Below, piece by piece: positions 1 to 64,000 of a stretch of 64,000 nt of DNA. The notes under the pieces were generated by a model, which saw only the letters and a program-made list of their open reading frames with translations, had not been told where the DNA came from and did not search any database. A program made the translations under genes and the position numbers. Origin of the DNA: Rhodospirillaceae bacterium SYSU D60007 (GTDB taxonomy: Bacteria; Pseudomonadota; Alphaproteobacteria; Reyranellales; Reyranellaceae); contig QOCQ01000008.1 in NCBI GenBank assembly GCA_003574685.1, positions 62,001-126,000 of the forward strand, in the 5' to 3' direction. Within the stretch, counting starts at the first letter, position 1; each line of letters starts with the position of its first letter.

Positions 1-1
1 G

Positions 2-2038
2 GTCGAAGGGCGGATCAAGCAGGCCGAGCTGGTCATTGCCCGCGCTGACTTGCTGATCGCACAGCTTGCCAAGGCGCGCAGCGACCGCTTTGCGCGCACG
101 GTGCTGACCAGGGGACCTTCGCCCCTGTCGCCATCGGCATGGCTGCAGTCAGGCGACGGTGTTGCCGCCGTGTGGACAACCCAGGCCGCCTCCTGGCGCG
201 CTCTGGTGTCTTCGGGTGTTCTGGGTGCCGCCTTGTTTGAGGCTCGCACCATCGCCAGCCTCGTTGGGCTGATTGCTGCCTGGGCAGGCCTTGCCTGGCT
301 GCGTCGCCGCCATCACTCCAGCGTGCACACCGGGATCGAGCCGTCCTATCGGGAACGCGTGCTGGCGGCCGCGCTGGATGGCATGGGGATGGTGGCATTG
401 CCGGTGCTGGCGATCCTGCTGGTGCTTTCGTGGCTGCCCTCGCCACAATCGGATGCGGCGCTGCGCCCGGCCCTGGGATTTCTCGTCAGCGTGGCGCACA
501 ACGCCATCTTCTTCCTCATCGTCTATGGTCTTTCCGAGGCGAGTCTCACCCCGAAGCGCCCCACCTGGCGGTTGCTGCCGTTTGCCGCGCACAGCGCGAC
601 CATGTTTTGTAACGGCATCCAGCGGCTGGCCGGATTCGCTGCACTTGCCGGCATGATTCTCGCCCTCATTCCTGGGCTGGATGGCGGCGCGGACATCCAA
701 GGGCTCGTGGCAATGGCAGGCCTTCTCTACGCAGCGGGCCTGTTCGTATTTGCCTGGCCGGTTCTGCGCTCGGATGCCTGGCAGTCCAGCGAGCAGGCTG
801 ACGAGGGAACGCCGCGGCTGATTGGCGGCTACTCATGGCTGCTCGGCCGCCTGATCCTGACAGTGCTCCTCGCCTGCATCCTTGGTGCGGCACTCCTCGG
901 CTATTCGCGGCTTGCCATCCACGCCGGCGACGCATTGCTGGATTCGCTGCTCGTCGTATTCCTGGCGATGACGGTGCATGCCCTCGTCTATGACCTCGTG
1001 GATGCAGTTGGAGCGCCGGATACACCGCCGGGACGCTGGCTGCGACGCGCCTTCGGCCTGGCGCCGGACGCCGCGATCCATGGCCGCTTTGTCGTCGTCC
1101 TGCTGGTCGATCTGGTGCTGCTGGCCTCGCTCGCGATGATCCTGCCGATCCTGTGGGGCGCCAACCCGGACGAGGTCGCCGACAAGGTCGCCGCTTTCTT
1201 CGCCGGCTTCTCGATCGGGCAACACCGGATTTCACCGGTCGACATCGTTGTGGCGCTGCTGGTGTTCGTCGCGGTCTTGGGCGTCGTCCGCGTCGCGCGT
1301 GCCACCTTGCGTGATCGCGTGATGGCACCCATGCAGATGCAGGATGACATCCGCCTCTCGATCGATGCCGTCCTGAACTACACCGGCATCGTCGTGGCCG
1401 TCCTGCTGGCGATCACAGCGCTGGGCATCGACTTTACAAACCTGGCGCTGATCGTCGGCGCTCTCTCGGTCGGCATAGGGCTGGGCCTGCAGAATCTCGC
1501 CAACAACACCATCTCCGGCGTGGTCCTGCTGCTGGAGCGGCCCATCAGGGTGGGGGACCGTGTCACCGTCGGGCCGCACGACGGGATCGTGCGGCGCATC
1601 AATGTGCGCGCCACCGAAATCGTGACGGGACAGCGCGCCACCGTGATCGTTCCGAACAGCCAGTTTCTTCAGAACGCCTTCGTCAACTGGACGCACGCCG
1701 AGAATGTCGGACGGCTCGACGTGCCCGTGACCATCGTCCACGGCAGCGACCCTGACCGGATCGAGACTGCGCTCCGGCAAGCGGCAGAAGAGAACCCGCA
1801 TGTCGTCCCGGTTCCGCGGCCAGTGGTCATGTTCAAGGCCATCGGCGCGCTCGGCCTGGAGTTCGAGTTGCGCTGCCACCTCGACAATCCGGCCAATACG
1901 ATCACGGCACAAAGCATGCTGCACCGCGCCGTGCTGGCAAGGCTGGCCGAAGCCGGTATAGCCGTGGTCTCAACCGCGCCGGTCCAGCCCCCGCCGCCGC
2001 CCCCGCCATCGCAAGACGATGCCCCAGCAACCGCATAG
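2..2038 (+). CDS. MscS-family mechanosensitive channel protein (5' end outside window)
   Basis: Large inner-membrane MscS-type channel that would release solutes on hypo-osmotic shock. The frame is open to the left edge, so the N-terminus is missing; the first visible residues (VEGRIKQAELVIARAD) look like a periplasmic coiled-coil, as in DUF3772/MscK-like members. Many hydrophobic segments follow. The pore helix reads GALSVGIGLGLQNLANN at about nt 1456-1506, followed by the beta domain (RPIRVGDRVTV, then VPNSQFLQNAFVNWT). That is the classic MscS core. The C-terminus ends in a proline run. About 678 residues are visible. It is followed by a palindromic repeat and a convergent hemY. Confidence 0.9.
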   Translation, partial: VEGRIKQAELVIARADLLIAQLAKARSDRFARTVLTRGPSPLSPSAWLQSGDGVAAVWTTQAASWRALVSSGVLGAALFEARTIASLVGLIAAWAGLAWLRRRHHSSVHTGIEPSYRERVLAAALDGMGMVALPVLAILLVLSWLPSPQSDAALRPALGFLVSVAHNAIFFLIVYGLSEASLTPKRPTWRLLPFAAHSATMFCNGIQRLAGFAALAGMILALIPGLDGGADIQGLVAMAGLLYAAGLFVFAWPVLRSDAWQSSEQADEGTPRLIGGYSWLLGRLILTVLLACILGAALLGYSRLAIHAGDALLDSLLVVFLAMTVHALVYDLVDAVGAPDTPPGRWLRRAFGLAPDAAIHGRFVVVLLVDLVLLASLAMILPILWGANPDEVADKVAAFFAGFSIGQHRISPVDIVVALLVFVAVLGVVRVARATLRDRVMAPMQMQDDIRLSIDAVLNYTGIVVAVLLAITALGIDFTNLALIVGALSVGIGLGLQNLANNTISGVVLLLERPIRVGDRVTVGPHDGIVRRINVRATEIVTGQRATVIVPNSQFLQNAFVNWTHAENVGRLDVPVTIVHGSDPDRIETALRQAAEENPHVVPVPRPVVMFKAIGALGLEFELRCHLDNPANTITAQSMLHRAVLARLAEAGIAVVSTAPVQPPPPPPPSQDDAPATA

Positions 2039-2080
2039 GCAACTACCTTCTCTGCCGGGCATTCGTATGCGGCAGTTGCC

Positions 2081-2170
2081 GTCGTCCCGACGTCAGCGAC
2101 GGGGATCTCCCGCGCATGACGGGCGTGCTCTCGCAACCGGGAGATCCCTCGCTGACGCTCGGGATGACGA
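2081..2170. repeat. Long imperfect inverted repeat between convergent genes
   Basis: Two arms of about 32 bases, 2081-2112 and 2138-2170, are inverted copies with a few mismatches and one short indel, separated by a 25-base loop. The arm core is GGGATCTCCCG followed by a GTCAGCG-type stretch. It sits between the convergent ends of the MscS gene and hemY, where it could act as a bidirectional terminator. It looks like a dispersed palindromic intergenic element rather than a unique structure, but no second copy is obvious in this window. Confidence 0.7.
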
Positions 2171-2188
2171 ATAGAACAGGGCGTCGGC

Positions 2189-3604
2189 TCAGATGGCGGC
2201 CGGCGGTGGCTTTTCATCCGCTTTGGGTTCGGGTGGCAGGACCTCCTGCGGGGCGCTCACCTGCAGCCGGCTGGTGGCGGCATCGGCAGCCACGGCCAGC
2301 GGTGAGGGTGGAGGCATGCGCCACTCCGAGGTGCCGAAGGCGCCGCACGACGGACACACCGCGAGCCAGCGATCGTGTACGGTCTGGCAGTGGCGGCAGC
2401 GCCACTGCCGGTCGCCCGGCGAATCGGCCGCCCGCGCCAGCCAGTGCCGCACTTTCTCGCCATCGCCGTATTCCTGCTCCTCGACATCGGCCATCAGGCG
2501 GCAGAGCCGGGTCGGCGCATCAGGCTTTTCGGCGCCGGCGGCGATCAGATGCCGGCGCGCCTCGCCCCATAACCGCGCTTCGAGACATTCGCGCGCCAGT
2601 GCGATGCGGCTGTCGAGATCGTCGGGATTGCCGGCTGTCAGCCTGCTCAGGGCCTGCACCCGCTTGAGCGGATCCTTCTCGCCTTCTGCCGCCAGATAGA
2701 GCTGGGCGAGATCGGGATGGGGAGAGGCGGGCCAGGCGCGCTCGATCGTCTTCATCGCCTTGCGGCCTTCGCCACGCTTGATCAGAAGCTCGGCATGGCG
2801 ATAGGCGACCGGCTCGCGCTCCGGTGCCAGCGCAATAGCTGCCCGGGCGTGATCCATCGCGTCCTGGTCCGCGCCGCCGCGTTCGGCGGCACGGCTGCGC
2901 TCCACCAGCAGCAGGGCGTTAAGGGTGCGGCCCCGTTCCGGATCGACGATCTTGCGCTTGAGGCCGACCTGGAGCGTTTCCTGCGCCTCACGCCACTTGC
3001 CGGCATGCGCCTGCATGTCAAACAGCGAGCGTACCACCCATGGTGTATCGGGTCGCCGCCGGAAGGCCTGTTCGGCATAGGTCAACGCCTTGCTCGAATC
3101 GCCCGCCTTCAGCGACTGCATCAGCAAGCCGCGCAGGCCGAGGAAGGCCATTTGCGGGTCGTCCAGCATGGCCGCGAAATAGCGTTGCGCCGCTTCCCGA
3201 TCGCCGGCGAGCTGCGCGGCCTGGGCCGACAGCAGCCGCGTGAGCGGCGGCTCCTCCAGCAGCTTCTCGGCCAGCCTTGCGTGGCGCTGGGCCTCCACGG
3301 CATCGCCGGCAGCCACCGCCACCATGCCCTGGGTGAGCGCGCGATAACCCTTGCGGCGGCGCGCTTCGCCCCAGATATCGAAGACGTGGGAGGGCGCGCC
3401 GGCCACCCAGCGCCACAACACATAAAGCGCGGCCGCTATCACGCACAGCAGCGCAACGGCGACCAGCAGTACGCCGACGCTGGTATCCAGCCGCCAGCCC
3501 TGCCACTGGATTGTGACCAGGCCCGGCCGTTGGGCCAGCCACACGGCGATGGTCATTGCCACCGCCACCAGAACAAACCACACCAGCGTCCGCAGCAGCG
3601 TCAT
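2189..3604 (-). CDS. hemY: HemY-like membrane protein with C-terminal zinc ribbon
   Basis: HemY N-domain/TPR protein of the bacterial haem operon (not protoporphyrinogen oxidase, despite the shared name); its exact role is unsettled. The ATG at 3604 (MTLLRTLVWFVLVA) gives two transmembrane helices in the first 65 residues, then about 300 residues of TPR-like helices. Near the C-terminus there is a CRHC...CPSC zinc ribbon (CxxC, 13 residues, CxxC) followed by a proline-rich tail. An upstream in-frame start at 3667 would overlap the previous gene and was not used. It lies 25 bases behind the HemD-mitofilin frame, in the usual alphaproteobacterial order. Confidence 0.88.
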   Translation of the reverse strand: MTLLRTLVWFVLVAVAMTIAVWLAQRPGLVTIQWQGWRLDTSVGVLLVAVALLCVIAAALYVLWRWVAGAPSHVFDIWGEARRRKGYRALTQGMVAVAAGDAVEAQRHARLAEKLLEEPPLTRLLSAQAAQLAGDREAAQRYFAAMLDDPQMAFLGLRGLLMQSLKAGDSSKALTYAEQAFRRRPDTPWVVRSLFDMQAHAGKWREAQETLQVGLKRKIVDPERGRTLNALLLVERSRAAERGGADQDAMDHARAAIALAPEREPVAYRHAELLIKRGEGRKAMKTIERAWPASPHPDLAQLYLAAEGEKDPLKRVQALSRLTAGNPDDLDSRIALARECLEARLWGEARRHLIAAGAEKPDAPTRLCRLMADVEEQEYGDGEKVRHWLARAADSPGDRQWRCRHCQTVHDRWLAVCPSCGAFGTSEWRMPPPSPLAVAADAATSRLQVSAPQEVLPPEPKADEKPPPAAI

Positions 3605-3629
3605 GCCTTTCGAACTCCCGCTGCCACGG

Positions 3630-5840
3630 TTATCTGGACGGAGCCTGCGACAACTGGCCGATACCATGCAGGCTCAGCCGGTCGACGGCGCGCTGTGCGG
3701 CCAGATGCGTTTCGGCGCGCGCCAGCCAATCCCGCGCCGGGGCTGCCGCCGGGTCCTTGAGCCGCTTGAGCTCGTCGACGGCGCGGGCCACGGCACCGGC
3801 ATTCACTGCCGCTTCAGCGCGCGCCAGGATCGCTTCCGGAGTCGCGCCGGCGACATCGTCACCCACCCGGCGGATCGAGACGAGCTGCCGCAGCCTGCCC
3901 AGCAGCCGCTCCCACCAGGAATCATCAGCCACGTCGGCTGCCAGCACGCGACGCGCCATTTCGGGGAACGCGGCGGCGAGGTCGCGCCGTGTCGGCACGC
4001 CGGCGGAGGCCAGCGGCGCCAGCTCGCCGTGGATGGCCGCAATGGCCGGATCGTTTGCACCGAGCGGCTTCAGCAGCTCGGCATCGGCGACAAAGGGTTC
4101 GCCCGATTCGATCGCGTAGCGCAGGCGCGTGGCAACGCCGATAGCAGCTGCCGCCCGGTCCTTGGGATCGGCGCGCCGTTCGCTATCCATCCGGGCGGCG
4201 ACATCATTGCGGACCGCTTCGATTTTCGTCGCTACATCTTTCTCGACCGCGGCGATCCGCTCGCCGAGCTTCGAAGCGGCGTCACGCGCACGCTCGATGT
4301 CCGCAGTGTTGCGCGCGAGCTGATCACGCAGCCGCGCTTCCGCCTCGCTGACGGCGCGTGCCAGGGCGGCGCCGTCGACCGCACCCGACAAGGCGCTGCT
4401 CACCTGTGCATCGCGCTTCTCCAGCAGATCGAGCCGTTCCGTCAGCGCAGCCAGCCGGCGGCCGACATCGGCGGGTAGGTCTGCCGTGCCGGTACCGGGC
4501 GTCGATGGCGTGCCGGATCTCAGGGCGGCCATGGCAGATTCTGTCGCTTCTTGTCGGCGGCTGAGCGCACCCAACTCCGTGCGCAAGGCCACAAGTTGCT
4601 CGCGGAGCTGGGGCAGATCGGGACTGCCGCCCTGCGGCAGGGACTCTACCTTCGCTGCGAGATCCTGCAGCGTGGCAAGACGCTTCTCCTGCTCGGCCAC
4701 CTGTTCTTGCAGGCCTTTTAGCTGGGTTGCCTGGGCGGAAACGCGCTCGATCGCCTGCGCCTTCGCCTCAAGCTGTGCCACGCGCTCGTCGAGCGGCTTC
4801 AGCGCGGCGGCCAGCACCTCGCGCGACACGGACGCGTCGCCCGGGCCTGCCGTGGACCGGAAGAGCTGTCGGATGGCCTCAGGCTGCGCCATGTAGACTG
4901 CCGAAGCTCCAACGAGAACCACGACGGCAGCAGCAAGGCCGATGACGAAGGCACCGAGAACCCCTACCCCACGTCGCGGCGCAGTCGCCGGGGATATGTC
5001 GGCGGCGGGCTCCGGGGTTGTGTCGGAAACTGGCCTCGCAGGTTCGCGCTTGCCGTCGTCAGGGGTGCCGGCGTCGGTAGGCTTGCTGTCGTCACTCATG
5101 CTCGGCGGTTCCGCTGCTGATGGCGTCACCGCATCGAGGGCTGCGAGGACGCCGGCCTGGGTCGGCACGCGGGCCGCAACGCGCGCGCGCCAAGGAATAC
5201 CGTCGGTGGCAGCCAGTGCTGCCGGACTGATGGCGACGGCGGTCACGCGCGCCAGATGAAGCGCAACGCCCGCCTGCCGCGCCAGCTTAACAAACACCGC
5301 CGCCGTGCGTGGCGAAAAAAACGTGACGGCGTCGAGACGGCCATCGCAGATGGCGCGCTCGATCTCCCCTGGCAAGGAATCGGCTTCCTGCGTTTCGTAG
5401 AGCGCCACTTCGCCCACGGAGAAGCCTGCCGTTCGCAGCGCACCCGCAATATCGCCCGCGCGCACGACACCGCCGACATGCATCAGCGGCCCGCCTGATG
5501 GATCGAGGTGTTCGGTGACATAGGCAACCAGTGCCCTGGCATCGCCGCTGGCCGAGTTGACATGCGTGAACCCCGCCTGGCGTGCGGCATCGGCAGTGGC
5601 GTCGCCAACGGCAATGATGCGATAGCCGCGTACTCTCGTTGCCTCCGCCATCGCGCGGGCGCCGTTGAGGCTGGTCAGCAGGATCGCCTGCGCGACGGCC
5701 AGCCGGTCGGCCAACCCTTCGGGCACAGGCAGGCGCAGGACGCGCAACATCGGCGCCAGTAGCGCCTCATGTCCGTGCGTTTCCAGGATGCGCGCGAATG
5801 ACTGCGCCTCGCATTCAGGCCGCGTGACGAGAATGCGCAT
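3630..5840 (-). CDS. hemD: Uroporphyrinogen-III synthase fused to a mitofilin-like membrane protein
   Basis: One uninterrupted 736-codon frame. Residues 1 to about 240 are HemD (MRILVTRPE start, LLTSLNGARA, FFSPRTA near the C-terminal lobe), which cyclises hydroxymethylbilane to uroporphyrinogen III. An acidic/proline linker follows, then a transmembrane helix (GAFVIGLAAAVVVLVGAS). After it come a long coiled coil and a C-terminal helical domain typical of alphaproteobacterial mitofilin/Mic60-like proteins (COG4223). In relatives these are usually separate neighbouring genes. A Met at 5099 (MSDDSKPTD, codon 248), just where mitofilin should begin, has a weak upstream GGAA and could be an internal start. 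The ATG at 5840 lies 10 bases after the hemC stop. Confidence 0.88.
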   Translation of the reverse strand: MRILVTRPECEAQSFARILETHGHEALLAPMLRVLRLPVPEGLADRLAVAQAILLTSLNGARAMAEATRVRGYRIIAVGDATADAARQAGFTHVNSASGDARALVAYVTEHLDPSGGPLMHVGGVVRAGDIAGALRTAGFSVGEVALYETQEADSLPGEIERAICDGRLDAVTFFSPRTAAVFVKLARQAGVALHLARVTAVAISPAALAATDGIPWRARVAARVPTQAGVLAALDAVTPSAAEPPSMSDDSKPTDAGTPDDGKREPARPVSDTTPEPAADISPATAPRRGVGVLGAFVIGLAAAVVVLVGASAVYMAQPEAIRQLFRSTAGPGDASVSREVLAAALKPLDERVAQLEAKAQAIERVSAQATQLKGLQEQVAEQEKRLATLQDLAAKVESLPQGGSPDLPQLREQLVALRTELGALSRRQEATESAMAALRSGTPSTPGTGTADLPADVGRRLAALTERLDLLEKRDAQVSSALSGAVDGAALARAVSEAEARLRDQLARNTADIERARDAASKLGERIAAVEKDVATKIEAVRNDVAARMDSERRADPKDRAAAAIGVATRLRYAIESGEPFVADAELLKPLGANDPAIAAIHGELAPLASAGVPTRRDLAAAFPEMARRVLAADVADDSWWERLLGRLRQLVSIRRVGDDVAGATPEAILARAEAAVNAGAVARAVDELKRLKDPAAAPARDWLARAETHLAAQRAVDRLSLHGIGQLSQAPSR

Positions 5841-5850
5841 CAGGCGGCGC

Positions 5851-6777
5851 TCAGGCGAAGAAAGCCGGCCCGGCCCGGCGATGCAATTCACTGCCGGCGT
5901 CGGCGCCAAGCTGTACGCCGTCATCGGGCAGGCCGCGCCGCTCCGTCGCGATCACCTCGCTGCCGTCGGGCCGCGCGACCAGCGCACGCAACCACAGTTG
6001 CCCGCCATCGACCACGGCGTGGCCGGCAATCGGCGTCTTGCACGACCCATCCAGCACGGCCAGCATGGCGATCTCGGCCCGCACGCACAGTGTTGTCGGA
6101 GAGTGATCTATTGCCACCAGCAGCGCACGCACGCGTGAGTCGTCGGCGCGGCATTCGACGCATACCGCGCCCTGGCCCACGGCAGGCAGCATCTCCTCGA
6201 CCGGAATCGCGGTCCCGACATCGCGCCGTCCCAGCCGGTTGAGTCCGGCCTGCGCCAGGATCAGCGCGTCCGCGGCGCCCTCCTCGAGCTTGCGCAACCG
6301 CGTATCGACGTTGCCCCGGATCGGCTGGATGCTGAGATCGGGCCGGCGATTCAGCAGAAGCGCCTGCCGGCGCAGGGCCACGGTCGCGACCATGGCACCC
6401 TTCGGCAACTCATCGATGCGGCGTGCAGCACCACGCGCGATCAGGACGTCGCGGGGATCTTCCCGCGGCAGAAAAGCCGCCAGCACCAGCCCGTCGGGCT
6501 GCCGGGTCGGCATGTCCTTGGTGCTGTGCACGGCGATATCGACAGCGCCCGCCAGCAACTGCTCTTCGATCTCCTTTGTAAACAACCCCTTGCCACCGAT
6601 CTCCGACAGGGTGCGGTCCTGGATCCTGTCACCCGTCGTGCGGATAGTGACAGTCTCGATGACGCCGTCCTCTGCCAGCAAGGGGTGCGCTGCCGCCAGC
6701 GCCTCGCGCACAAGCGCCGCCTGGGCAAGCGCCAGCGTGCTGCCGCGCGTGCCGATGCGCAGAAGAGGCTTTGTCAT
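5851..6777 (-). CDS. hemC: Hydroxymethylbilane synthase (porphobilinogen deaminase)
   Basis: Condenses four porphobilinogens into hydroxymethylbilane in the cytoplasm, feeding the HemD domain encoded next. The 308-residue length is normal. RIGTRGSTLALAQA opens the protein. The catalytic Asp is in HSTKDMPT (about residue 88), and the dipyrromethane-cofactor Cys is in LDGSCKTPIAG (Cys246). The usual SSLRR cofactor-binding motif reads VALRR here, keeping both arginines but losing the serines. It is the first gene of the leftward haem operon and is divergent from tsaD, 73 bases apart. Confidence 0.97.
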   Translation of the reverse strand: MTKPLLRIGTRGSTLALAQAALVREALAAAHPLLAEDGVIETVTIRTTGDRIQDRTLSEIGGKGLFTKEIEEQLLAGAVDIAVHSTKDMPTRQPDGLVLAAFLPREDPRDVLIARGAARRIDELPKGAMVATVALRRQALLLNRRPDLSIQPIRGNVDTRLRKLEEGAADALILAQAGLNRLGRRDVGTAIPVEEMLPAVGQGAVCVECRADDSRVRALLVAIDHSPTTLCVRAEIAMLAVLDGSCKTPIAGHAVVDGGQLWLRALVARPDGSEVIATERRGLPDDGVQLGADAGSELHRRAGPAFFA

Positions 6778-6850
6778 GCCGAGGGTTTAGCGCCCCCCGG
6801 CGGGCCGTGGAAGTGGCCAGAAACCGCCGCTGGCGCTACAAGGCCCGCGC

Positions 6851-7945
6851 ATGACGCTGGTTCTTGGGATCGAGACGAGTTGCGACGAAACGGCGGCCGC
6901 CGTGGTTGAGGCCGCGCCTATGCCCGGCATGCCCGTGGGGCAAATCCGGTCGAATGCGATTTATGCCCAGCTCGTTGAGCACGAGGCGTTCGGCGGGGTG
7001 GTGCCGGAAATCGCCGCGCGCGCCCATCTGGAGCGTATCGATGCCGTGGTCGCGCGCGCCCTGGCCGACGCCAGTGTCGGTTTTGCCGATCTGGACGGGA
7101 TTGCAGCCACCGCCGGTCCGGGCCTGATCGGTGGCGTCATTGTCGGCGTCATGACGGCCAAAGCCATTGCGCTGGCGCATGACAAACCGTTCCTGGCCAT
7201 CAACCACCTCGAAGGGCACGCACTGACGGCGCGGCTTGTGGCGCCTGTGGCCTTTCCCTTCCTGTTGTTGCTGGTGTCGGGGGGCCACTGCCAGCTCCTC
7301 GCGGTCGAGAGCGTGGGCCGCTATGTGCGGCTGGGCACCACCATCGACGACGCCATCGGCGAGGCCTTCGACAAGACGGCGAAGCTGCTGGGCCTGGGTT
7401 TTCCCGGAGGACCCGCCGTCGAGCACGCGGCCCGTGACGGCGACCCCGCCCGATTCGACCTGCCGCGGCCCCTGTGGCGCCGCCGGGGTTGCGATTTCTC
7501 CTTCTCCGGCCTGAAAACCGCCGTGCGCCAGGCCGCAGCATCGCTCGCCCCGGGGGACACCCGCGGCATCGCCGATCTGGCGGCGAGCTTTCAACGTACG
7601 GTCGGAGACATCCTGGTCGACCGTTGCGCCAATGGGATCGATGCATTCCGGCAGCAATTTGCCGGCAGCCCGCTCATCCTCGTTGTCGCCGGCGGCGTGG
7701 CGGCCAATCAGCATTTGCGGGCACGGCTGGGAGAGTTGGCGGCGGCCTGCGGCGCGGAACTGGTTGCGCCGCCCCCGAAGCTTTGCACCGACAATGCCGC
7801 GATGATCGCCTGGGCCGGCATCGAGCGCCTGCGTCTGGGTCTGACCGACAGTCTTGACGTCGCTCCGCGCCCACGCTGGCCGCTTGATCCCGCCGCAAAG
7901 GCCGCTATCGGCAAGAGCGGTGTCGGCGCTGGCGTGAAGGTGTAG
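6851..7945 (+). CDS. tsaD: tRNA N6-adenosine threonylcarbamoyltransferase TsaD
   Basis: Transfers threonylcarbamoyl to A37 of ANN-decoding tRNAs together with TsaB and TsaE. The 364-residue protein starts [10 protein letters not shown], has the metal-binding HLEGH motif near residue 119, and contains the phosphate-binding SGGH and the C-terminal [12 protein letters not shown]. These are all hallmarks of the Kae1/TsaD family. It is divergent from hemC, the standard alphaproteobacterial order. The 2-oxoglutarate oxygenase gene begins 9 bases downstream, so the two are probably cotranscribed. Confidence 0.97.
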
Positions 7946-7954
7946 GGTGCCGGC

Positions 7955-8596
7955 ATGAGTTCCGCCGCCCCCAGGGTCGAGGTTGCGCCGCTGTTTGCCA
8001 CACCGGTCGCGGTGGTCGAAGTCCCCGACGCCGCCGGCCTGAACGCCGCGCTCAAGCGGGTGATCCTGGAGCACGAGAAGACCACGCCGGGGACGCAGCA
8101 CAGCAATCTCGGCGGCTGGCAGTCGGCCTGGGACATGGAACGCTGGGGCGGCCCGGGGGTGGCGCGCCTGCTCGATGTGGCGCGCGGCGTGGCCAATGGA
8201 CTCACCTGCGATCGCCAGGGACGTCCGGTCACCATCGTCTGGAAAACCAACATCTGGGCGAACATCAACCGCGCCGGCCATGGCAATGAGTTTCATTTCC
8301 ATCCCGGCAGCTTCTGGTCGGGCGTGTACTACGTGGAGGATGGCGGCATCGGCGCCGATCCCGCACTGGGGGGCGAGCTGGAGTTCATGGATCCCCGCGG
8401 TGCGGCGCCAGCCATGTATGCGCCGAATCTTGCCTGGACGGTGCCGGGTGGCCGTGCCATTGGCGCGTGCGAAACCATTCCGCCGCGCGCGGGACGCATG
8501 GTCATCTTTCCGGCGTGGATGCTGCATGCGGTGCGCCCCTACCGCGGCGCAGTCGAGCGCATTTCCGTCGCTTTCAACCTCAGCATACAGCCATGA
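7955..8596 (+). CDS. Putative 2-oxoglutarate/Fe(II) oxygenase (TIGR02466-like)
   Basis: A 213-residue cupin-fold protein resembling the TIGR02466 / 2OG-FeII_Oxy_5 group. Visible landmarks are FHFHPGSFWSGVYYV (first iron-binding region), GELEFMDPR, and near the end VIFPAWMLHAVRPY followed by ERISVAFNLS, where the second His and the 2OG-binding Arg are expected. The substrate is unknown. The TGA overlaps the ATG of the next gene (ATGA), which implies translational coupling to a second oxygenase. Both lie between tsaD and gpsA. Confidence 0.8.
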   Translation: MSSAAPRVEVAPLFATPVAVVEVPDAAGLNAALKRVILEHEKTTPGTQHSNLGGWQSAWDMERWGGPGVARLLDVARGVANGLTCDRQGRPVTIVWKTNIWANINRAGHGNEFHFHPGSFWSGVYYVEDGGIGADPALGGELEFMDPRGAAPAMYAPNLAWTVPGGRAIGACETIPPRAGRMVIFPAWMLHAVRPYRGAVERISVAFNLSIQP

Positions 8597-9663
8597 ACGG
8601 CACGCTCTTTCCCTTCCGGCCTGGCGATCGGGTGCCCGATATCGCCCTGCCCGGACCCGACGGCCAGATGCGGCGCCTGTTGTGGACATTCCAGGGCGAG
8701 CCGGTCGTGCTCATCGTGCTGGCGAATGCCGGTGCCTGCGGCAGCGAGACGATCCAGCTCCTGCGTGACGTCATCGGCGAGGGCGCGACACCCGTGCTGG
8801 TCATCGGCGCCGCGCCCACCACCGCGCAGACCCTTCTGGGCGAGGTGAAAGCTCCCGGCGGTACCGTGCCCTTCACGCTGTGCGATGGCGAACAGCGGTT
8901 CCTGCGCCTGTTGCTGGCCCCCGACTCGGCCGGTGCCACACCAGCGCAGCGGCGCGTTCTCGTCCTCGATGCCAATCAGCGCCTTCTGATGCAAACCGGC
9001 GAGGCAACATCCGACGCTGTTAGCGCCGCCATTCGCGATGCGATCGCCGGCGCACGCGCCGATCTTCCCGCCGATTCCCTGCTGTTCGGCTCGGTTGCCC
9101 CGGTACTGATGCTGCCCCGTGTTTTCGAGCCGCCGTTCTGCCGCCGGCTGATCGAGCTATGGTCGTCCGGCGAACGCGCCGATGGCGGCGTTTCCAGCCG
9201 CTACGGCAATGTGATGGCGGCCGACCGCAAGCGCACCGAAGACCACATCGTGCGCGACGCGACACTCAACAAGGAGATCTCCGACCGGCTTGCCTATCGC
9301 ATCGGACCGGAGCTGGCCAAGGCCTTCGGCTGGGACCAGGAATTCGGCTTCGATGCCCATGTGATCATCTCGTACTCGGCCGAGGGCGGGCATTATTTCC
9401 GCGCGCACCGGGACAACAGCGCACCGCAGACAGCCGACCGCGCATTTGCGGTGTCGCTCAATCTCAACGACGATTTCGAGGGCGGCGAGCTGGTCTTCCC
9501 CGAATACGGGCCCACCCGCTACAAGCCGAAGGCCGGGGCGGCGGCCGTGTTCTCGTGCTCCCTGCTGCACGAGGCCCTGCCCGTGACGCGCGGGCGGCGC
9601 TTCGTGGTCACGACCTTCTTCCGCAACCGCGGCCGGCAGGGAACGCAGCGCCGGCCCGCGTGA
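8593..9663 (+). CDS. Peroxiredoxin-like domain fused to a prolyl-4-hydroxylase-type 2OG oxygenase
   Basis: 356 residues. The N-terminal ~170 resemble an AhpC/TSA-thioredoxin fold (FRPGDRVPDIALPGPDG, then a single Cys in ANAGACGSE, where peroxiredoxins carry the peroxidatic Cys). The C-terminal ~180 form a P4Hc-type Fe(II)/2OG dioxygenase: YFRAHRDNSAP supplies H and D, SLLHEALPVTRGRRFV supplies the distal His and Arg, and FEGGELVFPEYG lies between them. The start at 8593 overlaps the previous stop. A longer frame from 8467 lies inside the upstream gene and was rejected. Substrate unknown; a protein or small-molecule hydroxylase is plausible. Confidence 0.82.
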   Translation: MNGTLFPFRPGDRVPDIALPGPDGQMRRLLWTFQGEPVVLIVLANAGACGSETIQLLRDVIGEGATPVLVIGAAPTTAQTLLGEVKAPGGTVPFTLCDGEQRFLRLLLAPDSAGATPAQRRVLVLDANQRLLMQTGEATSDAVSAAIRDAIAGARADLPADSLLFGSVAPVLMLPRVFEPPFCRRLIELWSSGERADGGVSSRYGNVMAADRKRTEDHIVRDATLNKEISDRLAYRIGPELAKAFGWDQEFGFDAHVIISYSAEGGHYFRAHRDNSAPQTADRAFAVSLNLNDDFEGGELVFPEYGPTRYKPKAGAAAVFSCSLLHEALPVTRGRRFVVTTFFRNRGRQGTQRRPA

Positions 9664-9680
9664 CCGGTGCCGCATGGCCG

Positions 9681-10685
9681 ATGGCTGACCGTTACGTGCA
9701 TATCGGGATCGTGGGCGCCGGCGCATGGGGGACGGCGCTGGCGCTGACGACGCAGCGCGCCGGCCGCCGCACCACCCTCTGGGCGCGCGAACCGGAGGTG
9801 GTCGCCGACGTCAACGGCGCGCACCGCAACGACCGTTTCCTGCCGGATCATCCGCTCGATCCCGCGATCATCGCAACCGAATCGCTCGCCGATCTGGCAG
9901 CCTGCGACGTGGCGCTGCTGGTGACGCCCGCCCAGCATACGCGGGGGTTGGCGCAGGAACTGGATGGCCTGCTGCCGGCTTCTGTTCCGGTCATGATTTG
10001 CGCCAAGGGCATCGAGGCCTCGACGGGCAAGCTGATGCCCGAGGCCGTCCGCGAGGCCATGCCCACGCGCGCGGTGTGCATGCTGTCGGGCCCCACCTTC
10101 GCCGAGGAAGTGGCACGTGGATTGCCTACGGCCGTCACGCTGGCGAGTCCCGACCGCGCGCTGGGCGAATCGCTGGCGCATGCGCTGCGCACGCCGGCGT
10201 TCCGTCCCTACTGGACCGACGACATGGTGGGCGTGGCGCTGGGCGGTGCCATCAAGAACGTCCTCGCCATCGCCTGCGGCATCGTCGAGGGACGCGGGCT
10301 GGGCGACAACGCACGTGCTGCGGTGCTGACCCGCGGCTTTGCCGAGATGGCGCGGCTGGGATTCGCCATGGGCGCGAGACTCGAGACGCTGACGGGTCTG
10401 GCGGGACTGGGAGACCTGACCCTCACCTGCAACGGTCCCCTCTCGCGCAACCGTGCCCTGGGCGCCAGCATCGGCCAGGGCGTGACGGCCGCCACCTTCC
10501 TTGCGGGCAAGCAGAGCATTGCCGAGGGATACTACACCGCGCCCGTGGTGCAGGCCCTCGCCGCGCGCCACGGCGTCGAGATGCCAATCTGTACGGCAGT
10601 GGCGGCGCTGCTGCATGATGACGCCAATGTCGATGAAACGATCCGCGCCCTGCTGGCGCGGCCGCTGAAGGGTGAGGGAGCCTGA
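9681..10685 (+). CDS. gpsA: Glycerol-3-phosphate dehydrogenase [NAD(P)+]
   Basis: Makes sn-glycerol-3-phosphate from dihydroxyacetone phosphate for phospholipid synthesis. The ATG at 9681 gives MADRYVHIGIVGAGAWGTAL, with the Rossmann GAGAWG right at the N-terminus. The catalytic Lys is in GGAIKNVLAIACGI, and GLGDLTLTC is the usual downstream signature. Length 334 is typical. The apparent 508-residue frame starting at 9159 is read-through of the previous gene in another frame. It is followed after one base by the EVE gene. Confidence 0.96.
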   Translation: MADRYVHIGIVGAGAWGTALALTTQRAGRRTTLWAREPEVVADVNGAHRNDRFLPDHPLDPAIIATESLADLAACDVALLVTPAQHTRGLAQELDGLLPASVPVMICAKGIEASTGKLMPEAVREAMPTRAVCMLSGPTFAEEVARGLPTAVTLASPDRALGESLAHALRTPAFRPYWTDDMVGVALGGAIKNVLAIACGIVEGRGLGDNARAAVLTRGFAEMARLGFAMGARLETLTGLAGLGDLTLTCNGPLSRNRALGASIGQGVTAATFLAGKQSIAEGYYTAPVVQALAARHGVEMPICTAVAALLHDDANVDETIRALLARPLKGEGA

Positions 10686-10686
10686 G

Positions 10687-11100
10687 ATGGCCTATTGGCT
10701 GGTGAAGTCGGAACCGTCTTCGTACTCGTGGGACCAGCTCGTGAAGGACAAGCGCACCTTCTGGAGCGGGGTGCGCAACTTCCAGGCCAGCGCCAACCTG
10801 AAGGCCATGAAGAACGGCGACCTGGTGCTGTTCTACCACTCCAATGTCGGGCTAGAGATCGTCGGCATCGCACGCGTCGTGAAGGAGTACTATCCCGACC
10901 ACACCGACAAGAGCGGCAAGTTCGGCATGGTCGATCTGGAGGCGGTGAAGCCGCTCAACAAGCCGGTCACCCTGGCCGCGATCAAGGCGGAACCGAAGCT
11001 GAAGGACCTGGCGCTGGTGCGCCTGTCCCGCCTCTCGGTGCAGCCGGTCTCCGACGAACACTGGGCCCTGCTGCTGAAGATGGCCGAGACGACGGCGTAG
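10687..11100 (+). CDS. EVE domain protein
   Basis: A 137-residue stand-alone EVE domain (PUA-like fold), a family reported to bind modified bases in DNA or RNA. Visible family marks are AYWLVKSEP at the N-terminus, GVRNFQASANLKAMKNGD, FYHSN and GIARVVKEYYPD. The ATG at 10687 sits one base after the gpsA stop; a GTG at 10672 would overlap gpsA and is less likely. The gpsA-EVE pairing is common in Alphaproteobacteria. No catalytic residues are expected. Confidence 0.92.
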   Translation: MAYWLVKSEPSSYSWDQLVKDKRTFWSGVRNFQASANLKAMKNGDLVLFYHSNVGLEIVGIARVVKEYYPDHTDKSGKFGMVDLEAVKPLNKPVTLAAIKAEPKLKDLALVRLSRLSVQPVSDEHWALLLKMAETTA

Positions 11101-11113
11101 CGGCCCCAACTCT

Positions 11114-11145
11114 TACCTTCTCCCCGCCTTCGCGGGGAGAAGGTA
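11114..11145. terminator. Perfect 14-bp hairpin after the EVE gene
   Basis: Arms 11114-11127 (TACCTTCTCCCCGC) and 11132-11145 pair perfectly around a CTTC loop. There is no T-run, so it may be a dispersed hairpin that also protects or terminates the transcript. It shares its CCTTC..CCCC core with hairpins at 13209, 13765, 17345 and 18121. Confidence 0.7.
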
Positions 11146-11167
11146 GCGTCAGCGAGGGACAGGATTG

Positions 11168-12097
11168 ATGATGTCCACGGCGATCAGTCTTCCCGTTCCT
11201 CCATCTGATGCCAACCGGCGGGGGATGATTGCGATGTCGGCGGCGATGACGGTGTTCATCGTCAACGATGCGCTGATCAAGTTTGCCGCCGAGTCGCTGC
11301 CGGCGGGACAGGTCATCTGCATCCGCGGCATGTTCGCCACGGCGCTGGCCTTCGCGGCCGTGCTGGCGCTGGGTCATGCGCGCGATCTGCCGCGGCTGGC
11401 CAATCCGGCTGTCATGTTCCGCGCATTTCTGGACGTACTGGGGACGTTCGGCTACCTGATCGCCCTCTTCAACATGCCCATCTCGATCGCCACGGCGATC
11501 AACATGGCGGCGCCGCTGGCGATCTGCGTGCTGGCCGTGATCTGGCTGCGCGAGCATGTCGGCTGGCGCCGGTGGAGCGCCATCATCGTGGGATTCATCG
11601 GCGTGCTGTTGATCATCCGCCCCACGCCCGATGGTCTCGACTGGTGGGCGCTGCTGTGCTTCGGCGCCACCGTGCTCAACGGTGCACGCGACATCTACAC
11701 ACGGCGCATCGGACTTGAGGTGCCTTCGATCATCATCACCCTGGCGACGGCGCTGGGGGTGACCCTGTTCGCCGGCATCGTTGCCACGGTCGAGGGCTGG
11801 CAACCCGTTACCTGGCGCGAGGTGTCGCTGCTGGCGGCGGCCTCACTCTTCCTCGCGCTGGGCTACCATCTCGTGATCGTGGCCATGCGTGCCGGCGAAG
11901 TGTCGCTGATCGGGGCGTTCCGCTACACCGGCCTGCTGGGCGCGCTGGGCATCGGCTATGTCGTGTGGCACGAGGTGCCGGATCTGCTGGCGTGGTCAGG
12001 CATCGCGCTGTTGGTCGGGGCCGGGCTCTACATCCTGCACCGCGAGCGCGTGCGGGCCCGCGAGGCGCGGCTGGCGGGCCTCGGCGGACCGGCCTAG
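11168..12097 (+). CDS. EamA-family (DMT) transporter
   Basis: 309-residue integral membrane protein of the drug/metabolite transporter superfamily with about ten hydrophobic helices in two EamA repeats. The first repeat carries DALIKFAAESLPAGQVICIRG and RAFLDVLGTFGYLIALFNMP, and the second ends in LGIGYVVWHEVPDLLAWSG. The substrate cannot be told. Two adjacent ATGs (11168, 11171) are possible starts. It lies 21 bases upstream of the gentisate dioxygenase gene, so it may move an aromatic acid, but that rests on position alone. Confidence 0.88.
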   Translation: MMSTAISLPVPPSDANRRGMIAMSAAMTVFIVNDALIKFAAESLPAGQVICIRGMFATALAFAAVLALGHARDLPRLANPAVMFRAFLDVLGTFGYLIALFNMPISIATAINMAAPLAICVLAVIWLREHVGWRRWSAIIVGFIGVLLIIRPTPDGLDWWALLCFGATVLNGARDIYTRRIGLEVPSIIITLATALGVTLFAGIVATVEGWQPVTWREVSLLAAASLFLALGYHLVIVAMRAGEVSLIGAFRYTGLLGALGIGYVVWHEVPDLLAWSGIALLVGAGLYILHRERVRAREARLAGLGGPA

Positions 12098-12118
12098 GAT
12101 GCCGGCGAACGCCAAACC

Positions 12119-13192
12119 ATGGACACGGCTATGAGTGCCCGCACGGCCACGCTGAAGCCCGCGACCGGCAACAACGCGCGACGCGATTTCTACGAGCGCA
12201 TCGGCGCGCATTCGATGGCGCCCTTGTGGGAGTCGATGCATCAGCTCGTGCCGCCCGCGCCGGCACCGAAATACGTGCCGGCTCACTGGCCGTACGACAT
12301 CGCGCGGCCGTTCCTGATGGAGTCCGGCAGCCTGATCACCGCGAAGGAGGCGATCCGCCGGGTGCTGATCCTCGAGAACCCCGCGCTGCGCGGCACGGCC
12401 TGCTGCACGCCCTCTCTTTATGCCGGACTGCAACTGATCCTGCCGGGCGAGGTGGCGCCCAGCCATCGGCACACGCAATCGGCGCTGCGCTTCATCGTCG
12501 AGGGCGAGGGCGCCTACACGGCGGTCGATGGCGAACGCACCATCATGCACGAGGGCGATTTCGTCATCACGCCGAGCTGGACCTGGCACGACCACGGCAA
12601 TGAATCGTCGCGGCCGATGGTGTGGCTGGACGGGCTCGACATCCCGCTGATTGCCCTGTTCAACGCCGGCTTCGCGGAGAACTACGGCGAGGACGAGCAG
12701 CCGGTGACCCGGCCGTCGGGCGATTCCGATGCGCGCTATGCCAGCGGCCTGCTGCCGGTCGACTGGAAGCCGATGCGTCAGGCCTCGCCGATCTTCAACT
12801 ACCCTTACGCACGAACCCGCGAGGCGCTTGAGCGGATGACGAAGGCAGGCGATCCCGACCCGTGCCACGGTTATAAGCTGCGCTATGTGAATCCGGCCAA
12901 TGGCGGGGCGCCGATCGCCACCATGGGCACGTTCATGCAGTTGCTGCCACGGGGCTTCGCCACCGCGCCCTACCGTTCGACCGACGGCACCATCTTCTCG
13001 GTGGTCGAAGGCTCCGGCGAGACGACGATCGGCGACGTCATCTTCCGCTGGCAGAAGCGTGATCACTTCGTCGTGCCGAGCTGGGCGCGGGTCAAGCACC
13101 GCGCCGACGAAGATGCGGTGCTGTTCAGCTTCTCCGACCGACCCGTGCAGGAACGCCTCGACCTCTGGCGCGAAGACCGCGGCGGGAAGTAG
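12119..13192 (+). CDS. Gentisate 1,2-dioxygenase-like bicupin
   Basis: 357-residue bicupin that should open the ring of gentisate (2,5-dihydroxybenzoate) or a related salicylate to maleylpyruvate. The N-terminal cupin keeps the Fe(II) ligands in [19 protein letters not shown] (two His) and WTWHDHGN. The C-terminal cupin ([14 protein letters not shown], then HFVVPSW) lacks a clear ligand set, as usual for the family. Start at 12119, with a second ATG at 12131. No maleylpyruvate isomerase or fumarylpyruvate hydrolase gene is nearby, so the pathway is completed elsewhere or the substrate differs. Confidence 0.87.
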
Positions 13193-13208
13193 GCCTGCGT
13201 GTCATGCA

Positions 13209-13240
13209 CCTTCCCCCTTCGGGGGCCCTTCGGGGGAAGG
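13209..13240. terminator. Hairpin between convergent genes
   Basis: Arms CCTTCCCCC (13209-13217) and GGGGGAAGG (13232-13240) lie between the ends of the gentisate dioxygenase gene and the leftward lipoprotein gene. The loop itself contains a CTTCGGG / CCCTTCG partial pairing. Same core as the other CCTTCCCC hairpins of this region. Confidence 0.65.
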
Positions 13241-13247
13241 AAGTTCT

Positions 13248-13673
13248 TCAGGCGATGCGCTTCTGGGCTGAGACAGAGCCGGCGCAGCGGTCGACGGGCA
13301 ACGCACGCAGGGTCCTGTCGCGCGCTTCGGCGTGGCGCACCTGCCAGCGATCGCCGGTGGCGTAGAGGAAGAGGTCGAGATCGCAGGCGTCGCTACGGAA
13401 ACGCAGCAGGCGGACGACGCCGCTCTCTTCGCGCTGGAAGACCGGGCTGCCGAACGTGACGGCCACCTGGCGCTCGTCCATGGCCTTGATCGTGCTGAGC
13501 GGGATGGGCGTACCGGGGCGACCGGAGGCGAACTGTCCGGGCTCGATGCCGGTCAATGACATCGCCGGACGGTCAGATCCGTTGCCGGCACCGTTGCCAT
13601 TCCCGCCGGAACTTGTGCAGGCACCCAGGAAGACAAGACTGAACAGGACGGTCACGCGCGCAAGGCGGTGCAT
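13248..13673 (-). CDS. Small lipoprotein of unknown function
   Basis: 141 residues from the ATG at 13673 (MHRLARVTVLFSLVFLGAC). The signal peptide ends in a clear lipobox, FLGAC, then a low-complexity SSGGNGNGAGNG linker. The mature part (TFGSPVFQREESGVVRLLRFRSDACDLDLFLY) resembles small SmpA/OmlA-like outer-membrane lipoproteins in layout, but I do not assign a family. Two Cys in the mature part (DACDL and VDRCAG) could form a disulfide. A longer frame from 13745 adds a non-signal N-terminus and was rejected. Confidence 0.75.
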   Translation of the reverse strand: MHRLARVTVLFSLVFLGACTSSGGNGNGAGNGSDRPAMSLTGIEPGQFASGRPGTPIPLSTIKAMDERQVAVTFGSPVFQREESGVVRLLRFRSDACDLDLFLYATGDRWQVRHAEARDRTLRALPVDRCAGSVSAQKRIA

Positions 13674-13764
13674 AGTGGACGGCTCCGGCAGGGAAAAGCT
13701 TGCAGACGGCCGCGCACACCATACGCTGCCGCGCAGCGCGCGCAAAGCCGGAGAGCTTGTGAAT

Positions 13765-13781
13765 CCTTCCCCGAGGGAAGG
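13765..13781. terminator. Short hairpin between two leftward genes
   Basis: Arms CCTTCCC (13765-13771) and GGGAAGG (13775-13781) with a CGA loop, in the gap between the histidine-phosphatase-like gene (stop at 13794) and the lipoprotein gene. Member of the CCTTCCCC hairpin set. Confidence 0.55.
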
Positions 13782-13793
13782 TTAAGAGCGCGG

Positions 13794-14489
13794 CTAGCCG
13801 CCCGGGATGGCGGCGGCGAGGCGAACCCAGTCGGCCGGCGCGATCAGGGCGATCAGCTTGCCGCCGTTGCTGCCCGGCCGGTACACGGCGGTGTGTCCTT
13901 CAGCGAGATCCTGTAGCTGCGAGATCTGTGCGGTCGTTGGCGTCAGCAGGTGACCCACGACGGCCAGATTGCCGCTCGCAGGCTTTGTCATGAGATAGCG
14001 GCGGTAAGCCTCGATATGGCCCGGATACTGCGGGCGCAGATCTGCGGCGATGACGGGTTTGATGCGAAAGGCGATCCCGGCGAAATCGCGCGCCCGATAG
14101 AAGGGGCTGGCGACCACCTTGCCGATCGGCACGCCGAGAGCCTGCACGCCTTTGCCGATCAGGCGTGCCTCCTCCTCTCCGGCCATGGCCGGGCCGCGGT
14201 CACCCGCGGACCGCCACGGCGCGGGATCGCGCGCGGTACCGGGTGCCGGGCCATGGCTGATCAGAAGCACGAGGCCGCCGCCACGCAACGCTTCCACCAG
14301 CGCCGGGATCTGCAACCCCGACCATGTGACGATCGAGCCCTCCGCGCGCAGCGACTCGCGCATGGCAAGGGACTCGTCTTCTGCCGGCCACGATTCCAGG
14401 TCCGACGGGCCCTGCGCCTGTGCCGTCTGGCAGAAAGCTCCCATGGCGGCTGCCAGCGCCAGCGCCGCCACCAGGCGTCTGCGTCCCAT
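13794..14489 (-). CDS. Exported histidine-phosphatase-fold protein with altered active-site motif
   Basis: 231 residues from the ATG at 14489 (MGRRRLVAALALAAAMGAF), with a signal peptide cut after AQA. The body resembles the histidine phosphatase superfamily: LVLLISHGPAPGT in place of the usual RHG motif, ASPFYRARDFAGIAF (the SPxxRAxxTA region) and VVGHLLTP with the second His. The leading Arg of RHG is Ser here, so phosphatase activity is doubtful or changed. Such exported paralogues are common in Alphaproteobacteria. An upstream frame start at 14525 would precede the signal peptide and was not used. Confidence 0.75.
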   Translation of the reverse strand: MGRRRLVAALALAAAMGAFCQTAQAQGPSDLESWPAEDESLAMRESLRAEGSIVTWSGLQIPALVEALRGGGLVLLISHGPAPGTARDPAPWRSAGDRGPAMAGEEEARLIGKGVQALGVPIGKVVASPFYRARDFAGIAFRIKPVIAADLRPQYPGHIEAYRRYLMTKPASGNLAVVGHLLTPTTAQISQLQDLAEGHTAVYRPGSNGGKLIALIAPADWVRLAAAIPGG

Positions 14490-14615
14490 GAACCCCTCCG
14501 TCGCAGCGCTCTTGCGGCTACTCACTGCCCCGATTTACGGCGCCCGCGCGGCTCCGGATGTGGCGATTGACCGGCTCTTCTTCAACGCTTCGCACCGATC
14601 CGTGATCGGCTTGCG

Positions 14616-15302
14616 TCAGCGAACGTTGCGCGCACCGAACAGCGCCGTGCCGACACGCACATGCGTGGCGCCGAAGCGAATGGCGGCCTCGTAATCGGCG
14701 CTCATGCCCATACTGAGTTTCGCCAACGCATTGCGCTCTGCGATCTTGCGCAGCAGCGCGAAATGCAGCGACGGCTCTTCGTCAAACGGCGGAATGCACA
14801 TGACACCGACCACGGGCAAACCGTGCTCCCGAATACAAGTGCGGATGAACGTGTCGGCATCCCGCGGCGCCACACCGGCCTTTTGCGCCTCTTCGCCGGT
14901 GTTGACTTGCACGAAGCAGGCGGGACGGCGGTTCTGGCGCACCATCTCTTTTGCCAGCTCGGCCGCCAGCTTCGGCCGGTCGACAGTCTCGATGATGTCG
15001 AACAAGGCGATGGCATCGCGCACCTTGTTCGTCTGCAGCGGTCCGATGAGATGCAGCTCCAGGTCAGGATGTGCTGCCTTCAGCGCCGGATACTTCCCTT
15101 GCGCTTCCTGCACACGGTTCTCGCCGAACACGCGCTGACCCGCCGCAATCAGGGATTCGATCTTGCTGGCCCCGTGGGTCTTCGAAACCGCGACCAGCGT
15201 CACGTCGCGCGGATGGCGGCCCGCTGCCGTCGCCGCCGCCGACATGCGGGCACGCACGGTCGCCAGATTGGCCACCGGATCAAAATTGCCATCGTCCGGC
15301 AT
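14616..15302 (-). CDS. YggS/PLPBP family pyridoxal-phosphate homeostasis protein
   Basis: 228-residue PLP-binding protein of the alanine-racemase N-domain fold, involved in vitamin B6 and amino-acid homeostasis rather than catalysis. VTLVAVSKTHGASKIESLI contains the PLP lysine, FGENRVQEAQGK is the family signature, and HLIGPLQTNKVR and GMSADYEAAIRFGATHVRVGTALFG follow. The ATG at 15302 (MPDDGNFD) is preferred over an upstream start at 15347 that would run into the TPR gene. It follows the TPR gene by 16 bases on the same strand. Confidence 0.94.
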   Translation of the reverse strand: MPDDGNFDPVANLATVRARMSAAATAAGRHPRDVTLVAVSKTHGASKIESLIAAGQRVFGENRVQEAQGKYPALKAAHPDLELHLIGPLQTNKVRDAIALFDIIETVDRPKLAAELAKEMVRQNRRPACFVQVNTGEEAQKAGVAPRDADTFIRTCIREHGLPVVGVMCIPPFDEEPSLHFALLRKIAERNALAKLSMGMSADYEAAIRFGATHVRVGTALFGARNVR

Positions 15303-15318
15303 GGATGAATCGTCCGCG

Positions 15319-16722
15319 TTACGTTGCTGGCGGTGGCAAGGTCGCACTCGGCAGCGACTTCAGCCGCTCGAGCCCGGCAAGGGCATCCGCGTTGTGCGGA
15401 TCGACAATCAGCACGCTGTCGTAGACCGTGCGTGCGTCGTCAATGTGCCCGCGTGCCAGCAGACAATCGCCATAGTGCGTCAGCAGGCGCGTGTCGCCCG
15501 GCAGCAACTCCAGCGCCCGGCGATGCAGCGGCGCCGCCTCGTGCGGCCGGTCGAGCCGCGTCAGCGTCCGGCCGTAGTTGGTGAGCACGAGCGGATCATT
15601 GGGGTCGAGCTTGTGCGCGCGCTTGAACGCGGCCAGCGCCCGCTCCAGCTCATTGAGCATCAGGAAGGCCACGCCGGCGTTGTTCCATGCCCTGGCATCG
15701 TCACGGTATTTTTCAAGGTAGGGCTTCAGCAGATCGAGGGCGCGGGCGAACGCGCCCATGTCGATGGCCAGCGACGTTGCGTCAATGATGGCGGCCGAAA
15801 AACCCGGTCGCGCCTTCAGCGCCGCTTCAAACGCCGCCAGGGCACCCTCGCCATCGCCCTCGCCTGCCCTGGCAAGGCCAAGCAGATGGGCGGTTTCTGC
15901 CCTCGACGCATCCATCTCCAGCGCCCGCTGCAGCGAACCGATCGCCTCTGCACGGCGGCCGGCATGGAACAGCACGTGGCCACGGCAGTGATGCAGATGG
16001 GCGCGGTCCGGCGCAACGGCGAGTGCCTCGTCGATGGCCGCGAGCCCATCGTCGATTCGCTCGGCAGCCGCCAGCGCCAGACCCCGGTCGGCCTGGACGC
16101 CGGGCCACTCCGGTGCCGTCGCCGGCAGCACGGCCAGCGCTGCGTCAAGCGACGCCATCGCATCGTGCGCACGTTCCTGGCGATAGAGAACATAGCCCAG
16201 GCCCGCCTGCCCCAGTGCGCGCTGTCGCCAGCGTTGCGCCACCGCCTCCGGCGCCGCGCCATCGTCCGTGGCCGTGTCGAGTGCCGCGATCAGTTCGCGA
16301 AAAGCCTGCTCCGCCTCGGTGTACCGCTCCAGCTCGCTCAATGTTTCTGCCAGCCGGAGGCGGGCCTCGAAGTGTACGCCGTCCAGCCGCACGGTCTGGC
16401 GCCAGCTTTTGACCGCATCGTCCAGGCGGTGCTGGCGATACTGGACGGCGCCGAGATTGAAATGCAGCATCGGCTCGTCGGGATCGCGCCGGATCGCCTT
16501 GCGCCAGAGCTTTTCGGCACCGGCGGCGTCACCGCGGTTGACAACGCAGACGGCAAGGAAATGCAGGATGTCAGGTCGCTCGCCGAAGCGCGCCATCGCC
16601 GATCGGAAACGCACCTCCGCATCGGTGAACCGGCCGGCCTTGATGAACTCCAGCCCGTCGCGCAGGTCGGGATCGATGCCGCCGGTCGGCAGGGTGGGCA
16701 CAGGGATGGTAGGCGCAACCAT
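15319..16722 (-). CDS. TPR-repeat protein
   Basis: 467 residues built almost entirely of tetratricopeptide repeats (for example AEVRFRSAMARFGERPDILHF and AWNNAGVAFLMLNELERALA), so a protein-protein scaffold. No transmembrane segment or catalytic domain is visible and no partner is suggested by the context. It is the first gene of a short leftward unit with yggS. Its start faces the Smr gene across 78 bases, which must hold both promoters. Confidence 0.85.
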   Translation of the reverse strand: MVAPTIPVPTLPTGGIDPDLRDGLEFIKAGRFTDAEVRFRSAMARFGERPDILHFLAVCVVNRGDAAGAEKLWRKAIRRDPDEPMLHFNLGAVQYRQHRLDDAVKSWRQTVRLDGVHFEARLRLAETLSELERYTEAEQAFRELIAALDTATDDGAAPEAVAQRWRQRALGQAGLGYVLYRQERAHDAMASLDAALAVLPATAPEWPGVQADRGLALAAAERIDDGLAAIDEALAVAPDRAHLHHCRGHVLFHAGRRAEAIGSLQRALEMDASRAETAHLLGLARAGEGDGEGALAAFEAALKARPGFSAAIIDATSLAIDMGAFARALDLLKPYLEKYRDDARAWNNAGVAFLMLNELERALAAFKRAHKLDPNDPLVLTNYGRTLTRLDRPHEAAPLHRRALELLPGDTRLLTHYGDCLLARGHIDDARTVYDSVLIVDPHNADALAGLERLKSLPSATLPPPAT

Positions 16723-16800
16723 GGCAATCTCCTGCAGCGGCTTGTACCGAGTGCCATCCCGGGCGGCAAGGGAGCGGCCAGGATGTGCTAGAAGCGCGGC

Positions 16801-17334
16801 ATGGCGGGCAAGGATGACGATCGTGACGCGCTGTTTCGCGCGGCGATGAAGGATGTGAAGCCGTTAAAGGGAAGGCGCGCGCGGGCCACGCAACAACCTG
16901 CCGCAAAACCCGCCGTCGCCACGCCGGCGGGTCCTCTCCCCCGGGCCGAAGCGCGACCGCCACCGCCGCAGCGGCCACTTGACCCCGCCGCGGCCGGCGG
17001 GCTGGATCGCGCCACGGCCGACAGGCTGCGCCGGGGCAGGCTCGAGCCCGACGCACGGCTTGACCTGCACGGTCTGACGCTGGCGCAGGCCGAACGGGCT
17101 CTGGCACGCTTTCTCGAACGCGCGCAGGGTGCAGGATGCAGGATGGTGCTGGTCATCACCGGCAAGGGATTGCGCGAGCCGGACGTCCGCGCCACGGGTG
17201 GCCGCATCCGCGGCGAATTTCCGCACTGGCTGAACCGGCCGGAGAACCGCGCGCGCGTGCATGGCGTCCGTACCGCCCATGCGCGCCATGGCGGCAGCGG
17301 CGCCTTCTACGTCATGATCCGCCGCCGGCGATGA
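16801..17334 (+). CDS. Smr-domain protein
   Basis: 177 residues. A basic, proline-rich N-terminal half is followed by a C-terminal Smr domain: LDLHGLTLAQAERAL, then VITGKGLREPDVRATGG and HGVRTAHARHGGSGAFYV. The LDxH and GxG (TGKG) motifs of the Smr nuclease fold are present. Family members nick DNA or cleave RNA, for example in ribosome rescue; the role here is not resolved. It is divergent from the TPR gene. Confidence 0.92.
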   Translation: MAGKDDDRDALFRAAMKDVKPLKGRRARATQQPAAKPAVATPAGPLPRAEARPPPPQRPLDPAAAGGLDRATADRLRRGRLEPDARLDLHGLTLAQAERALARFLERAQGAGCRMVLVITGKGLREPDVRATGGRIRGEFPHWLNRPENRARVHGVRTAHARHGGSGAFYVMIRRRR

Positions 17335-17344
17335 GTGAATAGTT

Positions 17345-17359
17345 TTCCCCGAAGGGGAA
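17345..17359. repeat. Short CCCC/GGGG hairpin
   Basis: TTCCCC (17345-17350) and GGGGAA (17354-17359) around GAA, followed by GGTTT. It lies in the 34-base gap between the Smr gene and the MBL gene; member of the same hairpin family. Confidence 0.5.
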
Positions 17360-17368
17360 GGTTTATGA

Positions 17369-18115
17369 ATGAGGCCTGACATGGAAACGCGTGTTGATGA
17401 GATTGCTGACCGCATCTACCGGCTGTGCACGCTGGTGCCCGGGGCGCCGGGTTCAGCGGGATTCACCTTCAATCAGTTCCTGATCGATGCCGAGGAGCCG
17501 CTACTGTTCCATACCGGCATGCGCTCGCTGTTTGCGTCGGTGTCGGCGGCGGCCGGCAGGATCATGCCGCTCCACCGGCTGCGCTGGATCACCTACAGCC
17601 ACGCGGAAGCCGACGAATGCGGTTCGCTCAACGACTGGCTCGCGGCCGCACCGCAGGCGACAGCGGCACAAGGCCGGTTCGGCTGCGCCATATGGCTCAA
17701 CGACCAGGCGCTGCGGCCGCCGCGGGCGCTGGCTGACAACGAGGTGATTGATCTCGGCGGCAAGCGCGTGCGGTATCTTTCGACTGCGCACGTGCCGCAC
17801 GCCGTCGATGCCAGCCTGATCTACGAGGAAACCACCGGCACGCTCTTCTGCAGCGATCTCTTCACGCAGCTCGGCGACAGCCCCGCCCTGACAGACGGCG
17901 ATGTCATGGGGCCGGCCATTGCGGCCGAGAAAGCCTACGCCTTCACCAGCCTGACGCCGAGAACGGCACCGACCATCCGCCGGCTCGCGTCGCTGTCGCC
18001 GCGTACGGTCGCAGTCATGCATGGCGCGTCGTTCGCGGGCGCCGCCACCGTGTCGACGCTTGAGGCGCTAGCCAGCTACTACGAGGACCAGCTCCGGCAG
18101 GCGATGGCGGGCTGA
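17369..18115 (+). CDS. Stand-alone diiron metallo-beta-lactamase-fold protein (ODP type)
   Basis: 248 residues resembling the oxygen-binding diiron domain of flavodiiron proteins. All six expected metal ligands appear: H, E and D in SHAEADEC, H in STAHVPHAVD, D in LFCSDLF and H in AVMHGASF. There is no flavodoxin domain, so electrons must come from a separate partner if it reduces O2 or NO. Starts at 17369 or 17381 are both possible. The neighbouring genes give no clear function. Confidence 0.85.
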   Translation: MRPDMETRVDEIADRIYRLCTLVPGAPGSAGFTFNQFLIDAEEPLLFHTGMRSLFASVSAAAGRIMPLHRLRWITYSHAEADECGSLNDWLAAAPQATAAQGRFGCAIWLNDQALRPPRALADNEVIDLGGKRVRYLSTAHVPHAVDASLIYEETTGTLFCSDLFTQLGDSPALTDGDVMGPAIAAEKAYAFTSLTPRTAPTIRRLASLSPRTVAVMHGASFAGAATVSTLEALASYYEDQLRQAMAG

Positions 18116-18120
18116 CCAGC

Positions 18121-18147
18121 TTCCCCCTTCCGGGCCTTCCGGGGGAA
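18121..18147. terminator. Hairpin between convergent genes
   Basis: TTCCCCC (18121-18127) pairs with GGGGGAA (18141-18147); an inner TTCCGGGCCTTCCGG stretch can pair further. It lies between the ends of the MBL gene and the alcohol-dehydrogenase-like gene. Member of the CCTTCCCC hairpin family. Confidence 0.6.
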
Positions 18148-18154
18148 AGGTTGG

Positions 18155-19171
18155 CTACGGCTCGATGATGATCTTGCCGGTAATGGTGCGCTTTTCGAGA
18201 GCTTGCAGGGCGGCAATTCCGTTGGCGAGGGTGAAGCGCTGGTCGATGCAGGGGTCCAGCTTGCCCTGCCGCACCAGCTCTATCAGCGCGCGGATATCCT
18301 CGGGCGTCCAGCCGTTGGAGCCCATGATGTTCTGCTCGAAGGTCCAGATGTAGCGGATGTCTTCCTGCGGGTCGAAGCCGGCCGTGGCGCCGCAGGTCAG
18401 CAGGCGCCCCTGCCGGCGCAGGCAGCGGATGGAACGCACCCACGTATCGCCGCCGGTGAAGTTCACCACCACGTCGGCGCCGTCCGCGCCGCCGGGTCCC
18501 GACCACACACGGGGACGGCCGAAGATACGATGCGAGGCGGCCGTGAAATCCTCGGCCGCATAGTTGATCAGGTGATCGGCCCCCAGCCTGCGCAACCGCT
18601 CCAGCTTTTCCGCACTGCTGGCACAGACCGCGACCTCGGCGCCGGCAAGCTTCGCAAGCTGCACGCAGCAGGTACCGACGCCGCCTGACGCGCCCAGGAT
18701 CAGCACCTTCTCGCCCGCTTTCACATGGCCGCGCGTCACCATCATCCGGTAGGCGGTGCCGTAGGCGCAGGGCAGCGCGGCCGCGGTATCGAAAGCGACA
18801 TCGTCAGGCAGGCGCAGCAATTGATGTGCGGCCAGCCGTACGTATTCGGCCATGCCGCCGTCGAACGTCTCCCCGGTGAGGCCACCGCGCACGCGGTCGA
18901 TGGGATCGGCGAGAACCCGGTCGCCCGGCTTCCAGCCGCTGACCCCGGAGCCGACTTCGGCGATTTCACCCGCCACGTCCAGGCCGACGATGCGCGGCAT
19001 GCCGATCCTGATTCCGGGCATGCCGCGAATGGTGAAAATATCGTGGTAGTTCAGCGCGCAGGCCTTCACCCGGACGATCACGTCGCCTTCTCCGGCCACC
19101 GGATCGGGGAATGCGGTCTCGTAGCTCATGTCCGCGATCGGCCCGTGGCGATGCAGCACGATGGCGCGCAT
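18155..19171 (-). CDS. Alcohol dehydrogenase-like / quinone oxidoreductase (MDR family)
   Basis: 338 residues of the medium-chain dehydrogenase/reductase superfamily. The N-terminus carries MRAIVLHRHGPIADM and ACALNYHDIFTIRG, and the nucleotide-binding motif is ILGASGGVGTCCVQLAKLAG. The four structural-zinc cysteines are absent, which points to an NADPH:quinone or enoyl reductase-like enzyme rather than a zinc alcohol dehydrogenase. The ATG at 19171 is the natural start; the frame upstream of it is read-through. It is last in an operon with an acyl-CoA ligase and a thioesterase, which suggests work on acyl-CoA or its products. Confidence 0.88.
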   Translation of the reverse strand: MRAIVLHRHGPIADMSYETAFPDPVAGEGDVIVRVKACALNYHDIFTIRGMPGIRIGMPRIVGLDVAGEIAEVGSGVSGWKPGDRVLADPIDRVRGGLTGETFDGGMAEYVRLAAHQLLRLPDDVAFDTAAALPCAYGTAYRMMVTRGHVKAGEKVLILGASGGVGTCCVQLAKLAGAEVAVCASSAEKLERLRRLGADHLINYAAEDFTAASHRIFGRPRVWSGPGGADGADVVVNFTGGDTWVRSIRCLRRQGRLLTCGATAGFDPQEDIRYIWTFEQNIMGSNGWTPEDIRALIELVRQGKLDPCIDQRFTLANGIAALQALEKRTITGKIIIEP

Positions 19172-19181
19172 GCGCTTCTCC

Positions 19182-20723
19182 CTACCTGTTCTCCCGCACG
19201 CCGCCGGGAAACATCTCGCGGGCACGGGCGATCAGCGCCTTGCGGTCGATCTTGTTGGTGCCGGCCAGCGGCAGCTCGGCCAGAAACACCACGCGTCGGG
19301 GATGAGCGTAGGCCGGACCGTTGGCCAGCGCGTAGCGCCTGATCTCGTCCTCGGTCGGCGCGGTGCCCTTGCGCGGCACGACGAAGGCAACCGGCACTTC
19401 ACCCTTGATCTCGTCGGCGACCGGCACGACCGAGGTCTGGTGAATCGCTTCGTGACGTTCCAGCAGCTTTTCCACTTCGCCGGGATAGACGTTCTCGCCG
19501 CCGCACACGAACATGTCGTCTGCCCGGCCCACGAAATAGAAAAAGCCGTCGGTATCGCGGCGCATCACGTCGCCTGTATCGTACCAGCCATCGTGAAACT
19601 TCTCGGCGGATTTCCCGGGCAGGTTCAGATAGCCCGGCGCCATGGTCGGCGCGCGGATGTGCAGCACGCCCTCATCAGGTGTCGCGCCGCCCACCAGCTT
19701 CACTTCCACGAAGGACAGCGGATAGCCGATCGACGTATCCGGGCGCTTCTTGCCTTCGGGGTGCGGGCCGAAGCCGCCGGGGCCGCTTTCGGTGGTGCCG
19801 TAGCCATTGGCAAACTCTGCATCGGGAAATGCGGCGCGCACCTTGTCGGCCAGCCCCTGGGTAAGCGGTGCCGAGCCAGTGTAGACGAACTGCACGCACG
19901 AGAGATCGGCCTTTGCCAGCGCCTCGCGCTCGCGCAGCGCCAGAGCCAGCATCGTGGGCACCGATGTCAGCATCGATACCCGGTGACGGTCGATGGCTTC
20001 GATGTAGGCGCGTCCGGTGAACTGGCGCAGCAAGACGTTGGTGGCGCCCAGCCGCACGATCACCTTGGAGAAGAACAGCGCATTCATATGGAACAGCGGA
20101 GCCGCCACAATGGCCGCCTTGCCTTCCAGGACAGGACGCAACGCGGCGTACTGGTTCACCATCCAGACGTAGGGGCCGTGCAGCAGCGGCACGCCCTTGG
20201 GCATGCCGGTTGATCCCGAGGTGTAGAGGATCGTCGCCACCTCGTCCGGCTGCATGGCAACAGCCTCGAAGGGCCCCGCATCGAGGTGCTCGCGCCAGCC
20301 CGGCGTTGTTGCCTCGACCGGAATCATCGGCACACCCTGCGGCACCATCGCGGCACGTTCGGCATCGGCGTACATCAGCGCGATCGCGGCGTCGGCGACG
20401 ATGTGGTTAACCACGGGCTGCGGCAGTTTGTGATTGATCGGCACGGCGACGAAGCCGGCCCGCATGATGGCGAAATAGGCGATCAGCATTTCGGCGCGGT
20501 TGGCGGACAGCAAACCCACCGATGCGCCGCGCTTCAGGCCGCGGCGGCTGAGGCCGCGCGCGACGGTATCGATCTGCGCGCGCGCTTCGCCATACGTGAG
20601 CCGCGTAAAGCGGCCATCGGGCTCGACGTCGACCACCCAGGGCCGGTCATCCGCGGCGGTCCTGTCAATGATGTCGCCGAGGTTGCTGATTTCGGGATCA
20701 GGTGTGTAAGGCGCGCGGTACAT
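19182..20723 (-). CDS. Acyl-CoA synthetase (AMP-dependent ligase)
   Basis: 513-residue ANL-superfamily enzyme that activates a carboxylic acid to its AMP ester and then CoA thioester. The P-loop ILYTSGSTGMPKGVPLLHG, the FANGYGTTESGPGG core, DGWYDTGDVMRRDTDGFFYFVGR and the C-terminal catalytic Lys region (PLAGTNKIDRKAL) are all present. It lies between the thioesterase (9-base gap) and the dehydrogenase (10-base gap). The acid substrate cannot be read from sequence. Confidence 0.93.
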   Translation of the reverse strand: MYRAPYTPDPEISNLGDIIDRTAADDRPWVVDVEPDGRFTRLTYGEARAQIDTVARGLSRRGLKRGASVGLLSANRAEMLIAYFAIMRAGFVAVPINHKLPQPVVNHIVADAAIALMYADAERAAMVPQGVPMIPVEATTPGWREHLDAGPFEAVAMQPDEVATILYTSGSTGMPKGVPLLHGPYVWMVNQYAALRPVLEGKAAIVAAPLFHMNALFFSKVIVRLGATNVLLRQFTGRAYIEAIDRHRVSMLTSVPTMLALALREREALAKADLSCVQFVYTGSAPLTQGLADKVRAAFPDAEFANGYGTTESGPGGFGPHPEGKKRPDTSIGYPLSFVEVKLVGGATPDEGVLHIRAPTMAPGYLNLPGKSAEKFHDGWYDTGDVMRRDTDGFFYFVGRADDMFVCGGENVYPGEVEKLLERHEAIHQTSVVPVADEIKGEVPVAFVVPRKGTAPTEDEIRRYALANGPAYAHPRRVVFLAELPLAGTNKIDRKALIARAREMFPGGVRENR

Positions 20724-20732
20724 GGCGGGCGA

Positions 20733-21152
20733 CTATCCTGCCTGCGCACCGTAGGTGCCGCGTCCGATCGCGCACAAGCGGCCCTGATCGTCGGTGACAT
20801 CGATATCGACAACAGCGACGGTGCGTCCCAGACGCCGTACGGTGGCGGTGGCGCGCAGGAACTGGCCGAATGACGGGCGCAGGTAATCAACCCGGAAGTT
20901 GATGGTCGGCACACCTGCCTTCAGCACCAGCGCCACGGCATAGTCGCCGACCGTATCGATGAAGGAGGCGATGGGGCCGCCATGGAACTGGCCAGTGCCG
21001 GCACCGCGCTCGAACTCCGGCCGCATCGGCATCGTCATGGTGATGCTCTGAGCCTTCTCGTCGAGGGATTCGACGGTCAGGTTCATGAAGCGGATGAAAG
21101 GCGAACGCTGCAGCCAGGCAGCGACGGTCTCGACAGTCACGGGTTCAGACAT
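20733..21152 (-). CDS. PaaI-type hotdog thioesterase
   Basis: 139-residue hotdog-fold protein of the PaaI/YbgC-like thioesterase group, which hydrolyses acyl- or aryl-CoA. GTGQFHGGPIASFIDTVGDYA is the PaaI active-site helix region (HGG followed by an acidic residue), and INFRVDYLRPSFGQFLRATATV continues the fold. It is the first gene of the leftward three-gene unit. A purine-rich GGGAAAAG stretch lies just upstream of the ATG. Confidence 0.9.
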   Translation of the reverse strand: MSEPVTVETVAAWLQRSPFIRFMNLTVESLDEKAQSITMTMPMRPEFERGAGTGQFHGGPIASFIDTVGDYAVALVLKAGVPTINFRVDYLRPSFGQFLRATATVRRLGRTVAVVDIDVTDDQGRLCAIGRGTYGAQAG

Positions 21153-21498
21153 CTTTTCCCCAATAGCATCGCAAGGTGCAGCGCACCGGGAACGCTAGCG
21201 GACGGCCGCGTTGATTTCCCGGCTTTTTTGCTGCCCCGCCGCGCCCGACGATAGACCGCAATTGGCCGCGATTTCTCCACATTCTCGGGGTTGTCTGCCG
21301 TCGTCGGGAGCAGAATGTTGCAGTAAGTTGTTGGGATTTCGGCGCCCTGCTGCGCCAGTTCAAGATTGTCACCGGGAGCCGCTTCCCCTCTGCGCCGTCT
21401 CTCCCCATGTAGCGTTGGCATGCCGGTCGAACCGGCCAACGATAAGAAAGTCCAGCGTCAGATGTGAGCACTGCCAACACCTTCGACGGAGGAATTCG
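21153..21498. other. 346-base gap between thioesterase operon and ecfG
   Basis: Divergent promoter region. It holds one GGAAC-N15-CGTT match (annotated separately) and a stretch of T/A-rich sequence around 21300-21350. No convincing coding frame; a frame that opens at 21211 is only the upstream extension of ecfG. No terminator or repeat seen. Confidence 0.6.
21189..21212 (+). promoter_or_regulatory. Possible EcfG-type promoter (GGAAC-N15-CGTT)
   Basis: GGAAC at 21189-21193 and CGTT at 21209-21212. The EcfG consensus is GGAAC, 16-17 bases, CGTT, so the spacer is one base short, and the site is nearly 290 bases upstream of the ecfG start. Autoregulation of ecfG is usual in this class, which is the only extra support. 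Confidence 0.25.
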
Positions 21499-22146
21499 AT
21501 GTCGACGGCTCAAGCCAAGGCCACAGACTTCCACGCTGAACTGAGAACGATCCTGCCGCGGTTGCGGGTATATGCCCTCTCGCTGACGCACGATCGGGAT
21601 CGCGCTGACGACCTTGTCCAGGAGACAGTGGTCAAGGCGCTTGCAGGCCAGAAGAGCTTCCGTCCTGGCACCTGCTTCTCCGCCTGGATTTTCCGCATCC
21701 AGCGCAATGAGTTCATTTCCGGACTGCGCCGCGCGCGTCCGTCAGTTCCCCTCGACGAAACCATCTGCAATGCCCTGTCGCATCCGGCCCACCAGGATCG
21801 CGGCCTCGTCATGCACGAGTTCCTACGCGCCTTCGGCCAGCTTTCATCGGGCCAGCGTGAGGCGCTGGTGCTGGCGGTAGTCGACGGGCAGTCGTACGAG
21901 CAGATCGCCCGCCACGCCAGCGTCTCCGTGGGCACGATCAAGAGCCGGATTTCCCGCGCCCGCGACATGCTGGAGCGTCTGCTCATGGGAGAGGAGGCCG
22001 CGCAGGCCGAGCAAGAGCGGGAACCCGCCGAGGTGCAGAAGCCAAAAGCCCGCCGTGCCGGCGCCGTGCGCATCGCCCGTCTTCCGAACGGTCGGCGGCC
22101 GGGCAAAGATTTGCGCACCGCATCGGACCGGGTAGTGGTAAGTTGA
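21499..22146 (+). CDS. ecfG: EcfG-type sigma factor of the general stress response
   Basis: 215 residues from the ATG at 21499, with a strong GGAGGA ribosome site 6 bases upstream. The sigma-2 region reads DRADDLVQETVVKAL and SFRPGTCFSAWIFRIQRNEF; the sigma-4 region reads SSGQREALVLAVVDGQSYEQIA and SVGTIKSRISRARDML. This matches EcfG-family sigma factors, which transcribe stress genes from GGAAC/CGTT promoters. A ~50-residue basic tail beyond sigma-4 (KPKARRAGAVRIARLPNGRR) is unusual in length. The call is strengthened by nepR 106 bases downstream. Confidence 0.85.
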   Translation: MSTAQAKATDFHAELRTILPRLRVYALSLTHDRDRADDLVQETVVKALAGQKSFRPGTCFSAWIFRIQRNEFISGLRRARPSVPLDETICNALSHPAHQDRGLVMHEFLRAFGQLSSGQREALVLAVVDGQSYEQIARHASVSVGTIKSRISRARDMLERLLMGEEAAQAEQEREPAEVQKPKARRAGAVRIARLPNGRRPGKDLRTASDRVVVS

Positions 22147-22252
22147 CTGCAGTGTAATCAGGCCGGAGCTTCGCCGGGGAGACAGCTTTGGTCCGCGACA
22201 GGGGTACAGCCGTTCATGTGCGGCAGGCGACGCGCGGTGCGGGGGCAAGATC

Positions 22253-22525
22253 ATGGCGGGTGATCGCCGTTCCCGCGCGGGGGATAGCGGACGGGCGCGG
22301 TCACCGAAAAACGGGCGCAGCGAGCGCCCGTTCGATGTCTGGCTGAACCGTCAATTGCATACAATGTATGACGATATCGCGCGGGAGCCGATCCCGCGCG
22401 AAGTTGTCGAGATGATCGAGCGCGACGCTCGCGCGGCACAGCGCCAAGCCGATCCGGATGCCAAAGCGACGGGCGCGGACGAGGTCCCGCGGCCCCCCGC
22501 CCCGGGCGAGAACGATCAGGGCTGA
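22253..22525 (+). CDS. nepR: NepR-type anti-sigma factor
   Basis: 90 residues. The core (FDVWLNRQLHTMYDDIAREP, then IPREVVEMI) matches NepR, the anti-sigma factor that holds EcfG until phosphorylated PhyR displaces it. The N- and C-terminal ends are low-complexity and basic or proline-rich, as usual. It is in the same direction as ecfG. A PhyR response regulator and its histidine kinase, often adjacent, are missing from the window. Confidence 0.88.
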   Translation: MAGDRRSRAGDSGRARSPKNGRSERPFDVWLNRQLHTMYDDIAREPIPREVVEMIERDARAAQRQADPDAKATGADEVPRPPAPGENDQG

Positions 22526-22540
22526 AGCGGCGCGCTTGCC

Positions 22541-23701
22541 CTAGCCCGTGGCGCGGCGGCGCTCCTGGGCAAGAATCTTCTTTTTCCGTTCCACGCCCCA
22601 GCGATATCCAGTGACCGCGCCGCTGGCGCCGACCGCCCGATGACACGGCACCACGACCGCGACCGGGTTGGTGGCACAGGCCCGGCCCACGGCACGCGCC
22701 GCGCCGGGGATGCCCAACCTTTCGGCGATGGCGCCATAACTCACTGTCTCGCCCGGCGGGATCTCGGTCAGGGCCTTCCAGACACGCCACTGGAAGGCGG
22801 TGCCCACGATATCCAGCGGCAGGTCGGCGGCATCGATGGCGCTGGGCTTGCGGCCATCGAGCCGCGCCAGCACCGCCGCGACGCGGGGCGCGAGCGTACC
22901 GTCGTCGCGCACGATCTCGGCGGCCGGAAAGTCACGATGCAGCGCCGCCACCAGGCGGGCATCGTCGTCGCCAAGGTGGATGGCGGCAATGCCCCGCTGC
23001 GTGGCGCCGACCAGCACCCGGCCGTGATCGCTATCGGCGATCGCGTAGGTGATGCGCGCCCCTTCGCCCCCTTTGCGATAGGTCGCGGGCGTCATGCCCA
23101 GAACCTTGTCCGAGCTTTCGTAGACGCGGCTGGAGGATCCGTAACCGGCGTCGTACAGGGCGGCCGTGACGGTGTCGCCAGTCCTCAAGGCCGCCCTGAA
23201 CCGGCCGCTCTTGCGCGCCGCCAGCCACTCGCGCGGGCTGACGCCCAGCTCGCGCTGGAAACGGCGAGTGAGCGTCGAGGCCGCGAGGCCCACCTTGCGG
23301 GCCACGGCCTCCAGCGTGGGGCCGGCGTCGACGTCGTCCAGCAGCCGCGCAGCATGCGCCACCGCCCGGCTGAGCCCGCGGTCAATGAGCCATTCCCGCG
23401 GCCGGCAGCGCTTGCACGGGCGAAAACCGGCCGCCTCGGCGGCAGCGCACGATGCATGGAAGGAAACGTTGTCGCGCCGCGGCGTGCGCGCCCCGCAGGA
23501 CGGCAGGCAGTAGACGCCGGTGGTCTTCACCGCGAAGTAGAAGCGGCCGTTGAAACCGCGATCGCGGCGGCGCAGGGCTGCCCAGCAGGTTTCAGTGTCG
23601 GGCAGGCCGGTTGCGGCAGTCTCGGTGATCGGGGCGGGCCTGGCGGCATGGCGCGGTGCCAGGGCGGCCCGGGCGGACAGGGGTCGGATCATCTCGCTCA
23701 T
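22541..23701 (-). CDS. ada: Ada: methylation-responsive regulator / O6-methylguanine-DNA methyltransferase
   Basis: 386 residues with the full three-part Ada layout. The N-terminal zinc/methyl-acceptor domain has CLPSC and CKRC (Cys 65, 69, 96, 99). The AraC-type helix-turn-helix domain has AASTLTRRFQRELGVSPREWL. The C-terminal suicide methyltransferase has the active-site VVPCHRAVG (Cys about 353). It repairs alkylated DNA and induces its own regulon. The ATG at 23701 was chosen; a GTG at 23716 is also possible. It is convergent with nepR. Confidence 0.96.
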   Translation of the reverse strand: MSEMIRPLSARAALAPRHAARPAPITETAATGLPDTETCWAALRRRDRGFNGRFYFAVKTTGVYCLPSCGARTPRRDNVSFHASCAAAEAAGFRPCKRCRPREWLIDRGLSRAVAHAARLLDDVDAGPTLEAVARKVGLAASTLTRRFQRELGVSPREWLAARKSGRFRAALRTGDTVTAALYDAGYGSSSRVYESSDKVLGMTPATYRKGGEGARITYAIADSDHGRVLVGATQRGIAAIHLGDDDARLVAALHRDFPAAEIVRDDGTLAPRVAAVLARLDGRKPSAIDAADLPLDIVGTAFQWRVWKALTEIPPGETVSYGAIAERLGIPGAARAVGRACATNPVAVVVPCHRAVGASGAVTGYRWGVERKKKILAQERRRATG

Positions 23702-23755
23702 GCCCGCAGTCAACACCTGTCGCGAAGTCTGCGCTATCCGCTGCTTGACGGCAAT

Positions 23756-24322
23756 TCAGCGAAGTTTCGGGACCTGGAGGGGAATAGCGTCAGCCGGCAG
23801 CACGAAGATGTCAGGAGCCTGCGCCGCCCGGGTGACCCGGCTGGCCAGCCAGAGCACGCGGTTACGGCTGACATCCCGCGTGCGCAGCACGATGCCGTCA
23901 TCGGTAACGCAGGCGCGCATCGCGCGACCCTTGGCCGTCTCGAATTCATAGTCGCTGCAGGTCTCGCCCGCGATGGTGGCTTCGCCGACGCGCTTTGCGT
24001 CCTCGTCGAGCAGGCTGGCCGCGGCGGCGGCACGTTCCGGATCGATGTGCATGGCGATCTTCTGGCCCAGGCGCTCCATGACCACCGTCGCTGTCTTTGC
24101 CGTCAGGTCTATGTAGACCGACGAGGGCTGCCCTTCCACCTCGGTATCCAGCCGCATCTTGCCGCCGCTGTGGCGCATCATGCCGGGATTGTCGCCCTTG
24201 CCGAACATCAGGCTGCCCTCCGCCACATAGTCGACGGATGGCCGGGGCAGTTTTTCGGCGTGAGCCGCGGGTGGCAACGCGGCAAGCGACAGCGCAAGCG
24301 GCAACCAGAAACAGGATCGCAT
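23756..24322 (-). CDS. Exported protein of unknown function (possibly DUF4412-like)
   Basis: 188 residues with a signal peptide (MRSCFWLPLALSLAALPPAAHAE). The mature part starts SVDYVAEGSLMFGKGDNPGM and has the feel of a beta-rich periplasmic domain: GGKMRLDTEVEG, then VYIDLTAKTATVVMERLGQK and a TIAGETCSDYEF segment. This resembles DUF4412-type proteins, but I am not certain. Two Cys (ETCSDY, MRACVTD) may pair. It lies between the HIT gene and ada on the same strand. Confidence 0.7.
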   Translation of the reverse strand: MRSCFWLPLALSLAALPPAAHAEKLPRPSVDYVAEGSLMFGKGDNPGMMRHSGGKMRLDTEVEGQPSSVYIDLTAKTATVVMERLGQKIAMHIDPERAAAAASLLDEDAKRVGEATIAGETCSDYEFETAKGRAMRACVTDDGIVLRTRDVSRNRVLWLASRVTRAAQAPDIFVLPADAIPLQVPKLR

Positions 24323-24385
24323 GGTGACCTCGCAAGGATGCCCCTAACCCTGATGGGCCAATGAGGCGCCCTGATGGCGCCGGGA

Positions 24386-24769
24386 TCATGCCTTCTCGTC
24401 GGGACGCGGCATGTTCCCCATGCGGTGGCTCATCGGCCGGCCGCCGAAAACATGGACATGAAAGTGGAAGACGAGTTGCCCGCCATGCGGCCCGTGATTG
24501 GCGACCAGGCGGTAGCCCTCCGCCTCCAGCCCGAGTTGGCGCGCCACCGTGCCGACGGCCCGCCAGAAGCCGGCCACCAGCGCATCCGGCGCCCGTGCGG
24601 AGAAGTCGGCATTCGAGACGTATTCGCCTTTGGGCACGACCAGGACATGTACCGGCGCGAGCGGATTGATGTCGTGAAACGCCAGTGCGTGCTCGTCCTC
24701 GTACACCTTCCGGCAAGGCAGCTCGCCGCGCAGGATGCGGGCGAAAACGTTATTGCGATCGTACGCCAT
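24386..24769 (-). CDS. HIT-family nucleotide hydrolase
   Basis: 127-residue histidine-triad protein (HINT branch), which hydrolyses nucleoside phosphoramidates or related nucleotides. The signature HxHxHxx is HFHVHVF near residue 102, and VFARILRGELPCRKVYEDE and DINPLAPVHVLVVPK are typical N-terminal landmarks. The LysE gene stop-to-start order places it in a leftward series of unrelated small genes. Confidence 0.94.
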   Translation of the reverse strand: MAYDRNNVFARILRGELPCRKVYEDEHALAFHDINPLAPVHVLVVPKGEYVSNADFSARAPDALVAGFWRAVGTVARQLGLEAEGYRLVANHGPHGGQLVFHFHVHVFGGRPMSHRMGNMPRPDEKA

Positions 24770-24783
24770 CGCGAAGGCTCATG

Positions 24784-25434
24784 TCATTTTGCCTGAGCAC
24801 GCACCAGATGCGCCGCCAGCCCAATGAAGAAAATCCCGACAGCCGCATCAAGGCAGCGCCGTACTCTCGCCATGCGCCGCAGCGAGGCCGTCGCGCGCCC
24901 GCTGACTGCCGCCACTGCCACAAGGTAGAGCGTGCCCGGCACGTTGAAGATCATGCCCAGCACGGCGAGCTGAATGGCCACATGGCCAAGCGCCGGCTCC
25001 ACAAATTGCGGCAGGAAGGCCACGAAAAACATGGCGACCTTGGGATTCAGTGCGTTCGTAAGCGCGCCGCGCAGAAACAAGCTGACGCCGGAGCGGCCCG
25101 TCCCGTTGATCGGCGCCAGCGCGGCGGCCGGTGCATGCCCCAGCCAGGCATCGCGCAAGGCCATGATGCCCAGCCACACGAGATACGCGGCACCGGCCAG
25201 CTTCAGCACGCCGAAAGCCCAGGGTGATGCTGCAATCAGGGCGCTGACGCCGAGCGTCGCCAGTCCGATATGGAACAGGCAACCGCAGAACACCCCCAGG
25301 GCCGCCAGCACACCCGCACGCCCACCATGGGCAACACCGGTGGCAGCGACCAGGAAGGTGTCGGGCCCGGGTGTCAGGATCAGCAGGGCGGCGGCGCCGA
25401 GGTAGAGCCAAAGAAGCTGCGGATCGAGAAGCAT
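24784..25434 (-). CDS. LysE/RhtB-family amino-acid exporter
   Basis: 216-residue inner-membrane protein with about six helices. The N-terminal LLILTPGPDTFLVAATGVAHG is the LysE/RhtB signature, and RGALTNALNPKVAMFFVAFLPQF is the second conserved block. Members export amino acids or homoserine lactones; the substrate here is unknown. The ATG at 25434 is 11 bases after the lipoprotein gene stop. Confidence 0.92.
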   Translation of the reverse strand: MLLDPQLLWLYLGAAALLILTPGPDTFLVAATGVAHGGRAGVLAALGVFCGCLFHIGLATLGVSALIAASPWAFGVLKLAGAAYLVWLGIMALRDAWLGHAPAAALAPINGTGRSGVSLFLRGALTNALNPKVAMFFVAFLPQFVEPALGHVAIQLAVLGMIFNVPGTLYLVAVAAVSGRATASLRRMARVRRCLDAAVGIFFIGLAAHLVRAQAK

Positions 25435-25445
25435 ATGCCGGACCG

Positions 25446-26681
25446 CTAGAACGCCGGCCGGTCAAAGCTGGTCGGTGCCGGGTCAATCACGCGCAAGCTT
25501 TCGTCGCCGATTTCGAGGACTGCCAGTGCGCGCTCCACACGGCCATCGGCGCGGAAGCGGAAGGGCCCGTCCAGGCCGCTGAAGCCAGCGGGGTTGGTCA
25601 GTGCTGTCGCCGAAAAGTCGCCACCCGGCCTGGCGCGCGCCAGCTTTGCCGCCATGGTCACCGCATCGTAGGCAAGCGTCGCCAGCCGGTGCGGCGGCTT
25701 GCCGTGGACAGCCTCGTACTTGCGCTCGAAGGCGGCGCGCCGGGCAGGGTCAGGTGCGGCGAACCATGCGCCAACGAGACTTTCTTCGGACGTGATATCG
25801 GGTGTGTCCCATACGCCTGTACCGACGAACTGCGGCTTCTTGGCATCGGGAGCCGTGATGTCGAGTGCTCGCGTGGCCGCGGAGAGCTCCGGTCCGGCGA
25901 CCGGCAGCAGAACGGCGGTCGTGTCAGTGCCCTTTGTCACGGCCTCGACCACGCGGCCCGCATTGCCGCTGAGGTTGCCGCCGGCAAAACGAAAGCGCTC
26001 GGCAGCCACGAACGTTCCGCCATGCGGCGTGACCGCCTCCCGCAGGGCCTGCGTCGCCTGTTCCCCATAGGTGCTCGCCGGGGTGAAGGCAGCAAAACGC
26101 CGGATGCCCTTCGAAAGCGCGTATTCGGCGACACGCCGCACCTGCGAATGCACACCAAGGCCCATGGGATAGACGCCGGGCTGGGCGATGGCATCGTCAT
26201 TGGAGAAGCTCACCATCTCGATCCGCGATTCGCGTGCCGCCTCCGCCGCTGCTGCCGCCGAGTTGCCGAACAGCGGTCCAAGGATGATGACGGCGCCGTT
26301 CTCGACCGCTCTGTACACGGCCGCGACCGCCCTGCCCGGCGAATCGCCGGAATCAATGGGCATGATGGCGACGTCGCGACCCGCGCCGTCGAAGATCGCC
26401 AGTTCGGCAGCTTCCTGCATTGACATGCCGATGTCGCGCGCGCGGCCGGACAGCGGCAGCAGAAGCGCAACCTTGAACTTGCCGGTGCTTGTCATGCGTG
26501 GCGCGGGCTCGGGCCGCGTTGCCGTCGCTGTAATGGGGGACGGTGGCGGTGTGCTAGCCTGCTGCATGGTGCCGGCGCACCCGCCAAGCAGCAGGCCGGC
26601 AGCCGCCATCGTAAGCCAGCCGGCGAAACTGCGTCGTGGGGTGCGGTCTGGCAGCGTTGGCGCAAGCGAACGGAGCATCAT
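25446..26681 (-). CDS. LpoA-like penicillin-binding-protein activator lipoprotein
   Basis: 411 residues with a lipoprotein signal ending in LLLGGC. The body is a type-1 periplasmic-binding-protein fold: FKVALLLPLSGRARDIGMSM, then VIILGPLFGNSAAAAAEAA and AFTPASTYGEQATQAL. This matches the C-terminal domain of LpoA (YraM), which activates PBP1a at the outer membrane. The family N-terminal TPR domain is absent, as in other alphaproteobacterial versions. Divergence from rsmI-yraN supports the call. Start 26681 or 26678; the alternative at 26702 overlaps rsmI. Confidence 0.86.
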   Translation of the reverse strand: MMLRSLAPTLPDRTPRRSFAGWLTMAAAGLLLGGCAGTMQQASTPPPSPITATATRPEPAPRMTSTGKFKVALLLPLSGRARDIGMSMQEAAELAIFDGAGRDVAIMPIDSGDSPGRAVAAVYRAVENGAVIILGPLFGNSAAAAAEAARESRIEMVSFSNDDAIAQPGVYPMGLGVHSQVRRVAEYALSKGIRRFAAFTPASTYGEQATQALREAVTPHGGTFVAAERFRFAGGNLSGNAGRVVEAVTKGTDTTAVLLPVAGPELSAATRALDITAPDAKKPQFVGTGVWDTPDITSEESLVGAWFAAPDPARRAAFERKYEAVHGKPPHRLATLAYDAVTMAAKLARARPGGDFSATALTNPAGFSGLDGPFRFRADGRVERALAVLEIGDESLRVIDPAPTSFDRPAF

Positions 26682-26700
26682 GACTCTCCCCAGACGGACC

Positions 26701-27582
26701 ATGCCGACGACGGCCGACGGTAGCGACGCGACCGGCGCAAGTAAACCGGCGCCGGGCCTCTACCTTGTGGCCACGCCGATTGGCAATGCGCGCGACATCA
26801 CATTGCGGGCGCTTGATGTCCTGCGCCTGGCCGACGCAATCGCCTGCGAGGACACCCGGGTGACGCGTACGCTGCTAACGCTTTACGGCATTTCGGCGAC
26901 GGTCATGGCCTGTCACGATCACAACGAAGCCACAGCCGCCGCACGTATCGTTGCCGGCATTGCGGCCGGCCAGGTGATCGCTATGGTCAGCGATGCGGGC
27001 ATGCCGGCGATTTCGGACCCCGGCAGGCGCGTCGTGCGTGCCGTCGTCGATGCCGGGCTTTTCATCACGGCAATTCCCGGTCCGTCCGCAGTGTTGACCG
27101 CGCTGACCTTGTCGGGACTGCCGGCGGAACCCTTCCTGTTCGGCGGCTTCCTGCCCGGAAGGACTGCAGAGAGACGCCAGACGATCGCCGGCTTCGCCAG
27201 CGTGCCGGCCACGCTCGTCTTCTTCGAAGCGCCCCATCGGCTGATGGAGTCGCTGGCGGATCTGGCAGACCTGCTGGGACCGCGTTCTGCTGCGGTTGCG
27301 CGCGAGCTGACCAAGCGTTTCGAAGAGGTACGGCGTGCACCGCTGGACGAGCTGGCGCGTCACTATGCCGGGACGGGTGCGCCGAGGGGCGAGATCGTGC
27401 TGGTGATCGCACCGCCGGGACCGAAACCGGCGGCCTCGACGGCGGACATTGACGAGGCCCTGCGTACGGCACTCGCCGGCACTGGCGTGCGCGAGGCGGC
27501 GGCCGAGGTAGCCGCCCGCTTCGGCCGGCCACGGCGCGAGGTCTATGCCCGGGCGCTGGCGCTCAAGCGTATGCTAGACTAG
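26701..27582 (+). CDS. rsmI: 16S rRNA (cytidine(1402)-2'-O)-methyltransferase
   Basis: 293 residues of the tetrapyrrole-methylase fold. LYLVATPIGNARDITLRALD, IACEDTRVTRTLL, SDAGMPAISDPG, AIPGPSAVLTALTLSGLP and FFEAPHRL are the RsmI signature blocks. It 2'-O-methylates C1402 in the decoding centre. The ATG at 26701 is preferred; an in-frame ATG at 26680 would overlap the divergent lipoprotein start, and frame farther upstream is spurious. yraN follows 4 bases later. Confidence 0.95.
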   Translation: MPTTADGSDATGASKPAPGLYLVATPIGNARDITLRALDVLRLADAIACEDTRVTRTLLTLYGISATVMACHDHNEATAAARIVAGIAAGQVIAMVSDAGMPAISDPGRRVVRAVVDAGLFITAIPGPSAVLTALTLSGLPAEPFLFGGFLPGRTAERRQTIAGFASVPATLVFFEAPHRLMESLADLADLLGPRSAAVARELTKRFEEVRRAPLDELARHYAGTGAPRGEIVLVIAPPGPKPAASTADIDEALRTALAGTGVREAAAEVAARFGRPRREVYARALALKRMLD

Positions 27583-27586
27583 CGCG

Positions 27587-27967
27587 ATGCTGCCTTCCCG
27601 ATCCGCAATCGACCCCCGCCGCGTTGCGGCCGACCGGCTGGGACGGTGGGCGGAATGGCGCTGCGTCTGGCGGCTTCGGCTCTGCGGCTATCGTGTGCTG
27701 GCGCGGCGCCTGCGCACGCCCGCCGGCGAAGTTGACATTGTCGCGCGGCGCGGTGCGTTGGTGGCCTTTGTCGAGGTGAAAGCGAGAGGCACTGCCGACG
27801 CGGCTGCCTTCGCCTTGACAGAACCGCAATGGCGGCGCATCGCTCGTGCAGCGGAGTTGTTCGTCGCGCGGCGGCCGGCCCTGGCGGACTGCGCGATCCG
27901 GTTCGACGCGATGCTGGTGACGCCACGCGGCTGGCCTACGCACGTTATCGATGCCTGGCGGCCCTGA
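27587..27967 (+). CDS. YraN/UPF0102 family protein
   Basis: 126 residues of the UPF0102 group, a restriction-endonuclease-like fold of unknown function. The metal-site pattern is visible in TPAGEVDIVARRGALVAFVE followed by VKARG (E, D and ExK). It starts 4 bases after rsmI, so the two genes are cotranscribed, and the rsmI-yraN pairing is widely conserved. Confidence 0.92.
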   Translation: MLPSRSAIDPRRVAADRLGRWAEWRCVWRLRLCGYRVLARRLRTPAGEVDIVARRGALVAFVEVKARGTADAAAFALTEPQWRRIARAAELFVARRPALADCAIRFDAMLVTPRGWPTHVIDAWRP

Positions 27968-27985
27968 CGGCGCGGATGGTTCCGA

Positions 27986-28852
27986 ATGGCCAAGCCCGAT
28001 CGGGAGCCCCTGCTGGCGCGGCTGACGGCGCTCTGCGAGGGCGGCGACGTTTCCGTCGATGTCATGGAAGCTGGCCTGGTTCTGTCGGCCCTGCGCCGTC
28101 CCGGGCTGGATCTGGAACCGTACCGCACGCATGCCGCCAGCCTGTGCGCCGAAGTGAGCGCCATGACATACCGCCGCTGGCCGCCGGAGGCAGCCTTGCG
28201 GGAAATCCTGGTGGGAATGCACGGCTACCGCGGCGATCGCGACACTTACGATGATCTGCAGAATGCCGATCTCGCCGCCGTCATCGACCGGCGGCGTGGC
28301 CTGCCCGTAGCGCTGAGCCTTGTGTGGCTGCATGCCGCGCGCGGCCAGGGCTGGACCTGTGTCGGCGTTTCGTTTCCCGGCCACTTCCTCATTCTTCTCG
28401 AAGCCGGTGAGACTCGCATCGTGATCGATCCCTTCAACGAGGGCGTCACCATGGAGCCGCGTGACCTGCAGGCGCTGCTCAAGGGCATCCATGGCGAGGA
28501 CGCCGAGCTTCGGCCGGAGCATGTCGCGACCATGTCGGACCGCGACGTGCTGCTTCGGCTGGAGAACAATATCAAGGTGCGGCAGTTGCGTGGCGGCGAT
28601 GCGGCCGGTGCGACGGCAACCCTGGAACGCATGACCGCCATTGCGCCCGACCGCATGGAGCTATGGTTCGAATCGGGCACGCTGAACGCACAGATCGAGG
28701 CCGTCGGCGCGGCCTGCCGCGCCTTCGACCGCTTCCTTACGGTCGACGCAAACATGCCGCCGTCGCGCGATCCGGCGGTCACGGCCGCACGTGCCGAGGC
28801 CCGCCGCGACGCCACGGCTCTCTTGCACGAATTGCGGCGGCGGCTTAACTGA
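27986..28852 (+). CDS. SirB1/transglutaminase-like family protein
   Basis: 288 residues. The N-terminal part carries the SirB1 region with a transglutaminase-like Cys-His-Asp arrangement ([15 protein letters not shown] and IVIDPFNEG). The C-terminal part is TPR-like ([20 protein letters not shown]). Function is unknown in general; the family is often found in the same neighbourhood as rsmI, yraN and gshB. Confidence 0.85.
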
Positions 28853-28892
28853 AACCGGCCGCCGTGCTGGCGGTGCCGGAGGATTTTCGCGC

Positions 28893-29855
28893 ATGGGTCT
28901 GGCCGTCGCTTTCCAGATGGACCACATCTCGAGCGTCGACATTGACGCTGATTCGACGTTCGTGCTGGCCTTGGAGGCGCAGGCGCGCGGACACACGCTC
29001 TGGCACTACACGCCGCCCGACCTTTTCTTCCGCGACCGCAAGGTGATGGCTCGGGCACAGCCGATGAAGGTGCGCCGCGAAAAGGGGCGGCACTACGAGC
29101 TGGGAGCGCCCGAGACCCTGGATCTGTCGAGGCTGGACGTGGTGTGGCTGCGGCAGGATCCGCCATTCGACATGGCCTACATCACGACGACCCACATTCT
29201 GGAGCACATCCACCCGGCAACCCTGGTGGTCAACGATCCGGCCAGCGTGCGCAACGCACCCGAGAAACTGTTTGTCACGCATTTCGACGGCATCATGCCG
29301 CCGACACTGATCGCCTCCGATGCCCAGCGCATTCGGGACTTCCGCGCCGAACACAAGGACATCATTCTCAAGCCGCTGTTCGGGAACGGCGGCGCCGGCG
29401 TTTTCCGCGTGCGTCCCGGCGACGAGAATTTCAACGCGCTGCTGGAGATGTTCTCAAAGGCCTCGCGCGAACCGATCATTGCCCAGCGCTATGTCCCGGA
29501 GGTTCGCCAGGGCGACAAGCGCATCATCCTGATCGACGGCGAGCCCGCCGGCGCTATTGACCGCGTGCCGGCGGAAGGGGAGGCGCGCTCCAACATGCAT
29601 GTCGGCGGCGTCGCGGTAAAGGCGGCGCTGACAAGCCGCGACCGCGAGATCTGCGCTGCCATCGGTCCGGCGCTGAAGCAGCGGGGGCTGATCTTCGTCG
29701 GCATCGACGTGATCGGCAACTGGCTGACGGAGATCAACGTGACCTCACCCACCGGCCTGCAACAGATCGATCGCTTCGACGGCGTCAATCTGGAGGGCAG
29801 GATCTGGGATGTGGTCGAGGCCAGACACGCCGCCGGCAGGGAGCCGCGTTCATGA
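28893..29855 (+). CDS. gshB: Glutathione synthase
   Basis: 320 residues, ATP-grasp enzyme that adds glycine to gamma-glutamylcysteine. [20 protein letters not shown] and [20 protein letters not shown] are the GshB N-domain blocks; the ATP-grasp part has [34 protein letters not shown] and [14 protein letters not shown]. The ATG at 28893 has a GGAGG 10 bases upstream; frame before it is read-through. The stop overlaps the next gene start (ATGA). Confidence 0.96.
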
Positions 29856-30427
29856 GCCGTGGCCTGCCTGCTGCGGTGCTGGCACTGTTTCTAGTGACTG
29901 GGGTATTCACGGCCGCGCCGGTACGGGCCCAGATCGAGATCCTGCTGACCCGGCCGCTGGTAAGCGCGGTTGAGAAGGGTGACCTGACGGCGGTGCGGCA
30001 GCAATTGCTGAAAGGCGAGAATCCCAATCAGATCAATGCGCGACGCCAGACGATCTTGATCATCGCCGCCTCGAGAGGCGACGTCGAAATCGCCGATGCC
30101 TTGCTGAACGCCGGTGCTATCGTCGATGGCACCGATGGCGAAGGGCGCACGGCGCTGATGTGGGCGGCGGATCGCGACGATCCGGAAATGGTGCGGGTGC
30201 TGCTGCGGCGAAATCCCCGGGTGAATGCCCAGAACCAGCAGGGATTGACGGCGATGATGATGGCCGCGCGCAACGGTTCGGGCGAGATCGTCCGGGCGCT
30301 GCTTGACAAGCGTGCCGATCCCAATATCGCGGACTACACCGGGCGTACGGCCATGACTTACGCACGCCAGTCGCGCCGTGGCGCTGCCGTCGTCGAGATT
30401 CTGCGCCGCGCCGGCGCCAAGGGGTAG
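29852..30427 (+). CDS. Exported ankyrin-repeat protein
   Basis: 191 residues: a signal peptide ([16 protein letters not shown]) and four to five ankyrin repeats, for example [20 protein letters not shown], then [20 protein letters not shown] and [12 protein letters not shown] periplasmic binding role is likely. The ATG overlaps the gshB stop, so translation is coupled. Confidence 0.88.
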
Positions 30428-30535
30428 TGGCCGGCGAGCAATGCGCGCATTGGTGATGCAACTCTCAACCCCGGTGGGTCGTTTCGTCTCCTGACGCGAG
30501 GGTCGCGTTCTGCGGTCCTGGCAAGGGAGACCGGC

Positions 30536-30965
30536 ATGCGTCACGTCCCAACTGGCTGGTTGCGTTTTCGCCCGCGCTTCGATTTCCCGCCGGCGCCGAT
30601 GCTGAACGTGCTGGGACGGCTCGACCGCGCCCGTGCAAGCGAAGCGGAGCTGCGGGGCGAGGCGCTGTTCTTTGGCAAGGGCCAGTGCAGCGCCTGCCAC
30701 GTGCCGCCGTACTACATCGGCAACTTGATGCACAATCTGCAGACAGAGCGGTTCTTCAAACCGCAGACGATCAACGGCCGCCGGGCGGTGGCCGATGGCC
30801 CCATCAAGACGTTTCCGCTGCGCGGCCAAGGACTCGCCGCCCTACCTGCATGACGGCCGGCTGCTGACGCTCGACGACACGGTCGAATTCTTCAACCTCG
30901 TCCTGGAACTGAAGCTGACGCAGCAGGAGGAGGGCGACCTGATCGCTTTCCTGAGAGCCCTTTAG
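30536..30965 (+). pseudogene. Broken C-terminal fragment of a cytochrome c peroxidase-like protein
   Basis: The first frame carries one c-haem site (GQCSACH) and a conserved block ending ADGPIKTFPLRG at nt 30826. The homologous text (KDSPPYLHDGRLLTLDDTVE) then resumes from 30828 in another frame and runs to a stop at 30963-30965. The expected codon between G and K is reduced to one base at 30827, so about two bases are lost. The upstream ~300 residues with the first haem domain are also missing, so this is a relic of a dihaem peroxidase/MauG-type gene, not a working gene. Confidence 0.8.
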
Positions 30966-30974
30966 CCAGGCTGA

Positions 30975-31895
30975 TTACCAGTAGCGCACCGGGCCGGTGT
31001 CGAGGTGGACGAAGCCGCTGCGCGGGTAGTAGCCCACGCCCCCCAGCCCGAGCTGGCGGGCAGCACGACGGATCTGTCCCGCACTGCGGCCGGGCAGCAT
31101 GACGTCGATCGCCTGGCCCCGCATGTGCAGGCTGTCCGAGGCGACACCACTGCTGACGCTCGCCAGCCAGGCGTTGGTTTCAGGCGAGCGATAGGCCGAG
31201 AGCACACGCCAGGCCGATGTCGAACGAAGCTGCCGGCGCACGCGCCAGAGGACGTCGAACAGCGCCGGATCCATCTGCACATGGTCGCCGGTGCGCCGGT
31301 CGCCCAGGAAGCGGTTGAGCCGGTCCAGCTCTGTTTGCACGTAGCGGCCGTTTCGCCAGTAGGTTGCGTTCAGCGACTCGCCGGTGTGCATGTTGTATAG
31401 CGACAGCGTACGCGCGCCTGCCCCGCTGGGCGGCGGCAGCACAGGCATTCGCCCGTAGCGTGTCGAACCCCGTCTCTCCGGACGGGCTAGACGGCTGGCG
31501 GTCTGTACCTTGCGCGCTTTGGTCGGGCGCAGCTTGCGGCTTGCCGCGGCACGCGCCTGGACCGCCCGCGTGGGACGGGCCTTGCGCTTCGTGACTGCCG
31601 TGCGTTTGGCCGCCGTTGTCGGTCCGCGCGGCGGCTGCACCCGCTGGGCGGCTGGCCCTGTCTTTGTTGCCCGGGATGCCTGGGTGGAGCGGCGAACGAC
31701 AGGTGGCTTGTTTTTTGACGTGATCCCGCGTGCCTTGCCGCGCTTCTTGCCCGTCTTCGTGCTGTCCGGGACAGTCTTGACGGCCGGTTTTGCCGCCCTG
31801 ATCGATGGGCTGGTATCACGCTGCGCCCGGCTTTCGTTGCCGGGGGCCAGGCCGATGGTCAGGGCGACAATGAGAAAAGCGATCTTCCCCAGCAT
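30975..31895 (-). CDS. DUF882/YcbK-type murein endopeptidase family protein
   Basis: 306 residues from the ATG at 31895 (MLGKIAFLIVALTIGLAPG). A signal peptide is followed by a very basic, Lys/Arg/Thr-rich region of ~110 residues, then the DUF882 (MepK/YcbK) domain: LSLYNMHTGESLNATYW, SAYRSPETN, the metal site in SLHMRGQAIDVMLPG and GFVHLDTGPVRYW. The HxxxxxxxD and HxD pattern fits a D-peptide crosslink cleaver acting in the cell wall. The basic linker may bind cell-wall polymers or DNA. Confidence 0.88.
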   Translation of the reverse strand: MLGKIAFLIVALTIGLAPGNESRAQRDTSPSIRAAKPAVKTVPDSTKTGKKRGKARGITSKNKPPVVRRSTQASRATKTGPAAQRVQPPRGPTTAAKRTAVTKRKARPTRAVQARAAASRKLRPTKARKVQTASRLARPERRGSTRYGRMPVLPPPSGAGARTLSLYNMHTGESLNATYWRNGRYVQTELDRLNRFLGDRRTGDHVQMDPALFDVLWRVRRQLRSTSAWRVLSAYRSPETNAWLASVSSGVASDSLHMRGQAIDVMLPGRSAGQIRRAARQLGLGGVGYYPRSGFVHLDTGPVRYW

Positions 31896-32023
31896 GCCGG
31901 TCTCTTTGTAAACACAACGCCACAAAAAGCTGTCGCCACACCGTCATGACGGACCGGCGGCAGACGGCGATCAGCGCGGAGCACGCGGCACCGGGACAGA
32001 AGGTGCCAGCGCAGGGGGCCCGC

Positions 32024-32719
32024 TCAGTAGCGGGCCAGGTACTGGCGCAACTCGTTGGCGCCGGGATTGGAATAGCGGCGCTCCATGACAATGGCGCGGC
32101 CGCGAGCCCCCTGTCCATAGTAGAGTGCGTTCCAGTCGTTGTCCGGCTCGAGTAGCGAACCCTCGAGCGCACCGCCTACAAACAGGCCATCGGCCTTGGA
32201 ATAGGCAACGATATCGGCGCCGACATTCGCTGTGGTGGCGCCAGCGAGACCCCCGCCGGCACTGACCACCGTGACGCCCATTTCGGCGCCGAACTTGAAC
32301 TTGCTGTCGAGCAGGGCGTTCAGGCCCTTCTCGGTGAGGATGATCAGCACGATTTCCTGGACCCGGCCGCCGACCTGCAGGCCGATGCTGCCCGATCCCA
32401 TGTTGTAGAACGCAGGATAGCTCCAGTCGCCGGGACCGTTTCTACCCAGCAGCACGCCGCGGCCGCCAGCGCCGCCGATCAGAAAGGCGGCCTGCGCGTA
32501 AGCCGGCAGGATGAGAACGCCCCGCGCCCTCTTCAACTGGTTGGCGGCCTCGGGAAAGTCCCGGCTTTCGATGACCCGTTTGGCGGCATCGAGGGCATCA
32601 TTGACGAGCGCCTGGCGCTTGGCATCGGCGAGTGCGGACGACAAGGGGACCAATGGCGTGATGGCCGCCGCCGAAGCGACGAACAGGCGACGCGTCAGCG
32701 TCGGGCGAAACGTCGGCAT
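32024..32719 (-). CDS. SYLF (Ysc84-like) lipid-binding domain protein
   Basis: 231 residues. The start at 32719 gives TRRLFVASAAAITPLVPLSS, which looks like a Tat-type or plain export signal. The rest is a SYLF/DUF domain: KRARGVLILPAYAQAAFLIG, GSGSIGLQVGGRVQEIVLII, then YSKADGLFVGGALEGSLLEP and YYGQGARGRAI. Related eukaryotic domains bind phosphoinositides; the bacterial function is not known. Frame upstream of 32719 is read-through. Confidence 0.88.
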   Translation of the reverse strand: MPTFRPTLTRRLFVASAAAITPLVPLSSALADAKRQALVNDALDAAKRVIESRDFPEAANQLKRARGVLILPAYAQAAFLIGGAGGRGVLLGRNGPGDWSYPAFYNMGSGSIGLQVGGRVQEIVLIILTEKGLNALLDSKFKFGAEMGVTVVSAGGGLAGATTANVGADIVAYSKADGLFVGGALEGSLLEPDNDWNALYYGQGARGRAIVMERRYSNPGANELRQYLARY

Positions 32720-32810
32720 GGTTATGCTCCATTGCTGGCTGCGGCAGGCAGGGGGGGAACGCCTTCTTGTTGCCGCAGCGCCCGCACCATAGCACTCCCG
32801 GGCGGCAAGA

Positions 32811-33350
32811 TCATCGGCCCTGCGCAGGGCGGAAATGTGACGGTGGCCAGTCCGCCGGGGCGCATTTGCCGAGCAGGGCGTTCGCGCGGGACGCCACCGC
32901 ATCGACCGCAGCCCCATCGGTCTGCCACAGGCCGGCGACCGGCAGTGACTCGCCATCCGCGAGTTCGAGCCGAAGCCTGTAGACGGGCAGCCCATCCCGA
33001 CCGGCCGTTTGGGCCCGCACGAAGCCTCCGACCTGTGATGCCGGCCAGTGCTGCGTCACCCGCCGAAGCGCGCTCTTCCGGGTGAGGGTGACGGCGCCAT
33101 GCGTTCCATCCACGTGGAGAGACAGGGTCGTCCTGGCCAGAGCCCGCCACAAGCCGATGCCGGAGACCGTCGCGGCCAGCGGCACGATCAGCAGCAAGAC
33201 GACGTCGCGCAACTCGCCGCCCGGCTGGTATTCGGCGGCGGCCAGCACGGCGCAGCTTCCGGCCGCCGCAAAATTGAACACGCCGATCCAGCGGTCGAAG
33301 GTCGGACGGTCATCGACAATGAGATCGGTACCCAGATCGCGCACGCGCAT
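32811..33350 (-). CDS. Small membrane protein of unknown function
   Basis: 179 residues from the ATG at 33350 (MRVRDLGTDLIVDDRPT); a GTG seven codons upstream is possible. Two adjacent helices (FNFAAAGSCAVLAAAEY and DVVLLLIVPLAATVSGIGLW) are followed by a ~110-residue soluble part with beta character (TLSLHVDGTHGAVTLTRKSA). I recognise no family. It faces leftward between SYLF and cobU. Confidence 0.65.
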   Translation of the reverse strand: MRVRDLGTDLIVDDRPTFDRWIGVFNFAAAGSCAVLAAAEYQPGGELRDVVLLLIVPLAATVSGIGLWRALARTTLSLHVDGTHGAVTLTRKSALRRVTQHWPASQVGGFVRAQTAGRDGLPVYRLRLELADGESLPVAGLWQTDGAAVDAVASRANALLGKCAPADWPPSHFRPAQGR

Positions 33351-33417
33351 GCGCCACCATACCCCGTGCACATCGGTGCGGCATCACGCCTTCAGGCCTC
33401 GCACACACGGCATGGTG

Positions 33418-33990
33418 CTAGCCGCCTGCGGTGCCCTTCATCATCAGAGGCATGCCCGCGATCATGAACACCACACGGCGCGCACTGCGGGCCAGCCGCA
33501 TGTTGAGACGCCCGGCCTCGTCGCGGAACCGCCGCGCAAGAGCGTTGTCGGGGACGATGCCCAGCCCGACCTCGTTGGCAACCAGTGTTACGTCGACATG
33601 CATGCCGGCCAGTACATCCGCCAGCGCCGCGGTGGCGGCCACCAGGTCCTCGCCACGCAGCAGCAGGTTGGACAGCCAAAGTGTCAGACAGTCGACCAGG
33701 ATGGGCACACCTTCGTCGTGACGTCGCAGCACACCCGCAAGATCCAGCGGTTCTTCCACCGTGAGCCAGTGGCGGCCGCGCCGCCAGCGATGCTCGGCGA
33801 TGCGCGCCGCCATTTCGGCATCGCGATGGTGCTCGCTGTCGGCCGGATCCGCGGTCGCGATCAGCAACGCCGGCCGTGGCGGACCGCCGGCCAGCGTGCC
33901 ATCGACCAGCTTTTCGGCGTAGGTGCTCTTGCCGGAACGCGCCCCGCCCAGCACCAGGGTGACATGCGGCAACAGAGGAACTTCAGGCAT
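33418..33990 (-). CDS. cobU: Adenosylcobinamide kinase / guanylyltransferase
   Basis: 190 residues. The P-loop is LGGARSGKSTYAE and the guanylyl-acceptor His region is RWRRGRHWLTVEE; VDCLTLWLSNLL and LVANEVGLGIVPDNALARRF are family blocks. It phosphorylates adenosylcobinamide and loads GMP for CobS. The ATG at 33990 overlaps the cobS stop region, so the two are translationally linked. Called cobP in some alphaproteobacterial naming. Confidence 0.95.
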   Translation of the reverse strand: MPEVPLLPHVTLVLGGARSGKSTYAEKLVDGTLAGGPPRPALLIATADPADSEHHRDAEMAARIAEHRWRRGRHWLTVEEPLDLAGVLRRHDEGVPILVDCLTLWLSNLLLRGEDLVAATAALADVLAGMHVDVTLVANEVGLGIVPDNALARRFRDEAGRLNMRLARSARRVVFMIAGMPLMMKGTAGG

Positions 33991-34813
33991 CACCGACACA
34001 GAGTGCCACGAGCACCAGCAACGCGATCTCGACCACCTGCTGGGTCGCACCCAGGGTGTCGCCCGTATAGCCGCCGATCCGCTCGCGCGCCACGGTGCTG
34101 CTGCCGGCGGCCAGCGCTGCGGCAAGCGGCGGCGCCAAAAGCGCGGCCAGCGAGGCCACACCGATCAGACAGACGAAGGCGGCCCCGCTGCCGATCAACA
34201 GCGTCAGGATGGCGGTATTCATGGCGGGCGCACCCATACCCGCGCCGAGTCCGTCGCTGCGGGCCGGAGACGAGCCGGCCAACGGCCAGGCCATGGCGGC
34301 GCGCGACAGGGAATGGACGGCTGAAAGAGTCAGTAACGCGGCGCCGGTGCCCGCCGCCGCCGTGACCTGCGCCAGTGCGGCGGCGCGCAACAGCAGCGAC
34401 AGCCCGATAGCGATTGCACCGTAGGTGCCGATACGGCTGTCGCGCAGGATTTCCAGCCGCCGGAGGCGGTCATCCGTCGGTGCACCGAAAGCGTCGACCG
34501 TGTCGGACAAGCCGTCTTCATGCAAGGCGCCCGTCAGCACGATGCCGGTCAGGAGGGCCACGCCCGCGGCGAGCCATGGACCTCCACCGAACCAGCTGGT
34601 GATGGTGAGATCGATCCCGGCTGCGAGCCCAATGGCCAGGCCCACGACTGGCCAGGTCGGCAGGATGTCGGCGCCGCGGAAGCGTGGCGTGCGATCGCCG
34701 CCGAATGGCAGGCAGGTGAAGAAGGCCGCGGCTTCGCCGAGCGCATGCAGCCAGTCCTGCGGCGTACGCGGTCCGTTGCCCGCATCGCCTCCAGATGGAT
34801 TTTCGCTGGTCAT
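33983..34813 (-). CDS. cobS: Adenosylcobinamide-GDP ribazoletransferase
   Basis: 276-residue inner-membrane enzyme that joins adenosylcobinamide-GDP to alpha-ribazole. FFTCLPFGGDRT, GALHEDGLSDTVDAFG (the catalytic acid region), and RDSRIGTYGAIAIGLSLLLR are diagnostic, with many hydrophobic helices around them. The ATG at 34813 (MTSENPSGG) gives a normal length; frame upstream of it runs into the cobT promoter and is spurious. Divergent from cobT. Confidence 0.95.
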   Translation of the reverse strand: MTSENPSGGDAGNGPRTPQDWLHALGEAAAFFTCLPFGGDRTPRFRGADILPTWPVVGLAIGLAAGIDLTITSWFGGGPWLAAGVALLTGIVLTGALHEDGLSDTVDAFGAPTDDRLRRLEILRDSRIGTYGAIAIGLSLLLRAAALAQVTAAAGTGAALLTLSAVHSLSRAAMAWPLAGSSPARSDGLGAGMGAPAMNTAILTLLIGSGAAFVCLIGVASLAALLAPPLAAALAAGSSTVARERIGGYTGDTLGATQQVVEIALLVLVALCVGDA

Positions 34814-34868
34814 GGCAGGGTGATTGTAGGACAAGTCCGGCCCACTTTCCTGCTCCCGAAAGCTTCTG

Positions 34869-35903
34869 ATGCCCGAACGGGTTGCTACGCCTGTCGCCAC
34901 CTTTGCCGAAATGCGCGCCGTGCTGGCGCGTTTGCCGGAAGCTGACGAAGCGGCCCGCACGAAAGTGCGGCTGCGGCAAGCCGATCTCACCAAGCCGCCC
35001 GGCTCGCTGGGGCGGCTGGAAGAAATCGCCGAATGGCTGGCGGCGTGGCAAGGGTCCAGTGAGCCGCGTTGCCGGCGGCCGCGCGTGTGCGTCTTCGCCG
35101 GCAGCCATGGCGTGGCGCAGCGCGGCGTGTCGGCCTATCCGGCCGAAGTCAATGCGCAGATGGTGCAGAACTTCATCGCCGGCGGCGCGGCGATCAATCA
35201 GATCACGGCGCTGATCGATGGCGACCTGCGGGTCCATGAAATGGACCTGGAGCATCCTGTACGCGATTTCACCGAAGGGCCGGCCATGGACGAGGCGCGC
35301 TGTGCCCATGCCATGGCGTACGGCATGATGGCGCCCGAACCAGGCATCGACGTGCTCTGCCTCGGCGAAATGGGGATCGGCAACACGACATCGGCCGCGG
35401 CACTGTGCCTCGCGCTCTTTGGGGGGCGTGCCGAGGACTGGGTTGGCCCGGGTACCGGCGTTGCAGGGGCTGCGTTGCGCCGCAAGCTGGAGACGGTGCG
35501 CCTGGGCGTCGAACGGCATCGCGGTGTGCTTGAAGATCCATTGCAGGCGCTGGCTGCGTTGGGTGGCGAGGAGCTGGCGGCGATCTGCGGTGCGATTATC
35601 GCGGCGCGAATGGGCCGTATTCCGGTGCTGCTCGACGGCTACGCCTGCACCGCCGCCGCTGCCGTGCTCTACAGGCTGGACCGGCACGCGCTCGACCATT
35701 GCCGCGTGGCGCACTGCTCGGCGGAACCAGCCCATGCCGCACTCTGCGTGCGGCTGGATCAGAAACCGCTGCTGGATCTCGGCATGCGTCTCGGTGAGGC
35801 GACGGGCGCGGCTCTTGCCGTCAATCTGCTGAAAGCCGCCTGCGCCTGCCTGGACGGCATGGCGACCTTCAGCCAGGCCGGAGTCGCAGGGCCGGTCGGA
35901 TAG
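34869..35903 (+). CDS. cobT: Nicotinate-nucleotide--dimethylbenzimidazole phosphoribosyltransferase
   Basis: 344 residues. It makes alpha-ribazole phosphate, the lower-ligand precursor consumed by CobS. LTKPPGSLGRLEE, VFAGSHGVAQRGVSAYPAEV, LGEMGIGNTTSAAAL and DLGMRLGEATGAALA with the catalytic Glu are all present. Divergent from cobS across 55 bases; that gap is too short for a B12 riboswitch. Confidence 0.96.
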   Translation: MPERVATPVATFAEMRAVLARLPEADEAARTKVRLRQADLTKPPGSLGRLEEIAEWLAAWQGSSEPRCRRPRVCVFAGSHGVAQRGVSAYPAEVNAQMVQNFIAGGAAINQITALIDGDLRVHEMDLEHPVRDFTEGPAMDEARCAHAMAYGMMAPEPGIDVLCLGEMGIGNTTSAAALCLALFGGRAEDWVGPGTGVAGAALRRKLETVRLGVERHRGVLEDPLQALAALGGEELAAICGAIIAARMGRIPVLLDGYACTAAAAVLYRLDRHALDHCRVAHCSAEPAHAALCVRLDQKPLLDLGMRLGEATGAALAVNLLKAACACLDGMATFSQAGVAGPVG

Positions 35904-35907
35904 CCGC

Positions 35908-36222
35908 CTACGCCGCGACCTTGGTAGTGCCGATCTCGTTGTCGACGATCACGGGTGCGTCGAAGAATGTGATCACCGGCTCCGCTCCGTAGCGCTGACG
36001 GATCGATGCCTTCCACTCGGCGCTATAGACGGCGTCGGCCGCAGCCCGCGACTCCCACAGGTAAACGCCGCCGCCGATGTGCTTTTCTGCGTCCCACAGG
36101 TAGTACTTCCGCACGAGCCCCTGCATGGTCCGATACCGCGGTGCCGACTCGGCATAGAGCTTGCGCGCCTGGTCGGCAGTGACGTCGGCGGGCAGCCTGA
36201 AATTGACGATGGCGACGATCAT
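35908..36222 (-). CDS. YdhR-like monooxygenase family protein
   Basis: 104-residue ferredoxin-like alpha/beta-barrel protein of the YdhR/ABM type. MIVAIVNFRLPADVTADQAR, VRKYYLWDAEKHIGGGVYLW and YGAEPVITFFDAPVIVDN fit the family. The function is not established; members are called putative monooxygenases from fold alone. Convergent with cobT, 4 bases apart. Confidence 0.85.
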   Translation of the reverse strand: MIVAIVNFRLPADVTADQARKLYAESAPRYRTMQGLVRKYYLWDAEKHIGGGVYLWESRAAADAVYSAEWKASIRQRYGAEPVITFFDAPVIVDNEIGTTKVAA

Positions 36223-36237
36223 GGACGTTTCCTTTCC

Positions 36238-37719
36238 TCAGGCAGCGGGTTCGGTGCGTTGTACCGCTGGCGACGGTTCGCGTACTCCTAACCACAGCAG
36301 CCCGAATCCAATCAGCAGAAACGGTAAAATAACCGCCACGCCCCAGCGCGGGGTCTGCGTAGCTGTAGTCACGATGGCAATGGCCATGGGCGCCATCCAT
36401 ACTGTGGCGCGGCCGGAGAGCGCAAACAAGCCATAGAACTTGCCGGACATGCCCGGTGGCGCCAGTCGTCCGATCAGGGTGCGGCTGGCAGCCTGCATCG
36501 GCCCCATGCAGATGCCAAGCAGGATGGCGAACGCCAGGAAGACCATCTCGTGCGGCGAGGCGAAGAGGCCGCGCTCGGCCGGCAGCTCGCCGACATGAAT
36601 GAAGAACAGCACTTCGTCACGCGACACCGAAAGAATGCCCGCGGTCGCGACGATCACGCCCCCGGTTGTCAGCAGGATGGTGCGTCTGGACCCAAGCCGG
36701 TCGTCAATGCGCCCGCCGAAGAAGCAGCCGGGAATCGCGAACAGGATGATGATGATACCGAAGATGCCCTGCGTCACCGTCGACCAGCCGAACGTGCCGC
36801 GCGCATAGACGCCGCCGAAGTCGAGCACCGCGGCCAGGCCGTCATTGTAGATCATGTAGGCGAGCAGATAGAGGAACGCGTTGTGGTAGCGTGCGACCTG
36901 CAGCACGGTCGACCACAAATCGCGCGCGCCGTCGCGCATTGCATCCAGCGGCCGCACACCCGTGGGCCTGCCGTCGGGCGTGAACAGAAACATCGGGATG
37001 ACGAACACCGCCATCCACAATGCCGAAGCCGGCCCGATTAGACGCTCCACTTCGTAGGTTGCCGGATCAAGACCGAACAAGGGCGGGCTGCCGGCAGGCG
37101 CCAGCCCGACCAGTGCCGGATCGCGCACGGCCAGCATCAGAAACAGCGACACCAGCCCGCCGGTGTAGCCCAGTCCCCAGCCCAGCCCGCTCAGCCAGCC
37201 CATGCGTTCGGGCCGGACGATGCCGGGCAGCAGCGCGTTGTTGAAGACGATCGCGAATTCCGCGCCGATGGTCGCGAGAATGATGGCGAAAGAAATCGCC
37301 GGAATCAGCCCGACCTCGCCCGGCAACGCGAACCACAGCAGTGCGCAGCCGATCGCGGTCATGATCTGGAACACAAGGATGTAGGGCTTGCGCCGCCCGG
37401 TGACGTCAGCCATCGCGCCGAGGAACGGGCTCAGCACGGCCAGCAGGATGCCCGAAGCGGTCCGCGTGAAGGCCCATGCGGCCGTGCCGGCGGCATGAGC
37501 GGCTTCCTGGATCTGGCGCAACTCGGCAGGTGAGGGTGCGCGCCCCAGCTCCTGCAGGAGCTGCGCCTCCTGCACGCCGGCGACCAGCACGCCGGAGAAG
37601 TACGGGCCGAAGATGAAGGTCGTCACCAGCGTGAAGAAGGGCTGGTTCGCCCAGTCGAACAGCGCCCAGGACACCTGCCCCAGCTTCGAGGCCTCGTCTT
37701 CGGTGCGTGACGCCGCCAT
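36238..37719 (-). CDS. MFS transporter, UMF1 (Atg22-like) family
   Basis: 493-residue membrane protein with about twelve helices. The N-terminus VSWALFDWANQPFFTLVTTF is the UMF1/Atg22 hallmark; GAMADVTGRRKPYILVFQ is the MFS loop, and GRIDDRLGSRRTILLTTGG lies in the second half. Likely substrates are amino acids or unknown metabolites. The ATG at 37719 (MAASRTEDE) was chosen; frame upstream to 37800 is probably untranslated. Confidence 0.9.
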   Translation of the reverse strand: MAASRTEDEASKLGQVSWALFDWANQPFFTLVTTFIFGPYFSGVLVAGVQEAQLLQELGRAPSPAELRQIQEAAHAAGTAAWAFTRTASGILLAVLSPFLGAMADVTGRRKPYILVFQIMTAIGCALLWFALPGEVGLIPAISFAIILATIGAEFAIVFNNALLPGIVRPERMGWLSGLGWGLGYTGGLVSLFLMLAVRDPALVGLAPAGSPPLFGLDPATYEVERLIGPASALWMAVFVIPMFLFTPDGRPTGVRPLDAMRDGARDLWSTVLQVARYHNAFLYLLAYMIYNDGLAAVLDFGGVYARGTFGWSTVTQGIFGIIIILFAIPGCFFGGRIDDRLGSRRTILLTTGGVIVATAGILSVSRDEVLFFIHVGELPAERGLFASPHEMVFLAFAILLGICMGPMQAASRTLIGRLAPPGMSGKFYGLFALSGRATVWMAPMAIAIVTTATQTPRWGVAVILPFLLIGFGLLWLGVREPSPAVQRTEPAA

Positions 37720-37850
37720 GCCGCCTCCCCCTTTTGCGTTGGCCCGCGGCACCTTGTGGGCGATGGCAATGCTTTGGCAAGCCGGCGTGCGATCTTGCAT
37801 CGGGCCCGTAAGATGCCCATCTTCTTGCGCGGTCCGGCAGGAGGAGTGCG

Positions 37851-38195
37851 ATGCAGGACACGGGCACGTTCAGCCGCGATGCGGCCCTGGTGCGCAACGG
37901 CTTTGTCAACAAGATCAAGGCTGTGGCGCGGCGCATTCCGTTCGCCGAGGACGCTGTTGCGGCGTGGTTCTGCAGCCGGGACCCCGCGACGCCGTTCCAG
38001 GTGCGCGCCACGCTGATCGGCGCGCTGGCCTATTTCGTCCTGCCCACCGACATGGTTCCGGACGTCGTTCTTGGCCTGGGATTTACGGACGACGCCGCCG
38101 TGCTGCTGGCGGCGTTGCGCATCGTCGGCAAGCACATCAGCGAGGCCCACCGCAAGCGGGCGCGGCGCTGGCTGCAATCGATCGACGTGGGCTGA
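37851..38195 (+). CDS. YkvA/DUF1232 family membrane protein
   Basis: 114 residues with one hydrophobic hairpin. VRATLIGALAYFVLPTDMVP followed by DVVLGLGFTDDAAVLLAAL is the YkvA motif (PxDxxPD). Function unknown. It starts in the gap upstream of the UMF1 gene and is followed 71 bases later by rmuC. Confidence 0.9.
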   Translation: MQDTGTFSRDAALVRNGFVNKIKAVARRIPFAEDAVAAWFCSRDPATPFQVRATLIGALAYFVLPTDMVPDVVLGLGFTDDAAVLLAALRIVGKHISEAHRKRARRWLQSIDVG

Positions 38196-38266
38196 CCGTC
38201 GAACATCCGTCGGTTGATCGTACCGGGGCGATCTGCGATTCTTGCTGAAAGAAGCAAGAGTCGCCC

Positions 38267-39742
38267 ATGCCTCCTCTTCCGACAATCTCGCCAGATATGA
38301 TCTGGGCGCTCATGGCCGCTGTGTCGCTGGGCGGCCTTCTGCTCGGACTGCTCCTGGGCTGGTGGGTCCGGGCGCGCGGGGAACGCCACGTGCGCTTGGA
38401 GCGCGATGCCGCTCGTGCCGAGCTGGACGCCCAGCGCGAGGCAGTCGCGGAGGCGCGCGCCCGCCTGGCGGCAGCCCAGGTGCTGGCACAAGGCGTACCG
38501 GCGCTGGAGCAGGAGTTAACACTGCTGCGCAGCCGCGTTGAGGCGTTGGCTTCGGCCAAGACCAGGCTGGAGGAATCGCTGCGCAAGACCGAGGAGGCGC
38601 ATGCCGAAAAGATCGAAGCGCTGACGGCCCTGCGCGGGGATGTCGAGACCCGCATGAAGGCATTGGCCGACGCCGCCCTGCGCCAGAGCCAGAGCTCGCT
38701 GATCGAGGTCGCGAAGGAGCTGCTGGAGCGCCACAAGCAGACTGCCGAGTCGGATCTCAAGGAACGGCAGAACGCGATCGACGGGCTGGTGAAGCCGGTG
38801 GCGGAATCGCTTGAGAAGTACCAGCAGCGGCTGACCGTGCTGGAGCAGGAGAACGCCCGGGCGATGGGGACGCTGTCGGCCGAGCTGCGCAACGTGGTTC
38901 TGGGACAGGAGACGGTGCGTGGCGAGGCCGCGAAGCTGGCCAATGCGCTGCGGGCGGCGCCAAAGACGCGCGGCCGTTGGGGCGAGCAGCAATTGCGCAA
39001 TGCCATGGAACTCGCCGGCATGAGCGAGCATGTCGATTTCGACCTGGAGCAGAGCGTGGCGGGGCAGAATGGCCGCTTGCGTCCGGATGCCGTCATTCGC
39101 CTGCCGGGCGGCCGGCAGATTGTGATCGACGCCAAGACTTCGCTGTCGGCCTATCTGGAGGCACTGGACGCACCCGACGAGGCAGCGCGGGAAGCGAGAC
39201 TCACCGAGCATGCGCGCCAGATGAAGCAGCATGTGACCCTGCTGGCGCAGAAGGAATACTGGGCGCAGTTCGAGGCCGCGCCGGATTTCGTGGCGATGTT
39301 CGTTCCCGGCGAGAACTTCTACAGCGCCGCGCTGGAGCGCGATGCCGACCTGTTCGACTATGCCATTGCCCGGCGCGTGCTGATCGTGACGCCGACGACG
39401 CTGATCGCGCTGGCCAAGGCCGTGGCCTATGGCTGGAGCCAGCTCAAGGCCACCGAGAACGCGCGCGAGATCGCGCGGCTGGGGGCGGAGCTGCATTCCC
39501 GTCTTGTGACCATGACCGAGCCGGTGGCCGCCCTGGGCCGCAGCCTCGAGAGTGCAGCGGGCAGCTACAACCGCTTCATCGGCAGCCTGGAAGGCCGCGT
39601 GTTCCCGGCGGCACGGCAGCTACGCGACCTGTCACCGGGTGAAACCCCGCGGGAGCTGCCCGAACTGCGCGAGATCGAAACGGCCTTGCGTGAACCGCGG
39701 CGCAGCGGCGAGGTCCTGCCGGCCGGGTCGGGCGGGGCCTGA
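38267..39742 (+). CDS. rmuC: DNA recombination protein RmuC
   Basis: 491 residues. One N-terminal helix (MIWALMAAVSLGGLLLGLLL) anchors a long coiled coil (nt ~38380-38900), followed by the RmuC nuclease-like domain: RGRWGEQQLRNAMELAGMSE, RPDAVIRLPGGRQIVIDAKT (the D and DxK metal-site region), MFVPGENFYSAALERD and RVLIVTPTTLIALAKAVAYG. RmuC limits inversion between repeats. Convergent with the EamA gene. Confidence 0.95.
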   Translation: MPPLPTISPDMIWALMAAVSLGGLLLGLLLGWWVRARGERHVRLERDAARAELDAQREAVAEARARLAAAQVLAQGVPALEQELTLLRSRVEALASAKTRLEESLRKTEEAHAEKIEALTALRGDVETRMKALADAALRQSQSSLIEVAKELLERHKQTAESDLKERQNAIDGLVKPVAESLEKYQQRLTVLEQENARAMGTLSAELRNVVLGQETVRGEAAKLANALRAAPKTRGRWGEQQLRNAMELAGMSEHVDFDLEQSVAGQNGRLRPDAVIRLPGGRQIVIDAKTSLSAYLEALDAPDEAAREARLTEHARQMKQHVTLLAQKEYWAQFEAAPDFVAMFVPGENFYSAALERDADLFDYAIARRVLIVTPTTLIALAKAVAYGWSQLKATENAREIARLGAELHSRLVTMTEPVAALGRSLESAAGSYNRFIGSLEGRVFPAARQLRDLSPGETPRELPELREIETALREPRRSGEVLPAGSGGA

Positions 39743-39748
39743 CCCGCC

Positions 39749-40702
39749 TCAGGCCGGCTGCTTGTGCGGCTTGACAGCCGCCGTCACGCGCCGGCCGAGC
39801 TGGGCCTCGCGATAGGCGATATAGAGGCCCGAGGCAGCGATGATCAGCGTACCGATCAGCGTCCAGATGGTGGGCAATTCGGCGAACACGAGGAAACCCA
39901 TTAGCACCGACAGCGGCATACGGAGGTAGTCGAACGGCGCCACTGCGGAGGCCTGCGCGATGGCATAGCCGCGCACCCAGAAATACTGGCCGACGGTGGC
40001 GCACGCCCCCAGAGCGAACAGCCATAGCCAGACAGTGGGCGACGGCCACCGCCAGACGAGAATCGCCGGCACGATCAGCAGGAGCGTCGAGAAGATCGCA
40101 AAGGTGGCCAGCACCCGCAGGGCCGGCTCGTGCATGGACAGGCGCTTTACCATCATGGCCGCGACCGAGGTGCAGAACGCCGCGCCAACCGCCACGAGAG
40201 CGGCGGCATTCAGCACCTCGCCGCCGGGGCGCAGCATGATCAGCACGCCCATGAACCCGGCGATGGTGGCCGTCCAGCGCCGCCAGCGCACCACCTCGCC
40301 CATGAAAAGCGCGGCGATCATGGTGATGAACAGCGGCGCCGAGAAACTGATGGAGGTGGAATCAGCGATCGGCAGGTGGGCTACGGCATAGAAGCCGCAG
40401 ACCATCGACGCCGTGCCGATGAAGGCCCGGGTAAAGTGTTGTCCCAGCCGGGGCGTGGCGAAAGGATTGATCCGCAGGCGGACCAGGATCGGGGCGATGA
40501 ACAGCAGACCGAAAGCGGCACGGAAGAAGGACACCTGCACGCTGTCCAGCTCCAGCACCGAAAGGCGGATGAACACACTGACCAGAGTGAACATCACGCC
40601 GCTGGCTACTATCCACAAGGCGCCGCGCAGATTGGCCGGCAGGGCGCGCACCCTCACGAACAGCGGCAGGGCAAACATACGGGCAACGACAGCGGCGGAC
40701 AT
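39749..40702 (-). CDS. EamA-family (DMT) transporter
   Basis: 317 residues, ten predicted helices, two EamA repeats. GALWIVASGVMFTLVSVFIR and FRAAFGLLFIAPILV open repeat one; GFMGVLIMLRPGGE and EALPTIWTLIG-like FAELPTIWTLIGTLIIAASG close the two repeats. Distinct from the EamA gene at 11.2 kb. Substrate unknown; no neighbour clarifies it. Confidence 0.9.
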   Translation of the reverse strand: MSAAVVARMFALPLFVRVRALPANLRGALWIVASGVMFTLVSVFIRLSVLELDSVQVSFFRAAFGLLFIAPILVRLRINPFATPRLGQHFTRAFIGTASMVCGFYAVAHLPIADSTSISFSAPLFITMIAALFMGEVVRWRRWTATIAGFMGVLIMLRPGGEVLNAAALVAVGAAFCTSVAAMMVKRLSMHEPALRVLATFAIFSTLLLIVPAILVWRWPSPTVWLWLFALGACATVGQYFWVRGYAIAQASAVAPFDYLRMPLSVLMGFLVFAELPTIWTLIGTLIIAASGLYIAYREAQLGRRVTAAVKPHKQPA

Positions 40703-40844
40703 TTCAGGCTCCGCGGAGGCCGGCAGGCCCGGGCGTCCGCAAGTCCAACAAATACGTTATGCGTCTTGCGGGAACCAGCGCTAAACCCGCATGCCTTGGA
40801 TGCTGCACTGCGAAGCAGTACTGGCGGCGCCTGGTCCAGCGCAG

Positions 40845-41780
40845 CTATGGCGACGGCGATACGGGCACGCGGACCGCCCGTTCGAGGACCGTAACCGTCA
40901 ACGGCAGGTTACCGAGGGTTTCGCCGTCCAGGTCGACGAGCATTTCGTCGGAACATTCGAAGTGGAAGCGCCTGCCGCGGCAGGTGGTAACCTTCGAATA
41001 CGCGACGTGGCGTCCCTGGCGGATTCCCGGCAGGACCCGGAAGAGCGCTTCCATCCGGCCAAGATTGCCGAAGGCCACGAAATCAAGCAGGCCGTCATCG
41101 ATCATGGCGCCTGGCGCCAACCTCATGCCGCCGCCGCCGTTCTCGGCACTGGCGATGAGTCCCGAGAACAGCGTGCGCGTCTGCGGCGGCGCGTTATCGA
41201 TCCCGACCGTCACCTGGCGCGACTGGTAGGTCAGGGTCACGACCGGGGTCATCAGGAAGTAGGCGATTGGGCCCAGCTTCTTCAGCCATCGCGAGGCAGA
41301 GGTCCGGTGGCTGATCATGGCCGCCGCGCCGAAGCTGGCCACCAGGTAGCCATAGCGTGTTGCCGGCCGACCGTCGAAATCCCGGAAGTCGGCGCGGATC
41401 ACATCGATCACGCGCGTGTGGCCGCCCGCCAGCGCCTGAAGGGTGCCATCGGGGCCAGCGAGATGGCCGAGCGCGCGGCAAAGTTCGTTGGCCGTGCCCA
41501 GCGGGAAGGGGCACAACAGGGTTTTGGCCGCAGCCACAGGCGCCGCCGCCATCACGCCGTTGAGCACCTCGTTCACGGTGCCATCGCCCCCGGCCGCGAT
41601 CAGACGCCGGTACCCTTCGTTCACGGCGCGGCAGGCCAGTTTTGTTGCGTCGCCCGGTCCGGACGTGAAGGCGACATCGAGCGGGCCAAGGATCGCCTCG
41701 AGCTTTGGCTGCCAAAGCGGCCAGCGCCGTCCTGCACGACGGGTGTTGGCCGCAGGATTGACAATCGCCCTGGTCCTCAC
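40845..41780 (-). CDS. Diacylglycerol kinase-fold lipid kinase
   Basis: 311 residues of the DAGK/YegS/sphingosine-kinase fold. AIVNPAANTRRAGRRW is the N-terminal motif, AAGGDGTVNEVLNGVM is the nucleotide-binding GGDGT block, PFPLGTANELCRALG is the second signature and IDDGLLDFVAFGN sits in the C-terminal lobe. It should phosphorylate a membrane lipid. No ATG fits, so a GTG at 41780 with a GGGCGGGG stretch upstream is chosen. Longer frames from 41891 or 41951 would overlap the divergent amidohydrolase gene. Confidence 0.85.
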   Translation of the reverse strand: MRTRAIVNPAANTRRAGRRWPLWQPKLEAILGPLDVAFTSGPGDATKLACRAVNEGYRRLIAAGGDGTVNEVLNGVMAAAPVAAAKTLLCPFPLGTANELCRALGHLAGPDGTLQALAGGHTRVIDVIRADFRDFDGRPATRYGYLVASFGAAAMISHRTSASRWLKKLGPIAYFLMTPVVTLTYQSRQVTVGIDNAPPQTRTLFSGLIASAENGGGGMRLAPGAMIDDGLLDFVAFGNLGRMEALFRVLPGIRQGRHVAYSKVTTCRGRRFHFECSDEMLVDLDGETLGNLPLTVTVLERAVRVPVSPSP

Positions 41781-41889
41781 GTCCCCGCCCGCAGACCGCC
41801 TATTCGTTATCGGCAGCTTAACACTTGTCTCAAGGTTGATCGCGTCGGCTAGACTGTCCCCGTCTGCCAATTTCGACGGAACCCTGCTC

Positions 41890-43062
41890 ATGTCCATCGA
41901 CCCGCGTATTGCTGCCTTCGCCGACGATCTCACCGCCTGGCGGCGCGACATTCATGCCCATCCCGAGCTGGGTTTCGAAGAGGAGCGCACCAGCCGCTTC
42001 GTCGCCGATAGGCTGCGCGCGTTCGGTTGCGAGGTCACGACGGGCATCGGCAAGACCGGCGTGGTCGGCACCATCCGGGTCGGAAACAACCCGCGCGCGG
42101 TGGGCCTGCGGGCCGACATGGATGCCCTGCCGATGGACGAGACCAACACCTTCGAGCATCGCTCGCGCCACGCCGGCCGGATGCATGCCTGCGGCCATGA
42201 CGGGCACACGACCATGCTGCTGGGGGCCGCCCGCTACCTGGCGAGCACCCGCAACTTCGACGGCACGGTCCATTTCATCTTCCAGCCGGCGGAGGAAGGC
42301 CGCGGCGGCGCCGAGGCCATGGTGAAAGATGGGTTGTTCGAGAAATTCCCGTGCGAAGCCGTGTTCGGCATGCACAACCGGCCGAAGCTCAACGTGGGCA
42401 AGTTCCAGATCCGCTCCGGGCCGATGATGGCCGGCGGCGGCCTGTTCGATATCCATATCAAGGGCAAGGGTGCGCATGGTGCACGGCCGGAGAGCGGCGT
42501 CGATCCTGTCGTGATCGGTGGCCACATCATCACGGCGCTGCAGACGGTGATCTCGCGCACGATTGCACCCATCGATTCGGGCGTGATCAGCATCACCCAG
42601 ATGCACGCTGGCGACGCCTACAACGTGATCCCGGAAACCGCCGTCCTGCGCGGTACGGTCCGGGCCTTCCGCAAGGACGTGATGGCCACGATCAAGGAGA
42701 AGATCGAGCGCATCGCCGCGGGCATGGCGCAGACGCTGGGCGGCGAGGCGAAGGCGGACGTGCGCGTGGTCTTTCCGCCGCTGGTGAACGATCCGCGCGA
42801 AGCGCAGTGGATCGGCGATGTCGCGGCCGCCATCGTCGGGGAGGAGAATGTCAACCGCAACGGCGGCTACGTCATGGCTTCCGAGGACTTCTCCTACATG
42901 CTGGAGAAGGTGCCGGGCGCATTCATCCTGATCGGCAATGGCGGCGGCGAGGGCGGCTGCGAAGTGCACAACCCCGGCTACGACTTCAATGACGCAGCGC
43001 TGCCGCTGGGCGCGACGCTATGGGCACGCGCCGTCGAGACACGGCTGGCGAAGCAGGACTAG
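41890..43062 (+). CDS. M20-family amidohydrolase (hippurate/N-acyl amino-acid type)
   Basis: 390 residues. WRRDIHAHPELGFEEERTS opens the protein; the metal ligands are in GLRADMDALPMDE, RMHACGHDGHTTMLLGAARY and FIFQPAEEGRGGAEAM, with dimerisation-domain residues after GKGAHGARPESGVDPVVIGG. It cleaves the amide of N-acyl amino acids or related compounds by a di-metal mechanism. The ATG at 41890 gives the standard length; frame upstream is spurious. Confidence 0.94.
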   Translation: MSIDPRIAAFADDLTAWRRDIHAHPELGFEEERTSRFVADRLRAFGCEVTTGIGKTGVVGTIRVGNNPRAVGLRADMDALPMDETNTFEHRSRHAGRMHACGHDGHTTMLLGAARYLASTRNFDGTVHFIFQPAEEGRGGAEAMVKDGLFEKFPCEAVFGMHNRPKLNVGKFQIRSGPMMAGGGLFDIHIKGKGAHGARPESGVDPVVIGGHIITALQTVISRTIAPIDSGVISITQMHAGDAYNVIPETAVLRGTVRAFRKDVMATIKEKIERIAAGMAQTLGGEAKADVRVVFPPLVNDPREAQWIGDVAAAIVGEENVNRNGGYVMASEDFSYMLEKVPGAFILIGNGGGEGGCEVHNPGYDFNDAALPLGATLWARAVETRLAKQD

Positions 43063-43070
43063 CGCGCAAG

Positions 43071-43703
43071 ATGCCGAAGGACGTTCTGCTCTATACCGAC
43101 ATCAAGAGTCCCTACGCCTTCGTGGCCAAATCCGCCGCCTGGCGCCTGGCCGACGACTACGACATCGAGCTGCGCTGGCTGCCCTATACCCTCGACATCC
43201 CGAATTACCTGGGCTCTGTCGAGGATCGCAATCCGCACCAGTGGCGGCGCGTGCGCTACTCGTACATGGACGCACGGCGCTTCGCCAACAAGCAGGGCTT
43301 TGTCCTGAAGGGACCGCAGAAGATATTTGATACGCGGCTCGTACATATTGCGATGCTGTATGCCAGCAACAAGGGCGCGCTGCGGCCCTGGCTGGACCTG
43401 GCCTTCGAGCTTTTCTGGAAGCGCGAATTCGATGTCGAAGATCCGGCAGCCGTGATCTCGGTACTGGAGCGCGCCGGCATCGATACCGGTGGATTCTCTG
43501 CCTGGGCCGCGGGCGACGGCGGCGCCGCTCACGACCGGATCCGCACCGAGGCCGAGGCGGCAGGCGTTTTCGGCGTGCCGATGTTCGTCATCGATGGCGA
43601 GCTGTTCTGGGGCGGAGACCGGATCGACATGGTGCGCGAGCGGCTCGACGAACTTGGCGTGCCCCGGCGTCCGTCAACCACACCGGCACGCGGCGCTGCC
43701 TGA
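43071..43703 (+). CDS. DsbA-fold 2-hydroxychromene-2-carboxylate isomerase-like protein
   Basis: 210-residue thioredoxin-superfamily protein of the kappa-GST/HCCA isomerase type. LYTDIKSPYAF carries the Ser that replaces the CxxC pair, and GVFGVPMFVIDGELFWGGDR is the conserved cis-Pro block. It would act with glutathione on an aromatic intermediate or similar, though many such proteins have unknown substrates. It starts 8 bases after the amidohydrolase gene, so they are likely cotranscribed. Confidence 0.9.
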   Translation: MPKDVLLYTDIKSPYAFVAKSAAWRLADDYDIELRWLPYTLDIPNYLGSVEDRNPHQWRRVRYSYMDARRFANKQGFVLKGPQKIFDTRLVHIAMLYASNKGALRPWLDLAFELFWKREFDVEDPAAVISVLERAGIDTGGFSAWAAGDGGAAHDRIRTEAEAAGVFGVPMFVIDGELFWGGDRIDMVRERLDELGVPRRPSTTPARGAA

Positions 43704-43724
43704 TTGTCACAAACCAGACTGTCC

Positions 43725-44546
43725 ATGCCACTCACTGTCGCTACCTGGAACATCAACTCCGTCCGGCTGCGTATCTCGAACGTCGAACGCTTCCTGAGGG
43801 AGGAACGGCCGGACGTGCTTTGCCTGCAGGAAACCAAGTGTCCGGATGAGCTGTTCCCGCACGAAGCGTTCGACGCACTGGGATACCGGCACCGCCTGGT
43901 GCACGGCATGAAGGGCTATAACGGTGTGGCGGTCGTGAGCCGGATACCGTTCACCGGTACCGCCATCCACCACCGCTGCGGCAAGGAGGATTGCCGGCAC
44001 GTCCGGGTGTGGCTCGACACCGGCACGGATCCGGTCGTGCTGGACAATCTCTACATTCCCGCGGGCGGTGACATTCCCGACCCGGCGCAGAACGCGAAAT
44101 TCGCCCACAAGCTCGACTTCTACCGCGAGCTCGCCGTCTGGTTCGCCGAGATTGCGCCGCGGTCTGCAGCGCGCAACGGCAAGCGCGGCATCGCGGTGGG
44201 CGATCTGAACGTGGCGCCGCTGGAGCACGACGTCTGGAGCCATCGGCAGCTTCTGGATGTCGTCTCGCACACGCCGATCGAAGTCGAACTCTTCGGCAGG
44301 ATGATCAGCTCACGCGACTGGATCGACGTGCCGCGCCGTTTCGTGCCGGCCGATCAGAAGCTCTATAGCTGGTGGAGCTACCGCAACCGCGACTGGCGCA
44401 AGTCCGATCGCGGCCGGCGCCTTGATCACATCCTGACCACCCCGGCGCTGGGCGAGTCGATCGTCAGCTATCGCATTGCCAGGGATATGCGCGACTGGGA
44501 GAAGGCCAGCGATCACGTGCCGGTGCTGGCGACCTTCGCGATCTGA
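43725..44546 (+). CDS. xthA: Exodeoxyribonuclease III
   Basis: 273-residue AP endonuclease/3'-exonuclease of the ExoIII fold for base-excision repair. All motifs are present: TWNINSVRLRIS, LCLQETKCPDE, KGYNGVAVVSR, LYIPAGGDIPDP, VGDLNVAPLEHDVW and ASDHVPVLATF. The ATG at 43725 is 21 bases after the upstream stop. Convergent with a small membrane protein gene. Confidence 0.96.
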   Translation: MPLTVATWNINSVRLRISNVERFLREERPDVLCLQETKCPDELFPHEAFDALGYRHRLVHGMKGYNGVAVVSRIPFTGTAIHHRCGKEDCRHVRVWLDTGTDPVVLDNLYIPAGGDIPDPAQNAKFAHKLDFYRELAVWFAEIAPRSAARNGKRGIAVGDLNVAPLEHDVWSHRQLLDVVSHTPIEVELFGRMISSRDWIDVPRRFVPADQKLYSWWSYRNRDWRKSDRGRRLDHILTTPALGESIVSYRIARDMRDWEKASDHVPVLATFAI

Positions 44547-44550
44547 TCCC

Positions 44551-44682
44551 TCAGGACCGGGCGACGATGATGGCCCAGGCCAGCACCATGACGGCAAGGC
44601 CGAGAACCCAGCCCGACATGAACGCCGCCACGCGGTGCAACGACGTGCTCAGGGCGGTCGGTTCCGGCGCTGTCCTGCTCAT
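44551..44682 (-). CDS. Very small membrane protein
   Basis: 43 residues with one transmembrane helix (WVLGLAVMVLAWAIIVA) after a polar N-terminus (MSRTAPEPTALSTSLHR). The ATG at 44682 is preceded by a ten-base G-run just upstream, a strong ribosome-binding context. No family recognised. Too short for most gene finders; the helix and the ribosome site are the support. Confidence 0.5.
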   Translation of the reverse strand: MSRTAPEPTALSTSLHRVAAFMSGWVLGLAVMVLAWAIIVARS

Positions 44683-44729
44683 GTCGATTCCCCCCCCCGT
44701 TTTGCCTGAAACGCCTTGTGGGCTGCCGA

Positions 44730-44816
44730 CTAGCCGATCGCGACCAGCCAGATGCATCCGACCAGCAACACCAGCGCTGTTGCCGTGTCCCAGTGGGTTG
44801 CCACAAACGCGCGCAT
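44730..44816 (-). CDS. Candidate 28-residue membrane peptide
   Basis: MRAFVATHWDTATALVLLVG plus a short tail, a single hydrophobic helix. AAGGGG lies 8 bases upstream of the ATG at 44816. An alternative start at 44837 adds seven residues but lacks a ribosome site. Placed 47 bases upstream of the 43-residue membrane gene on the same strand, so the two may form a unit. Support is weak because chance frames of this size are common. Confidence 0.3.
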   Translation of the reverse strand: MRAFVATHWDTATALVLLVGCIWLVAIG

Positions 44817-45417
44817 TTGCCAGACCCCTTGTTCCATGGCCGCAGCGCTTGCAGCGGCGCATTGCATGCTTCGGGCCGGGCGGCACGCGAACCGCAAGTG
44901 GGGATGGCGGAATCGCACGATACGCCCGCCACCGCGGCCCGAAGCAATGCGGAAAGCCAGCATCCACTCCTTCGCTCGCGAACCCGGGTGCACCTCGCCC
45001 GCCGCCGCAAGACTTCAAACCTCGGAGTGCCGTCGGAGAGAGAGGAGAGACGACCGGCCTGGCAGAGGTGGATGTCCTGCGCCCTTGCTCGTCAGGCGGC
45101 TCCAACCAGCCGCGACAGGCGAGGGTGCCTCGGGAGGGTTCGCCGGCGCCTCAACCCCGCGCCGGTCAGTAGCGAAATGGACGTCCTTTCATTCTTTGTG
45201 ACTAAACTTTCCGGCCTGATATGCCAGCCGGCACGCCGTGAAATTCAAACTTTGCGCCACAACCAAACGACGCAGGACATCTTGTACTCTATCGTTAGCG
45301 AAATGTCAAAGAAACCGCGAGATTTGCTCACTTCCTTACCAAAATTTGGGCAAAATATATACTTTGTGTCCTGATTCCAGTATGTTAAGCGTCGTCAATC
45401 TTTCGTTATGCGAATGA
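44817..45417. other. 600-base gap, right half clearly A/T-richer
   Basis: No convincing gene. From about 45170 to 45415 the sequence is markedly richer in A and T than the flanks. It contains a 65-codon frame (45177-45374) without a ribosome site and ends at a DnaA-box-like TTATCCACA. It probably carries the promoter of the rightward or leftward small units. No terminator or repeat was identified. Confidence 0.5.
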
Positions 45418-45426
45418 TTATCCACA
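45418..45426 (+). promoter_or_regulatory. Perfect DnaA-box sequence at the rsmB stop
   Basis: TTATCCACA matches the strong DnaA box. It overlaps the TAA stop of rsmB (45418-45420) and borders an A/T-rich gap. A single box next to coding sequence can occur by chance; no cluster of boxes is seen. Confidence 0.25.
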
Positions 45427-46749
45427 GCGACGAAGCCGCGTGATGTAGAAGGCGTCCATCCCGCCGCGGGCCGCCCAATGGAACGGCAGAGTCCGCAAAT
45501 CGCCCTGCGGCAGGATGGCATGCTCGAAACCCGGCAGCTCTTCGGGTTGTATGGAGAGCCGCTCCAGCGGCAGGCCCGCCGCCAGGGCCGCCGCGATCAG
45601 TCCGGGGCCTTCCTCCGGCTGGAGCGAGCACACCGCATAGACGAGGACGCCCCCGGGCCGCAGCATGGCTGCTGCCGCGTCAAGCAGCCGGCGCTGCACG
45701 TGGGTCAGCCGGGCGGTATCGGCGGCAGTCTTGCTCCGCGCGATGTCAGGATGCCGCCGGATCGTGCCCGTGGCACTGCAAGGCGCATCGAGAAGGACGG
45801 CATCGGCGAGCATTTCAGGACGCCACGCAGCGGCATCGGCACAGACCACCTCAGCCTTGAAGCCGGTGCGCCTCAGGTTCTGGGAAAGCCGGTCCAGGCG
45901 GCGGGACGACAGATCGACCGCTGTTACCCGGGCACCCGCCGCGACGAGCTGCAGTGTCTTGCCGCCCGGCGCGGCGCAGAGGTCGATCACCCGCCTGCCG
46001 GCAACATTGCCCAGCAGGCGCGCGGGCAGTGATGCCGCCACGTCCTGGATCCACCACGCGCCGTCGGCATATCCCGCCAGCGCCTCGACGCGGCCGCCAG
46101 CGGGACGCCGCAGGGAACCGCCAGGCAACGGGATTGCCTTGAGCCGCTCCGCCCACAAATCGCAGCTCGACGGGTCGCGCAAGGTGAAGTCCAGAGGCGC
46201 CTCGCGCAGGTGTTGTACGGCAATGGCCTCAGCCACCGCCTCGCCATACGCAGCACTCCAGGAGCGCCAGAGCCAATCCGGTGTGTTGAGACGTGCCGCC
46301 GCCGCCTCGGGCAGTCGCGCCTGCTCGCGCTCACGGGCGAGCCGCCGCAGCACGGCATTGACCAGGCCCTTGAACCGCTGCTGTCCCGCGTTCTCGACAA
46401 GTCTGACGGACGTATCGACGGCAGCGTGCGGCGGTGTGTCGAGGAAGAGAAGCTGGGCCGCACCGACACGCAGCGCGTCGGTGACAGGGTGCGCCCTGTC
46501 CGGCAGCGCCCTTTCCATGCGCGCAGCGATGGCCGCGTCGATTTCGCCGAGCCGCCGAAGCACGGTCGTCACCAGCAGGCGCGCGAAGGGCCGGTCGCTT
46601 CCTTGCAGCTCCGCAAAACCCGGATGCCGCGCCATGGTGTCTTCCAGCGGCTGGCCGCCCCGCAAGGCGGCATTCAACACCGCCAGGGCGACATGCCGGC
46701 TGGCAATGGCGTTGCTCTCCGAACCGGAATCTGGATCAGGTGCTGCCAT
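45418..46749 (-). CDS. rsmB: 16S rRNA (cytosine(967)-C(5))-methyltransferase RsmB
   Basis: 443 residues. An N-terminal NusB-like domain (HVALAVLNAALRGGQPLED, then VTDALRVGAAQLLFLDTPPH) precedes the methyltransferase domain with the SAM motif VIDLCAAPGGKTLQLVAAGA, the catalytic Cys in LLDAPCSATGTIRRHPDI and the second Cys in VYAVCSLQPEE. The ATG at 46749 (MAAPDPDSG) is used. It follows htpX by 54 bases in the same direction, a conserved alphaproteobacterial order. Confidence 0.95.
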   Translation of the reverse strand: MAAPDPDSGSESNAIASRHVALAVLNAALRGGQPLEDTMARHPGFAELQGSDRPFARLLVTTVLRRLGEIDAAIAARMERALPDRAHPVTDALRVGAAQLLFLDTPPHAAVDTSVRLVENAGQQRFKGLVNAVLRRLAREREQARLPEAAAARLNTPDWLWRSWSAAYGEAVAEAIAVQHLREAPLDFTLRDPSSCDLWAERLKAIPLPGGSLRRPAGGRVEALAGYADGAWWIQDVAASLPARLLGNVAGRRVIDLCAAPGGKTLQLVAAGARVTAVDLSSRRLDRLSQNLRRTGFKAEVVCADAAAWRPEMLADAVLLDAPCSATGTIRRHPDIARSKTAADTARLTHVQRRLLDAAAAMLRPGGVLVYAVCSLQPEEGPGLIAAALAAGLPLERLSIQPEELPGFEHAILPQGDLRTLPFHWAARGGMDAFYITRLRRCG

Positions 46750-46803
46750 GGACCGGCGCCTTGCGGCGACGCCGAGGCGCCGCGCCATCAAGCTGTCACC
46801 GCA

Positions 46804-47805
46804 TCAGCCCCACGGGCCGCGGCGCGGCCGTTGTACAGGATCGTCGTCGTTCAGCGGGCTGCGGCTGCTCGACGGCACGGCCGGACCCCACGGACCGCTG
46901 TCAGGCGAAGGCGAAGCTTCCCATGCCGGGGACTGGGGGCTGCGCATCATGCCGGCCATGTCATGCAGGCGCGCAATGCGATCCTCCATCGAGGGATGGG
47001 TCGAGAACAGGCTGGCGAAGCTGCCGCCAGAAAGCGGGTTGACGATGAACAGATGCGCCGTTGCCGGATGGCGCTCGGCAGGTTCGTTCACGACGCCGCC
47101 ACGTGCCATCGCCTCGAGCTTGCCCAAGGCGGACGCCAGCCACAGCGGATTGCCGCAGATTTCGGCGCCGCCGCGGTCAGCCTCGTACTCGCGGCTGCGG
47201 CTGATCGCCATCTGCACCAGCGAGGCCGCCAGCGGCGCAAGGATCATTGCCGCGAGCCCGCCGATCATGCCGAGCCCGCCGCCTCGGTCCCCCTCGTCGC
47301 GCCGGCCGAACATCGACTGGAACATGAAGATCTGCCCGAGCGCGCCGATCGCACCGGAGATGGTGGCCGCCACCGTCATCGTGAGCGTATCGCGATGCTT
47401 CACGTGGGCCAGCTCGTGCGCCATCACACCCGCGACTTCCTCGCGCGAAAGTCCGTTGAGCAGACCCATTGTTGCCGCCACGGCCGCCTTCTGCGGCGAG
47501 CGGCCCGTAGCGAACGCGTTGGGCTGTGCGGTGTCGATCACGTAGACGCGCGGCATGGGCAGGCTGGCGCGCTGCGCCAGTTCGCCCACCAGATTATAGA
47601 ACCACGGCACGTCGTGCGGACCGATCTCGCGCGCGCCATACATCCGCAGCACGATGCTGTCGCTGAACCAGAACGACGCAACGTTGCCGACCACGGCGAT
47701 CACCAGCGCAATCAGCATGCCGCTTTGTCCGCCCAGCAAATAGCCGACGGCCAGGAACAGCGCGGTCAGCGCCGCCAGCAACACGCCCGTGCGAAGATAG
47801 TTCAT
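46804..47805 (-). CDS. htpX: Membrane zinc protease HtpX
   Basis: 333-residue M48 membrane protease for quality control of membrane proteins. Two N-terminal helices are followed by the zinc site HELAH (in [18 protein letters not shown]) and [17 protein letters not shown] with the third ligand. A proline/serine-rich tail of ~45 residues ends in RRGPWG. The ATG at 47805 ([10 protein letters not shown]) is used. Divergent from the DUF1674 gene. Confidence 0.96.
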
Positions 47806-47919
47806 CAAAGCCTCCGTCGCGCGGCACGTTGGCCGTATCCCGCGACCATCCCCATTTGGGGGTTGTGGACATGCGATCAAGCCTTGGCAAGCGAGGGTGA
47901 GAGAACCATATTATTTGCA

Positions 47920-48105
47920 ATGAGCATTGATCAGCCTGGTGCGTCATCCGCGCCAACACCCCGCTCGCCGGACGAGGGGAAGGCTGCCGGTCCGGCGAAG
48001 GCTCCTTCAGACAAGCAAAAGCCAAAGGAAATCGGAGGTCCGCCAGGCCCCGAACCGACGCGATACGGGGATTGGCAATTCAACGGCCGCGTGACGGATT
48101 TCTGA
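47920..48105 (+). CDS. DUF1674 (SDHAF4-like) protein
   Basis: 61 residues. The C-terminal EIGGPPGPEPTRYGDWQFNG followed by RVTDF is the DUF1674 signature, shared with the mitochondrial succinate dehydrogenase assembly factor SDHAF4. A bacterial role in flavinylated succinate dehydrogenase assembly is inferred from that kinship only. The ATG at 47920 is preceded by an A/T-rich promoter-like stretch, divergent from htpX, as in many Alphaproteobacteria. Confidence 0.88.
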   Translation: MSIDQPGASSAPTPRSPDEGKAAGPAKAPSDKQKPKEIGGPPGPEPTRYGDWQFNGRVTDF

Positions 48106-48159
48106 GGTCGCGGCGATCCTTTGGACGGCCAGCGGAGAATAGCGCTGGCGAAAGCAATG

Positions 48160-48183
48160 CATATAGAGTATATTCTCTATATG
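48160..48183 (+). promoter_or_regulatory. Inverted repeat over the nuclease gene start
   Basis: CATATAGAG (48160-48168) and CTCTATATG (48175-48183) are perfect inverted 9-base arms around TATATT. The right arm includes the ATG at 48181. In DNA it is operator-like; in RNA the arms could hide the start codon. Its A/T-rich make-up contrasts with the surroundings. Confidence 0.5.
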
Positions 48184-48636
48184 TCTTTTTGGCACCCCGT
48201 TTGCCTGGTTGCCTTGCTGGTCGCGATCTCGTCTACGGTCAGCGCTGCGCCGCGTGGACGTGAGACATTGTCGGGCCCTGTCTCCGCGATTGTCGAGGCC
48301 GTGCTGGATGGCGACACGGTCCGCGTGCGGGCCCTGATTTGGCTGGGGCAGGAGCTGACGACCGGCGTGCGCTTGCGCGGAATCGATGCCCCGGAGCTGC
48401 GCGGCCGCTGCGCCGCCGAGCGGGAGAAGGCACGCCAGGCGCGGCTGTATCTTCAGGCGCAGGTCGAGGGACGCAGGGTCTGGCTGTCCGAGATCGCCGG
48501 AGACAAATATGGCGGCCGGGTGGTGGCCCGGCTGGCCACCCATGACGGAATTGACGTCGGCAAGTCGATGCTGGCGCGCGGGCTCGTGCGGCCATATGTC
48601 CCTCGTGGACCGCGAGACAACTGGTGCAATCCCTGA
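48181..48636 (+). CDS. Exported thermonuclease-like (SNase) protein
   Basis: 151 residues. The ATG at 48181 gives a good signal peptide (SFWHPVCLVALLVAISSTVS). The nuclease domain has VLDGDTVRVRALIW, LRGIDAPELRGRC (Arg and Glu of the active site) and GDKYGGRVVARLATHDG with the second Arg. It should degrade DNA or RNA outside the cytoplasm. Alternative starts at 48157 (ATG) and 48121 (TTG) add a charged segment ahead of the signal. No good ribosome site is seen at any of them. Confidence 0.82.
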   Translation: MSFWHPVCLVALLVAISSTVSAAPRGRETLSGPVSAIVEAVLDGDTVRVRALIWLGQELTTGVRLRGIDAPELRGRCAAEREKARQARLYLQAQVEGRRVWLSEIAGDKYGGRVVARLATHDGIDVGKSMLARGLVRPYVPRGPRDNWCNP

Positions 48637-48750
48637 CTTCGGATCTGCCTTCCGTCAGGGCAGAATCCGGTGAGCGAGGCTGCTTGCGTGGTGGTGCGCC
48701 GCAAGCTAAGAGCCCGCACGCTTTTCGCCCGCGCGTTCGTGGAGCCGTCC

Positions 48751-49086
48751 ATGACCTATGTCGTTACCGAAGCCTGTATCAAGTGCAAGTACATGGATTG
48801 CGTCGAGGTATGTCCGGTCGACTGCTTCTACGAAGGCGAAAACATGCTCGTCATCAATCCGGATGAATGTATCGACTGCGGCGTGTGCGAGCCCGAATGC
48901 CCGCCTGAGGCCATCAAGCCGGATACCGACGGCGACCAGGACCGATGGGTGGAGCTGAACCGGGAATATGCGGCCAAATGGCCCAACATCACCCGAAAGG
49001 GCGAAGCACCGGCGGACGCGGACGAATTCAAGGACATGCCGGCCAAGTTCGACAAGTTCTTTAGCCCGGAGCCCGGCGCGCGCTAG
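48751..49086 (+). CDS. fdxA: Seven-iron ferredoxin FdxA
   Basis: 111-residue electron carrier with one 3Fe-4S and one 4Fe-4S cluster. The cluster cysteines are in [19 protein letters not shown] and [25 protein letters not shown] and [16 protein letters not shown] follow as in FdxA of other Alphaproteobacteria. The ATG at 48751 (MTYVVTEAC) is used; frame upstream is spurious. Confidence 0.95.
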
Positions 49087-49488
49087 GCATCAGGTGAGCC
49101 CAGGAGCGGGTGAGCCGCTCATCATTTTCGAAGTGAGTTCTGCTTGAATTGCATGGCTCATGGAGCTTCCTTGCGTCCCAAGCGTTGCTATTTTGCAACA
49201 TTGGGCGCGACTCGGTGCGGGTTCTGTGGTACTAATATAACCGCATGATGGCGGTTCTGAGGGGAACCTCCGCACGCCCGACTTTCACCGGTCGGTCTCA
49301 GCCTGGCTCGCTGGGGGAAACGAAGGACACCCGCTTTAGCGGAGGGCCCCGTTTGTCTCTGCGTGCAAGCGTTCGTGTACAAACGGTTGGGGGGTGAGAG
49401 TTGGGGAACCGCGGCTGGGGACGCGGCGTGTGGTGTTCAGCGGAGTCGGCGTCTGCCAAAGGCAGTGACGAGGGATGAGGGACCCGAG
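49087..49488. other. 402-base fdxA-carD gap with inverted repeat
   Basis: Long leader ahead of carD. CCCAAGCGTTGC (49177-49188) and GCAACATTGGG (49195-49205) form an imperfect inverted repeat around a T-rich TATTTT loop. A TACTAATATAAC patch (49230-49241) is -10-like, but no properly spaced -35 was found. A small CCGCT/AGCGG hairpin is at 49331-49342. The frame from 49363 is only an extension of carD. Confidence 0.55.
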
Positions 49489-50274
49489 ATGGCCACCAGG
49501 AAGAGCGTGACTGCGGCCAAGAATCGTGCCGCGGCCCGGGCGGCGGCGAGAAGTACAGCCAAGGCCCGGCCGGATACCCGGACGCGGCATGCCCGTCCGA
49601 GGAGTGTGGGCGCGGCAAAAGGGAAAGGCGACGCACGCAACAAGACAACTGAAACCAAAGCGAAGAGCGAGATGAAGAACAGCAAAACCCCCGTAGCAAA
49701 GCTGGCATCCAGCAAGCCCGCGCCGGCCAAGGCAGCGGCGGTCGTCAAGGCAGCCGAGCCCAAGCCGTCGGAGCTGGTGTTCGACAAGGGCGACTTCGTG
49801 GTTTACCCGACCCACGGCGTAGGCCGGGTGGTCGACATCGAGGAACGGCAGATTGCCGGCCACAAGCTTGATCTGTTCGTGATCTCTTTCGAGCAGGATC
49901 GCATGACGCTGCGCGTGCCGGTGGCCAAGGCCAAGGTTTCCGGTCTGCGCAAACTGAGCTCCCGGAAGATCATGGACAGCGCCCTCACCACGCTGAGGGG
50001 CCGCTCGCGGGTGAGCCGCGCGATGTGGAACCGCCGCGCCCAGGAGTACGAGGCCAAGATCAATTCCGGAGATCCGGTATCGATCGCCGAGGTTGTGCGC
50101 GATCTGCATCGCAACGCCGGCCAGCCCGACCAGTCCTACAGCGAACGGCAGATTTATGAGGCAGCGCTGGACCGCCTGGCCCGCGAGCTCGCCGCCGTCG
50201 AGCGGATCGACAAGGAGGCGGCCACGCAGAAGCTTCAGGGCGTGCTTAACACCATGCTGAAGCAGGCTGCCTAG
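49489..50274 (+). CDS. carD: CarD-family transcriptional regulator with long basic N-terminal tail
   Basis: 261 residues. The CarD/TRCF RNA-polymerase-interacting domain starts near residue 96 (FDKGDFVVYPTHGVGRVVDI), followed by the helical C-terminal part ending VLNTMLKQAA. CarD stabilises promoter complexes at rRNA and other genes. Ahead of it lies a ~90-residue Ala/Lys/Arg-rich tail, histone-like in flavour. The ATG at 49489 has GAGGGA upstream; an internal ATG at 49672 would give a more usual length. A terminator follows. Confidence 0.9.
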   Translation: MATRKSVTAAKNRAAARAAARSTAKARPDTRTRHARPRSVGAAKGKGDARNKTTETKAKSEMKNSKTPVAKLASSKPAPAKAAAVVKAAEPKPSELVFDKGDFVVYPTHGVGRVVDIEERQIAGHKLDLFVISFEQDRMTLRVPVAKAKVSGLRKLSSRKIMDSALTTLRGRSRVSRAMWNRRAQEYEAKINSGDPVSIAEVVRDLHRNAGQPDQSYSERQIYEAALDRLARELAAVERIDKEAATQKLQGVLNTMLKQAA

Positions 50275-50298
50275 GCGCTGTTACAGGCCATGTTGTCA

Positions 50299-50324
50299 GG
50301 GCGGCCGGCGAGGCCGCCCTTTTT
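50299..50324 (+). terminator. Rho-independent terminator of carD
   Basis: GGGCGGCC (50299-50306), loop GGCGA, GGCCGCCC (50312-50319), then TTTTT. A textbook hairpin with a T-run, 24 bases after the carD stop. Confidence 0.88.
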
Positions 50325-50396
50325 GTTTCGCGGCAACGGCTTGCTTTCGGGTGGCGCTGCCGGTAATCGCCGCCGGCCAGCCAACGGAGGAAACGC

Positions 50397-50915
50397 ATGG
50401 TCGCGACCGCGCGGCCTGTGGGCGAGCGGCGCAGCCGCGAATCCTACGGGCGCTACTACGAGGACTTCGAAGTCGGCGACATCTACGAGCACCGGCCGGG
50501 GCGCACGATCTCCGAGGCCGACAACACCTGGTTCACCCTGCTGACGATGAACCAGCATCCGCTGCATTTCGACAAGGAGTACGCGCGGCACAGCGAGTTC
50601 GGCCAGCCGATCGTCAATTCCTGCCTGACGCTCTCGATCGTGGCCGGCATGTCGGTTTCGGATGTCAGCCAGAAGACCATCGCCAATCTCGGCTGGACAG
50701 ACATTCGCATGCCGGCGCCGGTGTTCAACGGCGACACGCTCTATGCCGAAAGCGAAGTGCTGGCCAAGCGCGACTCCCGATCGCGGCCCACGGCCGGGAT
50801 CGTCACCGTGAAGACCACCGCTCACAAGCAGGATGGTACTGTGGTGATGGAGTTCACGCGCCAGATGCTGATCCCCAGGCGCGGGCATGCGGTCGACGAC
50901 AAGGCGAACTACTGA
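50397..50915 (+). CDS. MaoC-family dehydratase
   Basis: 172-residue hotdog protein of the MaoC hydratase type. Its YYEDFEVGDIYEHRPGRTIS start and the active-site block NQHPLHFDKEYARHSEFGQP (Asp/His-type hydratase motif) are clear. It would hydrate an enoyl-CoA or mesaconyl-like CoA. GGAGGA precedes the ATG. Its stop overlaps the acyl-CoA dehydrogenase start (TGATG), so the two act together. Confidence 0.92.
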   Translation: MVATARPVGERRSRESYGRYYEDFEVGDIYEHRPGRTISEADNTWFTLLTMNQHPLHFDKEYARHSEFGQPIVNSCLTLSIVAGMSVSDVSQKTIANLGWTDIRMPAPVFNGDTLYAESEVLAKRDSRSRPTAGIVTVKTTAHKQDGTVVMEFTRQMLIPRRGHAVDDKANY

Positions 50916-52093
50916 TGAGCCAGCAAGTCCACGCCCTCGACAACGAAGCCGTCACGCCGGAAGAAGAGGCGCAGATCCTCGACTCCGTGCGCAAGTGGCT
51001 GGCGCGCGACGTCAAACCTTACGTGCGCCAGCTCGAGCACGACGACGTCTGGCCGGCCGACATGGTGGCCCAGATGACCGAACTGGGCCTGTTCGGAGCC
51101 ACCATTCGCCGCGCCTATGGCGGGCTTGGCCTCGGCGCCTCCACCTATTCGAAGATCGTCACCGAGGTGGCCGAAGTGTGGATGTCCCTGTCGGGCATCT
51201 TCAACTCGCATCTGATCATGGCTTCGGCCGTGCAGCGTTTCGGCACCGAGCAACAGAAGAGCCGCTACCTCCCCCGCTTCGCCAGCGGTGAACTGCGCGG
51301 CGGGCTGGCCCTGACCGAGCCCGACTGCGGCACCGACCTGCAGGCCATCCGCACGCGCGCGGTGCGCGACGGCGATCACTACGTGATCAACGGCACCAAG
51401 ACGTGGATTTCCAACGGCATTCACGGCCACTGCGTTGCGATCCTGGTCAAGACGGCCGACACAGAACGGCGCCACAAGGGGTTGTCGATGTTCGTGGCGG
51501 AGAAAGGGCCCGGCTTCACCGTCAGCCGCAAACTCGAGAAGCTGGGCTACAAGGGGATCGATTCCGCCGAGCTGGTCTTCCGCGATTACCAGGTACCGGC
51601 CGCCAATCTGATCGGCGAAACGGAGGGCAAGGGTTTCGTCCACACCGCGGGCGGGCTGGAGCTGGGCCGGATCAACGTCGCGGCGCGCGGCGTCGGCGTG
51701 GCGACAGCGGCACTCAAGGCGGCAACGGGCTACGCCCAGATCCGCAAGACCATGGGCAAGCCAATCCATCAGCACCAGGCGATTGCGCTGAAGCTGGCCG
51801 ACATGGCCACGCGCGTGGAGGCCGCACGCCTGCTGGTCGAGCAGGCCGCCAGCGCATACGACGAGGGCCGGCGCTGCGACATGGAAGCCGGCATGGCCAA
51901 GCTGTTCGCCACCGAAGCTGCGCTGGAGAATGCGACCGAAGCGCTGCGCATCCATGGCGCCTACGGTTATTCCCGGGAGATGGACGTCGAGCGCTACTAC
52001 CGCGATGCGCCGCTTCTGTGCATCGGCGAAGGCACCAACGAGATCCAGCGCCTGATCATCGCCCGGCAACTGGTCGAGCGGAACCCGGTGTGA
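50915..52093 (+). CDS. Acyl-CoA dehydrogenase
   Basis: 392-residue flavoenzyme. LALTEPDCGTDLQAIRTRAV, KTWISNGIHGHCVAILVKTA, the GIDSAELVFRDYQVPAANLIG block and IHGAYGYSREMDVERYYRDA are typical; the catalytic Glu is expected in LLCIGEGTNEIQRLIIARQL. The ATG at 50915 overlaps the MaoC stop. With MaoC it could form consecutive dehydrogenation/hydration steps on a CoA ester. The nadX-like gene follows 14 bases later. Confidence 0.94.
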   Translation: MSQQVHALDNEAVTPEEEAQILDSVRKWLARDVKPYVRQLEHDDVWPADMVAQMTELGLFGATIRRAYGGLGLGASTYSKIVTEVAEVWMSLSGIFNSHLIMASAVQRFGTEQQKSRYLPRFASGELRGGLALTEPDCGTDLQAIRTRAVRDGDHYVINGTKTWISNGIHGHCVAILVKTADTERRHKGLSMFVAEKGPGFTVSRKLEKLGYKGIDSAELVFRDYQVPAANLIGETEGKGFVHTAGGLELGRINVAARGVGVATAALKAATGYAQIRKTMGKPIHQHQAIALKLADMATRVEAARLLVEQAASAYDEGRRCDMEAGMAKLFATEAALENATEALRIHGAYGYSREMDVERYYRDAPLLCIGEGTNEIQRLIIARQLVERNPV

Positions 52094-52107
52094 GCGGGGC
52101 ACCTGAT

Positions 52108-52929
52108 ATGCCGAACAGCCCAGCGTACCAGCGCGTCGCCATTGCCGGACTCGGCGCCATCGGGCTCAAGGTCGCCGGGACGCTGGACGCGGGCCTGCCG
52201 GGATTGAGCCTTGTCGCGGTGGCGGGCCGGGACGCCGAAAAGACCGCGAGCCAGGCCGCCGCATTGCATTGCGCACCACGCGTGCTGAGTGCGACGGCGC
52301 TGGCGGGAGTCGCAGACATCATCGTCGATTGCGCGCCGTCCGCCGCGTTCGCAGCGCTTGCAGAGAGCGTGGTCGATGCCGGCAAGATGCTGATGACCGT
52401 CAATGCCGGCGCGCTGCTGCGCCATCCCGACCTCGTCGAGCGGGCGCGGGCCAGCGGCGCGCGAATCATTGTGCCTACCGGCGCGTTACTGGGCCTTGAT
52501 GCGGTCCGCGCCGCGGCCGAAGGCACGATCGCTCAGGTGACGATGATCACCCGCAAGCCGCCGGGCGGGCTCGAGGGCGCGCCTTATCTCGTCGAGCGCG
52601 GCATCTCGCTGGCGGGGCTCGACAAGGCCATCTGCGTGTTCGAGGGCAACGCCGTCGAGGGCGCCAGAGGCTTTCCTGCAAACGTCAACGTGGCGGCGGC
52701 GCTGGGCCTGGCCGGCATCGGCCCCGAACGCACGCGCTTGCAGATCTGGGCCGACCCGGCGATCGACCGCAACACGCATACCATCGAGGTCGAGGCCGAC
52801 AGCGCACGCTTTACGCTGCGCATCGAGAACGTCCCCAGCGCCGAGAACCCGCGCACCGGCAAGATCACCGCCCTGTCCGTCATCGCCTGCCTGCGCGGGC
52901 TGACGTCGCCGTTGCGAGTAGGTACGTAA
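52108..52929 (+). CDS. Putative L-aspartate dehydrogenase-like oxidoreductase
   Basis: 273 residues. VAIAGLGAIGLKVAG is the nucleotide-binding motif; ARGFPANVNVAAALGLAG and DPAIDRNTHTIEVEADSA with the conserved His fit the aspartate dehydrogenase domain (NadX). It would make iminoaspartate or oxidise a related amino acid. Linked to the acyl-CoA dehydrogenase gene by spacing only. Confidence 0.85.
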   Translation: MPNSPAYQRVAIAGLGAIGLKVAGTLDAGLPGLSLVAVAGRDAEKTASQAAALHCAPRVLSATALAGVADIIVDCAPSAAFAALAESVVDAGKMLMTVNAGALLRHPDLVERARASGARIIVPTGALLGLDAVRAAAEGTIAQVTMITRKPPGGLEGAPYLVERGISLAGLDKAICVFEGNAVEGARGFPANVNVAAALGLAGIGPERTRLQIWADPAIDRNTHTIEVEADSARFTLRIENVPSAENPRTGKITALSVIACLRGLTSPLRVGT

Positions 52930-52944
52930 GGGAGTGACCAGAAA

Positions 52945-54126
52945 TTACCGGTTCAGTTCGCGCATGGCCTTGTCGAGGCCATCGAGCGTCAGCGGATACA
53001 TGCGCTCGCTCATGAGCTGCTTCAGGAGCTGGATCGAGGGCGTGTACTGCCAGTGCCGCTCCGGCACGGGATTGAGCCACACCGCGCTCTGGTAAAGGTC
53101 GGTCATGCGCTGCATCCAGACCTGGCCCGCTTCTTCGTTCCAGTGCTCGACGCTGCCGCCGGGATAGGCAATCTCGTAGGGGCTCATCGAACCGTCGCCG
53201 ACGAACACCACCTTGTAGTCGGCGGGATAGGTGTGCATGAGCTGCCAGGTCGGAATGAAATCGACATGGCGGCGGCGGTTGTCCTTCCACACCTTCTCGT
53301 ACAGGCAGTTGTGGAAGTAGAAGAACTCCAGGTGCTTGAACTCGGAGCGCGCTGCCGAGAACAGCTCCTCGCAGATCTTGATGTGCGCGTCCATCGAGCC
53401 GCCGATATCGAACAGCACCAGCAGCTTTATCTTGTTGCGCCGCTCCGGGACCATCTTGATGTCGAGGTAGCCGGCATTGTTGGCCGTGCGGCGGATGGTG
53501 TCGGGCAGGTCGAGCTCGACCTCGGCGCCCTCGCGTGTGAACTTGCGTAGCCGGCGCAGCGCCAGCTTGATGTTGCGCGTGCCCAGCTCGACGGTGTCGT
53601 CGAGGTTCTTGTACTCGCGCTTGTCCCACACCTTGACCGCGCGACCCTCCCGGTTCTTGTCCTGGCCGATGCGCACGCCTTCGGGGTTGTAGCCATAGGC
53701 GCCGAACGGCGAGGTGCCGGCCGTGCCGATCCACTTGCTGCCGCCCTGGTGGCGCTTCTGCTGCTCCTCCAGGCGCTTGCGCAGCGTCTCCATCAGCTTT
53801 TCCCAGCCGCCCAGCGCCTCGATCTGCGCCTTCTCCTCATCGGTCAGCAGCTTCTCGGCCAGCTTGCGCAGCCACTCCTCCGGGATCTCGGCGGTAATGC
53901 CCTCCGCGGCCGGCGCTTCCAGCCCCTTGAAGACATGGCCGAACACACGGTCGAACTTGTCGAGGTTGCGCTCGTCCTTCACCAGGATGGCGCGGCTGAG
54001 ATAGTAGAAATCATCCACGCTGTACTCGGCGACGTGCTTGTCCATCGCCTCCATCAGGGCGAGGAACTCCTTGATGGAGACCGGCACCTTGGCCTGCTTC
54101 AGCTCCAGAAAGAAGTTCACGAACAT
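52945..54126 (-). CDS. vWA-domain protein, CoxE-like
   Basis: 393 residues. MFVNFFLELKQAKVPVSIKE opens a helical N-domain; the vWA domain carries a MIDAS DxGxS as LVLFDIGGSMDAHIK, then YFHNCLYEKVW and VVFVGDGSMSPYEIAYPGGS. Such proteins pair with MoxR ATPases as metal- or cofactor-insertion chaperones. Start at 54126; the frame to 54255 is spurious. The MoxR gene lies upstream across a palindromic repeat. Confidence 0.92.
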   Translation of the reverse strand: MFVNFFLELKQAKVPVSIKEFLALMEAMDKHVAEYSVDDFYYLSRAILVKDERNLDKFDRVFGHVFKGLEAPAAEGITAEIPEEWLRKLAEKLLTDEEKAQIEALGGWEKLMETLRKRLEEQQKRHQGGSKWIGTAGTSPFGAYGYNPEGVRIGQDKNREGRAVKVWDKREYKNLDDTVELGTRNIKLALRRLRKFTREGAEVELDLPDTIRRTANNAGYLDIKMVPERRNKIKLLVLFDIGGSMDAHIKICEELFSAARSEFKHLEFFYFHNCLYEKVWKDNRRRHVDFIPTWQLMHTYPADYKVVFVGDGSMSPYEIAYPGGSVEHWNEEAGQVWMQRMTDLYQSAVWLNPVPERHWQYTPSIQLLKQLMSERMYPLTLDGLDKAMRELNR

Positions 54127-54144
54127 GGCGGCCTCCTGTGGCCC

Positions 54145-54217
54145 GGGGGCGCGCCACTCCAGTGGCGCGTCTTCGTCTCGCCCATGGGATAACGCGTCAC
54201 TGGAGTGACGCGCCCCC
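54145..54217. repeat. Double-palindrome repeat in the MoxR-vWA gap
   Basis: Two 26-base arms (54145-54170 and 54192-54217) are inverted copies with two mismatches, a 21-base spacer between them. Each arm is itself a palindrome centred on ACTCCAGT or ACTGGAGT, and the two differences fall at paired positions (C/G in one arm, T/A in the other), so both inner palindromes are kept. That points to a conserved cruciform-type element. Confidence 0.75.
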
Positions 54218-54223
54218 AGCCCT

Positions 54224-55069
54224 TCAGTTCTTCTCCCGCCGCGCCATGAAGGCAAGGCGCTCGAAGAGATGCACGTCCTGCTCGTTCTTCAGCAATGCGC
54301 CGTGCAGCGGCGGGATCAGCTTGGACGGATCCTTGTTGCGCAGCGCCTCGGGCGGCAGGTCCTCGACCATCAGCAGCTTCAGCCAGTCGAGCAGCTCGGA
54401 GGTCGAGGGCTTCTTCTTCAGCCCCGGCACGTCGCGGATGTCATAGAACACCGTCAGCGCCTCCCGCACCAGGCTGCGCTGGATGTCCGGGAAGTGGACG
54501 TTGATGATCTGCATCATCGTCTCACGGTCCGGGAAGCGGATGTAGTGGAAGAAGCAGCGCCGCAGGAAGGCGTCCGGCAGCTCCTTCTCGTTGTTCGAGG
54601 TGATCACCACGATCGGCCGGTGGACTGCCTTCACCACCTCCTGCGTCTCGTAGACGAAGAACTCCATGCGGTCGAGCTCGAGCAGCAAATCGTTGGGGAA
54701 CTCGATATCCGCCTTGTCGATCTCGTCGATCAGCAGCACCGGCCGCGTGGTGCCGGTGAACGCTTCCCACAGCTTGCCGCGCTTGATGTAGTTGCGCACA
54801 TCCTTGACGCGCTCGTCGCCGAGCTGCGAATCGCGCAGGCGGGTGATGGCATCGTATTCGTAGAGGCCCTGCTGCGCCTTGGTCGTGGACTTGATGTGCC
54901 ACTCGATCAGCGGCGCATCGATTGCCTTGGCGATCTCGTGCGCCAGCACGGTCTTGCCGGTGCCGGGCTCGCCCTTGATCAGCAGCGGCCGCTGCAGGGC
55001 GATGGCCGCGTTGACCGCGACCCGCAGGTCTTCGCTGGCCACATAGTCCTTGGTACCGGTGAACTTCAT
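54224..55069 (-). CDS. MoxR-family AAA ATPase
   Basis: 281 residues. The Walker A is LLIKGEPGTGKTVLAHEIAK, Walker B is VLLIDEIDKADIEFPND, and VVITSNNEKELPDAFLRRC is sensor 1 with the Arg finger. MoxR ATPases remodel or activate target enzymes with vWA partners. Upstream of the CoxE-like gene on the same strand. ATG at 55069 (MKFTGTKDYV). Confidence 0.95.
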   Translation of the reverse strand: MKFTGTKDYVASEDLRVAVNAAIALQRPLLIKGEPGTGKTVLAHEIAKAIDAPLIEWHIKSTTKAQQGLYEYDAITRLRDSQLGDERVKDVRNYIKRGKLWEAFTGTTRPVLLIDEIDKADIEFPNDLLLELDRMEFFVYETQEVVKAVHRPIVVITSNNEKELPDAFLRRCFFHYIRFPDRETMMQIINVHFPDIQRSLVREALTVFYDIRDVPGLKKKPSTSELLDWLKLLMVEDLPPEALRNKDPSKLIPPLHGALLKNEQDVHLFERLAFMARREKN

Positions 55070-55236
55070 CTCGCTGCCTCGGCTCAAATCCCGTCAGATC
55101 AAAGGGCAAACTAGAAGCCGACCTGCGGCCGATCAAGCGCGGCTCCGGAAGGCATGGCCGCCATGCGGAACGCCGCGCGAAGGGCACGCATGCGAAGCGA
55201 AGGGGCACAGGGGCAGGTTAGGGGATGGCGGGCGGC

Positions 55237-56976
55237 CTACCCCTCGACCCTGGAAAAGGCCCATTTGACCTTTGCGCCGTCGGGGCCAAGGCCGCCGACC
55301 AGCGCGATCTGGGCCGTACGACGCACGCGCTGCCCCTGGCCCAGCCAGACGCTCTCGGCCAGGGTCATGGTGGCGCCGCTGGCGCGTACCTTCCACCCCT
55401 GCCCCGACGGCAGCCGCAGCAGCGCGCTGGCGCCGGAATGCGCCAGTGAAGCCTTCACGTCGGGATGCAGGTGGAAGCGGATGGCGAACTTGCGACCCAC
55501 CGCCGTGGCCTTGATCGGCTTGCCGTCAACGCCTGCCAGGGTGTCCTCGCCACGTAGGTCAGCGCCATCGGCGGCCAGCCACAACCGCCGCCGGTGTGTG
55601 ACACCGAACAGGGAACGATAGCCGTCGTGGCTGGCCTCCAGCCAGGTGGCGCCTTCCTGCTCGGCCCGCGCCGCGTGCACATTGCTCGCCGGGTATTCGA
55701 GGCCACGGCCCTCGATCAGCTCCGACGAGTTGGTGTCGGCGATGATGGCCGTGGCGTGCGCTGCGGTGAAGCGCATCATGAAGCGCCAGTCGGCGGTCAA
55801 TCCAGGGTAGCTGCCGCAATTGCCGAAGATGCGCTCATTGCCCACTGAGAACTCGGCAGACAGGGTGCCGGCATGGGTGCCCGCATCGAGCCCCTTGGGC
55901 GGCGGTGCGCCGGCATCGATCAGCACCAGGGCTGCGCCGGCGGCCAGACGCGCGAAGCCACCATGCGGGGCCTCCGCCGGCGGCCGCGCACCGTTGCCGG
56001 TCCGCGCCAGCACCAGGTCGATGGCGGCCGGATCGCCGGCATCGGCACCGTTGAACAACGCCAGCCCGCCATCGCCGTGGCGCAGGAAGCGCAGCATCGG
56101 TGCCGCGCGGTCGATCGCGTCCTGCAATGCGGCGGGTGCCGACCGCTCGGCCGACAGCAGCACGGCGCGGATGTCGATCAGATCGCGCAGCGCCGCGAGC
56201 TGGGCTTGCGCACTGCGGTCGGCCACTGTGCCGTCAGGCAGCACGATGCGCGGCAACGCCGCGGCAAGTCGCGTGAGGGTACGCGCCAGCCGCCGTTCGC
56301 GTAGCGGACTGTCGCGCACAAAGGCGGCATCCACCACCACGGCCGCCTTGAGCAGGGCGAGGCCGCGCGCGCCGCTGGCTGCCTGCGCCAGCCGGCGCTC
56401 CAGATGCCGGCGCTGGCGTGCCAGGCTGTCAACAAATGCAGCGGCAAAGCCTGGCGGCGCACCGGCAGCCAAAAAATCGTAGTGGCGCACCCAGTTGGCG
56501 AGTCGCGCCGCCAGGACCTTGTCGCTCCAGGCGACGGGGGACCAGCGGCTGTTGGCGGTGATCCAGTCCGCAATGCTCTGGGCGCCGGCGCGCGCCGCCA
56601 CTGCATCGCCGCGTTCGCGCAGATCGCGCAGCCAGTCGAAGGCATGCAGGCCGCCCAGCCAGAGCGGGTCGGCATCCGGTCTGTGCCAGGGATGGGGGCC
56701 AAGAGCGGCTGTCTGGCCGCCCGCCGTCAATCGGCCGCCCAGCAGCGCCTCGGCCCGGTCCGGATCGCCTGGCCAGGGATCCGGAGCCACCGCAAGAAAG
56801 GATGACGGTGGCCGGCCGTGCAGGCTTAGCCCGTACAGAGGCGATCGATACCACGCCTCGCGCAACGTTTCGGTCAAGGGACGGGCTGCGCGTGCACCCG
56901 TTCCTGCGCCGGCTGCTTCGTCCGGCACCTCCGGGCTTGCCGCGCTCTTGGCCATCAGGCTCGCCGCTCCGGTCAT
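55237..56976 (-). CDS. Heparinase II/III-like protein
   Basis: 579 residues with the architecture of heparinase II/III-like polysaccharide lyases. The N-terminal alpha-alpha barrel carries WHRPDADPLWLGGLHAFDWL and NSRWSPVAWSDKVLAARLAN. The C-terminal beta domain carries FSVGNERIFGNCGSYPG, FTAAHATAIIADTNSSELIE and RRRLWLAADGADLRGEDTLA. The protein has an acidic/proline opening without a clear signal peptide. Its substrate is unknown; such genes lie near rsmB in some relatives. ATG at 56976. Confidence 0.85.
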   Translation of the reverse strand: MTGAASLMAKSAASPEVPDEAAGAGTGARAARPLTETLREAWYRSPLYGLSLHGRPPSSFLAVAPDPWPGDPDRAEALLGGRLTAGGQTAALGPHPWHRPDADPLWLGGLHAFDWLRDLRERGDAVAARAGAQSIADWITANSRWSPVAWSDKVLAARLANWVRHYDFLAAGAPPGFAAAFVDSLARQRRHLERRLAQAASGARGLALLKAAVVVDAAFVRDSPLRERRLARTLTRLAAALPRIVLPDGTVADRSAQAQLAALRDLIDIRAVLLSAERSAPAALQDAIDRAAPMLRFLRHGDGGLALFNGADAGDPAAIDLVLARTGNGARPPAEAPHGGFARLAAGAALVLIDAGAPPPKGLDAGTHAGTLSAEFSVGNERIFGNCGSYPGLTADWRFMMRFTAAHATAIIADTNSSELIEGRGLEYPASNVHAARAEQEGATWLEASHDGYRSLFGVTHRRRLWLAADGADLRGEDTLAGVDGKPIKATAVGRKFAIRFHLHPDVKASLAHSGASALLRLPSGQGWKVRASGATMTLAESVWLGQGQRVRRTAQIALVGGLGPDGAKVKWAFSRVEG

Positions 56977-57137
56977 TGTCACCCCGAGTCGGAAACCCTG
57001 CCGCGCCGGTCAGAGGGGAGACCAACGACGGCGGCGTCACCGCCCAGGAAAACAAAAGCGGTACCGCGCTATGGAGGTAACATCGGATGGAGTCCGGGGC
57101 AAGGTGCCGTATCGAGCGCTGGCTCCGGGTCTTGCGC

Positions 57138-57986
57138 CTAGAGATGGCCGGGCAGCGGCAGCTCGGCCACCTGCGCACCGAACCAGGCTTGTGGCTGCGA
57201 GGGAGCCACCCCCAGCTCGCGTTCGCGCGCGTCCACGCAGGGCAGGGTGCGGTCGAACACCTCTCTCCAGGTCCGGGCGCCGGCGTCGATCGCGCGGATC
57301 ATGCAGCGGTCGAAGTTCACATAGCGGTCGGTGGTGGTCGCGCCGTAGGACACGCGGCCGCGCGCCGAGGCGGCGAGAATGATGCGATTGTCGCCTCTCA
57401 GTGCCGACGTAATGAAGGCGCCGGTGCCGCAGCCCGAAAGGATCAGAACCGTGGGTCGCTCGCCGCATTCGGCATCGACCATGCGCGACAGCTCGCGCGG
57501 ACTGAGGTAGCCGCGGTCGGCCGACAGGTAGATGCCGCGTTCGTTTGCGTGCGAACTGATGAACACCAGGCAGGCGTCACCCCCCGTCGAGCCCAGCGCA
57601 CCCAGCGCACGGCGCATTTCGCGCTCGCGCGCCGGCAGGGCATTGCCGCTGTCATAGATGCCGGTGGAGTGCAGCACGGCGACGCGCTGCACGCCGTTGC
57701 CGCGCAGACGATCGGCCAGGGCCGAAGCGGCGTTGTTGTAGGAATCGATGAGGTGATGGCCGCCAACCAGCACGGCCTTCCAACCCGCGGCCGCCACGCG
57801 CGGCATGACCGACGCCGGCAGGGCCGCCACAGCGCTGCTTCGATCGGCCGAATGCCAGGTCAAGGTCTGGGAAACGCGAGGTGCCTGCCCGTCCTGGGCG
57901 GCAGTGGCGCCGGCGAAGGCGGCGGCGGCAAATATGCCAGACCCGGCCGCGCGCAGAACGCGCGCAAAATTACTAAAATATTTCAT
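57138..57986 (-). CDS. Exported caspase-fold (peptidase C13-like) protein
   Basis: 282 residues with a signal peptide (FAAAAFAGATAAQ). It resembles clan CD cysteine peptidases: AVLVGGHHLIDSYNNAASAL is the first strand region, the catalytic His is in FISSHANERGIYLS and the catalytic Cys in ILSGCGTGAFITSAL. Family C13 (legumain-like) fits best. The ATG at 57986 is followed upstream by an A/T-rich promoter region (57987-58119). Confidence 0.78.
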   Translation of the reverse strand: MKYFSNFARVLRAAGSGIFAAAAFAGATAAQDGQAPRVSQTLTWHSADRSSAVAALPASVMPRVAAAGWKAVLVGGHHLIDSYNNAASALADRLRGNGVQRVAVLHSTGIYDSGNALPAREREMRRALGALGSTGGDACLVFISSHANERGIYLSADRGYLSPRELSRMVDAECGERPTVLILSGCGTGAFITSALRGDNRIILAASARGRVSYGATTTDRYVNFDRCMIRAIDAGARTWREVFDRTLPCVDARERELGVAPSQPQAWFGAQVAELPLPGHL

Positions 57987-58119
57987 GTACTTAAATACCT
58001 AAGCCGCGAATATGCGTGAGAGCATTCACCTCCTCATGCTTTGGCTCAAGTTTGAATCAGTCCAATTACCCATTCCGGGCAATGATTCACGAATTATTAC
58101 TGATGAATTGACAATACCC

Positions 58120-58641
58120 TCATTCCTGCGGATAGCGCCACGGCCGCTCTGGCTGTGCGGCGGCTTCATCGATCGTCCACTGCGGCAGCGATAGTCCGGC
58201 AGTCACGTCGCTGAACACCATGCGCACGCGCGTGCCGATGCCGACGCGCCGCACCATCTCGGGCGGCGCCAGCGTGCCGTCCGGCGTAGCGAGGTTGCCC
58301 AGCACCCGCAGCGCCTCGTGTTCCGTTGGCTTGCCTTTCTGCGTATCGAGCTCGACCAGCAGCACGAGGTAGGGCGTATGCCTTTTGAACGCCGGCTGGA
58401 TGGCGTGATGCACCTCCGTATAGGAATGCACCGCCCCCTTGCCCTCGACCGGCACCCAGGCCGATTTCGGGCTCATGCACCAGGGACAGGCCGTGGTCGG
58501 CGGATAGCGCAGCAGGCCGCAGCGCTCGCAGCGCTGCAGGTGGAATTGGTGCGCGGCGCAATGCTTGAAATACGCCAGGTTCTCGACGTCGAGATCGTTG
58601 ATGTCGAGCGGCATGCCCAGATAGTCGGCCTGGATCGCCAT
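58120..58641 (-). CDS. DUF35 / Zn-ribbon OB-fold protein
   Basis: 173 residues. The rubredoxin-like zinc ribbon is RCERCGLLRYPPTTACPWC (two CxxC), and an OB-fold follows (YTEVHHAIQPAFKRHTPYLV). Such proteins form complexes with thiolase-fold partners. The gene starts 19 bases after the thiolase-fold gene stop, on the same strand. Confidence 0.9.
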   Translation of the reverse strand: MAIQADYLGMPLDINDLDVENLAYFKHCAAHQFHLQRCERCGLLRYPPTTACPWCMSPKSAWVPVEGKGAVHSYTEVHHAIQPAFKRHTPYLVLLVELDTQKGKPTEHEALRVLGNLATPDGTLAPPEMVRRVGIGTRVRMVFSDVTAGLSLPQWTIDEAAAQPERPWRYPQE

Positions 58642-58660
58642 GGTCCCCTCCTTCCCCTGA

Positions 58661-59917
58661 TCAGCCGCGCCGCATGACCATGGCCGAGCCGGTGCCCGGC
58701 ATCGCCCAGCCGAGATTGGCGCTCACCTCGCAGCGCTTCACCTGCCGGCAGCCGCCCTCGCGATAGTCATAGGTGTGCTGCCGCTTGCCGTCAGGCCCCA
58801 CGGGACACGAATCGTCGGCATCGTGCCGGAGCTGACGCACGTTCTCGACCACCATGTTCACGCCGTGCGTGTAGCCCTCGCACAGATGCCCGCCGCTGGT
58901 GTTGTTGGGCCGCCGCCCGCCCAGCCGGATGGTGCCGTCGCTGACATAGGCGCCGCCCTCGCCCTTCTTGCAGAAGCCGTAGTCTTCGAGCTGCAGCATG
59001 GTCGTGAAGGTGAAGGCGTCGTAGGAGCCGGTGATGTCCACATCCTCCGGCCCCACGCCCGAATTGGGCCACAGGATCTCGCGCGCGTAGTAGCCGGCCA
59101 CCGTCGAGATCGGCCCGGTCTGGTAGTGCATGTCCAGCCGCGGCTTGCTGCAGCGGCCCACGACGCCCCGGATCAGCACCGGGTGATGGCGGCAGTCGCG
59201 CGCGCGATCGGCGCTGGTGACAATGATGGCCGTGCCGTTGTCGGTCTCCACGCAGCAATCCAGCAGGTGCAGCGGCTTGCAGATGATGCGGCTCTTCAGC
59301 ACGTCCTCGACCGTGACGCGCTCCTTGTAGAACGCCTTGGGGTTGTTCGAGGCGTGCTCGCTGTGGATCGCCTTCACGGCCGCGACCTGCGCCGGCGTGG
59401 TGCCGTAGTCGTACATGTGGCGCATGAAGGTGGGCGCGAACATCTGCCCCGCGCTCTGCCAGCCATAGGCGCGGCCGTGCAGCATGTCGCCCGACACCGG
59501 CGCCACCGCGCGCACGCCGGTGCCGCCGATGCGCACCTGCGAGAAGCCGTTCATCGCACGGAAGATCACCACCGTCCTGCACATGCCGGCCTCGATCAGG
59601 CCCATGGCCATGCCGACCAGCGCCTCGGTCGAGGAGCCGCCGCCGAACACGTCCATGTAGAAGTTCAGTCGCAGCCCGAGATCGCCCGAGATGAAGGTGG
59701 AGAACGTCGAATCGCCCGACTGGTAGGACAGCATGCCATCGACGTCGGACGCCTTCAGCCCGGCATCCTCGATGGCGTTGCGCACCGCCCAGGTGCCGAG
59801 CGCGCGCGTGCTGATGCCCGAGCCGCGCGTGTAGGTGGTCTCGCCGACGCCGACGATGGCGTACTTATCGCGGAGATATTTCGGGCTGGTGGTATCGGTG
59901 TCGGCCGGCAGCGGCAC
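58661..59917 (-). CDS. Thiolase-fold protein lacking the nucleophilic Cys
   Basis: 418 residues of the SCPx/thiolase superfamily. YAIVGVGETTYTRGSGISTR opens it. The position of the thiolase nucleophile (normally CxS after the first strand) reads GGGSSTEAL, and the C-terminal second-Cys motif is absent. Conserved blocks are SYDAFTFTTMLQLEDYGFCK and NNTSGGHLCEGYTHGVNMVV. With the DUF35 partner this resembles Ltp2-type aldolases, but the reaction is inferred only. Confidence 0.88.
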   Translation of the reverse strand: MPLPADTDTTSPKYLRDKYAIVGVGETTYTRGSGISTRALGTWAVRNAIEDAGLKASDVDGMLSYQSGDSTFSTFISGDLGLRLNFYMDVFGGGSSTEALVGMAMGLIEAGMCRTVVIFRAMNGFSQVRIGGTGVRAVAPVSGDMLHGRAYGWQSAGQMFAPTFMRHMYDYGTTPAQVAAVKAIHSEHASNNPKAFYKERVTVEDVLKSRIICKPLHLLDCCVETDNGTAIIVTSADRARDCRHHPVLIRGVVGRCSKPRLDMHYQTGPISTVAGYYAREILWPNSGVGPEDVDITGSYDAFTFTTMLQLEDYGFCKKGEGGAYVSDGTIRLGGRRPNNTSGGHLCEGYTHGVNMVVENVRQLRHDADDSCPVGPDGKRQHTYDYREGGCRQVKRCEVSANLGWAMPGTGSAMVMRRG

Positions 59918-60232
59918 GGCGCTCCTCCCTCGGCGTTGACGCCACCTCCGGTGCGAGGCGGCACACTCACGATAGACAGGATGCGCCCGCCCTGTGCTCC
60001 GTCACCAGCGCAAGGCTGGTGTGATGCGAAGACGATGCCTTTCAGCGACAAATTTTTGCACGCCATCGCGACGGAGGGTCATCTTGGGCCGAGTTGGCTT
60101 GCGAAGATCATGTAACGGCTAGTCTGAACGACAGACGTCCGCTAAAATTTGCATAATGCACGGATGCTGCACGCACTACACGTTTTGTAGTGCGTGGCTT
60201 CAGACCAGCCGGCTCTACTGGTGGACTCAAGA
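59918..60232. other. 315-base gap ahead of the accessory patch
   Basis: No gene. CACCAGC / GCTGGTG forms a small hairpin near 60003-60021, and an 11-bp hairpin lies at 60170-60196. The sequence becomes noticeably richer in A/T from about 60040 on, where the accessory region begins. Confidence 0.55.
60170..60196. repeat. Perfect 11-bp hairpin upstream of the OLD-like relic
   Basis: CACGCACTACA (60170-60180), loop CGTTT, TGTAGTGCGTG (60186-60196). Possible operator or terminator; it sits at the left edge of the A/T-richer patch. Confidence 0.55.
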
Positions 60233-61325
60233 ATGCTCGAATCCATTTCTCTGAAGTTCTCAGAGCTTTCTGAGGCGCTTGTCATACCAGCCCAAGGGGT
60301 CACGGTCTTTGTTGGCCCCAACAACTCCGGAAAAAGCCTGGTTCTCCGTGAAATAGAGCATGACATTTCCCGTCATGGCAGGACTACAACGAAGATCCTC
60401 AACGATTTTGAGATTGTTTGGCTCAGCGAGGACCAACTCAACGGGGACATCGCCGAGCTGACCAAAAAAGCTCCGCCAGGGACATCCGCGGATCATGTCT
60501 ATGTCGGCCGCTTCACCCCAGACGGAAATCTCGATGCGGGTAGTGTACCTCATAGAGAACTCCGCATGTTCATGAAGGGCCGCACGGAGAAGCGGTGGTT
60601 ACTCGAACGGCAAATCCAAGGGAAAGATCGTTGACTCGGCTGTCCTCACCAAGTTGTTCAAGGCGCCGCTTCTTCGGAGCGCAAATGTCATTTCTGCTCT
60701 ATTCCATGATGGGGTCGTCGTAACCGAGTCGGACAATGATCGTGCTTTCTATGCGGAAGTCTATTACCGCTTGGTTGAACAGGAGAAACGTTATCCTTCA
60801 CTTCTTTTTGTGAACGCCCAAAACAAGCAAACCATCCGGGACATTATCGGCCCGCTCCGCGAATTCGGAGTTCCGGCAGCAGCTATAGTCGACGTCGACA
60901 TATTGAAGGACGGTGGTGGAAATTGGATACCTTGGCTTGAGGCAGCCCATGTCCCCACCGCCAGCCGCATCGGCTTGGGCCATCAGCGCGCCAGTCTGCA
61001 TAAGCGATTCACTGATCTTGATCTGAATATGGAGGACGGCGGCATCATGCAATTGGAGAGAGAGGACCAAGCTGCCGCAAACGACTTCTTTGATCAACTC
61101 CAGCAGTACGGCATCTTTATCGTGCGCAACGGTGAGGTGGAGTCCTGGCTCTCCGACCTTGGCATTAAATCGAAGAAGGCTGCATGGACGGTTGAGGTAC
61201 TTGAAAGGATGGGGACTGATCCGAACGATGCTGCCTATGTGAAACCTGGAGTTGGCGACGTGTGGGACTTCATGCGCCAGGTTGTCCACTGGGTCAGAGA
61301 TCCGCAGCGCAAAGGTACTGATTGA
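60233..61325 (+). pseudogene. Broken OLD-like ATPase/TOPRIM nuclease gene
   Basis: The N-terminal part (ATG 60233) has the ABC-type Walker A VFVGPNNSGKSLVLREIEHD and ends out of frame near 60600-60634. The C-terminal part resumes in another frame (about 60600 onward) with a TOPRIM domain, GVVVTESDNDRAFYAEVYY, and the acidic VDVDIL motif, ending at 61325. The segment with the ABC signature and Walker B (about 200 residues in relatives) is missing, so both a frameshift and an internal deletion affect it. Base use is A/T-richer than the flanks. Likely a decayed defence-type gene. Confidence 0.75.
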
Positions 61326-61444
61326 AGAACGGTTGGGCGTTAATTGGGTTTGATCGTCATCACAGCGACGTTGTTCACCCCATGCCTCATCTCTCCGAGC
61401 ATCAACTCGGCGCATTGGCAACTTCGGTAGCCGACCAGCGACTC

Positions 61445-61609
61445 GCGCACGGAACTTCTTTCGCCTCGAGGTCAGGTACTTATCGTCCGTGGCTGGCGGC
61501 TTGCCAACGCCGGCCTGCTTGAGGATGCTGAGGGCCTGTGCCCATCGGCACGGTTGCACTCTTCGAAGTAGCTCTCCATGCGGATTACCGAGAACTCGTC
61601 CGCCACCGC
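61445..61609 (-). pseudogene. Truncated, frameshifted antitoxin remnant
   Basis: The reverse strand reads AVADEFSVIRMESYFEECNR, matching the VAVAEKLSAIRTESYFEE part of the antitoxin encoded at 62412-62708. The homology then continues in another frame as QALSILKQAGVGKPPATDD, matching KALAILRRAGLGNRPVPGDE; one base is missing between them (near 61526). The N-terminal half is absent, cut off just beyond the lipoprotein gene's 3' end. A decayed second copy of the antitoxin gene. Confidence 0.7.
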
Positions 61610-61624
61610 GAAAAGCGCGGTGCG

Positions 61625-62083
61625 CTAGCGGTTGAGCGGCGGGAACGTCACGGTCGCCGGGTTGGGGCTCAGCGGATCTGAGGGCGTGGGAATGGTCGTG
61701 CCCCCGGGGAGCGGGAACGTCGTGTATCCCGGCGTGGGGATGGTCGTGGCGTCAGGCCGCATCGGGATGCTCGGCAGGCCGGGCGCGATGCCCGTGTACG
61801 GGCGCGACGGGCTGAGCGGGACTGGAGGGGGAGGCGGGCTCGAAGAACCGCGCGTGCCCGGACGGTTCATCCTAGCTGGCGGTTCATGCACGAGGCCCGG
61901 GCTGGCGCGCTGGCGTCCCGCGCGATATTCCTGGATGGTTTCGTCAATCGTCTGCGTGGGCACATTGCCATCGCCCCGTTCCGGCGGGCCGACGGGCGCA
62001 CGCACATCGGCGCACGCGCTCATCATCGCCAGCGCCGCGCCGGCCAACAGCGATATCCGGATCGCTTCTGACGTTCCGGCCAT
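61625..62083 (-). CDS. Proline-rich lipoprotein
   Basis: 152 residues. The ATG at 62083 (MAGTSEAIRISLLAGAALAM) gives a signal ending in a MSAC lipobox. The C-terminal two-thirds is Pro/Thr/Gly-rich (SSPPPPPVPLSPSRPYTGIA), likely extended and surface-exposed or periplasmic. No family recognised. It lies between the antitoxin remnant and the intact antitoxin gene on the same strand. Confidence 0.65.
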   Translation of the reverse strand: MAGTSEAIRISLLAGAALAMMSACADVRAPVGPPERGDGNVPTQTIDETIQEYRAGRQRASPGLVHEPPARMNRPGTRGSSSPPPPPVPLSPSRPYTGIAPGLPSIPMRPDATTIPTPGYTTFPLPGGTTIPTPSDPLSPNPATVTFPPLNR

Positions 62084-62411
62084 GACCCGATCTCCGCACG
62101 GTTCCTCTGTAGACGTTGGCACCAGAGGGACGTGTTTCAACCGACGCCGCACTGGAGGCCATTCCCCAACTTTTCGTTGGGGGAGGAAGCGCTGCGCTCG
62201 CGGGACAGATACGCGGGCGTGGAGGAATTGATCGTACCGCCCAGGGTTACGCGATCGTGATCCCATTCATTTCGCGATGTGCCGCGACAGTGCTGCGAGT
62301 GAAGCGGCATACCTGGTATCGGATTGCGCCCTTGCTCGGCATCGATGGCGCGAGGACTCATCGAAACGCCCATCGTGCCGTGGCCGAGATACGATCTTCT
62401 GTTGCGGATGC
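62084..62411. other. 328-base gap upstream of the lipoprotein gene
   Basis: Nothing convincing. A CCCCAAC / GTTGGGG hairpin with a TTTTC loop lies at 62164-62182. Frames on both strands are open but have no recognisable domain or ribosome site. Confidence 0.5.
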
Positions 62412-62708
62412 TCACCGTGCCGCGCGATGCCCCTCTCGCTTTCGGAGTCGTGCCTTGCGGGTCGGCATTTCGTCGCCCGGGACGGGCCGGTTGCCGAGGC
62501 CGGCACGCCTGAGGATGGCGAGCGCCTTCCCAACATCAGCACGACCGGCTCTTTCCTCAAAATAGCTTTCCGTGCGGATCGCCGACAGCTTCTCCGCCAC
62601 CGCGACATTGATGAACTGGTTGAGCGCCACACCCTCCGACTCAGCCACCTTGCGGGCTTCGTCCAGCAATGAGGGCTGCAGACGCAGGGCAAAATTGCTC
62701 TTCCTCAT
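62412..62708 (-). CDS. Ribbon-helix-helix antitoxin
   Basis: 98 residues. The N-terminus (MRKSNFALRLQPSLLDEARK, then VAESEGVALNQFINVAVAEK) is a ribbon-helix-helix DNA-binding domain; the rest likely binds the toxin. The ATG overlaps the PIN toxin stop (ATGA). It should neutralise the toxin and repress the operon. A decayed second copy lies at 61445-61609. Confidence 0.85.
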   Translation of the reverse strand: MRKSNFALRLQPSLLDEARKVAESEGVALNQFINVAVAEKLSAIRTESYFEERAGRADVGKALAILRRAGLGNRPVPGDEMPTRKARLRKREGHRAAR

Positions 62709-63133
62709 CTCGTCATCCCCAGTCGTCCTATCGTCTCTGCCGGTGACAGGACCTCTACGTTGAATCGATCCGCTGCAACGCTGATATCGCGCCTGTTGAA
62801 CGTCACGATGGCATCCGCGCGCCCGTTCACCGCAGCCTCAAGAACCATGTCGTCATCCGGATCAGGTAGTGCTGGCCGCCAAAGAAAAGCCAGCCTCACC
62901 TGCTCAGCAACGGCTGCTACAGCATCAAGGACGGTTTCAACGTCCTCCGCAGACAAACCCGCCGCCTCCAGATGTTCCCGCCGCGTCATCACGGCCTGAT
63001 ACTCGATCAGCAACGGCACCGACACCAGTAACGTAACCCGCTGATCGAGCCCCGCGACCAGGATACGCCGGGAAGCGCCGACATTGCTGCGGAGCGCGGC
63101 GACCATCGTCGCCGTGTCGAGCACCAGCCTCAT
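62705..63133 (-). CDS. PIN-domain toxin (COG1569-type)
   Basis: 142 residues. MRLVLDTATMVAALRSNVGA carries the first catalytic Asp, and LPDPDDDMVLEAAVNGRADA and IVTFNRRDI carry the remaining acidic residues of the PIN ribonuclease site. It is upstream of its antitoxin gene, with an overlapping ATGA, so translation is linked. Two 9-base direct repeats lie just upstream of its start. Confidence 0.87.
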   Translation of the reverse strand: MRLVLDTATMVAALRSNVGASRRILVAGLDQRVTLLVSVPLLIEYQAVMTRREHLEAAGLSAEDVETVLDAVAAVAEQVRLAFLWRPALPDPDDDMVLEAAVNGRADAIVTFNRRDISVAADRFNVEVLSPAETIGRLGMTR

Positions 63134-63145
63134 TCAATGAGGATA

Positions 63146-63166
63146 GATATTGCATGCGATATTGCA
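63146..63166 (-). promoter_or_regulatory. Direct repeats GATATTGCA upstream of the toxin gene
   Basis: GATATTGCA occurs at 63146-63154 and 63158-63166, 12 bases apart, 13 bases upstream of the toxin start. A likely operator for the ribbon-helix-helix antitoxin, which binds repeated half-sites. Confidence 0.45.
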
Positions 63167-63326
63167 AGCCTTTACGTGCCCCGCCGTTGACAGTTTTGTA
63201 AGCGCGCCGCTACCGTGCCGGCAAAGCAGGAGGACCGCCGTTCGGTAGTCCCCGGCGCGATGAAGCGCCCGCCGGCTGATGGATGACCATCGTCCGGGAC
63301 CGCTGCATGCAACGGGAGGATGACTG

Positions 63327-64000
63327 ATGACGACGCATCGCGCCGTGTCGCTGTGCCTTGCGCGCAGCCTTGCCGCAATCGCGCTGGCCCTGGCCGCCGC
63401 CGGGGCGGCCCATGCCCAGAGCAAGGTCGACGTGATCTTCACTGCCGGACCGACCGGCGGGAGCTGGACGCCGATGGCGGCCGCCGCCTCGCAGGTGATC
63501 AACAAGCGCTTCGCCGACCTCAACGTGCAGGTCGAGCCGGGCGCGGCGCTGGTCAACATGGAGAAGATCCGGGCCGAGAAGGCCGATATCGGCTGGTCGA
63601 TGACCACCGTGATGGCCGATGCGCGCGAGGGGACCGGCCAGTTCGCGGGCAAGAAGACCGACAAGGCGCTGTTCGTCGCCAATTTCTACCCCAACGTCTG
63701 GCAGCTCGTGGTGCCGGCCGACAGCAATATCAAGAGCGTCAAGGACCTGAAGGGCCAGCCGGTGGCGCTGCCGGCGCGCGGCAATACCAGTCTCGTCTCC
63801 GGCTGGGAGTACCTGCTGAAAGTCAACGGCATGACGCTGAACGACCTCGGGCCCAAGAGCTACGGGCCGGTGTCGTCCAATGCCGAGGCGATGAAGAACC
63901 GGCAGGCCATGGCGGCGGGCTGGTTCACCGTGGTGCCGGCCTCGTTCGTGATGGATCTCGGTGCGTCGATGAAGGTGCGCATGCTCGGCCTCAGCGACGC
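63327..64000 (+). CDS. TAXI-family TRAP transporter substrate-binding protein (3' end outside window)
   Basis: The first ~225 residues are visible. A signal peptide (LAAIALALAAAGAAHAQ) precedes the TAXI domain: VDVIFTAGPTGGSWTPMAAA, then EPGAALVNMEKIRAEKADIG and LFVANFYPNVWQLVVPADSN. It would bind a carboxylate in the periplasm for a TRAP transporter; the permease genes are expected beyond the right edge. GGGAGGA lies 6 bases upstream of the ATG at 63327. Confidence 0.93.
   Translation, partial: MTTHRAVSLCLARSLAAIALALAAAGAAHAQSKVDVIFTAGPTGGSWTPMAAAASQVINKRFADLNVQVEPGAALVNMEKIRAEKADIGWSMTTVMADAREGTGQFAGKKTDKALFVANFYPNVWQLVVPADSNIKSVKDLKGQPVALPARGNTSLVSGWEYLLKVNGMTLNDLGPKSYGPVSSNAEAMKNRQAMAAGWFTVVPASFVMDLGASMKVRMLGLSD

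Follow-up and report, generated by a model that had tools for sequence, protein, structure and literature searches.

Why should a haem enzyme and a membrane-shaping protein share one reading frame, and does such a frame yield one product or two? This question is raised by a locus in the 64,000-nucleotide stretch of DNA from Rhodospirillaceae bacterium SYSU D60007 that was analysed here (hereafter the window). An open frame of 736 codons on the minus strand (3630..5840) runs from an ATG at 5840, where the protein begins with MRILVTRP, to a stop codon at 3630, and no stop interrupts it. The first part of the product (residues 14-232; 5145..5801, minus strand) matched the HEM4 domain of HemD, uroporphyrinogen-III synthase, with 128 bits against a cut-off of 27.5, covering profile positions 2-230 of 231 (Pfam PF02602). 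According to a genome scan, this fused copy is the single HEM4 match in the genome of the window. The domain is followed by a linker of about 50 residues, disordered and of low conservation, whose beginning (5100..5144, minus strand) lies in open frame between HemD and an internal in-frame ATG. A single transmembrane helix was predicted at about residues 292-316 (4893..4967, minus strand), with a Kyte-Doolittle peak of 2.85 and every other 19-residue stretch at 1.6 or below; the lysine and arginine residues on either side of it are equal in number (2 and 2), by which its topology is not settled. Residues from about 317 to 491 (4367..4892, minus strand) matched coiled-coil models only and are helical in a low-confidence model.

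The remaining part (residues 492-722; 3675..4367, minus strand) matched Mitofilin (Pfam PF09731) with a marginal score of 27.7 bits against a cut-off of 27.4, which rose to 28.6 bits if the part after the internal ATG was scanned alone. All 18 members of a family alignment (A1) matched PF09731 at E 0.01 or better, and the family profile derived from it matched a solved Mic60 chain (7pv1, E 5.9e-7) as well as the solved uroporphyrinogen-III synthases 4es6 and 1jr2. An AlphaFold2 model of the fusion, based on a two-row alignment, reached a pLDDT of 48 and a pTM of 0.25. The Mic60-like half carries a membrane helix, then a coiled coil, then a mitofilin end, and it is confirmed that HemD and this half form one real continuous frame in the window. 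Two claims of the preliminary description, that HemD shares a frame with a mitofilin-like membrane protein and that a transmembrane helix would tether it, were therefore borne out by the HEM4 and Mitofilin matches without an intervening stop and by the single predicted helix.

The fused gene lies in a neighbourhood of hem genes. Downstream of it is hemY (HemY_N and TPR; 2189..3604, minus strand; Pfam PF07219, 92.5 bits), whose product ends in a tail rich in cysteine; this tail resembles the LapB zinc ribbon weakly, at E 0.008 and under the cut-off. A separate open frame upstream (5851..6777, minus strand) is taken by us, from its sequence and from the gene order, to be hemC; likewise, the names used here for frames at 6851-11100, beyond those in the order of a described operon, are our presumption. 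In that operon, known from alphaproteobacteria, hemC, hemD, a mitofilin gene (IMMP) and hemY follow one another, head to head with tsaD-gpsA-YciI-EVE, according to the available part of the source (PMC7641849). The order and orientation are the same at the locus of the window, hemC included; the difference is that hemD and IMMP are separate genes there, whereas they form one frame here. The divergent cluster of the window (6851-11100) has a tsaD-like frame at its start and an EVE-like one at its end, in agreement with PMC7641849, but tsaD and the gpsA-like frame are separated by two further frames (7955-8596 and about 8467-9663), unlike the order given in the part of that source consulted.

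The family to which the window belongs (f1) comprised 75 genomes, 70 of which had a match, and 64 loci were taken for analysis. HemD and Mic60 were found in one frame in 61 of them, and the junction between the two was open in all 64. The three others are interrupted elsewhere, by a contig edge (L161), by a frame change inside the coiled coil (L024) or by one in-frame TAG inside the coiled coil (L030), and each of them keeps the open junction and the internal ATG; for L024 and L030, an assembly error or a real break could be responsible. HEM4 was detected in 69 of the 75 genomes, with exactly one match above the cut-off in each. Thus, the fusion is the rule in f1 and no oddity of one genome. 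A sequencing or assembly error that masks a stop codon near 5100-5170, which the preliminary description had named as a possible refutation, is excluded because the same open junction is shared by all 64 f1 loci, including the three that are broken or cut elsewhere. One locus of the family (L008) has a 352-base gap between the fused gene and hemY, a distance of a few bases in the other f1 loci.

To place the fusion within the class, we used a sample of 241 genomes, 188 with a match and 184 of these outside f1. The 100 outside loci that were analysed consisted of 98 from these 184 genomes, nearly all of them the best-scoring, together with one from the same order as the window (L126) and one from an alphaproteobacterial MAG (L031). 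In this score-biased sample, 36 loci were fused, 60 were split and 4 had no Mic60 match; since full-length fusions get higher scores, 36% is an upper bound. Conservation of the fusion among alphaproteobacterial genomes, for which the preliminary description had proposed a check, was therefore found both in f1 (61 of 64 loci) and outside it (36 of 100). Its statement that relatives keep hemD and the mitofilin gene apart holds for the 60 split loci outside f1 and fails for the 36 fused ones and for f1 itself. On a rapidly built tree that comprised 96 outside loci and 13 f1 loci (109 in all) and is weakly resolved, 44 of its 106 inner branches being unsupported, the state changed between fused and split at least 22 times; fusion is therefore frequent and repeated rather than unique. 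The f1 loci formed one group with a support of 88, and their nearest outgroup, L126, is split.

Several additional observations concern the distribution of the two states. The family f41 contains one fused and two split loci (L042, L045 and L099), one of the latter being split by an in-frame TGA with a GTG start directly after it and the other by an ATGA overlap, and would be a place to study the origin of the fusion. A search for related loci in genome contigs returned one locus only (L031), and a search of plasmids gave 11 records with matches to the HemD part only, none of them reaching 80% coverage. A triple fusion of HemC, HemD and Mic60, at which the great length of open frames in L004 and L005 had hinted, was rejected, as none of the 101 loci with a hemC match joins hemC to hemD in frame.

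The internal in-frame ATG of the window (residue 248; 5097..5099, minus strand) is the putative start of a free Mic60 of 489 residues, in which SDDSK would follow the initial Met. An ATG at this place, the start of Mic60, was present in 64 of the 64 f1 loci, or in 42 of 42 once near-copies had been removed (a non-redundant set less than 90% identical in HemD). It is located about 19-35 residues past the last conserved HemD motif, and in all 64 loci the next residue is Ser or Thr and the one after that Asp or Glu (in L029, after a second nearby ATG). The codons at positions -6 to -4 before it read GTA-xAA-GGA and, in the 42 loci, are kept at the level of nucleotides. Glycine at -4 is encoded by GGA in 29 of 30 cases, compared with 6% of the Gly codons in these genes, and valine at -6 by GTA in 21 of 22, compared with 4% of the Val codons. 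At -5, the residue varies among Q, E and K (CAA in 12 of 13, GAA in 8 of 9 and AAA in 4 of 4 cases), and AAGGA stays.

In a whole-gene codon alignment, the three GTA-xAA-GGA columns exceeded all others among the 489 columns in AT-ending codons. With only the two commonest codons of each column counted, the GGA fraction was 0.94 at -4, and the second-highest value among the 31 Gly columns was 0.10; for GTA, the fraction was 0.96 at -6 and the second-highest value among the 35 Val columns was 0.0. AAGGA or AGGAG occurred 4-20 nt before the internal ATG in 24 of the 42 loci compared with 6 of 160 other in-frame ATGs (Fisher p 1.4e-14, related loci being treated as independent); at other codons of f1 genes, the figure was 426 of 24,763. 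Third-position GC was 0.41 at -7 to -4 of the internal ATG and about 0.86 elsewhere in f1; in the genus of the window it was 0.31 at these positions, a value from 16 codons only. It was also low (0.58) at +4 to +7 after the internal ATG, which is not counted as evidence because hemD starts, at 0.91, lack such a decrease.

It should be noted that the signal is uneven. Neither AAGGA nor AGGAG is found in 18 of the 42 loci, and 2 of the 42 have no Shine-Dalgarno triplet at all. The window itself has GGAA 10-13 nt upstream of the ATG (5109..5112, minus strand), Shine-Dalgarno-like bases that align with the conserved AAGGA of other f1 members and are weaker than those of most. The pairing energy with the anti-Shine-Dalgarno sequence did not differ significantly from that of synonymous shuffles, with means of -4.47 and -4.21 kcal/mol in f1 (p <0.05 in 3 of 64 loci) and of -4.29 and -3.34 kcal/mol in the other fusions (p <0.05 in 2 of 36). 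In this energy test, GC-rich synonymous codons (GAGGGC, for example) are no worse at pairing than AAGGA, so that conservation of codon columns was tested instead, a test that was chosen after the junction sequences had been seen and was not blind. We read GTA-xAA-GGA as a probable Shine-Dalgarno site maintained by selection. A conserved start codon with an upstream ribosome-binding signal is present in f1 as a whole and weak in the window itself. The possible internal start at 5099 had been proposed in the preliminary description, and the ATG in all 64 loci, together with the conserved stretch that resembles a ribosome-binding site, makes it the part of that account with the strongest evidence.

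Start signals could also be identified in fusions outside f1. An ATG stands close after HemD in 24 of these 36 fusions, and in 19 of the 24 it is preceded by a Shine-Dalgarno tetramer, compared with 29 of 208 other in-frame ATGs of the same fusions (Fisher p 7e-11, in a test whose significance is inflated by kinship and in which a locus may count through any one of several ATGs, the others being counted one ATG at a time). Some start codon with such a tetramer was found in 25 of the 36; split mic60 genes, by comparison, had one before their first ATG in 34 of 60 cases. In three outside fusions (L054, L058 and L064), the stretch searched after HemD holds no ATG, GTG or TTG, and an internal start is therefore not needed everywhere.

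Two explanations would leave the internal ATG without a role. In one, a protease cuts the fusion in its linker and releases separate HemD and Mic60. The disordered and poorly conserved character of the linker is compatible with cutting, but a kept internal start would then be superfluous as a source of Mic60, and we consider this explanation clearly improbable. In the other, only the full-length fusion is made and the ATG is a relic of a once separate mic60 gene. The ATG with its following residues (MSD or MTD) does resemble an old N-terminus, and the weak Shine-Dalgarno bases of the window, the lack of significance in the pairing-energy test and the three outside fusions without a start codon all agree with this. 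A relic should decay, however, and the ATG is kept in 64 of 64 f1 loci while the surrounding linker differs among them in length and sequence; moreover, GTA-xAA-GGA is preserved as nucleotides against codon usage. The relic is thus an improbable explanation as well.

A stronger alternative concerns the fusion itself: the stop codon of hemD may have been lost once in the ancestor of f1 by neutral read-through, so that the tether has no function. The split state of the nearest outgroup and the frequent alternation between fused and split loci fit this explanation. On the other hand, HemD and the ATG are separated by 11 different distances among the 42 non-redundant f1 loci, which requires at least 15 changes on the HemD tree, and the frame was never lost. 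Were a stop after HemD harmless, as the 60 split loci might suggest, about two thirds of the length changes should break the frame, and the out-of-frame ones would simply give the split state of 60 of the 100 other loci. The preserved frame therefore speaks for selection on it, in an argument that is no formal test and that three-base repeats could bias. In our view, a functionless tether is possible, if short of probable.

Judging from these sequence features, we think it likely that the locus is a nested gene that gives both a tethered HemD-Mic60 and a free Mic60 from the internal start. Ribosomes starting at 5840 would make the 736-residue protein, in which a cytoplasmic HemD is followed by the disordered linker, one membrane helix, the coiled coil and the mitofilin domain; the last two would be periplasmic, as is the case for other Mic60 proteins. 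Translation from the ATG at 5099 would give the free Mic60 of 489 residues. Since HemD has neither a stop codon of its own nor a second copy in the genome, every HemD made would be anchored unless it is cut later, and Mic60 could be made in excess over it. Mic60 oligomerises, according to the part of the literature consulted (PMC12631773), so mixed complexes with HemD on some subunits only may form, and the coiled coil could mix the long and the short products. The purpose might be to keep uroporphyrinogen-III synthase close to HemY at the membrane, or to tie the supply of Mic60 to haem synthesis; the suggestion of the preliminary description that uroporphyrinogen synthesis could be placed at membrane folds is speculative. 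A much stronger version takes the arrangement to be a selected device. All HemD would then be attached to oligomers of Mic60 where the inner membrane bends or forms contacts, the proportions of Mic60 with and without the enzyme would be set by the internal start, and tetrapyrrole synthesis would be part of the bacterial counterpart of the cristae-organising machinery; this version is tentative and rather unlikely. If it were true, the repeated gain of the fusion across the class would explain the position of mic60 in the haem operon.

The closest known kind of protein is the fused HemD/HemX (NF005411, PRK06975), found mainly in beta- and gammaproteobacteria. It resembles the product described here in that HemD forms the N-terminus of a chain that continues with a membrane helix and a coiled coil, from a hem cluster, and differs in that the membrane part of the window protein matches Mitofilin and not HemX. 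On the HemD part, NF005411 reached 18.0 bits where 414 are required, and it was not among the matches listed up to E 1 when the whole protein was scanned; the HemX family was likewise not among the Pfam matches at E up to 1, from which weak ones above about 0.1 had mostly been dropped. With bacterial and mitochondrial Mic60, the protein shares the membrane helix, the coiled coil and the C-terminal mitofilin domain, whereas in the long product an enzyme replaces the short cytoplasmic N-terminus. Genes of bacteria and archaea with an internal start, for example Cas11b (PMC11899642), also give two products from one frame, the shorter from the internal start. In contrast with that type, the predicted products of the window combine an enzyme of metabolism with a protein that shapes membranes, and the internal start is a putative one.

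No description of a HemD-Mic60 fusion was found in the open literature searched, and an earlier description elsewhere is possible; one paper there mentions both mitofilin and uroporphyrinogen (PMC7641849, available in part). Mic60 is regarded as a mitochondrial inheritance from an alphaproteobacterium in the part of PMC12631773 consulted, and the portions of the literature consulted do not explain why bacterial mic60 stands among haem genes. The repeated fusion with HemD suggests that proximity benefits the two proteins or is at least tolerated by them. In a fused gene that has kept its internal start, the link between haem and Mic60 can be tested by a few point changes. For annotation, it should be considered that a free Mic60 may be overlooked where only the fusion is called.

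Some fusions outside f1 have a further domain. In six of them (L035, L056, L071, L087, L094 and L107), an extra stretch before the membrane helix was identified as a carph-isopro domain in 6 of 6 scanned, with 49-65 bits against a cut-off of 38 (NF046037). This domain is weakly similar to Cro-type DNA-binding domains, so that a helix-turn-helix-like domain accompanies HemD and Mic60 in these chains. L108 resembles these fusions by eye.
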